Below, one piece after another: positions 1-64,000 of a stretch of 64,000 nt of DNA. This stretch comes from Antedon mediterranea (lineage: Eukaryota; Echinodermata; Crinoidea; Comatulida; Antedonidae): NCBI RefSeq assembly GCF_964355755.1, contig NC_092673.1, positions 2,051,001-2,115,000 on the forward strand, given 5' to 3'. The position numbers were made by a program, and so were the translations under genes. How positions within the stretch are numbered: the first letter of the stretch is position 1; each line of letters opens with the position of its first letter. A model generated the notes under the pieces. It did not search any database. It had not been told where the DNA came from and saw only the letters and a list, made by a program, of their open reading frames with translations.

Positions 1-168
1 AAATTGTTTAATGTTCTTCACAAACTAAAAATCAATCGATGATATCTTGTGACGTATCGTCTTGGACAGCACCGACGAGTCAAGTCCAGACAAGGCCTTT
101 TTTTTGGACCTCATCATACGCCGCTGTCTGAGTTGTACTTTGCGTATCTAATACTAATGAAAGTTAAC

Positions 169-212
169 AAATAAACGGCTAACAGTATCTAATACTGTTA
201 GCCATTTATTTT
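169..212. other. Perfect hairpin in KCTD9 intron
   Basis: The 12-bp arm GGCTAACAGTAT at 177-188 is followed by a 3-nt loop and its exact reverse complement at 192-203. AAATAAA and TTTATTT extend the stem after one mismatch. It is not the histone-type stem-loop. It could be a remnant of a transposon terminus. The rest of 1-659 appears intronic and holds nothing else I can support. Confidence 0.5.
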
Positions 213-659
213 TTTAATTTTATTTGATTGTGTAAGAGCTTTTTGTAGATTTGTCAGATGTTCAACCAACTCTGACATTAGAAAACTTTTCAATTCACAA
301 TCACTGACCAAAATATGTTATGTTAGTTCATTGTGCGCATACTGGAATATTGGGGCATGTGTCACCTCCTTACCTTGATGCAGGGTTGATGATTTCTAGG
401 TCCAGACGACGACCGACGACACATCGATTGACCTGAACTAAGTCGTTTGTCGCAAATCAAAAGCTCCTTATTGTTCCATCTGAGAACATTTTGGCAATTG
501 ATTCAGGTGACTTTAACAAATTCACTTTGAATCTAATTTTGAAATTATGAATAGTTGTGTGCTTGTGAATGTCCAAATCAAATTCTTTTTATAAATAAGT
601 TTCATAAAACAGTTTCATTTATTATACAAAACTAGTAGGATCTAATTTGTTTTTTACAG

Positions 660-3600
660 GGAGCAAACCTACAGGGTGTGAAGATGGTTCTTGCCAACTT
701 AGAGGGCGCATCGTTACGAGGCTGTAATTTTGAGGATCCTTGTGGAGCCAAAACAAATATGGAAGGCAAGTATTATCACTCACTTACTCACTCTTCTAAA
801 ATGTTCTTGTTATTTTGATGATGAACTCTTTTAAAAATCAGTATTATATATAAATCAATGTACAAAATTGCAGACATTATTTTAAATTTCATTTCTTTAA
901 TGATGATATCTTTTAACAATTATCTGATTGTCCCAAATTTTAAATAAATAACAGATTGAATTGCAAAAAAAACTAAAAAGGTGTTTTTTAATTCTTTGTT
1001 TCTGTACTGTAACTTGTAACAACAAAAGAACATTTTTAAATGAATAGTTTTACATTACAGCATATGGCGCCATAGATTGTGTATTGTAGAAGTAACTTTA
1101 CCACTAGAAGCAAAACACATTAAAAAATCAATTGCCCCTCCTGTGAATACTCTTGATTAAATTAAACATTTTAAATCAATAATATTTTAAATGTTAATTA
1201 TGCTTTCCAAACATAACTACATGCCCCATCGCTATATCAAAGAATATTAACTTGTTTTTTTGAGTGAACAACATAGCTTAAAAGCTTAACGCTATTTCTG
1301 GTTCACCTGCGTGATCTGAAACTAACCACTTGGTCAATTATATATACCAGCTTCCTCAATCCACAATAGCTTGTTAAATTGATGACATGTTAAATTGATT
1401 GATTCCCTATACTGCCTGTAGCTTATTTATTTATTTCACCATGGATTTTTTTACATTTCGTATTTTATTTCTCTTACATCTAGCATTTTCAATTTTTTGG
1501 GGAGTTTTTTTCAGTTTTTGCAAGATGTCTAAATTTGGCGATTTTGTTTTTCAGAAAAATTTGCACTGTTTAATAACCTCATAACAGAGTAGGCCTACTA
1601 GTACACATTTATATATTATATTTATTTATAAATTATATATACATAATATTTGGCGAATATAAACACATATTGAAAGTGAAAAATACTCTATTTTTTTTAG
1701 ATATTCCATCCAATTAGATATATAAATTTTATGTTTAATAAACATGACCAAATTTGTATAAACTAAACAGTGTATTCCACTACACAAACTTTCAGATTTC
1801 ACAAACTAGACACAATTAACCTTATATATACACTGAATGATTTTGTATCGTCTACGGAATTAGCTAAATTGTGTCAATAAACTTTTAATTAAACGCCACT
1901 CTTTACGGCCGATCTGATTAACTGCATGTTTATTTTACCGCTTTAGCTACATGAGTACTTTAGACTTCTAATGTACTCTAGCTTTATGTGATTAATTTTT
2001 TTTTCCTCGAAGTTGACATTTAAATGTTGCATGCATACCTTAGATTTAGAGCCATTGTATATCTTTCCAAAGTATAATATTACTGTATATTGGTCAGATC
2101 ATAGAGAAATCCTAACTTATTTTTTCATAGTCAGATGTTTGTCCTCCCTAACGAAATAATAATTAGGTTTCATATTGAAAATTGAAAACAACAGCTAGAT
2201 ATCATAGTACGTACTTAGTTACTTACTTACCGTACATAAGTTTCTTGTTTCTTGTTTAAGATGTATTGTCCCTTTGACTAATTCCCAAAAAATAAAAAAT
2301 AACAGATTTCGAAAAAAGGTGGGTCATTTTGAAGTATCATAATAGTTATTAACTATCACCAAAAATTTTTTGGAAAAAAAAAAAATTTAACTGAAATACA
2401 GACGTTTTTTTGTTAAAAAAATAACTTTGACTTCCAGTCAAAGTTTTCAATCAAAACATATACCATAATGAAACGCGCTTGTTTGGCTACTCTGTATGCA
2501 TAATCATAAAACTTCCTCATGATCTGTGTCAAAATACCTTCTTAACCGTGACGACTTGTAAACAATCCTAATTTAGCATATGGGTGTTTCCATAAATTAA
2601 TAATGCGTACTCATGGTTTGAAATCTTTGTTTACTTTCGCTCGTGACGATTTTCCAGATGAAATGTAATCAAACTAATTTACCTGTTAATTACGTAAACT
2701 TGTTGTTTTTGGCTCAAATTTTCGACTAAAAGTGAATAACTTTAATATTACTTTGATATGGCCACTTTAAATTTAGAATATTTTGACCTTCATTTTTTTG
2801 TGTTTAAAGAGACAATACATCTTTAACTTTATCCAATCAATAGTAATATTTGTTTAGTGATAATATTGATAACCACAATAACTTGTATAGTATAGTGATA
2901 TAAAAAAATGGAAAACAATTTTTTGTCACATATATACAGTGATTATTCAAAGTAATGGTATAAAAAAAAATAGAATAATGATTGTTTATAAATACAACCA
3001 ATTAACAATGAAAAATAACACTATTAATAGTATTGAAACATTTGTAAAAAATACCAAAGTTGAATAATACAATACTGAATAAATACAATGTTTCATTAAA
3101 GGTCTACAATCAATGAAAAAGATGAATACATATACAGTAATATTGTATAAAAAATAGCAGATAGTGTTTAAAAAGATTATATTAACAAAGGATGGTTATA
3201 AGCAAAAGTTATATATTGATTGATTGAATCAGGCAGCACTATAAGCCAGGCTTTAAAATGTGAAGTCCTATGTCATAAAAAAAATTTACAATAATAACAA
3301 TAAGTAAATGTATGTATATATCAATAACACATGAGGTAATGTCATGAGTCGTTATGGAGACAATAAGCAATAATCATAAATGACGGTAATAAAAAAGCTT
3401 AAAGACCCCTTCCTTGCAATTTTGGACGTTTTTTGGAAAATAATACATATATATCACTTTAAAAACATTAAACCATGTCATTCCTTGTCTTAAATGTACG
3501 TTTTATGGTAAATTATGATAAAAAGTGAGAAACAATGCACTAACTAAGTAGCTCACGGCGACTGACCTCTTGTGGACGGTCTTAGGCCTAGCCTAGCTAG

Positions 3601-6600
3601 GCTTAGTTTTGTAGGCCTAGCTGGTAAACATCGGTAACGTACGAACATCGTATGCTAGCTATATACCTAGCCTGACGTTGTATAGTTGCTGCATTAATTG
3701 TCTTTCTATTTTTGCCAGACTCCGTTGATACAAATTGGGGAAACCCGGTAAAAAGTTATGAGTCTTCCATTTGTTTTGGCCTCACGATCGATCGAAAAGT
3801 GGGCGAATTACAGGTGAAAAACAAAAATATCAATCCGCGCGCAATGCATTTTGGGATTTATAGCGGGGCGCTATAATTATTAGAATCGACTTATTTTTCA
3901 CATTTTTAACCGTTTAAAGACGAAAAAAGTTATCGCAATAGGACCATATAGTATTATTTTTACATTAAATATAGTTTGTGATCTTAAATTAGATCTAAAA
4001 AACGTAGGGAAGGGGGCTTTAACATTATAATATTAATTTACTTAAGTACTTATACCTTATACTTACCTTACTTGCCTACCCTTACTTACTTACATACATA
4101 ACTTATACTTACCACACTTACCTACCCTTACTTACTTACCTACTCTTACTTACTTACATACATAACATATACTTACCAAACTTACCTACCCTTACTTACT
4201 TACCTACCCTTACTTACTTACCTACCCTTACTTACTTACATACATAACTTATACTTACCACACTTGCCTACCCTTACTTACTTACCTACCCTTACTTACT
4301 TACCTACCTTTACTTACTTACCTACCCTTACTTACTTACTTTCATACATACATAACTTATACTTACCTTACTTACCTACCCTTACTTACTTACCTACCCT
4401 TACTTACTTACATACATAACTTATACTTACCACACTTACCTACCCTTACTTACTTACCTACCCTTACTTACTTACATACATAACTTATACTTACCACACT
4501 TACCTACCCTTACTTACTTACCTACTCTTACTTACTTACATACATAACATATACTTACCACACTTACCTACCCTTACTTACTTACCTACCTTTACTTACT
4601 TACCTACCCTTACTTACTTACATACATAACTTATACTTACCACACTTACCTACCCTTACTTACTTACTTAGCTACACTTACTTACCTTACATACTAACTT
4701 ACCATACTTAAAGTACCTTACTTACACCAAAGAATGTTACCATAAATTATCAGTAAAAAATAAGTGTAATTTGTGTAAGAGCAGAATATTATAATAAAAC
4801 AATTTATATTTATTGTAATAATATTTTATCCCATTAAATGAGAGACCTAGTCAATTTTTGTTTATAAACATTGAAAACATCATCAGTAGCTATGAGGGGG
4901 GATATTGACATGTTTTGCCCACAGCAGTACATCTAGTTAAAATCGTTAAGATGCTTTTACACACAGCAGCTGCTTGATCAGAATTTATTTTAAAATGCCT
5001 GGATGTTGATTAAAGCAGTACATTATGAAGCGATTATGCAATATTATTAAATACCAATAGAATAAGTTACCTAATGCAAGTATACTGTTGTAGAGAAATG
5101 TGTAACATTTGATGCTATTTTTAGTTTGTTGTATCTTTTGTTTATATATGTTAATAATAATAAGAATACGAATTTGTAATGCGCCAATTCCAGCAGTAAG
5201 AGTTTTCTTGTTTTCAAAAACCAATTCAATTCATTTTCGAATGACCAGATAGTGTCAAACTATTTTTCATACATAAAAACATTAATTGTGTACTTCTTTT
5301 TAAGGTGTAAACATGAAAGGGGTCGATCTTGAAAGTAGTCAGATGACTGGGGTTAATCTAAGAGTAGCAACGTTAAAAAATGCAAATCTTCATAACTGTA
5401 ATCTACGGGGTGCAGTATTAGCTGGGACTGATCTTGAGGTAAGACAGACATTTTCATAACTGTAGTCTACTGGGTGCAATCTTAGCTGGGACTGATCTTG
5501 AGGTAAGACAGACATTTTCATAACTGTAATCTACGGGGTGCAGTATTAGCTGGGACTGATCTTGAGGTAAGACAGACATTTTTTCATAACTGCAATATAC
5601 GGGGTGCAATATTAGCCAGGACTGATCTTGAGGTAAGACAGACATTTTCATAACTGTAATATATGGGGTGCAATGTTAGCCAGGTTTGATCTTGAGGTAA
5701 GACAGACATTTTCATAACTGTAATCTACTGGGTGCAATATTTGGTATATTATGATTCTAGTGGTTAAAGTAAAACATATGCCATGTTTCTAACAGTATTA
5801 AACATTAAGTCAATAATCATTGTTAAGTTAACTATTTGATATTGTGACAGAAGAATCTAATTTTAAAAGATAACAGTAATAGAGTTCAAACTTAAGTAAG
5901 TGCTTGCTTTTGGAAAAAAGAAATGTTAAAACGTTCTTTTAATGGATGTTTTCTAAGTATTGTATGATTTATGTGATTGCATCCGTATGTTGGTTATTAA
6001 GTTAAGTTAGTATCAGATAAATTTATTCAACTGCCTACAATTTCCCAACCTTTAGAGGTATAGTACTCGACCGCGACTTCAAGTTGAAGGAATCTAGGTT
6101 AGTTTGATAACCTAAACTTTTGAGTTTTCAATAAATACATAGTCTGAAATGTGAAATGAAATATGAATAGATAGATATAATTTTTCATATCATTCTTATA
6201 ACTGTAGTACAACATGCAGACAGAATAGACATATACTATTACATTTAATTCTTTCAACAGACGTCTTAGTAAATTCGTGACATTTCTATGTTAACAAATT
6301 AACTGAATCCTTTGAATAGACTATGTGGATTGGGATACATTGATCCAAAATTAGTGACAACGTCGGATTATGGTAATGGAAGTAACTAGTGTACGTAATG
6401 TCTACAACAGATAATGGGGATTTAATTATAACAATACAATTACACTTTATTTAAAATATGTTATTATTAATATTGTTTAACAAATAAACTTTATTCCAAG
6501 ATTAAATGTGTTTCCAAACTTTACATTTAATAATATTACGTAATTTCAAATCAAATCATATCAAACATTCTTTATTCATCATCAAAAACATGAAAAATAA

Positions 6601-9352
6601 AACAAAATAAAGGACAACTAAGGATGCATAGTCAGATGAAATCAGACTTTTAATAAACCATTTTGAAGTTTCAATAAAGTTAATCACTTCTGAAGAAAAA
6701 CCCCGGTTTTCACTTATAAAATGACAAAGTAAATGGTTAATTTCAACTACAATCCAACTTTTTGCTTTAAATTGTATTTTTTAAGTAAATAATTTTTTTT
6801 CCAATTTTTATTCAAAGTGAATAACTATTATGTTACAGGGAACAAAGTATTCAACAACAGAAATTTTTAAGGTCCTACACATCGTGAAACTATTAAAAGT
6901 ACATAAATGATATTGAAATTAATATTGTTTAATATAACATTGATATCATAACTCAATATAGGTCTTTGCACTGTAGCCTGTGATAGACATTATAAAAAAA
7001 ATATGTTTATAATACCAATATAATGATACACAAACTCCCATATGACTTTTGCCTGATGAATCAAGACGGAACGGATTCTACGAAATTGATATGGGATACC
7101 AAATCAATCAAACCTGTACTTTAAGATAGAAATTAAAAAACACGTACAAATGAAATGAGAAACACGCAGTGCTCATTAATATTATTGAGACATTGTACTT
7201 TTATGATCTCTAAAAGGCCTACAGTACAACTCCTCTCTATGAAATACACCATTATGAAATATCAATCAATAATAATTATTAATCTAGGGAAAGAGATTAA
7301 ACTATAAACTGAAAATAAAAGTGTAAGCAATATGAAATTCTGTAACCATGACAAAAAAAGTCCCTAAGTAGGACAACAAAAAGTTCCTAAAAATGACATT
7401 TTCACTTCATACTATCTATTGACTAACATCCTCTTAAACATGGGACAGCATTTTCCCTTGCAAATGGTTGTGATATATAAGGGTCTATTATGACTGGTGG
7501 ATCAAAGGTCAGGAAGGGGTTATTTAAATATAGTATAGTTTCTTTCTTTCCACATAGCAAAGATATGAATTCTGTATGTATTATAAATCCAAATGCAAAT
7601 TACTGAAAATAATGACAATGCTGTGGGTATCAATGGCTGGATCTCAATGGATATACAAAATAAAATAAGCAAAAAGCTAAATCAAAACGATAAAGTAAAA
7701 CAGTCAGAACAATTAGCAGAGCTTTCGGGCAACACTAGCCCTTTACAGTGCTACAATGTCATAAAAGTACAATCTTGTTGTTTGCTAATTTAATTAATTT
7801 GCCCTAAACAAAAATAATTATCAATATTTCTCTAAATGAGTCCCCCGCCTTGCATTATGTGTATTGACCTGTGTGGATCTAAGTACTAAACACACAGGTG
7901 ACGGCCTAGATGCAATTTCCTTGAAATTGTACGTCTATTTACCATAAATTAAATTATGTACAGAAGCCATAAGCAAATAATAATAGTTATTATGTCTGTT
8001 TAGACTTAAGTTTCTTAGAGGATATCGACCCAGTATAATCATAGATAATATTATATCGCTATGATTGGATCATAGTGGTAGACTAGACCCTTGTGATTGG
8101 ATATAGTGAAATTTATTTAAACGTTTAAAACCTCTGACGACGTTCACACTCTAACTGTATGTTTTTTAGATATTACTGTACATCAGTTTATTTTACTGGT
8201 TTTTCTCACATTCAGCGAATCGGTTCCTAAATTTTAAATGTGTGTTCAAATAAAATGTAATTAAAGAATTTTTACCACTGTTCAATTTAATTTCAGAACT
8301 TCTACCTTACAGAATGATGACCTTATTTTGCAAACGCTGTGTACACTGACGTTGTTTAATGCACTCATCCACAAATCTTAACTTGATTTATTTAATTCTC
8401 AAGATTTATCATTTGATTTATTATTTTAAAACCTGAATGAATTAAAGCGTGACTGATGCAAGTATCCATGTAACCTAGGCCGACTTACAGTTTTTTATAA
8501 AGCATGCTGAACATCTTCACTTACTAACATATAATTGATTCAACATATGTATAATTTATTACTTTTATGTATATATATATATATACTTTTTTTTCTGATA
8601 CTTAGTACTTCCTTTTCCATGCTAGTTTAGTTTTATAGCTTTTAATTAGATTAGTGGGCGCCTAAGTCTGAGTTAGTTAGTCACCAGTAGACCGAACAGT
8701 GACAGAAGGTTAGAGTTAAAATTGGCTTTTTGGGGGGGTTGTTCCAGTTCCCCTCAAACGCTTTTCTAATACTTGGTGCTATACACTTTGGCACAGGGGT
8801 TAAAGCATTGCTCCGGCCGGGTCACCGCAGTTGAGTCTTTATCCACCCTGTTCCTCCCCACCTAGGGGACAAAAATGGCTACCAATACTGGGAAGGTAAT
8901 TTAGACTCGTTTATAAAGACAGTGGTGAGTCTAGTTTTAATGCTAAAATGGAGATGGACACTATAGCCATTTAGCAGTGTACATCGTGCATTTATGTCTA
9001 TCCATAATTGAAATCTATTTTTGCTGTTCAACAAAATTTAATTCTCTGACATATGCCTATCAAAGAGAAAGTTCCGGGTTCAAATCTCTCATTTCATCAC
9101 AGATTTCATTACAAAAAGTCATTTTTAGTGTACAGTATCACCTATTTAGCATTTCTCTATGGCTTTAAATTTATATATTGAAAGATATCAATTTTTGAAA
9201 TGTATTTTAATTTTCTATCGTTTTTTTTTTTTCAGAATTGTATCTTATCTGGATGTGATCTACAGGACGCTAACCTGCGTGGTGCTAATGTAAAAAATGC
9301 ATCTTTTGAAGAGATGGTGAATCCCTTGCATATGTCGCAATCTGTGCGATAG
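660..9352 (+). CDS. KCTD9: KCTD9, BTB/POZ and pentapeptide-repeat protein (3' part, last three exons)
   Basis: Exons 660-765, 5305-5438 and 9236-9352 (stop TAG 9350-9352) join in phase to give about 118 residues. They consist of A/C(D/N)LXX pentapeptide repeats (GANLQGV, GASLRGCNFED, HNCNLRGAVLAGTDLE, GCDLQDANLRGANV) and end in NPLHMSQSVR. This matches the C-terminus of KCTD9, where the repeats form a right-handed beta helix. The family is an adaptor for CUL3 ubiquitin ligases; the N-terminal ubiquitin-like and BTB domains must lie left of the window. The first junction appears to use a GC donor (GAAG then GCAAGT), because only that splice keeps the frame into the next exon. Copies of the ends of exons 2 and 3 follow each exon (separate entries). 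Assignment is by recognition of the repeat register and C-terminus. Confidence 0.88.
2257..2823 (+). mobile_element. TTAA-bordered MITE, GATGTATTGTC family (long copy)
   Basis: It begins TTAAGATGTATTGTCCC and ends GACAATACATCTTTAA, so it has inverted termini of about 12 bp, each abutting TTAA. No transposase reading frame lies inside. Relatives occur at 6590-6870, 22033-22377, 31837-32090 and 40590-40876. They share internal phrases such as AAAGTGAATAACT and GGCATATTCAACA. A non-autonomous DNA transposon is the simplest reading. Confidence 0.7.
3398..4021. mobile_element. TTAA-bordered inverted-repeat element, about 620 bp
   Basis: The left end reads TTAAAGACCCCTTCCTTGC. The reverse complement of the right end reads TTAAAGCCCCCTTCCCTACG. 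Both ends abut TTAA, the target used by piggyBac-type transposases. The interior is unique sequence with no usable reading frame. Only one copy is seen in this window. Confidence 0.6.
4022..4730. repeat. CTTA/CCTA-rich complex microsatellite
   Basis: About 700 bp of interleaved CTTACTTA, CCTACC and CATACATAACTTATA blocks. A longer period is visible: TACATACATAACTTATACTTACCACACTTACC recurs in parts roughly every 60-130 bp, so it is a higher-order array rather than a pure tetranucleotide. CTTACTTA also forms the tail of a retroelement-like stretch near 48770, which could be the type of seed from which such an array grew. Confidence 0.85.
5390..5746 (+). repeat. Tandem copies of the KCTD9 exon end plus donor site
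   Basis: A unit of about 64 bp, made of the last 48 nt of the exon ending at 5438 plus 16 nt of intron, is repeated. Each copy keeps CTTGAG followed by GTAAGACAGACATTTT. Donor GT dinucleotides stand at 5439, 5503, 5567, 5633 and 5697, and a sixth copy is partial. Reading through the first donor meets TAA within 8 codons, so the extra copies cannot simply lengthen the protein. Confidence 0.9.
5747..9235 (+). other. KCTD9: KCTD9 last intron
   Basis: AT-rich with no recognisable exon. It contains a decayed GATGTATTGTC-family MITE near 6590-6870 and an (AT)n run near 8572. A degenerate tRNA-like stretch lies at 8785-8860. The open frames at 7593-7793 and 8977-9168 show no family features. Confidence 0.55.
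6590..6870 (+). mobile_element. Decayed MITE, GATGTATTGTC family
   Basis: The termini are eroded (GGACAACTAAGGATG), but the interior shares ordered phrases with the copy at 22033-22377. These include TCAGACTTT, TTTTAATAAAG with TTAATCA, TATAAAATGACAAA and AGTGAATAACTATTATGT. The order and spacing match, so this is an old copy in the same orientation. Confidence 0.6.
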
Positions 9353-9600
9353 TGTCTTATCTGGATGTGATCTTATACGTGACCCTAACTTTCGTAATCC
9401 CTTGCATATGTCGCAATCTGTGTGATAGTGTCTTATCTAAATGTGATCTACGTGACGCTAACATGCGTAATCCCTTGAATATGGCGCAATCTGTGCGATA
9501 GAGTCTTATCTAGATGTGATCTACAGGACGCGAACCTTCGTGGTGCTAATGTCAAAAATGCATGAATCCCTTGCATGTGTCGCAATCTGTGCGATAGTGT
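9353..9600 (+). repeat. Three decayed tandem copies of the KCTD9 terminal exon
   Basis: After the stop codon, the sequence from TGTCTTATCTGGATGTGATC to GCAATCTGTGCGATAG recurs at about 9353-9427, 9428-9502 and 9503-9600. The first two copies lack about 39 nt from the middle, and the third is nearer full length but carries a TGA. None keeps the acceptor site, so they are probably 3' UTR or exon relics. Confidence 0.85.
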
Positions 9601-11211
9601 GTGTTTTTTTTAATTGACATTTTAAAAGTTACATTCAGGAAGGCATGTGTTAGTGAATCTTTTTAAGAAATAGTAAATTTGATAAGTGAATTCAAAAGAC
9701 ATTCATAATTGTCACTTTCAAAGAGTGACATTTGTATGCGCACTTCTATGACAAACGTGACATCAGAAATAGACTACGCTACTATTAGCATAATTAATGT
9801 GTTTAACGTATTTGGTACTTGCAAGATTCTGCAAAATAATCATTAATAATTATTTTTTAAGTATAGAAAAATATACATCAGGCGATGAATTAATGTCGGG
9901 CATAAATAAATAGCAATGGTAATGCCACACTAATATATACAATATTGCAAGCCATTATGGATCGGTGCAATGTAGTTAAATTCACCGTTATCAATAAAGT
10001 CTACTTAAATTGGCGATTACAAAAATGCGTAAGTTAAAAATTGGCGTATACGACCTACTACTAACTGATCATGCTTCAATATTAAATTATTACAGTAGGC
10101 GTACTAACACACAGATGTTCCTATTTTAAAATATATTTATATTTGTTGATCCTAAAGACAATTTGGCGATCGAATCTAAAATACTTTTACTGAAAATTTT
10201 AGAAGCTACCGGTAGAGACGGCTGAACTGCACGTAAGAAGTGGGCCACGGCAGTAAGAGTCACCGCAAGTACATGACTCTTCCTATATCCATAAGCTAAT
10301 CAGTGAATTCCCAGTGATTTTCATTGCGGAACACATAATTTTCAAGATCATCTAAATCAAGCAACTGTATTTACGACGAGATGTCGGTGACTTACTTTTA
10401 TATCCAAACGGAAAATTCATTACTTATGTGTAATCGTACCTCTATATTCGAGAACAGCCTTTATATTAAAAGATTTATTCGGAGTTTTCGAAGTTTAAAT
10501 GATGGCTATGTTATTATTGTTAAACCTTACATTTTTGTATTCATTCATTGTGCATATTGTTTACCTGCTTGCAAACAGTACTCGTTTGTTTTTAAAGTCG
10601 CTGGATTGCATGATTAAAATGATAGTCTGTTGTTTTAATAGGCGAAGGTTTCTCATTAAATATATCAAAGTATACATTTATGATGTTTGTATTTAATAGT
10701 GAATAATCTGATAAAAGTAGAATGATCGGCACCAACGAGACTATTATCCAATGCATTCGGATTATCTATCGTCGTCCCCCATTAACCAATATCCTTTGTC
10801 CCATATCCATTTTTTCCGGTCGTTCCTAATATCATTCGTCCGGTCATTCCCGTCTCATTCGTCCGATCGTTCAGTATCATTCTTCCGGTCGTTCCCGTCT
10901 CATTTACGTAGATAGTGTGCACTGGAACTAACTTCGAGCATCCTTTCCATACAAAATGAAAAACCTAATTAACTTATCTTATCACTTTTGATTAGTTCTG
11001 CTTCTGGAAATTACAGAAGTGTTGTTACAAACGGCATTTGATTTCACCTTAATTTAGGTTAAAGATATTTAAAGCCGTCTCAGTTGCATATTGCCTGATT
11101 GGTCATTTGAATAAGGTTATCTTCTGAGCCGTACGGTACCGTAGCAATTTATTTATCGCTGATGCATCTATCCTTTAACGAAATAATGTGTCTTTCACGC
11201 GTTGTCAAACT

Positions 11212-11312
11212 AAAGCTTGGTTCCCACTAGAACGTAACGCAAGGACGTAAACGCAACGCAAGCGTTTTAACCAATGACAAGAGATGTTATAGACAGTGAT
11301 CTCTTAATAGTA
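11212..11312 (+). mobile_element. Half copy of MITE family GCTTGGTTCCCACTAG
   Basis: It starts AAAGCTTGGTTCCCACTAGAACGTAACGCAAGG and continues to the CCAATGACAAG centre, then stops. The right half is missing. Related full copies lie at 15175-15342 and 17547-17731. Confidence 0.75.
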
Positions 11313-12748
11313 TCAACTGAAATGGTTTAGCCGTAGTTTTATACCATTATATAACTGTCCCTCATTTTGTTCACGGGCAAGTGTCCTCTTGATAGAGAGT
11401 GTCCCAAAGGTGGGGTGGGGTCCTCCACTGTTCTTTGATCTATCCTCTATAATGGTCTATTTTTATGAAATAATTACGGCACACTTCCACACTCCCCATT
11501 GATGATTTCGCCTACGTCATACCGGGTGCTGATTTAATCAACTTCATATCTAGAGAATACTTTCTCATTTGGGAAATTATGTTCACAGATTAAAAATGAG
11601 TAATCTCAACCATTTCTATAAATCGATAAATAAACTCTGAAGTTGTTAATTCATTTCTTTTCTTGACGTCAGGTTTCAATCAACTGAAGAACGTACTGTA
11701 GTTGTTATGGAACGTGTTTTAATGTTAAAACCCATGGTTTATTGTATCTAATTGGTTGAAATCGTGTGTGTAGCTTTTTTTATATATATTATTAATGATG
11801 AGTGTAGTACACTCACCACTGCGATGACGTAAGAAACTTCTTTATTAAAATAATGAAAGCGAATACAGAAGGTATTAAAATCGTAAAATTACGATTGTAG
11901 TCGAACAGAAAAAGAAATACTTTCTTGTAATTAACTACTATATTCTCTGGGAGACAAGTTGCGTAATTACGGCCTTGAAATTATATAACGAAAAAGTCTT
12001 CGGGGAAAAAATTACCGGATTAAAAGATCACTAATTTATAACGTCTTGGATCCGCCCTATGACTGACCTAATAACTCATAGAAATTGTTAATTAATATTT
12101 CATAAACAATCCATTTAATGGTTTTTATCTGTGTATGTTTCTTGATGTGTAGGCTGACCTAATAGTGATTCCACAAGGCTATGCAAAATACGGCTATGTA
12201 CGAAAACTGGAATAACCTTGGGTTTAGTTATTGCCTATCTTTCACAAAAGGGGTCCCCAACTTATGTACGAAAAAAATATCGCAGATCGGCTACATCTGA
12301 ATAATATGCAAATTAAAATATGCTATTGTCGTTTACGATACGGTGTGTGAACAGAGCGAATATGCATTGCTTGTGCATCAGCAGCAGGCACCGCCGTTTG
12401 AATTTAGCTCAAATTCAGGTATGATTCGATTGATCTTATGTTTTATGTTTTATTGACAATTATAATTGTGTTTTTGATTGTCAATTCGTGTATAGTTTTC
12501 AGATTACAGGCAGTTGTTCATGTCTTCTTTTAGGCTATAGGCATGTGGGTATGTTATGTCATCCATTAAAGCCCAACTCAGACTGCGTCATACGATGAGG
12601 CCCGAAAATAAAACGTGTATCCCGACTATCGCCCGACTCTATCTCAAGACGTCTCGTCTCGTCGGACCTCGTCGTACGATGCAGTCTGCATCGAATCATG
12701 CGTCGTCGTTACATACCATGCCCAGTACAGCATTAAACGGTACTCACA

Positions 12749-12930
12749 AATATGTTTTTACACAGACGAGTTGTAACGGTAATAACAAATATATACTCTT
12801 GTTATTCCTTATATGACCAGTAACACAACGCAGAGCGGACGGACGGTTTTCGCTCAAGGTGGATACAGATTCTACTTGGACAAGCTACGCGGTTTACCGC
12901 TATACCGTGTTAGCACACACAGATTTACCG
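12749..12930. mobile_element. Decayed copy of the ACACAGACGAG MITE
   Basis: It shares ordered blocks with the intact element at 14283-14455: ACACAGACGAG, GTAACGGTAATA, TTATTCCTTATATGACC, GATACAGATTCTAC and the closing ACCG/GTGTGT segment. The open frame at 12556-12816 runs into this element and is rejected as a gene. Confidence 0.6.
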
Positions 12931-14282
12931 TAATACGGTAGATTTGTTCTTTTTGACTTCACTTAACAAACGTAAAAACAGTATATATATAAATATACAA
13001 CTACTATCATTAAATAAAAGCTTCGTATTTCGATTTCGTGTTTTTTTAATATTCAGAGTACAGGATTTTAATCGCTTTAGCACAAAAACTTATGCGCAAG
13101 AAAAATATAAAAAAACAAGCGTGAATCGGACTTGTGTGTATATCGTTCGCCTAAGCCAACCGAAACCATTTATATTTGTGGTGTGAATAGAAACGGACAA
13201 CATTAAGCTTACCATCGATCAAAATCAGACAGAAACGATCTTGTTTGTTCAAATCGACTTTTCTATGAAAGAAGACTACATTTATTATCATCATCGTTTA
13301 TACGCAATTTAAAATATTCCCTACGTCACATTTACAATTTCACTCTTCACTGCTTCTTTAGACCTATATATAATGCTTGGCTAAATCCATAATGTTCAAA
13401 TCATACGAGAAATTTCCATTGCAATTTCATCAAAAGTACATTCAAATTAATGTCAAAGGGTCCGTGTTGCACTCCTCAAATATAACTGGTTATTCTGAAC
13501 ATGGGTTCTGGGTCAAAGGTCGGACCTAGAGCTATGTCAATGGGCCACCACTTTGGAACGAGTGAGGGGAAATCTGTTTAATACTATACGGCCGTACCCT
13601 AATGTGCAAGGTGACACATTCAGTACCTGTCCCCTAATGTATCATGTCCCCTAATGTCTCATGTCCCCTAACTTTTTATTCCCCCTATTTAGGCCTACTC
13701 TATATGAAATATTTAGCCTTAAAGCATGAACTTTAAATATAATATCTGGTTAATTGTACATAGATAAAATATTTGTAACAGAAATCAAGACGAAAAAACA
13801 TGAATTTCCCTTAATATGGTAAAAAATTCTGCCATAAAAAAACCAGGAAGACCTTTTTTCAGTAGTTAGGTAGTTAACCTAATGTAATAACATGTCTGGT
13901 GACTCCCTAGAAGGTGAAAAAAGATGGTGGATATATGGTGGATAATTTTTGCTATAGCATGAAAATAAAAATCTGAAGTTGAATAAAAATACCAGAAATG
14001 TAATATTCAAGTTATATTACCTATATTTAGTCATCTGATAACATTTTTTACCACACCATTTATTTTTCATAGCTTTTTAAAATGCCAACATTTGTGTACA
14101 AAAGAATAGAGATTTTACTGTGTAATTTGAACTATCCCCCCACTGATAAGAAAATGCTTATTTTCAACAAGCTCGTGTAACACAAATAAAATCCTAAAAA
14201 TTAAGAAACATAGGGGAAACTATAGATCGATAATTATTGGAATGTATGATCAATAGAATTTTTTTTCCCGCACCTGGCCTTT

Positions 14283-14455
14283 AAGGCCAATTTACACAGA
14301 CGAGCGGTAACGGTAATACAAAATATAGAATGTTATTCCTTATGACCATTTACACACAACTCGGAGCCCAAGATAGATACAGATTCTACGTGGGGCAGGC
14401 TACCGCGGTTTTTCACTTACCGTACCGTTACCGCTCGTCTGTGTGTAATTAGCCT
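14283..14455. mobile_element. MITE with ACACAGACGAGCGGTAACGG termini
   Basis: The left end is GGCCAATTTACACAGACGAGCGGTAACGGTAA. The right end is its imperfect reverse complement, closing with CGCTCGTCTGTGTGTAATTAGCC. The element is about 170 bp with arms of about 30 bp and no coding capacity. Confidence 0.75.
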
Positions 14456-14752
14456 TTACTGTTATTACCTATATCAGTGTTTGATTACATAAACGGTTTG
14501 TATTCAGATGCTGTACCTAAAGTGCTTCATGTTTTGTTCATCATCTAAAGTGCATATTAACCCTCATGATTATTATCATTAATGTGTATAATCAGAACGA
14601 ATTGACTGTGATTGTCACATCCAATTTCACCAAGTAAAATGACTTTTTCTTTATTGGAAATTAGTCCAACAAAAAAAAAGTTCTTGATATTCGTCGTGCA
14701 ACTTCAAATGCTAATTTTACGGCAGATTAAAAAACTTTTTAAACTCGTCTCT

Positions 14753-15176
14753 AAAGCGTGGTTCCCACTAGAACGCAACGCAACGACGTATTGACGCAAA
14801 GTGTTGTATTGCGTAATCACAAGTGGGAATCGACAACGCAACAGTGCTGCAAACATCGCAGGTTTGATTTCACGCAGGCGGAGGCAAACACAATTATTAG
14901 GACATTTTCTTGCGTTGCGTAGATTGCGTTACGTTGCTTCGCTAAAGCTTGGTTCCCACTAGAACGTAACGCAAGGACGTAAAGGCAACGCAAGCGTTTT
15001 AACCAATGACAAGCGAAGTTATAGACAGTTAGCAATCACAAGCGAATAAGCCATCGCTTGTGATTGGTCAATTCACTTACGTTGCGTTACGTCCTTGCGT
15101 TGCGTTACGTCCTTGCGTTGCGTTACGTCCTTGTGTTGCGTCGCTAGTGGGAACCACGCATAATGGGAACCAAGCT
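14753..15176. mobile_element. Nested pair of GCTTGGTTCCCACTAG-family MITEs
   Basis: The outer element starts at 14753 with GCGTGGTTCCCACTAGAACG and matches the copy at 16389-16603, but breaks near 14942 at TTGCTTCGCT. A second full-length member (14943 to about 15160, with the CCAATCACAAGCGATGG interior) sits in the break. The outer element resumes with TGGGAACCAAGCTTAA. One family member thus inserted into another. Confidence 0.75.
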
Positions 15177-15342
15177 TAATGCTTGGTTCCCACTTGAGAC
15201 ACAAGACAAGGACGTAACGCAACGTAAGTGAGTTGACCAATCACAAGCGATGGATTATTCGAACTGTCGCTTGTCATTGGTTAACTCGCTTGCGTTGCGT
15301 CTACGTCCTTCCGTTGCGTCTCTGTGGGAACCACGCTTTAAG
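15175..15342. mobile_element. MITE, GCTTGGTTCCCACTAG family
   Basis: It starts TTAATGCTTGGTTCCCACTT and ends GTGGGAACCACGCTTTAA, with the internal CCAATCACAAGCGATGG and CTTGTCATTGGTTAACTC arms. It is nearly palindromic and directly abuts the preceding nested pair. Confidence 0.8.
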
Positions 15343-16388
15343 CGCATTGAGACTGTGAATGCTCTGAGTCTAGATTATTATTGTGGTTTGTTATTATTAC
15401 TATCAACGCGGAATACCTATATAACGCGTCTAGACCATCGCTTTTCATAACCTAGGCTAGAGACAATTATTTTTACCACAAACAATCCTAATCGTTCCGT
15501 AAGAAAGGTTTTAAATGTTTTTTTTATGATTTATCACCATAGCGATGACATCCGAAGGCGTTTAGATATCTCTTATTTATCACCAATACTTAACACGGTA
15601 ACAGAGATAATAAATCAGTTTTGTCGTTGAATCTTATTTAATTAATGAATAGGATAACATAAATGTTAACGAGTTGTAGAGGCTCATTTAAATCGCTAAT
15701 CATTGAATAAACTTTATTTACGTTTCGTTTCTAAATTTGTAACTTGTTTCTTAGAAGGCCGGCTAGACTGCCCTATGGTGACTGCAAAAAAACCCTTGCA
15801 ATGATAATTTAATTCGACTGATATGAATAACATTTAAATAGATCCACTTGATATTAAATGCATACTGTGTTTGACAAGCACTTCTGAGCTTGTATGTCAA
15901 TTTTAAAATGGCATTTTCTGGAAGAAATGTCACACTCCGTGGGCAAAATACATCCCGGCGAGCGATAGCGTGTTCACACACCTGTACGCACATCGGGCAT
16001 CCATCGTGTTCCCACAACATTTGTTAAGTTCCGCTATAACATTCCTTTGTAATGAAATTATGTTTCATTTCTAAAAAAGCATTAGGTATCATTATCGATA
16101 AATTTGGCACAAGTTCTTTCAGGAATAAATCGAGGGAGGGGATACTCCTACTGAGCTTTGAATGACGTATTATGGTTTAATGAAATCTATACCAATTATG
16201 TTGGTTTTAACGTAATACAAAGATACTTGATGATTTGTTGATTTTGATGATGTGAAGAACAGCCCCACTCCCAAACAATGCCGTTCACAGCATCGTGTGT
16301 GCATGTTTGGTGTAATTTTAGTACACTCTTAAAAGTTATTAGTAGGGCCTACATGCTAAAAATGATACGCCCTATATCTTTATGTTGT

Positions 16389-16603
16389 CTAAAGCTTGGT
16401 TCCCACTAGAACGCAACGCAGCGACGTATTGACGCAAAGTGTTGTATTGCGTAATCACAAGTGGGAACTGACGACGCAATAGTGCTGCAAACATCGCAGG
16501 TTTGATTTCACGCAGGCGGGGGCAAACACAATTATCAGAAGGGTATTTGCTTACGTTGCGTAGATTGCGTTACGTGGCGTCGCTAGTGGGAACCAATCTT
16601 AAT
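16389..16603. mobile_element. MITE, GCTTGGTTCCCACTAG family (second subtype)
   Basis: It runs from AAAGCTTGGTTCCCACTAG to CTAGTGGGAACCAATCTTAA. The interior carries GACGCAAAGTGTTGTATTGCG and CATCGCAGGTTTGATTTCACG, shared with the outer element at 14753 but not with the CCAATCACAAGCG subtype. At least two subtypes therefore share termini and differ inside. Confidence 0.8.
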
Positions 16604-16879
16604 TGAGTTTTAAAGTCCATAATTGCTGAAAGTCTACTCTGAACAAAATATCATAACTTTATTCAATATTATTATTTCAGATTTAGAACTCAAACAAATT
16701 TAACAAAACAAAAGCAGCGATTATCTGTAATTAATTTTATTTAAATCTTTGTTTTATCACTGAATGTTAAACATTTTTAAAGAATATTGCATAAAACCTA
16801 TGATGTGGATCTCATACGGGCCGAAGAGGCGACGGGGACCTGTCCGGATAGCAGAATCCATTTTTGAAATCCTACAACC

Positions 16880-17015
16880 CCTCTCTCACTTCCCCCGCCC
16901 ATCGCCTTCCCTTCCCCCGCCTCATCGCCTTCCCTTCCCCCGCCCCCATAGCCTTCCCTTCCCCCGCCCCCATAGCCTTCCCTTCCCCCGCCCATCGCCT
17001 TTCCTTCCCCGAGGA
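16880..17015. repeat. Pyrimidine-rich minisatellite
   Basis: A unit of about 24 bp based on CCTTCCCTTCCCCCGCCC with CATCG or CATAG between is repeated about six times. One strand is almost pure C/T. Its reading frames (Pro/Ser/Phe on +, Gly/Arg/Glu on -) are by-products of the repeat. The homopurine/homopyrimidine asymmetry could favour triplex DNA. Confidence 0.8.
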
Positions 17016-17546
17016 TCCGTTTTTCATCTCTGTTTTGCATTTTAACCCCACCCCTCCTTAAATACCAAGCAAGATAATATACGACAAAAATATTTGTGAT
17101 ATAAAAATAAATTAATATAATTGTTCACTTAAAGGTCTAGCCCTACATATTATCATCATTAATGCACAGAAGACTTATATTCTATTTTTTCTATACATGA
17201 TCAATATATAATTTCAGGTGGTAATATCACGCATTGAAAATAAAGCAAGTCTCTCGAGATGCGGTGTAATTACACAGAATGTTTTAATAAGAAATGTGAA
17301 TCCTTTAGGTGTATCTTGTACCGTAATGAATGTCCTGATTAAGTTCATATTATTTTACATGTATTGATCGTGCTTCGACTTTCACATCAACGATATTATA
17401 TGCCGAAGGCGATGTAGGCTTTTTATATATTCATATCCTGTTTTCTTTTCAATGCACGCATGTGCATTTTCTCATAGTATAGTAGGTAATCAGTTTTGGC
17501 GGTGATTGCACCCCATACGTGGTAGGAATGAGGCACAATCGAACCG

Positions 17547-17731
17547 TAAAGCTTGGTTCCTACTAGAACGTAACGCAGGGACGTAAACGCAACGCAAGCG
17601 TTTTAACCAATGAAAAGCGAAGTTATAGACGGTTAGCAATCACAAGCGAATAAGCCATCGCTTGTGATTGGTCAATTTACTTGCGTTGCGTTACGTCCTT
17701 GTGTTGCGTCGCTAGTGGGAACCACGCTTAA
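17547..17731. mobile_element. MITE, GCTTGGTTCCCACTAG family
   Basis: It runs from AAAGCTTGGTTCCTACTAG to GCTAGTGGGAACCACGCTTAA. The long arms each carry GTTACGTCC/GGACGTAA and CTTGTGATTGG/CCAATCACAAG blocks, so the element can fold into a hairpin over nearly its whole length. Confidence 0.8.
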
Positions 17732-17803
17732 AACACCAATGATAGATTAGACACCGAACCAAAAAAGTGTATACAGGAATTGGGAAACATAAATCACTCT
17801 TAA

Positions 17804-18153
17804 GCTTTGTTCCCACTAGAACGTAACGCAAGGACGTAAACGCAAAGTAAAGCGTGGTTCCCACTAGCGACGCAACACAAGGACGTAACGCAACGCAAGT
17901 GAATTGACCAATCACAAGCGATGGCTTATTCGCTTGTGATTGCTAACTGTCTATAACTTCGCTTGTCATTGGTTAAAACGCTTGCGTTGCGTTTACGTCC
18001 TTGCGTTACGTTCTAGTGGGAACAAAGCTTAAGTGATTTGACCAATCACAAGCGATGGATTATTCAAACAGTCGCTTGTCATTGGTCTACTCGCTTGTGT
18101 TGCGCGTACATCCTTGCGTTAACTTGCGTATCTAGTGAGAACCAAGTTTAAGA
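17804..18153. mobile_element. Second nested pair of GCTTGGTTCCCACTAG-family MITEs
   Basis: The outer copy starts TTAAGCTTTGTTCCCACTAG at 17804 and is interrupted at about 17847 by a complete copy that ends AGTGGGAACAAAGCTTAA at about 18032. The outer copy then resumes to TAGTGAGAACCAAGTTTAA near 18152. All outer borders read TTAA. Confidence 0.75.
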
Positions 18154-19102
18154 GTGATTTACGCATGTTTTCCAATTCCTGTATAAACTCATCGCGTACG
18201 GGTTGAACGCCTCAGAACCATTTATGGTCTTACGTTTGTGTTGAGGAGGAAACTCCTTTAATTTGAACTCAACTTTTTGAATGATATTGGAGATACTATC
18301 CTGGTGGTATTTATACTTCGTTGAGGGCACTTTATCAAATTGCATCCCACACGCGCGCGTACGTCTCTAAATCAATTTTGTCACTTCAAATCGAATATTG
18401 AACAACACAATTTCGTTAACATTTTGATGTCAACATTAATATATTGATGAACAAAACAACATACCTATTTAATTTAGTACACATCAAGTAGACACATTAG
18501 ACATTCATCAAATTAAACACATTTACGGTGTAAGTAATGTTGAAATTATTATAATTTAGCCGGATATTTCACCACATTTTGGAGGGTTTTTTTTACCGCA
18601 CCAACTACATTATAACAAAATTAACAATAATTCGTTTATTGGTTCGAAACAGTGTCCGGTTTACTAAATTAACACATTTAGGCATATTTGTATTAATCTT
18701 GATAACATTATACCGTAACCTTTCAATATTTGATCAATCTCAGATCATAAGAAATGGCATCTGATTTCAATGTAGTATGCCTATGATGTGAATATTTTGG
18801 ATTTAAGTTACTGTACTTACTATAAGACGATGATCGATCCGTAAGCTAATCAGCTCGGCTTCTTCGAATCATCGATATTATGCCAGATATTTGACGTTTA
18901 GTCATATTGCATGTGCACAGACACTTTTTTAAATAATATTGTTGTTAATCCAATAATATTTTCACTCATTCGTTCTTTATGCTAATACTTCGTATATCTG
19001 CTGCTGCTGCTGCTTGTGGGGCCGGTTGATGTCATACCGCCGGTAACGTTTAACAATGTTTAGGCATTCACCACTCATTATGTATTGCATTCTCGATATC
19101 TT

Positions 19103-20137
19103 CTAGTTACCAGATCCCGTATGTGAGTACCTGTACATAATCAATAGATTACTCCGAACACACTTATTGTGTTGGCTATTTAATATTTTACGTCGAATAC
19201 ATTTACAATTCAATGCGTACAGGAAGGGATTGAGACTCATGTTACAAGCGGCAAAAACCACCGTAATTTTGAAGAAAACTCCATCCAAAGATGTGACAAC
19301 TCCAAAGTTAGCGAACAGATAGTAAATCTCATTGGGACCCCAGCAAAAAGCGTAAGCTAGCGATACGAGAAATGCCGTTTTTATTATGCGTTTCCTTACA
19401 TTTTGACTGCGTTTTACACCTGCGTCAACTACGAGTGTACTTGCGTTAGAAATGCGTCGTTTGTTGACGTGTTGAAAGTATGCTATGATTTTCCAGTATA
19501 CAAATACCATTACGGAGACCGGTATGACGTAATGATTGGTGAAAACAACGGCTCCAACGACAGTTTGTATTTGTGGAGAGTCCCATTTTACTACACACGT
19601 ACCGTTTTCAAAATGATGTGCCGTTGCCCATGCAATTTCATGAACAGGTCCAAAAATCCAGCTAATGCAACATAAGAATATTGCCTTGTTCTTAGTGAAT
19701 GAACTACGATACATAACGGGTTTGAAAACGGCCCAGTAACGTTCAATCGTGAGGCATACTATGTTGATGGTTGACGAAACACAAAGCGCCCAGAATGGAT
19801 ACTCGGAGTACCAGAGCTTACAAATCACATTTGATAATACAACATTGTCATTTGGAAAAATATTTTTTGGTCTTAGGAACAAAATCAGAAATAAAATACT
19901 ACTTAACAGATCAATGATGGCTTGATTCCGCAAGAAATATGTCGAAAGCGATACCAATTTTGGAATACGAAGAAATATATATAAAACTGTTATATTGCCG
20001 GCTATACCGACGATTCCTATTATGATATAAGCCGACGCAAGCCAAGTATCCGTAGCAGGAGCGGTCGGTATTTCACAATCTGACATGTTGTTAATCGTAT
20101 GCGTTGCGTTAGACTCGTTTACGCAATCGGCCATCAA
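19103..20137 (-). CDS. Class A (rhodopsin-family) G-protein-coupled receptor, intronless
   Basis: A single 344-residue frame holds the full class A signature set. The N-terminus has three or more N-glycosylation sequons (NES, NAT, NMS). TM1 has GN at 47-48 and TM2 has D76. Cys107 and Cys181 are placed for the conserved disulfide. ERY at 132-134 (ERYWAVFKP) takes the place of DRY, and W160 is the TM4 Trp. TM5 has P206, TM6 has CWGP at 265-268, and TM7 ends NPFLY at 303-307. CKC near 311 could be palmitoylated. The all-membrane plan and short loops fit a peptide or amine receptor. I cannot name the ligand. ATG at 20135-20137 is followed by a second Met; no intron is needed. Intronless receptors like this are often lineage-expanded in echinoderms. 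Confidence 0.9.
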   Translation of the reverse strand: MMADCVNESNATHTINNMSDCEIPTAPATDTWLASAYIIIGIVGIAGNITVLYIFLRIPKLVSLSTYFLRNQAIIDLLSSILFLILFLRPKNIFPNDNVVLSNVICKLWYSEYPFWALCVSSTINIVCLTIERYWAVFKPVMYRSSFTKNKAIFLCCISWIFGPVHEIAWATAHHFENGTCVVKWDSPQIQTVVGAVVFTNHYVIPVSVMVFVYWKIIAYFQHVNKRRISNASTLVVDAGVKRSQNVRKRIIKTAFLVSLAYAFCWGPNEIYYLFANFGVVTSLDGVFFKITVVFAACNMSLNPFLYALNCKCIRRKILNSQHNKCVRSNLLIMYRYSHTGSGN

Positions 20138-22441
20138 GTGCGATTCGACGTAAAAACGTTACGATTATGCACAAAGCAGTTTTGAAAACAAATCAACCAT
20201 TGTTACTCTTGATGAAATTCCGTAAACGACGTTATCTCTTCGGTATAATAATATTCAACAAGTTGATCACAGTACTTCTAGTTTTCAAGTAATTTCTTGC
20301 GTTGATATTACGACATTTGCGTTAAAGACACTCGTATGTTCTGTTGATCGTCACAAGTAAAAATAAAAGCAATTTTGGAAACGAACACTAATAAAGACTC
20401 GAAATTAGAATTGTAAACATCATCACAGCATCATTAACATAATCAAAATAGCAAATTTCGTTCTTCTGTTAGATAACAGAAAGCGTAGTGTGAGTATTCT
20501 ATCCAAAATATTTGGTTGTGTTCAACGTAAAATAATTCATTGAAACGCGAGTCACCTAAACATCATCGATTGGTTAAAATGTTGATCACGTGAGCAATTT
20601 GTTATGGCGTGTAGAAATATTTACTACCTATGATCATGGCAAATGAATGAAAATGTGTCTGTGAAGAGGATGGGCGATCGACGGCGGGCAGAAGATGGAT
20701 GGATGATATTCGCCTCAGACGAAACTGAGTTGAGCATATAATAATATTAAAATATTATTGTCAATAATTGGCAACAAAACGTAATATTGTACACGCTATG
20801 TAAGGTACTATAATGCACAATTTGTGCCTCAAAGCTAACTAGAAAGTACGCGCGCAACCAAAGTAATTTGACCAATCAAAATGATGACAGTTCTGATGAC
20901 TGAACTATAGTTTTCGGCGGCACTACTGCTGCGTTCAACTTTGCTCCACCTTCTGTGTATAAGTAGCCGGACATTCAAAACCTGTAAAACATCGAATTAA
21001 CAATTATTTTGGTACAGGAGAACCCCTAATAAGGAACAACTTTTGTCACTACAGTGTCCCCTGAATAGGTGTTAGCCATAGTGATAAAGAATATGCCCTT
21101 ATCTTTTCATCATCAGAAAATGTCACCATAATAGGTATGTCCCTTCAATAGGGTGTTCCAAAAGATAGGTTCTTTTTCTGAACGTATAGTAGGCTATCAG
21201 TTGTTATAAGAGGAATACAGGCATTACTATAACTATAACATTCAACTAAATTGAAATAGCATAGTGTTATCAATTAACAAGTCTGATCTTTTAATTGGAT
21301 TCCTTTAAACAATACAATATTCATTAACGTGTTTTGCTGCGGGCGGCGTTGCTTTTGAAGATGTACGCAAATGACGTCATGTACAAACCAACTTTAATTA
21401 GACCGTTACGAACATCGATTGCTCATTTTACATACAGGGGAGGGGGAGGGGGAGCATGTATGCTGAACGTGATGTTTTTTACAATTAATTTCCATGAATT
21501 TTAAATGAATTGACAGTATAAATAGTAGAGAAATCAACGCACGTATAGACTTCCGGTTGTTTTTCTCAATATTCCGCCGCGGTATAATTAAGCGGTCAGT
21601 GATACCATGGTGATACCGGGCTAGTAGGTTACAAGACGAGACAACAAAGCGCCTAATTAATTTTGTCCGGATAAGGATATAGGTTATTTATATTTAATAT
21701 ATCTTATCTTTTAATAGAGTACCGATGCTCTCAAACGTGCTAAACTCGTCGCGTTCACACTACTGCAAATTCTCAATGGATAAATTGATCGCGTTTGAAA
21801 GAAAGACCGCAAGTAGTTTCAACAGAGTGAACGTGTTTGTTCCAATTGTACGGTGACTAAAACAGTAAATATATCTTGAGTATATATGAATGACGTTTGC
21901 CAATCACAGTATTATAAAGAAAAAAACAAAGAGAAAGGAAAGCGCTTTCACAGTGGCCATGCTAAAAATAAACGCGTTTGCTTCTTGCATAAGTGACGTG
22001 ACGTAAACGCACAAACGCTTTTATTTACGGTAAAAGATGTATTGTCCTCCAAAAACATAAAAAGATTAATTAAATCAGACTTTGAATAAGTTGTTGTGTA
22101 GTTTTAATAAAGTTAATCATATTATAAAATGACAAAATTAATGGTCAAATTCCACCATAAACCCATTGGCTGGCAGCCAATTTGACTTTTTTCCTTTTTT
22201 TAGGTAAATAACATTTTTTTCGATTAAATTTTTGTTGAAAGTGGAGAACTATTATGTGACATAAAAATTGCATATTTTACTCAACAAAAATAATCTATGA
22301 CATTAAAATGGCATATTCAACAACAAAAAAATGTAAAATATTTTTTCAGACGACAATACATCTTTAAAAGAAGCCTTCATTTTAAGTCCCCCACATCTTG
22401 CCAACTCTAAATTTCCTGCTGTATACATGTGCTGTTCTTAC
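20138..22441. other. Intergenic or 3' region between GPCR and pseudoprotease
   Basis: No convincing exon. The cytoplasmic tail exon(s) of the minus-strand pseudoprotease should lie here, since its transmembrane exon ends in phase 1 at 22442. One weak possibility is a terminal exon following an acceptor near 21860, but nothing supports it beyond phase. The only recognised repeat is the MITE at 22033-22377. A G-rich GGGGAGGGGGAGGGGGA tract lies at 21436. Confidence 0.4.
22033..22377. mobile_element. MITE, GATGTATTGTC family
   Basis: It begins AAAAGATGTATTGTCCTCC and ends GACGACAATACATCTTTAA. The interior GGCTGGCAGCCAAT palindrome, GTGGAGAACTATTATGT and GGCATATTCAACA link it to the copies at 6590, 31837 and 40590. 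It has no reading frame. Confidence 0.75.
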
Positions 22442-25400
22442 CTGTATCATTATTATTAAAAACATCGTTTAATGCAAAACTGTCCGTTTTCTTCTTAGCC
22501 TTCGGACGCCATTTTAACAAAAGTAAAACAAAGAATACAATAAGTAGCGTAAGTATTGTCAACACACCGATAAGCCCAAGTCGATAACTTTCAAGTTTTT
22601 CGTCACAAACTATAATAAAAAAACATAAATGAAACTAATAATAAGATAAGGCCAACCTAACAACAGGATTCTGAGCTCTGAAGATCAAAGGGTTTATCTG
22701 TGGCTGCGACAAGATCAGTTCCACGCCCTTTAAAAGGCACCGCGAGCCGCGAAGAATATGCACATAATAGTATACAGTGTATTTGTCGCAGCCACGCGTA
22801 AGATCAAAGGACTGTTACGAGTTCCTATGTTGACAAGGCGAACTCAGTGTGTTAGATTGCCTTGGTGAGAGACACCATTTTGTAACATGTCGGTATACTT
22901 TTTTATACAACAAGTATAATAGGATGTAAATAAAATCCCTGCGCTTAATATTCATATTTCATTTATTAGTGTTAATAATACTAAATGTAAGACGGCTAAT
23001 TTTCGGTCGAGATTGGTTCACACGATGGAATATTCCATTCGTTGAACTTGCCTTGTGAACTATTGTGAACAAAGGTTTGAGTTTGAGTTGTGTTCTAGTG
23101 TGAACAGAGGTTTGAGTTTACGTCAAAAATGCATACCAGCTTAAACTCAGTTAATTATACGATAACAATCTAAATTCAAGATGCATTCATTTGTCTAAAC
23201 ATAATTAAATATCATAGCTTTTAATTAAGTAAAGTTTGGATGTTAGTATATCATCGATCATGTGTACTAGTCAATAGTCGGATTTCCAAGGGTCACGACC
23301 GACAACACACTGCGCCATCGTCCGATATACCATTACATTATTATACAGTATTGTTCAGTCAATCGATTTTTCGAGTCAGTTTTAGTACAGTCAACGATAG
23401 TGCCAATACGAGCCTTCGATAGCTATTTAACCATTTATAATATACAGTTTATCATTATAATGCACGGTTCAACAACCGACGCAATCGGATCAAAATGATT
23501 TATGCTGTAGGCCTATAATTCCAGTTAAATGTCGCCCTTTTGTTTAGAATTCTATTGCGTTTATTAAGCCCTGCCTAGTTTTGTCAAAAATCATCGTAGA
23601 CCTATCCTAGATGAGTGCACGCACTTACCACATTGTGTTATTACGTCACAAGACTACAAAGAGTAGCATGTTAAGTCTCTGACACAGTCGACCTGGTCTT
23701 TCGATCCGATTTAACTCGATATCGGTAAATATTATTGTTTTTAAGCGTCTACGATAATTATAGTAAAGTGAGAAACCTTAAAGAGAATGTTTTTCATGGA
23801 GACCTCCTTTTAACATAGAATTGATACAGTATTATCGTTACGCCAGCGTACGTATGCTTTCTTTTATTACGATTGATACCTAGTAAGTTATTATAGCCTA
23901 AGGTTGAAAACAAACTCCTGTAACTGCTGGGGGAAGAATACCGTATGAAGACTATGTATTAGGCTGACTCTCAGTCTATAGTGTGATCAATGTTCACGGA
24001 TGTTGTTCACGATATTATGATTGATACTTCAATGATGCATGAGAGTCCACACAGTTTGCGTTTTTCACAGTGTTGGTGACGCGTTCGTTTTAATTTACCT
24101 GTAACAGATGCAGCAGTGACGGAATAGATATTATTTGCACAAGCCGTGAGCGCGACCACGTCGCTAATAATGGTCTTATTAAAAAGGTGAATATACGTAA
24201 GATGTTTTTCATCGTTTACCTGCAATAAATGAAATTGTAAGATTATATCCTGATCCAGAATCTGCCCTATTATCGTTTGATTGGAAAATAATAGTTAGAG
24301 AGGTCCCCGACGAGCGAATGTTGAACCCGTTGTCATGCCCACAAAGCACGCTGTTGCCATCGTGACCATTGTCGTCGATAAATTGCAGAGTATCTTTACC
24401 GATACATATCTCATCATGATCATCATCGTAATCATCCCCGATTAAATTAAGATGATTAATATTTACGTTGATCAAATGGTCTGGTGGGCCGTGTACAGGT
24501 ATCGAGCAACGTGTGTTATCCGGATAAACATCTGGATAATTTGGTGAAATTAAGGTTGTTGGTGACGTTATTATTGCATCGCAACCTTGAATAAAAAAAA
24601 AACATACTAATGATTGGAGAAATAATATTTAGAAATATTGTATAGGCACTCCTTAACCACACACAAAGGGTTGCATCCCAGAGGCTACAAGTCCTAGGTT
24701 ATTCCGCCATTTTCCATTTACAATATACCCAGCATATCCTGATACACGGTGAAAATATAATAGTTCCTGAAATAGATATCCATGATTGATAACTAATCAA
24801 GATTGTATCCCCGGCTATATGTTTCAAGAATAAATTGGTCATTTGACACTGCAAGAGTGCCTACTTGACGGTTATTGTTGTTTTTATGAACATTATTTAT
24901 AGATCCGGCAAACCTATTCGTATCCTTGCAATATATAATTGATTGGTTAACATAACAACAACATGACGATAATATAGCGGTGTAATTCAACAACTGACAT
25001 TAACACCTACTACCTATGATTGTGAGATCGCGTTATTGAGAATAACGTCGCAGAGACCGGAGGCCCCTGGATAGGAACGCCTCGGGCGTTTTTAGCCCCT
25101 TTCGACATATTTTAATGCCTGTATTTTCCACTGGACACTGCTCAGGGGACCCCCATAATCTCCGGGCCCCTGGGTTTAGCCAGTGAGCGCTCATAATAGC
25201 CGTTACGCCACTGAGAACCTACTTGCTTTATACCAGGCTAGATAGCCCGCTTCGCTGTGATCATTGGCGTAGAAATCAAGCGTCACGACCCTACTCTGAA
25301 CAGTCAAATTTGATGGTAACTCATCTAACGTGAATGTGTCAGAGACTGACGCTTTTGCGTCATCATTGTAACTCTTTATAATGAGAACATCGGTGATGAG

Positions 25401-28400
25401 ACGATTAGTAGTAGGGGTTGAACGCGTTGTTATAAATGATAACAAGAGGCTGGTGTAGGCTGCTGATATGAATGTATTGTCTATGTTTATCTCGGTCCAG
25501 CTCCAGGCTGAGTCTAACAGCGTTGTGTCATCTATCCATCTTGGGGATGACAGTATTCCACTTACGTCAGTCACTATACTATTCACTGAAATAAAATAAG
25601 ACACTGTATGATTATATATCACGGACTTCTTAAGTATCCATTCGGATTGTAAAATAATATAATTCAAGTTTTCTGGAGTTTTTCAGGTTTTTTTTCTTTA
25701 CATTTCGGACAAACTAAAAAACTTTTAGTCAAATAAAAGTTACTAACCAATCCTAGGCGCTAGTTTGAAGTATAATGAATCGTCATCCGAAATAAGTTTG
25801 ATTTCTGAATCCATTCGCGACAGGCGACATTCTTTATCGATGTATGTGTAGTTAAATGAGTCGCATATAAATGATTCCTCTTCGATACAACTTTGCGCAC
25901 ACGCGTCCAATGTGATGATAGAGGGCAGTATTCTCTCTACCGTTTGCAGGCCTACGTTGTAGTAAACATCAAAAAATCTTGTGTATTCATCTGAAAAAAA
26001 CAAAAAAGTAAAATAAAAACACATTTCAATAAGAAAAAAAAGTATAAGTATTTTTGTAATCCCGCCAAAAATAAACACTAGACTGATTGCTAGGCAATTA
26101 ATTTAAATAAGACGTTTATTCTTTGTAATCGTAGGGTTCTGTCTACACTATCAAAATAGTTTGACAAAAAAGTGTGATGTGCCCAAATATGGTAGTGATA
26201 TGCCCAAATATAGTGTTAATATGACATCCGTATGACTATATGGGCACATCACATTTTTTGTCGCATAAAGTTTGCTAGTGAAGACAGAGCTTTAGGTCTT
26301 ATTATTAACACATTACCGCAATAAGTTTCATCAGTGCCATGATAACAGTCCTCAACGCCGTCACATTTACTGGTTCTTGCAATATACTGCCCTCCTTCAC
26401 ATTCGAAAACATCTGATGATTCTGTTTGATTAACTGTGATAAATATAATTGCATTGTTTACTGGTAACTTGGTGATGGTTAGTGTTTCAATGTCTAAAGC
26501 TCTGTCTACACTATCAAACTAGTTTGACAAAAAAAGTCTGATGTGCCCAAATACGGTAGTGATATGCCCAAATATGGTAGTGATATGACATCATCATGTC
26601 CATATATGGGAACATCACATTTGTTGTCACATAATTGATAGTGTAGACAGGGCTTTACGGTAGCAGTGTATTAATCATGGTGGCAATGATTTTGTATACT
26701 AACTTTCCGGCACCTGATCATTCAATACTAGTGCAATCCACTGTTCCGAAACCTTAGTGAGTCTAGTATACACACTGAGGTTTGTGTCACACTTATCTGG
26801 TACCAAACTTGCTATACCTACTAGCCACCAGTGGTCTCCTACCCGTGTCATCAACAACGCCCCATTGTCGCTCTGATGATACAAGTAAAGTGAGAACGGG
26901 TTCATTTATAATAATAATGAGTAACGTTCTGTATTGTTGGTGTATGTGTTGGTTAGAACAAAAAATAACTGTTTTTACACAGTAATATCCACCATTATCT
27001 TACAGAGTATTTCTTCTTGTTTCCTTTACTTGCGCAGATCATATTTTCTGTTACTATGTATCCCAACATGCCCAGCTGCTCGGTGCAGACGATTTGATTG
27101 ACAATCTTAGCTTCCACCCCCATAAAATATCTGTTTGTCATGCCTGGAAGAAAAATACTGCAAGTATAATGAACTTAACCGACATAGCCTATTTTGTTTC
27201 AGGTTGATAGATAATTGACTTTGATGAGGATCTACTTTCAAGTTACTGTAGAAGAAAGACAAGAAACATTCACCATGCAAATCGATTGGCACGTGAAACT
27301 ACGTTATTCTACACTTGGTGTTTTTTCTGTTAAGTGGTCCGGGGCGGTCACACGCGAGGAACATGACGTGCCCCGTGTGCTGCCACAAGGTTGGAATATG
27401 GTTTTATTTTGCCAATTTCGAATTTGTCTCTTTAATTTTGTTTTTAAAAAACAAAGCAAAGTAAGTTACATAATAAATGCGTGGCGTACCTTTGTTTATA
27501 CTTCCCCATCCAGTTACTATGCAGTCAGTGATGTCACTGAAAACACTCGTCATGTTTTCTGGTGGCACGCATATCACGCTTACGTCATCGGTTAAATAAA
27601 ATGGACGCTGAACGTGAAGTAACGTAATATCGGAATCATAGCTACCGTAAATGTAGTCTGGATGTGTATAGACGTCGGTTACGTTTCGCTTTTGTAAACT
27701 TTTTGTTCCCATAACAATTGTGTATAAATTAGGTTCGTATATTAATTGTCTACAAAAAACAAATGATTTACCTTTATAATAATTACTTTAGGAAAGGAAA
27801 TACTACACGGTATACAAACAAAATTATTACAGACAAAAAGTCTTAAAACCTACTTTTGCGACGTAGTTTTTTTGCAATTTAAAGTGCGCCCTCTCTATCG
27901 TCACACAATCGGGTTTCACTGACAAAATATCTACGAATGCGATGCTTAATTGACAAACTTTACCATACAATAAATGCATTTTACTTAAAATTGATATCTA
28001 TATGATCTATTTAATTACGATTAACATTAATTTAGAAGTCATCACTCCAGCTGGTAACATGAATGTATCGTATACTTACATACAATGCGCAGTACTAAGT
28101 ACCCACTCTGCGTCGATTAGTGCTCCTGCGCAGATGAACACATTGTCCTGAAATATTGCGGCCTGCCATGGCCAAGAAACGTCTGCTACGTTACCCTTGA
28201 TTATGTTTGATAAATGTGGTTCACTTCCACAACTGTTTATATCTAAATGAACCAGGTTGGCAATGTCAAAGAGGAGTCAATAGCAATTGTAATTTCTGGA
28301 TGAACACATCCACAATATTCTATACATTAAAAAAGCATTTGTAATAAGGGTTTCGCAAATAGCGTGCGCAACGCGTGGTGCGAAGTGTTTGGAAGCAAAC

Positions 28401-29085
28401 GTCACGACACGTACGTACGTGATTTGTTGTATGTACGTACGCGACGTGACGTTTGCTTCCCATCATGCATTGTGCAATGATGTTCCTCGCGCGTGAAATC
28501 AAGCTATTTGCGATATCACCCTATGACGCTGTGGTCGTATGGTAATGATTTGAACCCACGAACCTTGTATTATTAGTAAAACATGTTAACCACGAAGCTA
28601 CTTCATACTCTCCAATTATGATATTTCAATTTGTTATACATGATACTCGTCTATACTTTACGGATGGTATACACATATAACGAGCAAGCGTTACTCTGCG
28701 CACTACTTTATTTAATCATTCATTAGCGCGCATGCACATTTATGAGTGATTACAGTAGTTAACTAAATTTTTTTTCTGGACAAGAAATGTTAAACATGAT
28801 AACCCACGCCTGCGGATAATGCTAGGTCTGTGTTACCCCGCATAGATTTCATGATACTTGGGCAATTTTAACACTGCTGTTTCAACATTAAACACCAAAC
28901 CGGACCATGAAAATAGCGAGATTTAATAAAATGTTGAATATCTGGTGAAAATGATAGATCCCGTATTTACCTTGATATTGATACGTCACTCGTATAACAG
29001 CCAGCAACAAACATAAGTATAAATATACACGACGATTATTTAACGCTGTTAATAAATTATTCCAGAATTTCACGGAGGCCGTCAT
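22442..29085 (-). CDS. Membrane-anchored trypsin-like pseudoprotease with LDLa, PAN and CUB modules (3' end open)
   Basis: Ten minus-strand exons join in phase with AG/GT borders: 28971-29085, 28080-28242, 27490-27749, 27004-27143, 26704-26872, 26317-26412, 25748-25990, 25223-25585, 24220-24585, 22442-22609, about 694 residues. Residues 1-38 are a signal peptide ([16 protein letters not shown] core). About 45-275 is a peptidase S1 domain: STAHC keeps His57, DSDITLL keeps Asp102, GWGS and VYTRL are typical, but GDSGGPL has become SDNGALL, so Ser195 is Asn. The activation site reads SNIIKG with no basic residue, and the Cys191/Asp189 region is shortened ([11 protein letters not shown]). Then comes LDLa (283-314, lacking Cys1 and Cys3), PAN/apple ([19 protein letters not shown]), a cysteine-free CUB-like domain, a CUB with four Cys, and a TM helix near 648-672 followed by KWRPKAKKK. 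Known for the family: such homologues bind rather than cleave. Role here unknown. The cytoplasmic end is not found. Confidence 0.78.
22681..22810. mobile_element. Small hairpin element with GTGGCTGCGACAA arms
   Basis: The perfect 13-bp inverted arms are at 22700-22712 and 22783-22795. Direct repeats AAGATCAAAGG stand outside at 22681-22691 and 22800-22810, which could be a target duplication or outer element sequence. It lies in the intron between the CUB and transmembrane exons of the pseudoprotease. Confidence 0.6.
26126..26295. mobile_element. MITE, CTGTCTACACTATCAAA family
   Basis: The left end is TTCTGTCTACACTATCAAAATAGTTTGACAAAAAAG. The right end is the inverted equivalent, TTTGCTAGTGAAGACAGAGC. 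Between them lie repeats of GATATGCCCAAATATGG. It is in the intron between the LDLa and PAN exons. The sister copy at 26497-26660 is in the adjacent intron. Confidence 0.75.
26497..26660. mobile_element. MITE, CTGTCTACACTATCAAA family
   Basis: It begins AAAGCTCTGTCTACACTATC and ends GATAGTGTAGACAGGGCTTTA, with the internal GATATGCCCAAATATGG motif. It is located in the intron between the last S1 exon and the LDLa exon, 40 bp from the S1 exon donor. Confidence 0.8.
28350..28515. mobile_element. Palindromic MITE with TCGCAAATAGC termini
   Basis: GGGTTTCGCAAATAGC at the left is mirrored by GCTATTTGCGATATCACCC at the right. A second inner inverted pair, GGAAGCAAACGTCACG and CGTGACGTTTGCTTCC, flanks a CGTACGTACG centre. 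The short open frame here is a by-product. Confidence 0.7.
28545..28612 (-). repeat. tRNA-like SINE head
   Basis: On the minus strand TAGCTTCGTGGTTAACATG resembles an A box, and GGGTTCAAATC, about 30 nt on, is a B box. The stems expected of a functional tRNA are not preserved, so a tRNA-derived SINE or pseudogene is more likely. It is in intron 1 of the pseudoprotease. Confidence 0.5.
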
Positions 29086-29430
29086 CGTAATACAAATACA
29101 ATCTCTGCAAATCACATAATAGATTAAACGCTTTGCATTTACGTACGTCACCAATGCCTAAAGAATACACGATTCCAAGAAAGGGATCGAAATAAAAATA
29201 AACAATTTTCGAAATATACAGTGCCGTAGGTGATGCTACTACAGGTAGGCCTACTGTATTACATTAGAAACAATAACATAATGATGTAATAGTCTATGTG
29301 CGGATACTCTGTGTCAGCAGCCAGTATCCGTATTTGAATAGTAAACGACCTTTGTGACTATGCACTTTATATTTAATATCTTCTGTATTTACAAATTGAC
29401 ACTTTTGATAATTTAATAATGATAATTAAT

Positions 29431-29885
29431 AACAGTAATTGATAAAATACATCAATGCGTTGTGAAGTGTTTTTATTTACGCATATGAAAGAAATTTGGT
29501 CTATTTAATTATATATTAATATCTTTATTTATAATAATAATATTCAATTCAATGGTGCATTCACAAACTCAATTTTAAAATAAAAATCTTTTTGTATATT
29601 AACCATGGACATTATTCAACTCTAAGGCTTTCAACTTGTTTCTTATACTGTCAACAATTTAAACAGTAATTGATAAAATACATCAATGCGTTGTGAAGTG
29701 TTTTTATTTACGCACAGAAATTGGGTCTGTTTAATTATATAATAATGTATTTATTTATAATAATAATATTCAATTTAATGGTGCATTCACAAACTCAATT
29801 TTAAAATACAAGTTTGTTTGTATTAACCATGGACATTATTCAAATCTGAGGCTTTCAACTTTTTCTCTTATACTATCAAGTTTGT
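29431..29885. repeat. Tandem segmental duplication of about 230 bp
   Basis: The block starting ACAGTAATTGATAAAATACA and ending with the TTTCAACTT...CTTATACT...TCAA segment occurs at about 29431-29655 and again at 29662-29885. Identity is high, with small indels and scattered changes (ACGCATATGAAAG versus ACGCACAG). Two copies only; no function seen. Confidence 0.85.
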
Positions 29886-30811
29886 CTAAACCATTTATTT
29901 AGCAAAACCGATACATATTAAAATACAATTATATAATGGTTACGAAAAAGTAAGTAACCCTGTTGGGTGCTACACAATAATATTTCATTCTAATTTTTAA
30001 AATCAACTTCAACATTGCTCTATACTCAAATATATTATTATAACTTATACCTAACGTACCCTTTTCATATTTGTTAGGAAAGTGTTACAATAAATATTAT
30101 TATTAACCATTGTTTTCTGCTTCGAGTGTTCTGTGTAGATTTATTCGAAAATGTTCTGTGATTCAACCGGGCCCACAATGTAACGCACACGGTTCTACAA
30201 CTTTTCACGGGCTTTATAGTCCAATCTATTGAATATAGTAGTACGTGTAGCCTACAACCATGAGATTAATTTATTGTTAATGTATTATGAGGATATGATA
30301 CCTAATATGTGTATTACCCATATGTGTATTGTCTAACAAAATGCAATGTGATAAACAATAGTTTATTATGACCTATTCAATAATAGGCCTACTAAAGTAT
30401 ATATTTTTATATCTTTTTATCATAACATATATTTAACAATAAACTAAGCATTTTCTTTTAAAGGGACACCGCGCGCTGATATCCACTTTATATAACACAA
30501 ACGGACTATAATTACAGTTTAAGAATTGCGTAATACACGTGATCATGTAGGTAATTATAAAAGTCAGTCGTTGAACCTTTAAAATTGCTCTTTAAATTGC
30601 TTTTATCAATTGTGTAAAATTTGGGACAAAAGATGGCGACACAAAGTAAATTTTTACAACTTTTTTCTTCAGATTTCTTGTTCATAAAGTAGTTTTGTCG
30701 CTTTAGAACTAGGTTGAGTTGGCGTCTGCCCTAGGCTCATGGCGAAGAAAGCCCTGTGCCCTACAAACTGTTGATAATGACGGTTTGACTTCTAGGCCTA
30801 TATCTGTGTTT

Positions 30812-30946
30812 TAAGCTCTGTCTACACTATAAAACTAGTTTGACAAAAAAGTTTGATGTGCCCAAATGATATGACATCATAATATCCATATATGGGCACA
30901 TCATAGTTTTTGTCAGATAAAGTTTGATAGTGTAGAAAGAGTTTAA
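30812..30946. mobile_element. MITE, CTGTCTACACTATCAAA family
   Basis: It begins TTAAGCTCTGTCTACACTAT and ends GATAGTGTAGAAAGAGTTTAA, so both borders are TTAA. The interior has GATGTGCCCAAATGATATGACATC. It is shorter than the copies at 26 kb. Confidence 0.8.
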
Positions 30947-31836
30947 GGTAATAGTGTGTTGTTATTGTGTGGATTGGAAAAGAAAATCATTTTGAAATGT
31001 GTGTTATATCTACAAGCAAGCAGTCGTTTAGTACCTGACGTGCGTTCTTAATAATCAGTTGTTGTAAACCGATACCAATCCTAATATTGTACTACATAAT
31101 CCTCAAGAATAAGCCCAGACTTAACACTTACATACTACCACACTAATGAACTTGACTTCGGATCAACTCAGCGGACAAAAGCGACACAAAGAATATAAAA
31201 GAACGTGAATTTGCATGTATTAAGGCCTTGTTACATTCCTGTAGAACGGTCATAAGATAGCCCACTTCCCTTCAATAGGAATTGTTGAATCAGCCCATCG
31301 GCGTCGGCACCCGTTTTGTAAGCCTAAGGACAAAACACAATCTGGCCTTCACTCTCATACACGGCCCACAACAGGTAATTTTAATATCCCTTGTTTGCTC
31401 ATTTCTAAAAGTGTCTGCTTAATTTTAAATTGAAAAAATAATATACAGACAAAGAAACAATTTTAACCGGTATTTCTGTATCAAAGGAACTTGCTTGTAA
31501 ATTGAATGCGACTTTCCAAGGTCAGTACGACGAAAAAGTAAACGCAAAGTAGTTTTAATGTAGTTGGTGTCAAAACGCAACTAAGAAACGAAAGAAACCA
31601 ACTTAAATGATACAAGGGGAAACCGGTAATTGTTGTGATTCGTGACAGACAATCTTGTCACTTACAAGTATTCACTTGCTATTGAAGAGATCCGACTAGC
31701 ATCTTAAATAATAATATTTGTATAGGCCTACGTAGGCCTAACCGGTAGCAGAAAGGTAACTCTCCAATACACGACTTAGTGACATAATAGAGATTATTTT
31801 CAGGGGCTTTACTATTAACATGGGAAATGATTTATT

Positions 31837-32090
31837 TAAAGATGTATTGTCCCCCTGAAAAAATAGTTTTGTAAATGTGTTGAATAGGCCTATGCCATTT
31901 TAATGTCACATAATTATCCACTCTGAACAAAATTGAATCGAAAAAAAAATGTATTTGTCTGAAAAAAAAATAGTGAAATTGGCTGCCAGCCAATGGGTTT
32001 TTGGTTGAATTTAACCATATATTTTGTAAATTTATAAGTGAAACATTTTTTCCCTGTCTGATTTATTTAATCTTCATTTTTCGTAGTTTT
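31837..32090. mobile_element. MITE, GATGTATTGTC family, truncated on the right
   Basis: It begins TTTAAAGATGTATTGTCCCCC. The interior GGCTGCCAGCCAATGGGTTTT is in the opposite orientation to that of the 22033 copy. The matching terminus is eroded near TTTCCCTGTCTGATTTATTTAATC. Confidence 0.65.
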
Positions 32091-32751
32091 TCCAGCGGCT
32101 GTTTTTAACAACTGAGAATATGGACATTCAATCAGTTTAACAATTAATAATAGTTAAATACTGTAATTTTACTTAGTAGGGCCAATTTGTTTTTTAAAGC
32201 GTTCGCGCGGCTCCAAAATGATGGAGTTAGGTGTATGTAGGCCTACACTATATAACAAGGTCTTTAATAATGTGAATTAACAACACGATTCAAATCAATT
32301 CTTTCCTTTCTCGCAGTATAAACAGTAAAATTGCATAGGAAATTTTGGATAGACGGTTTTTCTCGAAGGAGGTGCCCAGAGCATTTTGTTATGGATATAA
32401 TATAATATAATATACAGTAATAGGACACAGTTTTTCTGATTTTGTATTTAATCGGATTTATGTGCGGTTTTGATGTCTAAAAAATTCAGTGAAATTTGAA
32501 TGGATTATATTTTTTGGATTTATATTCATTTATATTAAGAATTACTTAACATAGATAAAAAATATTGGATAAAATAAATAATTTCCCTTGCGAAACTCCT
32601 ATAACTTTTTTGTAGACTTAACAAAATCGGATGCCGGTTAGTGTACGGTCTGGTGAATCTCTGACGAGTAATGATTCCGGTAGCGATAATTACTTTCAAT
32701 GAACCCCTGACAAGTGAAATCGTTCAATACATTATAAAAAACACTATCCGA

Positions 32752-33290
32752 ACTAAATCTCTGTCTACACTATCCGAACTAAAGGTCTGTCTACACTATA
32801 TTGGAACTAAAGCTCTGTCTACACTATATTGGAACTAAAGCTCAGTCTACACTATATTGGAACTAAAGCTCTGTCTACACTATATTGGAACTAAAGCTCA
32901 GTCTACACTATATTGGAACTAAAGCTCTGTCTACACTATATTGGAACTAAAGCTCATGTCTACACTATATTGGAACTAAAGCTCAGTCTACACTATATTG
33001 GAACTAAAGCTCTGTCTACACTATATTGGAACTAAAGCTCAGTCTACACTATATTGGAACTAAAGCTCATGTCTACACTATATTGGAACTAAAGCTCTGT
33101 CTACACTATATTGGAACTAAAGCTCTGTCTACACTATATTGGAACTAAAGCTCAGTCTACACTATATTGGAACTAAAGCTCTGTCTACACTATATTGGAA
33201 CTAAAGCTCTGCCTACACTATATTGGAACTAAAGCTCAGTCTACACTATATTAGAACTAAAGCTCTGTCTACACTATATTGGAACTAAAA
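32752..33290. repeat. 28-bp minisatellite derived from a MITE terminus
   Basis: About 19 copies of AAAGCTCTGTCTACACTATATTGGAACT stand in tandem. Variants differ at one spot, GCTCTGTC, GCTCAGTC or GCTCATGTC, and these are ordered non-randomly along the array. CTCTGTCTACACTAT is the terminal sequence of the MITE family, and the array runs directly into an intact MITE at 33283. There are no spacers, so it is not CRISPR-like. Confidence 0.92.
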
Positions 33291-33420
33291 CTCTGTCTAC
33301 ACTATCAAACTCTATCTGACAAAAAAATGTGATGTGCACATGGACACGATGATATCACTACCATATTTGGACACATCACTCTTTTTAGTCACATACACTT
33401 TGCTAGTGTAGACAAAGCTT
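33283..33420. mobile_element. MITE, CTGTCTACACTATCAAA family, abutting the minisatellite
   Basis: It begins AAAACTCTGTCTACACTATC and ends TTTGCTAGTGTAGACAAAGCTTAA. The interior GATGTGCACATGG and ACCATATTTGGACACATCAC fit the family. Its left terminus is also the last unit of the 28-bp array. Confidence 0.8.
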
Positions 33421-33959
33421 AACATGGCAAATTTAAAGTAATTACAACAAACAAAAAACAATCTTTAGTACAGTTTTGAATACTACGCATACGATACACT
33501 ATAGGTAACAAGATTTTGTACATCATTACGATTTTCATTGTAGTAAAGATTCTAAATTCAGAGTCCATAATTTCTTCAACCCACATGCTAACCTGTTTTA
33601 GTTGGCTAGAACTAATACGGTACAATCGCACTGAACTATAAATATCGCTATATGTTCCATTTCTTGTGTCTATTTATTGTTAATTCGCTTAGATATTATT
33701 ATTATTATTATTTTTATTCAGGCAAAAGATACATTTTACAAAAAAAAATTAAATACAAATTAAACAAACTGACGAAAGGAGAAAATGTAAAATCATAGTC
33801 ACTAGCTGGTAGGAAAGCACAAAATCACTGTCTTTTCTTTCTTTTTTCTTTTTTCATTCTCATCCAACAGCGAGTAACCCGCCAATTACAGGATGGATAA
33901 ACTATTTAATAATTTCACAAGACAAATATAAACACAAGATGCTCTACATAAACAAAGAC

Positions 33960-34092
33960 TTATTATTAAGTCTTTGGGAGTGGAGTTGTAAATTGTCATG
34001 AGAAAAAAAACCCTGACATATGACAGGACTTGAACCCAGGACCCTTAGATTGGTAGCCAAGCATCATAACCACCAAGCCACAGCTCCACTCC
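33960..34092 (-). repeat. tRNA-derived SINE
   Basis: On the minus strand TGGCTTGGTGG is an A box and GGTTCAAGTCC, about 40 nt on, is a B box, the spacing expected for a tRNA-derived RNA polymerase III promoter. The acceptor stem is not conserved as in a working tRNA. A related head occurs at 53570-53640. Confidence 0.65.
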
Positions 34093-35955
34093 ACGTCACC
34101 AATTAGGTGTGATTAATTTACACACAGAAAATATGACAAATTATATTATTTGAATTATTGGTTAATAACTTTTGAAATAAATAATACAATATCGGTAAGT
34201 TACTACATTCATAAATTGGCAACGTTGTACTTCATAGGTCCTGTTTTTTTCCTCTTTTCTAACTTATGCTGAACATTTCAACTCAGCACTGAATATTTAA
34301 GTAGGCCTTCTTTCGACGATAACCAAACTGAACGAAAGATGGAATCAGAACAAGATGCCGCGTGGACAAAATCCTGGTATTGACGGTTTATCTTAGGCCT
34401 ACATTGATTTAGTCAACTTTAAAAGATGATGAGATAGGCTATTTATTATAAATTATAATAAAAGCATTATACATTTTTAAATTCAAATTTCAAATTTATT
34501 CACCTCCCTTAGTAGAAACATATAAAAACTGTATAGAAAAATAAAACACATCAAAATAAAGATTCACACGAATTATAAAAAGATTTAAATGGTTTTAACA
34601 AGTTTTAACTTACTTACTTACTTTATTTAAAAATAAAGTAAGTAAGTAAATACAAAAAAGGAAACCAGAAATATGCAACGTAATGTGAAGACGAACAATC
34701 TAGGGACAATCTGCGAAACTGGAAACTGAGATTCGAACACTGTAGGCCTAATGCTAAAAAAGTGGGCCTACAATTCAGTTGTATAATGAAAGGACATTTT
34801 ATTCCAATAGTTAAATGCCTGAAATAAAGTAGATACGTAACCGTAGTCATTTCCATACCTAAGACAACAAGAGTTTTGGATGTTTCTGATACTCAGAAGA
34901 CGATGTTTCATTTGTACAGCTGTTCCAGTTCTTGTACTGTATTATATCATCTTGACCTAGACCTCAATAGTCTACAACTCAAAATTCACCAATAATAATT
35001 TGGTTATTTAGGTTAGGCCCGTGAGATCGTCGAGTTATAGACATGTGTTAATCTTAGCCCTACATGTTTCTTCAATATAATACGCTTGTTCAATGGTACA
35101 TCGATCTCATTCCCTTCGCAGCTATTGGTCAAAAAGTTATAGCCTGCGGAAAAAACCCGCGCTGAACTTGATTACCAAACTTGAACATGTTGTAGCTGTA
35201 CCGCAGGGTGGCGTAAAAACTGCCAGGGGCGATGTTTAAAACAACCGTCGTGATAATGAACTTGAATTATGCTGGATCGACACGGTCATGGTCGTCGAAA
35301 CATTTCGATGAAAATCGCAAAACCAATTTGTTAAATTCGAAAAACTAAAATTCTAAAAAAAATCACCCCATCGCTGTAGCAAATTTAATCGTAGCCTCAC
35401 GAGGTCAACTACTGTATAATTCCCGGAAACTTATCAACTTGAAATTGATTTTTTAAATTTCGTTAACGAATCTGTCGTCACAGGCTTGCTTGCCTCCATC
35501 GGAAGTTTTCGTCTTTACACACGTTTAAAAACCTTTCAAATCGCACATGCTAGAGGGACAAATTACGATAAAAACCGGCCTACTTTATATAAATTTAACA
35601 AAGAATCTAGATGACATAACTTCACCCACATCAATACACTAATAAGATAAATACGGAAGTACATGACGTCATTAATATATTTGACACGTGATCAGATAAT
35701 CTAACCAATCAATAATTAGTATTATTGGATGTGGTCGGGGGAACGTGTTTTGGTGTTTTAGTGTTACTGAACTCATGCAACAAATTGATAGTTTACTCAA
35801 CACAAATCAACCGGAAACTCAAGTTAACAGTTTTCATAAATACCATGCCGTTTGCTAAAAGTTTTCATATCAAATAACTCGAGTTATTCAACAAACACGA
35901 TTTCCATTTTTTTTCGTCGCTAGGCATCGTGCGCTAAACTTTTGTTCTCATCATC

Positions 35956-38900
35956 ATGGCACACGCTTCTGTATCACCGTTGGATAATGGTCAGGTCACG
36001 GGGGGAAACGAATTGCCTGCATCAATTCCAACTCCTCCTCCTCCTAACATGGGACCATCTCCGCCAGGCCTAGAAAAAGAAAACATCGAATTATTTGGTT
36101 TTCGGATGGGCCAGACCGTTAATTCAGGTTTTTTATTACTGTCTATTGCAATGGGAAGAGAAACTGGTTTATTTGATGCACTTGCAAATTTTACAGAACC
36201 AAAAACTTCAAAAGAAATTGCAGAAGCAACAGGATTGAAAGAAAGGTAAGCGCTTTTCACTATGTAGTAGTAGACCTATAGTAGTAGTAGGCCTATTAGT
36301 ATTACTATATAAATTATAATTCTAACTTTACTGACATTAATTCAATATAATGCTGTAAACAATAATAAACGAAACAAAAAAACATTGTTATTAATACTAA
36401 TAGGCGCCTATTGAAAACATTGTTAAATAACTGATAATTGTTCTTTTGAATAAAATCAAATTTTATTTAGGGCTATACTAGATGGATAGGGATAGGGAAG
36501 GTGTAGAGAGGCGGCGGGCTAGACCATTTTGTTGACAATATAATTGTTTTGCGTTTTAAACGTGTTTACAAAAAGCTTTTTTATCGCTATGCTTTTTATA
36601 CGATATTAAATTATAAACCGGCTTTTCCCTTCTCACGTTCTGCTATTTATATTTTAAAGAGACTATTTTATGAATCGTTTAAAAATAGGGGTTAGCATAT
36701 AATTCACTCTAGGCTATAATAAGTAAGCCTATAGTAGGAGAAGCACTTTAAATGTTCATAATAATAGGCAGCTTAAAGGCAGCTTAAGGGTGATTAGTTT
36801 CACGTTCATAAAAGTAAAACACACCTTATACATATAAAAGTATAGATATAGGCCTACCCACGCATATTTTTTAGATGTGCGATTATTAATAAGAGAAAAA
36901 TATTGAATTGATGGGGTGGGGTCGACCTTTTAATAAAACCATACACGGAGACGGGTTCTCACGATATTTCACAGGCCACAGTTGGCTGATGATGAAAGAG
37001 TTCGAATTACAGTAATTTTAAAGTTATCAATTTATTAAAATATTATGCTTAATTTTAAAACTGTTACAGATATACAACATTATTTAAAACCTTACTTTCA
37101 TTAAATCAAATTGTCATCATGTTCATGCTGGAAAAAGCATCAAAGATAAATCAGAGGATATAACATTAAACAGCCGTGAGAAATTCCAAGCTTTGGGGAT
37201 CTATTCCTTCGGCGGCAGGGCAAATAGAAAGTTGTACAGTGTATCGGAAACAATGATAACATACTATGAATTTGGTATAGACCTCGCGTCCCTATAGGCC
37301 ATCGTGATTCTTAATCTTGGAAAACTTATTCCCCCTCCTGCCGTGCGCACATGTGTTGCGCATGGAACTCGTTCGTTCGCAGGCCTGAATACCTGGCTAC
37401 GATTAGACCGTATGAGCTTAGTACAGTATGTTAATGTTTATATTTGATATTGTTCAGTTCATAATAAGTTTTTAAAAACTGAATAATAGATTTTATATAA
37501 CTGTGATCAAATGTCAATCCACGTTTCCTGTCAGGGCATTCCATGATTGTTCTTCGGTATGTCGATTGAATTTTTTAACAAAACTTAACACACTTTATAA
37601 AATGTTTGTCATTCATTTCTCTGTTTATTTATACTTGGTTGAGTGTGCTAATTAGTAATAGCGTGTGTGGAATCTAAACTTTGGCATCGATTCAAATGTA
37701 AAAACTTATAATCCGGTTATTTATTGAGAGGAATGTTTTTGTGGGGATATTTTAGGTTCTCCTTCTTACCATTTTTTTTTTGTCAGAGGACTAGGTCCTT
37801 CAATGAAAGTTGAGGGTTGACGTGAGATTCTTCTAAATTTACACCACTTACAATAAATAGATATGTTTAAAAGAATTACAAATTAGCCAACAAAAGGTGA
37901 GAGTATTCCCGTACCAAATTCTAACATAATGGTCCAACACTAATTCACATATTAATTCAGAGTTTTTAGTCACGTGCAAACGCTACTTTATTGCTCACTA
38001 TATGTCGGTCGGTCGGTCGGTAAACACTAACTCAAGCACCCATGTATGGCCTTGTTCATTCTAATTGTTCCCATAACTAAATTGGCTAATAACCAGTCAT
38101 TACCATATAATAAACATTCCGGAAATTTATATTGTACACATTTTGTTTACGATACAAACCTTCATTAACTATTTTGTTACAATTGATAATATTTATATTT
38201 ATAAGTTTCAACATTTCATGCTTAATTAACACGCCTCATTAATTGTTAAGTATCGTCCCTAAGCGTTTTATAATTGAAATAATATTGTAAATAATTTCAA
38301 ATACAGTTGTTTACTTTTCATTATTGCATAATTAGCGTATCATACCGCAATATTGTCTTCTATTGCAATACTTTCGCTATCGCCACCTGTCCCCAACAAT
38401 AACAAGTCGTACGAAAAGTTGCATCATCTTAAAATCAATATTATTTTTGTAAATTCCATTCATATTAATTAATATAAATAATAATGTGAAGTTGTCCCGT
38501 AGTTACCGGTGTTCTATTTATAGTATCATTATATTATGACACATTTAAGCCTTACCTTTGTGACGAATTGATTAAGATTGATTGAATAGAAAGGAAATGT
38601 AGAACTAGGAAATACAAAACAAAACTACAACTTTCGTAATGTTAACTAGGCCTTAATTTCCCCCTCTCCCTAAATTGTCTTGATAGATAAGTTCAAAACT
38701 TTGTTTTACCACTTTTTTTCCCTCTCTTTTGTGGTGTAACATACCATTTTTATTCGTTCATCATAATAATTACATATTTCTCACATAATACTCTCTTTTT
38801 TCATTATTTTCCAATTATAATAGTAAAAAGTAAAAATGCATATAATATTGTTTACAGTTTTACCACTTTGTAAGGATCTATCATTTATAATTACCTGATA

Positions 38901-41900
38901 ACTAGTTATAGTCGTGACCTTAACCACAAACTTTATTTTAAATTTGGGTTTTTCCATGGTTTTCATTTATAAGTGTTTATATTTTAACTTAATTGAAGTT
39001 ACCTCTAATTATAAACTAGCTTGATCCTTATCGGGTAAAACATCAAAGCCCAGCGGCGTTAACAAACAGTTTTAACAAGATATTGAAACGTTGTTTTCTT
39101 GATGTGTTCTTGGGTATTTCTGTCAAGTTTAAGGTCACCATGATCTTACAAATTGGATGTCTATTAGGATGATGGAATGTAAATATAGACTTACATCCGG
39201 CGGCTACGACCATATAATACGCTTGGCTTAAATTCATTTTTTTAATCCTTTATTCAATACAAAGGATGACGTTTAAAGGCGAATTTTCTGCAATTTAAAA
39301 TTGTACGTTGTTGCATAATGCGTATAACAAAACAAACCACTGGAAGTATACTCATTTGCTCTTCATAGATTTGTTGAATTATCAGTGTAGTTAATTTAGC
39401 ACGCGCATTAACTTTATCAGGATTTACACGCGCGCGCACACCTTCATAACTCGTGTAAACGTTACTTTAAATTGCCGCTAGGTATCGGATACCATTGTAC
39501 AGGTTTCTGGTCGGATTAGCACACTCAACAGCTCATAGAAAAGCTGATTAAGTGTACAAGTGAATTGATTCTTATCTAGATTAAAATCTTATAGATAGAA
39601 CCACCCAGAAAGAAAATATCAGGCAACATGTAAGATATAAGAGATATTGTGTAGCGATATTATCGCTTTTTGGCTTGGTTTCCGAAGTGGAAAAAACAGC
39701 AAACACTCGGAAAACTAATTGTGGTGGTTGACGCATGCGTGTTGCTGTAAAACATTAATTTCCCATCAGTATTTCACAATAATCCGGTCATGAAATTAAT
39801 GTTACTGAATATGAAAACGCGATAACTTTGCAGTATTTAACTCGAACATTAACCCGATAAAGTCGCCCCTTAGTCCACACCACCATTTAGGCCTATGGAT
39901 CAGTAGCTGTTGTGTATATAGATATATTTTTTTAAATCGCATACAAATACAACATTACCTAACTGAAATTAAAGAAAAGACAGTTAAATTAATGAATATT
40001 TTCCAGAATAGAATAAAAAGGTTGATATTTATATATAGCCAAAGGTGTTGCAAAAGAATATTAGTAACTTGGTCTTTTAGGCCTATCTAAAAATTAATAA
40101 AAGCGTATGGCTACCGTTTTATAAAATATCTCTATATTCTGGTATAACAAACTTCACAGAGCCAGTCTGATTCTGTAGTCTGATTCGTCTTTATTGAGAG
40201 GGGTTAAATATATTTTATCTAATTTATTTCTTTGCATTTCCATCTGCCAACCATTATTTCCACTTTTTGTAAGAGTACCGCTTCCTCAATGATCTTTAAA
40301 CTTGTAAATGACGGTTTATAGGTTTTATGTTGTCCAACTTTGAATTAAACTAGTTAGCGTTAACAGTCAAATTAAATTAAAAGCGTTCACGAAAGGATCC
40401 GTTTGAAAATGAAAGATTCACCAATCACCGTTATCATACTAGGGAAGAGTTAAATTACTAAAATAATTAAAGAAGTCTTCCCTGATCATACCAAGTTCCA
40501 GCATAAGATCTAGATTTTTTTCTTTTAATGTTTCTGAATCTTTTACATTTTTTTTTCTAAATTTACAAATAACGTAAACTTGAACCTGTATTAAACAGTT
40601 GATGTTTGATTAGGCCATATTGCAGTTTGAATAATGTTATTCACTTCTGTAGAAAAAACAAAAATCATTATTTCACTTAAAAAGACAAAAGGAACGGTTA
40701 ATTTTAACACAAAAAAACACCATTGTCTGACAGACAATTTAGGTATTTCTTACTTGAAATTACATTTTTTTTACATGGAAATAATGATCTAGTTTTATGA
40801 GGCATTAAAATGGCATATTCAACAAAAAATAAAAAATAAATTTTAGGGGGGACAATATATCTTTAACATATACCCGGTATGGTCATGTATGTAACTCACA
40901 TTTGACCACAATCATATGTGGAAAATTTAGTCTCGTCTATGTGGTGTGGGAACACGAAGGATGACGAAGCAAAACTTCGAATGCAAAGTAGAATCTCGTG
41001 GGAAAAAATACCAACGGCAAGTCAGATCCAATGGTGGCTCTCTCAGCACAATGTATTTAGGTTCATCGATTTTTTCCCTGAACCACCCGAGGAACACATT
41101 TGCCTATTTTTCAAATTGAGTCTACTGATGCCGTTAAAATGAACACGGTAGTCGGTGTTTGATATTTCATCACTTACCGATACGTAGTAACTATGATTAG
41201 GTACATATCTGATTATGTCATGTCATGGAAAACATGTCAGACTTAATTTACTGAAACATTTACCAGATCTTCAGCGGAAGCGCACGGTGTTCGGCTTTTG
41301 AAGCGTTGAAACCGTTAACAGGCGATTTATATTTTCCGAATAAACCCTATTGAACCGGTAATTTTACATTACAATTATTACAATATACACGACATTCTTC
41401 TTGGGAGACTTTACCAGCCTAAAATATAAAATCACCCTGTGTTCTCTACTGTATATTTCCACATGAGCAGTATCTTCAACCAGTACCATAAGCAAGGAAT
41501 GTGGTGCCTGTATACGTTAAGGTTTATTGGAATATGATACAGGCATCACATGTGATATACATATGACACTGTATTACAGAATGTGCTTATGATAGGCCTA
41601 CTGGACAAAAAATCTCGTACCAAAGATCACTAAAACAGTGTATCGAAATGTTATTAGTGTACCAAAATTGCGTACAAACAATCTGTATACAACATTTTGT
41701 TTGTGGATAGTAATAAAATGTAACGTTTTTCAACAGATTTCTCACATTACCTATCTTTTTAGTTTAATCATAAAGGGAAGCAACTGATACAAAAATTAAA
41801 AAATAATATATTTAAAATATTTATATTACGCGATCTATAAAAGGTGCTCAAGACGCAGACAAAGACAATTGGGTCAAATAACTTTGCAAAATGTATAGCA

Positions 41901-44404
41901 TATAAAATAAAATAATATTTAATGTATAAGAAATAAGAGATTCGATGTGTTATTTTTTTCTCAAAATCATTTGATTGTTTTTTTAGATATATTCGTGAAT
42001 GGTTGGGAGCCATGGTAACTGGTCAAATCGTAGAATCAAATGAGACATCAACACGGTTCCTGCTGCCCCCTCATCGGGCAGCCTTCCTTAGAACTGGTGG
42101 ATTTGGAGAGGAGATGACCCTGCTGGCAGCAGCGTTACCGATGCAATGTAGTGTGTTTGATAAAGTATTAAACTGCTTCAAGGAAGACGGACCACGAGGT
42201 AAGAATACAAACAAAAAACAATTCACAGCTACAACAAAATATTCGCCAATTCAACGTTTCAATCTTCAAAGAAGTATTGTATTAATTAGTAATTAGTTGA
42301 TCTTACGGAAAATTATGTTTTGACATGATATATATGATGTAAGTAATGTGACCAATCACAAGCGATCCAAACACTCGCTTGTCATTGGTCAACATGCTTG
42401 CGTTGCGCCCACGTCTTTTCGTTGCGTCCTGTCGGAATTAATTTTTATGGTAGATTTATTATATTCTGAGATTGTTGTCTCGGATATATTGACTATTTTA
42501 AAATAGCAGAATGGTATTTTGTTGTTATTTTTAACACTAAACGCATAACTTTTTTCTGTGAAAATAAACGTATTGTCTACAACATGCATGCTAAATTTTC
42601 GGTCCATTTCTTCCGAATAAATAAGTTAAATAATATAATGAAATATAATACCAAGGAATGGAGACATCCGGGTTATACTGTGACAAATTCCTTTATAACA
42701 ATGTAGTATTAAAATTCCAATAAAAGAGTCATAATGAAATATAAATAATAATTATGTTTAATTTACACATGTAATGGTTATGGATTTATGGAGACCAGTC
42801 TAGGGTTTAGTTAAAGGTTGAAATGGCATGGGAAATACGTTTGTAAACTAATTTATCAAACGTTTCTTTCAACATGCAAATGGTATATGCATTAACTAAG
42901 CATAATATTTCACTGTTTGATTGATTGTTTTTTAAGTGTTTTATTTTAAATTCGTAAACCAACGTAGTGTTTGAGTGGGATAGAGTAACACAACGTATTA
43001 ATCAAATCAATCAATTTAGGTAATTACAAATGTTCTAGTCGAGTGGGCATATAATGATTTAGCAAAATGTCTGTCTCATTCTAATTAACCATTAAATTTG
43101 ATTATTAATATTACCAGTAAAATGTCTTTGTTGCAAAAACAGAACCGATTCAATGTCGCTAATTTTTTATTTTTATCTGAGGTTGTCGTTTATATTGCGA
43201 ACGTAATACATATATGATTGTTTCTATAGTAGAGGCCTAGGCTTAAAATACGTAAACTAACCCTTTTAGCATAGATTCCTCTTTGGTCTTGATAATAATA
43301 TTTGTCCTCTTTTTCTTCTGTACAGGCGTGCCATACAAACATTACTGTGGATTCCAAAAGTTTATGAACGCTTGTTCGAGCGCCTGGTGGAACCGACATC
43401 TCATCTCAGACTTTATTCCATCAATGCCAGAAGTCCAGGAAATGCTGGGTACGCACTCTTATTTCTTTTTCTTTGGTAGCTTAGTTCACACTAAAGCTTG
43501 GTTCCCACTAGGACGCAACGCAAGGACGTAAGCGAGTTGACCAATCAAGCGATTGATAATTCAAACTGTCGCTTGTCATTGGTCAACTCTCTTGCATTGC
43601 GTTTACGTACGTCCTTGCGTTGCGTCCACGTACGTCCTTGCGTTGCGTCCTAGTGGGAATCAAGCATTACTAGCTCTCTAGCACTAACGATGTTGTTAAA
43701 AGAATCGCCCCTTATCGTGTTTGGGAGTTGTCGATGTTGATGGGTCAAACGTTAGCTTTAGCGTTTAGACGCAGAAGATAGTTTCTTTATATTCGTTATG
43801 GTATTTGGTAATTTTTAATTAATAAATAATTATTTTAATAGAGAAAGGCATTGACGTGCTGGATCTTGGATGCGGTAGTGGGGGCGCTTCGATCTTACTT
43901 GCTGAACGATTTCCTAAAAGTACATTTATCGCAATCGACATTAGTGATGACGCCATCAACACAGCCAAAAGCACAGTAACAGAAAAGAAACTCACAAATG
44001 TCACGTTTTTGAAGATGGATGCTCTAGAAATGCCAGAAGAAAAGTGGCAAGGAAAGTTTGGATATGTGTTGGCTTGGGATTCCATCCATGACATGGCCCA
44101 ACCGGAAGTAGTTCTAAATCTCTTACATAAATGCCTTAGCAACAATGGGCGCATGACGGTAATGGAAGTTAATGCGCACTCGGAGATTGCGCAGAATGTA
44201 AACATGCCGTTTGCCTCTACGTTTTACACTAACAGTCTGATGCACTGCATGACGGTATCGTTGGCTTTCGAAGATGGCCAAGGATTTGGAAATATGTATG
44301 GCAGGCAAAAGCTGATGGCACTCCTCCAGCTAACCGGTTTTAACGACATTCAGACGTCAGTGCCAAATATGTCGTTCAATTGTCACTTCTTGTGCAGCAA
44401 GTAA
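35956..44404 (+). CDS. SAM-dependent methyltransferase, Rv2258c-like
   Basis: Four exons, 35956-36245, 41987-42198, 43326-43448 and 43842-44404 (TAA), join in phase with GT-AG borders to give 395 residues. Residues 1-40 are Pro-rich and probably disordered (IPTPPPPNMG). About 45-170 form an N-terminal winged-helix dimerisation-type region (ELFGFRMGQTVNSGF, TSKEIAEATGLKERYIREWL). The C-terminal half is a class I methyltransferase: motif I VLDLGCGSGG near 213, the acidic end of strand 2 in FIAIDISDDAI, MDALEMP, and LAWDSIHDM. The arrangement matches the Rv2258c-like family of uncharacterised methyltransferases found in bacteria and invertebrates. The substrate is unknown and it is probably cytosolic. 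The long first intron (5.7 kb) and introns 2 and 3 all hold MITEs. ATG at 35956 follows TCATC and opens a continuous coding frame. Confidence 0.88.
36246..41986 (+). other. Methyltransferase intron 1, 5.7 kb
   Basis: No exon is recognised. It holds a MITE remnant at 40590-40876, a (TCGG)n-like short run near 38005 and a GTAGTAGTAG-type stretch near 36270. The open frames at 38781-39439 (-) and 40918-41142 (+) have no family features. Confidence 0.55.
40590..40876. mobile_element. Decayed MITE, GATGTATTGTC family
   Basis: The right terminus GGGGGGACAATATATCTTTAA and the interior TGGCATATTCAACAAAAAATAAAAAA are clear. The left terminus is eroded to GTTGATGTTTGATTAGG. The TTATTCACTTCTG phrase is shared with the 6590 copy. 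Confidence 0.6.
42338..42435. mobile_element. Partial MITE, GCTTGGTTCCCACTAG family
   Basis: It has the central GTGACCAATCACAAGCGATCC and CTTGTCATTGGTCAAC arms and the right GCGTTGCG block, but both termini are degraded. It lies in methyltransferase intron 2. Confidence 0.6.
43490..43670. mobile_element. MITE, GCTTGGTTCCCACTAG family, beside a methyltransferase exon
   Basis: It runs from TAAAGCTTGGTTCCCACTAG to CCTAGTGGGAATCAAGCATTA, starting about 42 bp after the exon 3 donor at 43449. GTACGTCCTTGCGTTGCGTC is duplicated in the right arm. If the donor failed, the exon 3 frame would run into the element and end at a stop there. Confidence 0.8.
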
Positions 44405-45119
44405 CAAGGTTGGTGCACAATATGCGGGCGGGTAGATTTACTTTTGAATTGTCACTTATTAACTCATAAGCATACATGCCTGTATCACCTTGTTTAAAAA
44501 CATAACATTATGCAACTCACGTAACTTATAATATAAAGTGCATTACCTTAAAACTTTTTAACAGTTTTATATATAACTATATAGAAAAAAATTGCCAATT
44601 GTATATGTATAGTCTAAGGAAAAGAATATAAAAGCATAGTATTTCATATTTAAAATCATTAAAAAGAATATGTTGCGTTTATATCGGTTACTATTCATTA
44701 TAATTGTATTGATAAAAAGAGGCTTATATTAATTCAACTAATGTCAAATTATGATTTCTTAACATTAAGTTGGTTTTGATTATTGTTAAGGTCGCATTGT
44801 TAATTAGTTAGAAATATTAATTGGCCACAGAAGGTTGACGTAATTAAAGCTAATTTTCATTGGCTACTTAAAATTGACGCAATGAAAGCTATAAGTTTGA
44901 TTGGCTACACTAAATGTAAATATTATTTATTGATACGTTTTAAATAATCGTTTAATAAGTTAGTAATTTATTAATTTTACTTGTTTACTTGTTTATAAAA
45001 AAAAATATTTATCTAACGGTAGTTAACATAAAGTTGATAAATGTACAAGGTGTAATTTCCCTTTCAGAGATTTTCATTTTCCATTCAGAGAACCACAAAA
45101 TGAAAGAAAAGCTGCGTTG

Positions 45120-45235
45120 CGTAATCCGTTAAGAGTGCTTCCCACTAGAGACGCAACACAAGCAAGTTGACCAATGACAAGCGACATTTTGAATAATCCA
45201 TCGCTTGTGATTGGTCAAATCACATAGTATCTACC
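45120..45235. mobile_element. Half MITE, GCTTGGTTCCCACTAG family
   Basis: It starts GTTAAGAGTGCTTCCCACTAGAGACGCAAC and carries the CCAATGACAAGCG and CGCTTGTGATTGGTCAAATCAC arms. The right terminus is absent. It lies between the stops of the methyltransferase and the Kelch-like gene, which face each other tail to tail. Confidence 0.65.
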
Positions 45236-45548
45236 AAACTAATTATGACTTATTTTTAATGAGCGCTTCCCTCCTCCTGGATACCTTTGATCTACTGTAA
45301 ATCTCTGTTTAAAAAAATTATATACCGGTAAGAAGAAAGAAAATTGTTCATGTATTACTATTTTTATTTAAGAAACAATTTTGTAAATGATATTAAATAT
45401 GTAAATTTAAAAAGAAAAACAAACCAACTTGAACTATAGCAATTGTTAGTTAGTAATATAAAGCGGTGTTCTTTTTGTGAAATTTGAGTTAATATTAAAT
45501 TATAAATTAAGTTTGTACACTTAAATGCGATGTTATTCATTTTGGTGG

Positions 45549-47726
45549 TTAGCCTAAAGTCGGTATGTACTTTTCGATACAGACACATCCGTGCTCAGTG
45601 AGTGGCTGCGGCAGGGAACCCACCTGGCTCCACATATTTAAATTAGGATCGTAACACTTGATATCAGACACATTGACTGCGCTTTCCAACTTGCTTCCGC
45701 CTGATACAATGATCTTTTCATTTAACACCGTTGTACCATACGAGTACAGGTACCGTCCATCAGGGATCGACGAACCGCGTATTCGCTCCGACGTAAACGG
45801 ATTGAAAATAATCAGCTCATTTTCATCTCCTCGTGACACAAGATAGAAAATAAAATCATTAATGACAACGGCTGTTTCAATGCCTTCACCGTGTACGCGC
45901 TCAAAATTAAAGATGGCTGACCAGCAATCATCAGCTGGGTCATAGCAGTGAATGATGTCAGGATCTCGGAAGAAGTAACCATTAACAAACAACTTACCGT
46001 TGACTGACGTCACCACTGGTCGTTCCAGAAAACTACCTTTTATCCGATTAACATAAGTCCATATATTTAGTACTGGATCGTAACGTTCAACGTCGTTCGA
46101 CTTCCGAGACCAACCGGTTCGTCCGCCAACTACATATATTTTGCCGTTTAAAACAGCGACACCGTGATTATGACGTGGTTTGTTTAAACTAGCTACCTGC
46201 GACCACTTGTCAGTAAGCGATTCATACCTCCATACATCCGCAAGAGTCTCTGACAAGTTTGCATGGTAGTCGACCTGACCACCGATGACGTACACATCGT
46301 TGTTTAACGAAACACAGGCAAATCGTTGGTTTCGACCGGGAAATGGTGCCAAACTTGTCCAAGAGTTATCAATGAGGTTACAACACCAGACGTCGTGTAT
46401 CCATTGCTGTTCACTGTCAAATCCACCAATTATTATCATGACTTCTGTAGTCATTGAAAGACGTAATCGAAGTCGATCGTCACAAATTCCTTCTGGAGCA
46501 TCTCTAAGCATCTTAGCATCTTTAACAATTTCCATGCATTCCTCGTGATTAAGAATCACTGGATTCTGTTCTACGGAAACTGAAAAGTATTTGATGTCTA
46601 ACAGAGGTAATCTGACCTTCCTTAGTATGTCACCAAAGTACTCCTGCTTATCCTGGTTGGATCCATACCACTGCAACACTGCGTCAAAGACCACTTCTTC
46701 TTTTTTAATGTTCAGATGATCATTTTCAATAATACGCATAAGAGTTGAAGGATTGATTTCCAGAAAATCACAAGTGTTACAAACTTGAAGGAAATGTTTG
46801 TAGACATAATTCAAAGCATCATTATAAATTTCATAGCAGCCGATACTCTGAGCAAAATTCATAAAACTAATACAGTTATCAGGTTCGAGGTTTTTCTTGA
46901 AAAATTCCGAACATGCTGTAATGACTGGGTGATAATGAAGATAGCTTGCGAGAGAAATGAGGTCTTGAGCGTTCTGCAAAGTTATCAATAGTTTACCAGT
47001 ATATGTAAACTCCATAATGTTACGAAAAAGCTCCAAATCGACAATCTGTTGCAGACGAACAATCTTATTGTCTGATTCAACCATATTTGAAGAAAACATG
47101 GCGCGAAAAAAGGTGCTGCAAGCTGAAAGAACAACGCGATGACACGGAAAGTTCTCTCCAGCAACTTGGATGGTAACATCTGTGAAAAGATGACTTTCTC
47201 TTTGATCGTTCATCGACTTGAGTAAACTGGCAGGGAATGTGCTGTCATGATGTTGTACCTCCGTGTTACGATGTTCTCCTAATGGAGTGACATCACCTTC
47301 CAAACGTTCCAAAGTATCTTCTTTCAGTAAATAATATTCATTGCACGAATCTTCGATGCCTTTCCCTGCTAATGCGGGTTCCGATAGATAACACAGTTTA
47401 CTTAACGATTTATAATTATGTTCATTTATCAGCAATTCAAGTGTGTAAATAAAAGTAACTAAATCCATCAAAATAACATCACTGAAACTGATTATCAGCG
47501 GTTGATGCAACTCAATTCGATTACTTGAATCGGTATCGGTATCGTCACCATAGCTCCTGAGTAGTTGATGGCGAATGAGTGGACTACCTGCGGCTAACAC
47601 AGCTTTGTGCCCGTTAATTACCCGTCCGTTGATATCTAATTGCACATCTGTGAAATCTTGCGACTCCCAAAATCCTTTCAATCGTAAAAGAAGATCATGG
47701 GCGTGTTTTTGGTGGTAGGTAGACAT
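45549..47726 (-). CDS. Kelch-like protein with two BTB domains, BACK and Kelch propeller (intronless)
   Basis: One uninterrupted 725-residue frame. About 15-120 is a divergent BTB domain (FTDVQLDINGRVINGHKAVL, SPLIRHQLL, and IYTLELLINEHNYKSLSKL at its end). About 170-278 is a second, canonical BTB (LFTDVTIQVAGENFPCHRVV, FFRAMFSSNMVES, FTYTGKLLI). About 283-412 is a BACK domain (EPDNCISFMNFAQSIGC, LQWYGSNQDKQEYFGDIL). About 428-720 holds Kelch repeats with the IIIGG, YVIGG, YVVGG and IIVSGG strands and W at repeat ends (DNSWTSL, DKWSQV, NMWSQV). Known for the family: substrate adaptors of CUL3 E3 ligases, with BTB binding cullin and Kelch binding substrate. The ordinary layout has a single BTB, so the first is an addition. 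The substrate is unknown. Confidence 0.9.
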   Translation of the reverse strand: MSTYHQKHAHDLLLRLKGFWESQDFTDVQLDINGRVINGHKAVLAAGSPLIRHQLLRSYGDDTDTDSSNRIELHQPLIISFSDVILMDLVTFIYTLELLINEHNYKSLSKLCYLSEPALAGKGIEDSCNEYYLLKEDTLERLEGDVTPLGEHRNTEVQHHDSTFPASLLKSMNDQRESHLFTDVTIQVAGENFPCHRVVLSACSTFFRAMFSSNMVESDNKIVRLQQIVDLELFRNIMEFTYTGKLLITLQNAQDLISLASYLHYHPVITACSEFFKKNLEPDNCISFMNFAQSIGCYEIYNDALNYVYKHFLQVCNTCDFLEINPSTLMRIIENDHLNIKKEEVVFDAVLQWYGSNQDKQEYFGDILRKVRLPLLDIKYFSVSVEQNPVILNHEECMEIVKDAKMLRDAPEGICDDRLRLRLSMTTEVMIIIGGFDSEQQWIHDVWCCNLIDNSWTSLAPFPGRNQRFACVSLNNDVYVIGGQVDYHANLSETLADVWRYESLTDKWSQVASLNKPRHNHGVAVLNGKIYVVGGRTGWSRKSNDVERYDPVLNIWTYVNRIKGSFLERPVVTSVNGKLFVNGYFFRDPDIIHCYDPADDCWSAIFNFERVHGEGIETAVVINDFIFYLVSRGDENELIIFNPFTSERIRGSSIPDGRYLYSYGTTVLNEKIIVSGGSKLESAVNVSDIKCYDPNLNMWSQVGSLPQPLTEHGCVCIEKYIPTLG

Positions 47727-48540
47727 CCTGGACTTAACCGCACTGCTTATTTTAATTTAATCCAATTTAAAAATCAGGAAAATACTTTTACTCTATTAGG
47801 TATATACAATAGTTTGTGTATGTTCTTCAAATCCAAACGCAGTTATGAGCTTTTCTTGACGTTGCTGTTTATTTATAAACGTGTAAGATTGGACCTGTGC
47901 CTTTTTAACTGCGTGCTTGGCATACACACAGAAATGTATGTAGCCTAAGCCAACACTTCATTAAAAGTATGTACGTACAAATAGATTGATAGTTCCATTC
48001 CAGCGTGTTTTGAATGAGTTGGCTGCCCTGGACCATCAAAATCGATGTGTAATTCGACATAATCCATGTTGTCAATGCGTAGGCCTATCATCTTCATTGC
48101 GTAGGCCTCCTACAGTACTTCATCTTCATCTCGTATTCTTATTCATTGCGTATGCCTATATATCAATTAATTTCCATCTTTGTTGCGTAGGCCCAATATA
48201 TTTTGTAATCAACATCTTGCTATTCCTGGAATGTTATAACTTGGCAGAAGTAGGCCTACTGGTAAAAGATAGCGCGCCACCAACTGGTCTATTTAACAAA
48301 TAGAAAATTATTTGCTGAATGCAGCTGCAGTAAGCCTTATGTTTTATTTATTTATAGTTCAATTATCTTGCAAAATTTGCACGTAAATAGTGCGTTATCA
48401 TCATATATAATCAATCTTTTAATCGATGCAAAAATATTCCTCCTTCTAGCACGCTAACTATCTAACTACCTCAATACATATTTTAAAGAGTCGACACAAC
48501 TGGTTTCTATGGTACTATAAGATGATGATAACACAATCTC
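47727..48540. other. Upstream region of the Kelch-like gene
   Basis: Probably the promoter or 5' UTR of the minus-strand Kelch-like gene, but no core element is clear. Several GTAGGCC words cluster at 48078-48262. The overlapping plus-strand open frames lack family features. Confidence 0.4.
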
Positions 48541-48554
48541 ATATACAGCAATAT

Positions 48555-51025
48555 TATCGCATAATAATTGAATTTTAAAAACATGATATTTTGGCTATTT
48601 TTCGAAAAAATCTCCCCTCTGGGCTTAAAGGGCCATCCCCTGCTTTCCATGCTTATTTTCTTGTCTAGTCTTGTATTTTTATATTTAATGTTTCTCTTTT
48701 TATTTCATTTACATGACTGTTTTATATATTTGTACTGTATTTGGAAAGCAATAAATATTATTTACTTACTTACTCAGGGGATGATTTTTTCAAAAAATGT
48801 CAAATTTTCGACCCTTTTATTATCTTAAAATGGCTTCTATGGCGCTTTAAGATGATGATAACGCAGTATATGATCATATAAAGCAATATTATTGCATAAT
48901 AATTGAATTTTAAAAACTTGATATTTTGGCCATTTTTCGAAAAAATCCCTGTACTATATAGTAAGGAATTTTTTCCAAAAATAGCCAATTTTCGACCATT
49001 TTATTTTTCGACAAAAATGGCTTCTATGGCACTTTAAGATGATGATAACGCAATATATGATCATATAAAGTTGCATAATAATTGAATTTTAAAAACTTGA
49101 TATTTTGGCCATTTTTCGAAAAAATCCCTGTACTATAGTAAGCAATTTTTTCCAAAAATAGCCAATTTTCGACCATTTTATTTTTCGACAAAAATGGCTT
49201 CTATGGCACTTTAAGATGATCATAACGCAATGTATGATCATATAAAGCAATATTATTGCATAATAATTGAATTTTAAAAACATGATATTTTGGCCATTTT
49301 TCGAAAAAATCCCTGTACTATAGTAAGGGATTTTTTTCCAAAAATAGCCAATTTTCGACCATTTTATTTTTCGACAAAAATGGCTTCTATGGCACTTTAA
49401 GATGATCATAACGCAATGTATGATCATATAAAGCAATATTATTGCATAATAATTGAATTTTAAAAACATGATATTTTGGCAATTTTTCGAAAAAATCCCT
49501 GTACTATATAGTACAGGGATTTTTTTCAAAAATAGCCAATTTTCGACCATTTTATTTTTCGACAAAAATGGCTTCTATGGCACTTTAAGATGATGATAAC
49601 GCAATATATGATCATATAAAGCAATATTATTGCATAATAATTGAATTTTAAAAACTTGATATTTTGGCCATTATTCGAAAAAATCCCTGTACTATAGTAC
49701 AGGAATTTTTTCCAAAAATAGCCAATTTTCGATCATTTTATTTTTCGACAAAAATGTCGAAAAAAATCCCTGTACTATAGTAAGGGATTTTTTTCCAAAA
49801 ATAGCCAATTTTCGACCATTTTATTTTTCGACAAAAATGGCTTCTATGGCACTTTAAGATGATCATAACGCAATGTATGATCATATAAAGCAATATTATT
49901 GCATAATAATTGAATTTTAAAAACATGATATTTTGGCCATTTTTCGAAAAAATCCCTGTAGGCCTACTATAGTACAGGGATTTTTTTCAAAAATAGCCAA
50001 TTTTCGACCATTTTATTTTTCGACAAAAATGGCTTCTATGGCACTTTAAGATGATGATAACGCAATATATGATCATATAAAGCAATATTATTGCATAATA
50101 ATTGAATTTTAAAAACTTGATATTTTGGCCATTTTTCGAAAAAATCCCTGTACTATAGTAAGGAATTTTTTCCAAAAATAGCCAATTTTCGATCATTTTA
50201 TTTTTCGACAAAAATGGCTTCTATGGCGCTTTAAGATGATGATAACGCAATATATGATCATATAAAGCAATATTATTGCATAATAATTGATCTTTAAAAA
50301 CTTGATATTTTGGCCATTTTTCGAAAAAATCCCTGTACTATATATATAGTAAGGGATTTTTTCCAAAAATCGCCAATTTTCGACCATTTTATTTTTCGAC
50401 AAAAATGGCTTCTATGGCACTTTAAGATGATCATAACGCAATGTATGATCATATAAAGCAATATTATTGCATAATAATTGAATTTTAAAAACATGATATT
50501 TTGGCCATTTTTCGAAAAAATCCCTGTACTATAGTACAGGGATTTTTTCCAAAAATAGCCAATTTTCGATCATTTTATTTTTCGACAAAAATGGCTTCTA
50601 TCGCACTTTAAGATGATGATAACGCAATATATGATCATATAAAGTAATATTATTGCATAATAATTGAATTTTAAAAACATGATATTTTGGCCATTTTTGG
50701 AAAAAATCCCTGTACTATAGTAAGGGATTTTTTCCAAAAATAGCCAATTTTCGACCATTTTATTTTTCAACAAAAATGGCTTCTATGGTACTTTAAGATG
50801 ATGATAACGCAATATATTATCATATAAAGCAATATTATTGCATAATAATTGAATTTTAGAAACTTGATACATTTTGGCCATGTACTATAGTACAGGGATT
50901 TTTTCCAAAAATAGCCAATTTTCGATCATTTTATTTTTCGTCAAAAATGGCTTCTATGGCACTTTAAGATGATGATAACGCAATATATGATCATATAAAG
51001 CAATATTATTGCATAATAATTAAAG
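48555..51025. repeat. Satellite array, unit of about 187 bp
   Basis: Roughly 12 units, each holding TTCGACCATTTTATTTTTCG, ATGGCTTCTATGGCACTTTA, GATGATAACGCAATATATGA and CATAATAATTGAATTTTAAA. A palindromic part CCCTGTACTATAGTACAGGG occurs in some units and a broken form (CTATAGTAAGGGA) in others. One unit near 49740-49760 is truncated. Because the unit is near a multiple of three, long minus-strand frames up to 158 codons run through it; they are hydrophobic, repeat-derived and not credible genes. The stretch 48601-48780 before it looks like the 3' end of a retroelement with a TTACTTACTTA tail. Confidence 0.9.
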
Positions 51026-51443
51026 ATCCCTGTACTGTTCGACATAACCTCCGTCGAATTCTATAAATAAATCCCTACAGCATTCTAAAAATGTACTGAT
51101 ATTGCTATATATATGATTGAACAAGCTTTTAATGAAATAAAGGAGATTTAAACTCTCTTGAAAAACACCTTTTTTAGAGTTCAATATAACTATTGCTAAA
51201 TGTACTTGTACACTCGTTAATATCCTCTTCCTGATCAAAAAAATAAAGACAAGATAAGTTTAAAACAACAATAATAAGTTACTTACATTTAATAAAATAA
51301 TCAATCATCGATGATAGACAAGAGAGTTGGTCTATATTATGAATACAGTAGACAAATGATTTTTTTTTAAATTGTCAAAGATTGTATTGAAATAAATAGA
51401 TACCGAACCTTAGCAGAGCATTGCAAAATTGTTGTAGATTGTT

Positions 51444-54400
51444 TTATGAGACTGCATCTGGTGCTAGTGTGTTCGCGTCGTCCTCTTGAGCAGGGGGAGG
51501 AAGGATGTTAGGAATATCTAAAGAGTCATAAGGAATGGCGAGACATTTTGACCTCAGTTCTTGTTCAATCTTCAACAGTCTATTGTATTTGGAAGTTCGT
51601 TCACCTCTTAAGATGCCACCAAACTTGACAAATTTAGCTCCAATTCCCACAGCCTTAAAATAAAACAACTTTGATTAAAGTAATGAAATTCATGGCACAA
51701 GCATTCTAACTTAGCATTAATTGTTTGCATCCATATAAGGCAAAGACTTTCTTATATTTAAGGTTTACAGTTCACATATCTCATATATGTACTAAGTAAA
51801 CTAAAATTAAACAATGATGTAACTCACCAAATCTGCAATAAAGTCCTCTTCTGTGTCACCTCTCACACCTGATATGATACATTCACCATTGGTCTCTACA
51901 ATATGAAACAATTAACCAATATTAACATTATTTACCCTCTTGGCTGGATTGTTGGGAAGTTTCCATAAAGGCACCATTTCTAGAATTCAATGATATGCAT
52001 TAACAATTGCTATAATAATGCACTAATATTTGTTATATGCACTAATAATTGCTATATATGCACATATAAATAAATTTATTGACTACCAATTTTGAAACAA
52101 TGTATGTTACCAACAACGAACAGTATGGTTTCATGGGAGAGTGTTGAAATTTCCTTAAAAATGTCTAAAATAAGGACTTTTTAAGATGATATAAATATAT
52201 AAGATAATTATTATATAACAAATAAAAAAATTCCTGTCATTTGTTTGGACGATTGTGGGTCACATGGCGTGCAATAGTTAACGATCGTTAAATATTACTT
52301 TTTTTTGCAAATTTGTCAAAATTGAAATATAACCTCTCATTCACCTCATGGCATTATTTGTACCATTCCACAAATATAAACATTCATTATTTGTATATTT
52401 GTATTTGTAACTGTAGACAATTTTGATCAATAATACCTTTGATCTGTTTTGTTGCATTAATAATATCTGTAATAGTAGTTTGTTGTTGAAGTTTAAGTAC
52501 AGCAGCACTTGATCTCAATCCACCATTTCCCTCTGTAACAAGTCTCTCTGCTCTTGGGTAGATGTAGTCCCCAATCACAAAACACTTGTCACTGATTTTC
52601 TCAATTAATTTCTGCCATGCATCAACATCCTAACAAATACAAATATTAACATAAACGATAACAGGATTTCAGTAAGGTGAAATATAAGCAAGCGTTGCCT
52701 GGACACAATTTTTTTTTTATATATAAGTTTGGGACGCCCTATGTGAAAGGTAGCCAAATTACTTCTTAACTATAACCCTCTAAATAATCTCTCTCTCACT
52801 ATAAAGTAAAAAGAAGTTGCTCATGGGATTTGAACTCTATACATCGACGACATGCCAAGTCCATAGTCTAATCCATTCGACTAAACAAACGGCTCAACGA
52901 AAAGCATTTGCATTAGCAAATTACAGTTAGCTCAATTCTTACGTCACACTTTATGGATATGACTAATGAATATTCATGTTTATTTTGTGACGTTTCATGA
53001 GGGGACATACATAGAGTCTGTTAAAACTGTGCTGAGGAAACAAAGATGTCCCAATTTCCGCACGATGAATCAACATGATTAACTAGTTCCTAGGTCGGTG
53101 GGAATCAAAACCTTTCTATAAATAATTAAAAGAAAACACCCCATATAGATATTATCATGTTAAGTCTCCAAACTCACCTGTTTTCTTAACGGGTCAATGA
53201 TTCCCACAATTGCTGGATAACGAGCAATAAAATCAACGTAGACATCTATCAAATCGTCACTCGTTTTCAGCATACTGGTTAGAATTTCATATTTACACTT
53301 TTCCTGTATAACATCAAGATTATTATTATTAGAAAAGTAACACTACAAACAACCAGCACATGACTCGGTATACCATATACCGTACGAGAGAGATGCTTTG
53401 ACTTGAACACTTTGAATTGTAATTGTTTTATTTATCTGTTTTTGTATATAGTGAGTGCATAATCTGCTTATTCTCACTCATGGTTATTTTTCATTGGTGA
53501 CTGAATGATGTGTCAACAAAGTCTCATTCTCATGCCCAAGTAGTAGCCCTAGTTTGGATGTGAAAACTGGTACTAGGCTTGGATTTGAACCCAAGACTTT
53601 TCGATTGGTAAGGAAGCACTAAGCCACAGTGCCACTATTTTATAAAATAGATTTATTTTTCATAATGTTGATAAATGAACACTACTTACATGGTCAAATA
53701 TTTCATGAGCCGCACAATCTATCATAATATTAACCTGTTCATTTAGTTGTTGTTGATCTATAGCCTCAACCACAACATCAAGTAGCATCTCAGTCTTGTC
53801 CATCACTGGACAAAAACCTCCAACATCATTCACATTATTACATGAAGCCTGCACAGACAAATTGACAAGATTTAGAGAATGAAAATAAATTATCCGAATA
53901 ATGACAGGATTTATGAAATAATATTAAATGATCGACAATGTAGGGAACAAGATGTTGATGAAATTTATGAAAATTCAGTAATATTCTGATGAAAATACAG
54001 TAATAATGATAATGTTGATGACAATGATAATCATGAGAATGTAGTGATACTGGCAATGTTGATGACAATGATAATCATGACAATGTAGTGATACTGGCAA
54101 TGTTGATGACAATGATAATCATGACAATGTAGTGATACTGGCAATGTTGATGACAATGTTCAGAATGATAAAGAGGATAACTTACTCCATACTTGGCGAA
54201 CAACATCTTTCTAATCTGGTGATAGACAGCCGACACATTCTTCAAAGCCTTTGAACATTAAACAGATTTAATAAATAAATTAGGTAAACTGCACATTTTT
54301 ACAATTAAGCTATTTATAATATATTTGCATTGAACTTTATATATCAGACCTAAAGGGGCATATTCTATGTTGTAGACAATGATTCGGCTTAATATTCTAA

Positions 54401-56724
54401 AAAAAAGCAACATTCTGGCACACATGGCATGTCATACATGTCAGCTACACCTGTTGTTGGCACTACATAAAAGAAACTTGTGTAAGTCTAAATAGATTAA
54501 AAATAAATAAAACTGACCTTTTGAAATGTTTGGCCTGGTTTTGGTACCAGCAGTACTTCTTTAATGAGGTTTTGTTTACCAAGTGCTGATTTACCTGAAC
54601 ATAACACAGTTACTAACGGTATAGGCATTCTGTATTCAATCACATCCTCCTGTAATGTATAATATTTAATACATTGATTTCATTTTATTAATAAACAAAG
54701 TTAAGATACTTATCCTGGCCTAGGTGTAAGGAATTTTACATACCATACAACCAATTATGGTTATAACCAAGGCAATCTGCTAACAATACTGTACTATGTA
54801 CAAACTCTCCGCGGCGCGTAATGGAGGTGAAACTGATTGTGTCGCAGCCACAGATTAAGTTGTTGTTGGAGTCAATGATGAATAAAATCCTCACCTGATT
54901 TGAATACAGGTGTGAAATATACTGATACAATGGTTGGTCTTTGATAATGGCACTAGCTCTTGCAACGACCTGTGACGAGGCACCAAAAGCATCACATCCT
55001 GGCAGCATCATCTCCCTTGGTTCCACAATGACCACCACACCAGATTTGGCGCTTCCCATCTTCTTTTTATTCTTTGCTGATGAGACTTTGCCATCTTTAG
55101 CAGGAATCTCTTTTGCAGCAGCAGCCACTGTTAATTCACTACCGTCGTCTTCTTTATGAATTGCTAATTTTTTTTCATATTCCTCTAAAAGTTTAGATGC
55201 AAGTTCTCTGAAATCATAAACAATAAATACGATTTAAAATATAACAATGACAAATTCACAAGTATTATAAATTACAGAACAATATCAGGTCATCATTGTA
55301 TATTGCACTTTGTGTTCTAAATTTCTTTTTTTTTCTTTATTGGGGCTTCACGTTTTGTTTCACTCTGTGCCTTCCATACCCATAATTCATCATTAAATCC
55401 AGAAATAACCAGTAATTAGCCAGCAATTAAGATCCTGTACTTAGAAAAAGATTTCTGGTTAACCATTATGTTTACATCAATTTGCTAGTGCATTTCCAAT
55501 TTAATTTTATTGTCTTAATCATTGTCAACTTTTTACCTCAACTTTGTGTCCACATCAAACTGATTACATGGATTTACACCTTTCAACATTTCAATAATGT
55601 CATGATCTATAAGTGCTATGGCAGCTGCGATGCCCTCTGACCTCTCTCTTTCTTCCATGTCTTTCTTTTCCATTGAAACACCATCCGGGAGAACCGAAAA
55701 GCTTGATATCTTGCATGTACATACAAACTATAAAGAAATTAATATGGAATTTAGAGCTAACAAGTTTGAACACCAAAAATACCTCGATTTAAGTTTAACT
55801 TAAGTTTAAGATTTGAAGCAGCCCTACTACACTCATACATAGTTTAGGTTAGGTCAATAATCAAAGCATGTATGGTACTTTTATTAAATTGAATTCAACA
55901 TTTATTTCGACCAAAATCAAACATTAACATATGTACATAGATTAAACAAATAACACAATAACAAAAGTATCATTTGGTCAAGACATTAATTAATACAGGT
56001 ATATGTTGTAATCTTGTGGGAGTTTGCTACATACATTGTTTGTGGTGTGTGGTGTTTAGTATTAACACCTTACAGAATAAATAAAATATTGCATTACCTT
56101 CTCCGTGCCATTACGAATACAGTAAACATCAACTTCTATAGTAGGTTGGCCTTTGCAATCCAGAATCTCAAGTGCAGTTATCCGACTTACACTTGCTGGA
56201 TTGGATAGTCTAGAAAAGTATTCTGCCTAAAGAAAGGCAGCATTTAATATATTATACTTCATTTAATTTTCATTCTTTTTATCCGTAACAAATACATTCA
56301 TATATTTCTATAATATGGTTTGTCAGTGAAACACGAAATACGCATCGATCAATATACATTAAACATTAAAGGATATTATTCATATATTTACCACCTAAGG
56401 GAGTGGGATTTGATTTACAACGGATTTACCGAAATCTTGTGTCTGAATTTAACTTAAATTAGAGAGTGTGATTATACTGAGACATGGATTATACTAAATA
56501 TACTATCGGTATTAACAATACCGCCGGTATTGTTTTAATAATTGTATTCTATTTCTACTTTTTACCAAGCTGCCATAGACATCTTCTGGGTTCTGATAAA
56601 ATAATGAATTCAATATTTCTTCAATTTTCTCGGGTACATTATTCTTTTGATAAAATTTCACAGCTTTTTTCTTTAGTTCATACAATTCAAGAGCATGTCT
56701 CTGAGTAGCTGCTCTACTTGACAT
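51444..56724 (-). CDS. ENO4: Enolase 4 (sperm-type enolase-like protein), complete
   Basis: Eleven exons in phase: 56566-56724 (ATG), 56098-56226, 55537-55709, 54895-55207, 54518-54649, 54186-54248, 53690-53848, 53178-53303, 52437-52629, 51828-51895, 51444-51653 (TAA), giving 574 residues. The N-terminal helix (ALELYELKKKAVKFYQKNN) precedes an enolase N-domain (ITALEILDCKGQPTIEVDV) split by a Lys-rich insert (KNKKKMGSAK), as in ENO4. The enolase barrel follows. Compared with yeast enolase, Asp246 (IDCAA), Asp320 (VIGDY), Lys345 (AVLKL) and Lys396 (FVKFGG) are kept. Glu211 is Val (NDVGGFCP), Glu295 is Ile (GIIDP), and the GGSHAG and SHRSGET loops are lost (CSGKSALG, ISGVRGDT). Known for the mammalian orthologue: needed for sperm flagellum assembly. 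True enolase activity looks doubtful from these residues. Confidence 0.92.
52790..52905 (-). repeat. tRNA-like SINE in ENO4 intron
   Basis: On the minus strand, TTTAGTCGAATGGATTAGAC is an A-box-like stretch and GAGTTCAAATCCC is a B box. A CTTTATAGTGAGAGAGAG-type tail follows. It lies between the exons at 52437-52629 and 53178-53303. Confidence 0.5.
53560..53640 (-). repeat. tRNA-like SINE head in ENO4 intron
   Basis: On the minus strand GTGGCACTGTGGCTTAGTGC (A box region) and TTGGGTTCAAATCCAAGCC (B box inside a T-arm-like stem) are spaced as in a tRNA. It resembles the head at 33960-34092, suggesting one family. Confidence 0.6.
54015..54165. repeat. 43-bp tandem repeat in ENO4 intron
   Basis: The unit AATGTTGATGACAATGATAATCATGA plus ATGTAGTGATACTGGC is repeated three times with minor change, followed by a partial copy. 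It lies wholly within the intron between the exons at 53690-53848 and 54186-54248. Confidence 0.85.
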
Positions 56725-57906
56725 TGTTTCTGTTTGGGGTAAAACAACAAATTTATTAATAATATTATTTTATTAATAATGTTATAACAAATTATTTTGC
56801 ATCTCATTTGGATCATAATAAATAAATAAATAAATAAATAGCATAGAACACTTAAAAGAGCTTATTATGATTAATGAATGAAATGTAAAGAAAGTTATTT
56901 AAATTATTATATTGTTAAATAAATGTAATTTATCATTTGTTATGCCGTGATTTGGTAATCCCTCTCTATAGGCCTAGCCTAGTAGGCCTAGGCTAGCCTA
57001 CTAGCTAGAATCTAGCTGGGCCTCTAGGTAGGACCTAATAATAGGCATAACCTTGGCTAGCCTAGCTAGAAGCCTCTCAAGCCTAGGCTTAAGTGAAATA
57101 TAAAGAGGCAAAGACTATTTACACTCTGCCTCCTCTCATCATCTAGGCCTAGGCCTACTAGGCCTAGCTAGTACTAGTTAGTAGGCCGGGTCAGGCCAGT
57201 TTTTATGTGCGATATGCGAGTCATATTTTCTAGCTAGGCTAGCTAGAGGCCTACCTACAGGCTATAGAATAGGCCCAGCCTTATGCCAAGGCTTCTAAGT
57301 AGTATTAAAATATAATCACAATTTAGTGTCTATCACAAACATATTTATTAATGACTTGCCAAGCTATAATTCTAAGCCTAGGCGTAGCCTAGACTTTCAT
57401 TTTTGAGTTTTGTCACGCGAACGGCGAATTCGATATGTATTTTCGTCTGCTCCGAATGGTTGCTATGGTGTTTTCTACTACATAAGTTTACTAAATATGC
57501 TTTGTAACAAGTCAATATTTTATGTAATATCACAAACTACTAATTATAAATAATACCGTATTAAAATTAATTAATATACAGACATTTAATAATTGCTAGT
57601 AAATTATTTTTCAGTATATTAAACACATTATTAAACAGTTACTGAACAGCCGGTTAAAGGTCAGTCATGTGGTCATAACAACAACTGTAAACAAAGAATT
57701 TTTGCCGACGGACACAGAAACAGAGAGAAGAATAATTCACATGTAAATCCGATTTATAATTACTTTTCTAATGACAATACGATGATGGATTGATGGTGTA
57801 CCATAATAATATTAATAATCAAACTATATAAAGAATATTGGATATGTTTATGTTTTTCTATTTATATTATTAACAAATCGGTCAGTTTTTATTTTTTAAA
57901 TGCCAA
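56725..57906. promoter_or_regulatory. Shared head-to-head promoter region of ENO4 and ANKRD53
   Basis: The two start codons are 1.18 kb apart and diverge. The middle (56968-57300) is packed with palindromic TAGGCCTA and CTAGCTAG words. At 57459-57472, GTTGCTATGGTGTT reads on the minus strand as AACACCATAGCAAC, with a perfect AGCAAC half-site of the RFX X-box and a 4/6 match in the other half. Core promoter elements are not clear. Confidence 0.4.
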
Positions 57907-60079
57907 ATGGCATGCCTTGAGCTTAGTAGGCCTTCACCAATGACGGACAAGAAGAATGAACAGCCAAGATCAGACGTATTGGATCAGAGCCAGAAGACTC
58001 GAACTAGTGGTATACGAGGTTCTAAAAGTGTCGCATATCGTGCCAAAGCTGATGGACTGGAGGCTAACAAGAGGAGATATCGGGAACCTGCAGGAACACT
58101 TCTTTCAGAACCTGATGAATTTATGGCAGCCGCAATTGGAGACACTGCATGGTTGAAACAGTCTTTGAAAGATGAAAGAAATCCAAATACACTAGACAAA
58201 AATGTATGCTGTATAAATAAGATTTTGTTTTTTTATGATTAAAAAATAATGCAATACTGTATCGATAACAAAAATCAATTTTTTATTTAAAAAAATGTAT
58301 TTTATTTGACTTTAATTTTCATCCTTATTACAGGGCTTGGCACCAATTCATTTGGCAGCATTACACGGGAGATTGAATTGTTTGCAGCTTTTAATTGAAA
58401 AATACAGTGTTGATGTGAACTTGGGAAGTAGTACTGGTTGGCGCCCGATTCATCTCTCAATCAATAATAGAATTGGTAAAAAATCTACCCAATGTCTACA
58501 GTACTTGCTGGAAAAAGGCGCGGACCCATCGGTGTAAGTGGTTATCAATGATGTTCTCTTAAGCTTCTTTACTAGGCGAATTTGTTCACGTGAACATTTC
58601 GCAGAGAAAACCAACCTTTAACTATAAGAGCGAATAGCTGCGATGTTTATGTTCATCGAGTGTCTGCTCATGGACGTGTCATAGCTCATTTCCTGAGCTC
58701 TGATTGGTTGCACAATTTTTTGCTTAGCAAAAAGTAGAAACAAATTGCAAATTGGATCTTGCACCTTTTTTATTAAGACATCAACCAATTCTTAAATGTA
58801 TTGCCAAAAAATGATTAAAATGTATCTTCGCTGCAGAGTAATAGTTTTATTACACTATTTTCTTTTTGTTTTTAGCACAAATGAAGACAACTTAACGCCT
58901 GTGCACCAAGCATCAATAGAGGGCAGTGTTCAGTGTCTTAATTTGTTGATAAATGCTGGCGGATGTATAGATGTAAAAGATTCAAAAGGACAAACTCCAT
59001 TAGACTATGCAAAGATATGGGGTCACAGAAAATGTGCGAGGTGGGTAAACTAAACAATTGATCTAGAATGCAATGATCTGAAGTGGAAAAAAATCCAATG
59101 TAGATTACAGTCTTACTATATTTTATTACACACAGCGTTTGTAGTGGTGTTCCTTTATTTTCTACTTCAAATGAATTTATCTTAAAATTAACATTAATAC
59201 ATTTTTTCCTTTATTTTTAGAATAATCTCATCAAAAAGTTGGAAGCAGGAAAAAGAGGAATATTTTGACGAAATTGAAAAACTTAAAACTCTAAAAAATG
59301 TTAAAGAAAATGAAGATTTCCATCAAGAAGAAGGTAGAAAAGCAGATAAGGAATTCTACGGCCAGCTATCCTTCACAAACTGGCTGGACAATAAAGGACT
59401 GCAAGGAAAAAATACAGGTCCAACTGCGAGGGAGCTTAGTCCAGTTGCGTGGTCTAAGCAACCAAGGAAATACATTGAACTTCATGGAGATTGGGCATTG
59501 AAAGGCCATAGAGGGGTCGTTAACCCCAACAGTATTAGGAAAGATGATCAACAGCATCAATTGAAAGAGCTTGTTAAGGATTTTGAGAAATCACTTGCAA
59601 CAAAGAAAGGCAGCAAAACTAATAAAAAGTCGGGAATTAAAGATTCCCAAACAACTTTGAAACACAGATTGGCAAATAGTGGTCAAAAAAGAGCCATTAA
59701 TCTACCAGATGAAGTTGTAGAGAAAGTTCTCTTTGACAAACCTTCACCACATCAAAGACCACTTACATTCAAATGTCATAATATCATTGATTCGCAACAC
59801 AAGAAAATTTGGGAAGATGAAGATAAACCATTAGTGGAAATGTATGCACACCTGTCAAACTCTTTGGACTCCTCTTTGTTTCCTAAGAAAGGACCAATCA
59901 GCTCAGTGCAGCATTCAAAAGAACCAATCAGCTCAGGGCATCATTCAAAAGAACCAATCAGCTCAGGGCAAAAAGATGAATCTAGTAGAATATACAAATC
60001 AATGAAGCAGATATCTAAGCCTTACAGGTTTCCAAACATTACTGGCGAGGAATACAAATATCGTTTTGAGATTATTTAA
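57907..60079 (+). CDS. ANKRD53: Ankyrin repeat domain-containing protein 53, complete
   Basis: Four exons in phase: 57907-58203, 58334-58533, 58876-59040, 59221-60079 (TAA), 506 residues. The N-terminus is basic and probably unstructured. Ankyrin repeats follow: EFMAAAIGDTAWLKQSL, GLAPIHLAALHGRLNCLQLL, WRPIHLSINN with CLQYLLEKGADPSV, LTPVHQASIEGSVQCLNLLI, and GQTPLDYAKIWGHRKCARII. The long C-terminal exon is charged, with the motif KADKEFYGQLSFTNWL and a short repeat EPISSGHHSK near its end (three copies in tandem). Layout and C-terminal motif match ANKRD53, reported in mammals as a spindle-associated protein. Position next to TEX261 supports orthology. A second ATG lies 33 nt downstream (57940) and could be the real start. 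AATAAA near 60110 is a candidate polyadenylation signal. Confidence 0.88.
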
Positions 60080-60969
60080 CCAGAACAAGATATTCTAAAG
60101 ACATTTTGAAATAAATTTTTACATTAATAAATTGAATTTAATTGATTAAATTTATTAAGTGAAGAATCGGGTCATGAGAATTTTGTTGTTACATCTTTGT
60201 TTTTATTTTCCAATGTTTGGTGCTTTTTTTAAAATCCAATTCCAAAATTAGAGTTTTCCAAGTGTATTGATCACCAAAAAGATTTCCACCGAATTTCAAA
60301 ATTAACTTTCCTTATACTACTGACAAATCAATATACCATTGTAATATGTAAACATTTTATTCAGAAATAAATAAAAACTAAACTAAATGTATTCTTTTTA
60401 TTCCAGTTTTTTTTTTTCAAAATAATTTAGTACACAAAATGGTAAAGAAAAAAAACAAAGTAGAGGTCCCTTTTGACATAGGCAGTTGACATCAGTATAA
60501 CGTGTATTAAATCATGCTGTATGTTGCCTTAAATTGGTAGTATCTGTATTGATTTGCATGTAGATTGGATCTACCACTAGTAGTACTCCACCTGTGATTG
60601 GTTAAGTGTCTGCATTGGTAGTATCTGTATTGATTTACATGTAGATTGGATCCACCACTAGTAGTACTAACACCTGTGATTGGTTTATTGACTGCATCCT
60701 GCCTGATTTGTTTAACTGCATAGTTAGTAAGTAACCAATAATAACAATAATATTTCAAAACTCATTAATATTTAATGTGGTATTAAATGCATAAACATTG
60801 CTTCTAAAAATGTACATTAAGTGAAACAATAAACCAAATGGGTTACAGAGAATTAAAACTAATCATAAATAAGCCTTAGTAATACTTGTTTAGTTCTGTT
60901 TCCCCTGGTATATTGTATACTGCTTTACGATAGAAAAACCAAAAATTGTCCATAAGATTTTTTGACCAA
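60080..60969. other. Tail-to-tail gap between ANKRD53 and TEX261
   Basis: The 0.9 kb presumably holds both 3' UTRs. AATAAA words at about 60110 (+) and 60367 could serve ANKRD53. At 60529-60680 a 72-bp unit (GGTAGTATCTGTATTGATTT...GTGATTGGTT) is present twice in tandem, which makes the minus-strand open frame at 60507-60758 look repetitive. No gene is seen. Confidence 0.6.
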
Positions 60970-63671
<2,702 letters not shown>

Positions 63672-64000
63672 CTAATATTTAATAATAAATTTGAATAAAA
63701 TTACATAAATTATAAATTTTAAAATTCTTGTTAAACATTTTTGGATATAATTATAATTCCAGTGTAGACAGGAGTGGTGTAGAATACAGACAACATCTTG
63801 TTCTGTATATACATACTGTTAGCCTATTCCACACCTAACTAGGGCGGCCAGGCCTAGTATGTTGGAATACAGATCACTCCGGCCGAGCTTCACTCCGGCC
63901 GCGCTTCAATCCAGCCGCGATTTATTCTGGCCGCAGCTATGGAGCGCCCAATGAGTCTTTTACAACCGAGACACGTTTTTTTGTAGAGAATCAAAATAAA
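63672..64000. other. TEX261: TEX261 intron 1 (partial)
   Basis: No exon is visible. Near 63876-63945, CACTCCGGCCG(A/C)GCTTCA is repeated in a GC-rich stretch (roughly three imperfect 16-20-bp copies). A CCAGTGTAGACAGGAGTGGTG fragment at 63759 resembles a MITE terminus of the CTGTCTACACT family. Confidence 0.5.

Follow-up and report, generated by a model that had tools for sequence, protein, structure and literature searches.

A putative membrane pseudoprotease with an N-terminal S1 domain and its apparently active sister gene in the crinoid Antedon mediterranea

The stretch of DNA analyzed here (the window, 64,000 nucleotides) corresponds to C4:2051001-2115000 in our numbering of the 18 contigs of the 354-Mb Antedon mediterranea genome, at least eight of which are 26 Mb or longer, indicating that the assembly is of chromosome scale. 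On its minus strand, between positions 22442 and 29085, lies a gene of ten exons that were joined by in silico splicing into 2104 coding bases, i.e., 701 codons with no stop and no frameshift, all introns being of the GT-AG type. These coordinates agree with those of an initial annotation based on the sequence, which had described ten exons joined in phase. The order of the modules, deduced from splicing, Pfam searches and reading of the sequence, is signal peptide, S1, LDLa, PAN, CUB-like, CUB and transmembrane (TM) helix. From exon 1 to exon 10, the exons end in phases 1, 2, 1, 0, 1, 1, 1, 1, 1 and 1; the varied phases are those of the S1-coding part (1, 2, 1, 0, 1), and exons 6 to 10 each end in phase 1. 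Exon ends that are all in phase 1 are a classic mark of shuffled extracellular modules. Exon 1 (28971-29085) provides the start codon and a signal peptide whose hydrophobic core was read from the sequence, and it ends on a phase-1 donor; in the sister gene described below, the signal peptide at the matching place is clearer.

The S1 domain is encoded by exons 2 to 5. Its match to the Pfam Trypsin profile (E 1e-31) runs from position 8 to position 217 of 220 and thus covers the whole S1 (chymotrypsin) fold, and the nearest sequence of solved structure is that of enteropeptidase (E 1e-27). The catalytic positions were judged by comparison with human enteropeptidase, the sister gene and 17 further S1 loci from this genome. 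Exon 2 (28080-28242), in which the S1 domain starts, has the activation site HLSN/IIKG, where Asn takes the place of a basic P1 residue and IIKG that of the usual IVGG, and it retains His57 in STAHC. Asp102 is also retained, within DSDITL in exon 3 (27490-27749). In exon 4 (27004-27143), Asp189 and Cys191 are gone, the sequence reading KKKYS. In exon 5 (26704-26872), where the domain ends, the GDSGGP motif has become SDNGAL (within SDNGALL), with Ser195 replaced by Asn (codon AAT at 26864-26866), Gly193 by Ser and Pro198 by Leu. Neither the complete His57-Asp102-Ser195 triad nor the basic P1 residue before I/V-V-G-G, two marks of active S1 proteases, is therefore present. Judging from these residues, the domain is catalytically dead, as the initial annotation had proposed in calling it a pseudoprotease, and residual or altered catalysis by the Asn195 form appears improbable.

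Downstream of the S1 domain, the predicted stalk starts with an LDLa module in exon 6 (26317-26433), which has four of the six cysteines and scores just below the curated Pfam cut-off (E 1.3e-4). The two missing cysteines, C1 and C3, form a bonding pair. This module is 57% identical to that of the sister, which scores above the cut-off. Exon 7 (25748-25990) encodes an apple-type PAN module (PAN_1, E 2e-7), and exon 9 (24220-24585) a CUB module (E 9e-13). Between them, exon 8 (25223-25585) is free of cysteines, has no Pfam match on its own, and gives an uninformative structural model when predicted alone (mean pLDDT of 36.5). It is nonetheless best seen as a degenerate CUB, since exon 8 of the sister alone nears the Pfam CUB cut-off (E 7e-4, 20.3 bits vs. 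21.4), and since with a CUB profile built from this genome both exon 8 sequences rank, weakly, above 200 shuffles. The label 'CUB-like' that it had been given is thus fair.

Exon 10 (22442-22609), which is homologous to the TM exon of the sister, encodes the TM helix followed by the beginning of a basic cytoplasmic tail (KWRPKAKKK). It contains no stop codon and ends in phase 1 on the donor CAG/GTAAGA, whose score of 7.1 is the highest among the 623 GT sites of the local 10 kb. Because the exon is stop-free and ends on this top-scoring donor, a short cytoplasmic exon probably follows. Reading on past the donor adds only some 11 codons before a stop, and the sister has a phase-1 GT at the corresponding place of its exon 10, with a weak score (0.7). 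The earlier statement that the TM helix comes last therefore holds for the last recognizable domain but probably not for the 3' end of the gene. Three acceptor candidates turned up when the terminal exon was sought in the interval 20160-22441, but none of them (71 residues or fewer) was convincing; below 19 kb, the minus strand of the window showed no long exon in which a domain could be recognized. No signaling domain or motif was seen in exon 10. With a hydrophobic leader in exon 1, an S1 domain in the ectodomain (exons 2 to 5), and a C-terminal TM helix with a basic flank in exon 10, the predicted protein has the features of a type I membrane S1 protein, in line with the topology and the N-terminal position of the S1 domain initially proposed, and not those of the type II class, in which an N-terminal signal anchor is combined with a C-terminal S1 domain.

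Other features of the window were noted in passing. Short repeats (GATGTGCCCAAATA...TATGGGCACATCA) recur in the introns and flanks of the gene (26170-26250, 26540-26640 and 30810-30930), similar ones are found at the locus of the sister gene, and they possibly represent a family of small mobile elements. Just downstream of the pseudoprotease gene, a single-exon open reading frame of 351 codons (19103-20158, minus strand) has the look of a rhodopsin-type seven-helix receptor, and an intronless one of 735 codons farther away (45549-47756, minus strand) is BTB-Kelch-like.

A search of the same genome with the window gene revealed matches on a second chromosome, arranged in the order expected (C1:20003950-20013022, minus strand). 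This sister gene likewise consists of ten exons, whose phases equal those of the window gene at each junction, and it encodes all of the same modules, from the signal peptide to the TM helix; its TM exon, located by a hydrophobicity scan, comes directly after the CUB exon. Its Pfam matches are Trypsin (6e-63), CUB (2e-26, in two matched stretches), LDLa (1e-6) and PAN (5e-5). It differs from the window gene in having an intact His-Asp-Ser triad, Asp189 and an IVGG N-terminus, and it resembles the window gene in that the P1 residue of its activation site is also non-basic (Phe before IVGG). The sister thus looks like an active, trypsin-type protease for which, given its Phe-IVGG site, self-activation through a trypsin-like cut is hardly to be expected.

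Aligned over 654 residues, the two proteins share 33% identity. Their S1 domains pair in an S1 tree with a support of 0.92, on branches of 1.48 for the window gene vs. 0.41 for the sister; this tree was built from a query-anchored alignment with gaps, and only the window-sister pairing is relied on. In both, as read from the pairwise alignment, Cys136 is kept and Cys201, its normal partner, is replaced by Thr, a shared derived feature of the pair. Agreement between the two genes at codon positions 1, 2 and 3 is 0.49, 0.59 and 0.34, respectively. These values show protein-level constraint on the pair but not on the window branch by itself, and most of this constraint might stem from the active sister; synonymous sites are saturated at such divergence.

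We define an S1-LDLa-PAN-CUB-CUB-TM family by the module order and exon phases common to these two genes of one genome, which are a small sample. Since an apparently active sister on another chromosome has the same order, exons, phases and TM exon, the layout is real and older than the loss of activity, and it is not tied to the pseudoprotease state. The simplest history would be that an active ancestor with this layout duplicated and that catalysis was subsequently lost in the window copy.

To place the pair among the other S1 genes of the genome, censuses of S1, PAN, CUB and LDLa sequences were compared by eye, the best 150 candidates being scored in each. Within these limits, CUB or PAN exons that adjoin S1 genes are mostly upstream of them, which is the usual order (e.g., C6:24191000-24240000, C2:4698000-4702000 and C1:19284434-19287900), and only the window gene and its sister have an S1 domain followed by LDLa, PAN and CUB modules. 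A third gene (C1:14457000-14466600, minus strand), whose modules were recognized by eye, encodes a Frizzled-like module, an S1 domain (GDSGGP, RIVGG), several LDLa modules and more Frizzled-like modules. Its parts are similar to those of corin, but its S1 domain is not C-terminal, and since LDLa modules follow the S1 domain, a non-C-terminal S1 domain is not confined to the family defined here. The same survey also came across single-frame, intronless S1 domains (C9:3037500-3095600, C7:21279500, C5:10867800, C8:22586650 and C8:22621450), most of them intact and several clustered on C9; the active site of the one at C8:22621450 reads GEDGGS, making another inactive copy likely. The locus on C6, on the minus strand, contains several CUB-S1 genes in tandem that are nearly identical to one another.

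We favor, as an evenly balanced proposition, the reading that the window gene encodes a type I membrane pseudoprotease that arose by gene duplication from an active membrane protease with its S1 domain at the N-terminus, and that it serves as a surface binder that does not cut. In the course of this, the duplicate would have lost catalysis (S195N, G193S in the oxyanion hole, loss of D189, no basic activation site) but retained its fold together with the LDLa-PAN-CUB-CUB stalk and its anchor. The S1 face and the modules might then bind cell-surface proteins that the active sister also meets, be they substrate, inhibitor or zymogen, and the bound partners would be scaffolded, sequestered or shielded with no cutting. 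The most likely role would be that of a co-receptor or decoy at the cell surface, without enzymatic activity, within a network of pericellular proteases; we infer this function, like the expression, membrane topology, binding role and partner of the protein and any signaling by its tail, from the gene itself. The pseudoprotease and its active sister possibly belong to the same pathway. Activation of matriptase in mouse placenta needs prostasin (PMC3431340), which sets a precedent for membrane S1 proteases acting in pairs, and the window gene might work in a similar manner. A more far-reaching proposal, which we consider unlikely, is that type I mosaic membrane S1 proteins make up a family specific to this lineage, in which the dead sister regulates the active one, the two forming a matched surface pair that would be an independently evolved counterpart of matriptase and prostasin.

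Other explanations have to be weighed against a non-cutting partner of an active protease. The initial annotation suggested a cell-surface binding receptor, possibly for recognition or adhesion. In such a receptor, the S1 fold, PAN and CUB would bind ligands of microbes or of neighboring cells and a further cytoplasmic exon would signal. This role would suit a protein of type I topology whose tail probably runs past exon 10, and both PAN and CUB serve generally as binding modules. However, the search yielded just one further gene with this layout and nothing like the family expansion or the clusters that immune receptors typically show, and neither exon 10 nor the minus strand of the window below 19 kb offers a recognizable signaling part; we regard this reading as possible, though rather improbable. 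That the protein is instead a working protease of an unusual kind, or one active through another residue, is hardly credible, as the retention of His57 and Asp102 is outweighed by the alteration of Ser195, Gly193, Asp189, Cys191, Pro198 and the basic activation site together.

The loss of catalytic residues and the longer branch of the window gene, together with the absence of two cysteines from LDLa and of those from exon 8, might also be expected if a copy of the active sister were decaying as a pseudogene. Against this, all of its ten exons are free of lesions and all splice sites are canonical at 33% identity to the sister, and such an intact frame is not expected of neutral decay over the age that this identity implies. 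The missing LDLa cysteines, moreover, fit remodeling better than decay, as they are partners in one bond. Decay thus has only a slim chance of being the right explanation. Finally, the proximity of the seven-helix receptor-like gene brings to mind an artifact in which two or more adjoining genes are read as one. This is very improbable, as the exon order, the phases and the TM exon are repeated on another chromosome and independent juxtaposition at two loci in the same order is not credible. The recurrence upholds the initial view of a single gene and makes it very unlikely that separate genes start at the PAN or CUB exons, which had been named as a possible refutation.

Compared with enteropeptidase and matriptase, the family of the window gene and its sister is a membrane protease turned round, with the enzyme at the tip and a C-terminal anchor. 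Like these two type II proteins and corin, the window protein combines an S1 domain and LDLa in a predicted membrane protein, and enteropeptidase and matriptase also have CUB modules; it differs from all three by its N-terminal S1 domain, its C-terminal type I anchor, the order S1-LDLa-PAN-CUB-CUB and its dead S1 domain. As for that last feature, the S1 fold has also lost its catalytic Ser in haptoglobin, in HGF and in the insect serine protease homologues; these pseudoproteases are mostly soluble, whereas the window protein is predicted to be membrane-anchored on a mosaic stalk. TMPRSS12, prostasin, testisin and PRSS55 resemble the window protein in that their S1 domain follows the signal peptide and their anchor is C-terminal, but to our knowledge they lack LDLa, PAN and CUB modules. 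In OVCH2, the S1 domain precedes the CUBs, and, unlike for the window protein, we know of no LDLa, PAN or TM anchor in it.

In the literature searched, including that on pseudoprotease receptors, precedents were found for parts and none for the whole S1-LDLa-PAN-CUB-CUB-TM combination; annotated eukaryote genomes lay outside this search, and the combination may well be annotated there. The initial annotation had taken an apparently undescribed layout as a mark of strangeness, a view that loses its force given the precedents for the parts, which include the S1-then-LDLa gene of the same genome. Schistosoma SmSP1 was set aside as a precedent, its order being the usual CUB-LDLa-S1 and not S1-first (PMC3967958). 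With active and dead members of the same exon structure, the family offers a clean pair in which to ask what a non-cutting surface protease still does. For its parts, close known counterparts are TMPRSS12, prostasin/PRSS8, testisin and PRSS55, which are S1 proteases of about 310-350 residues with a type I or GPI anchor (PMC7834812), and OVCH2, which shares with the window protein tandem CUB domains at the C-terminus (PMC10850435).
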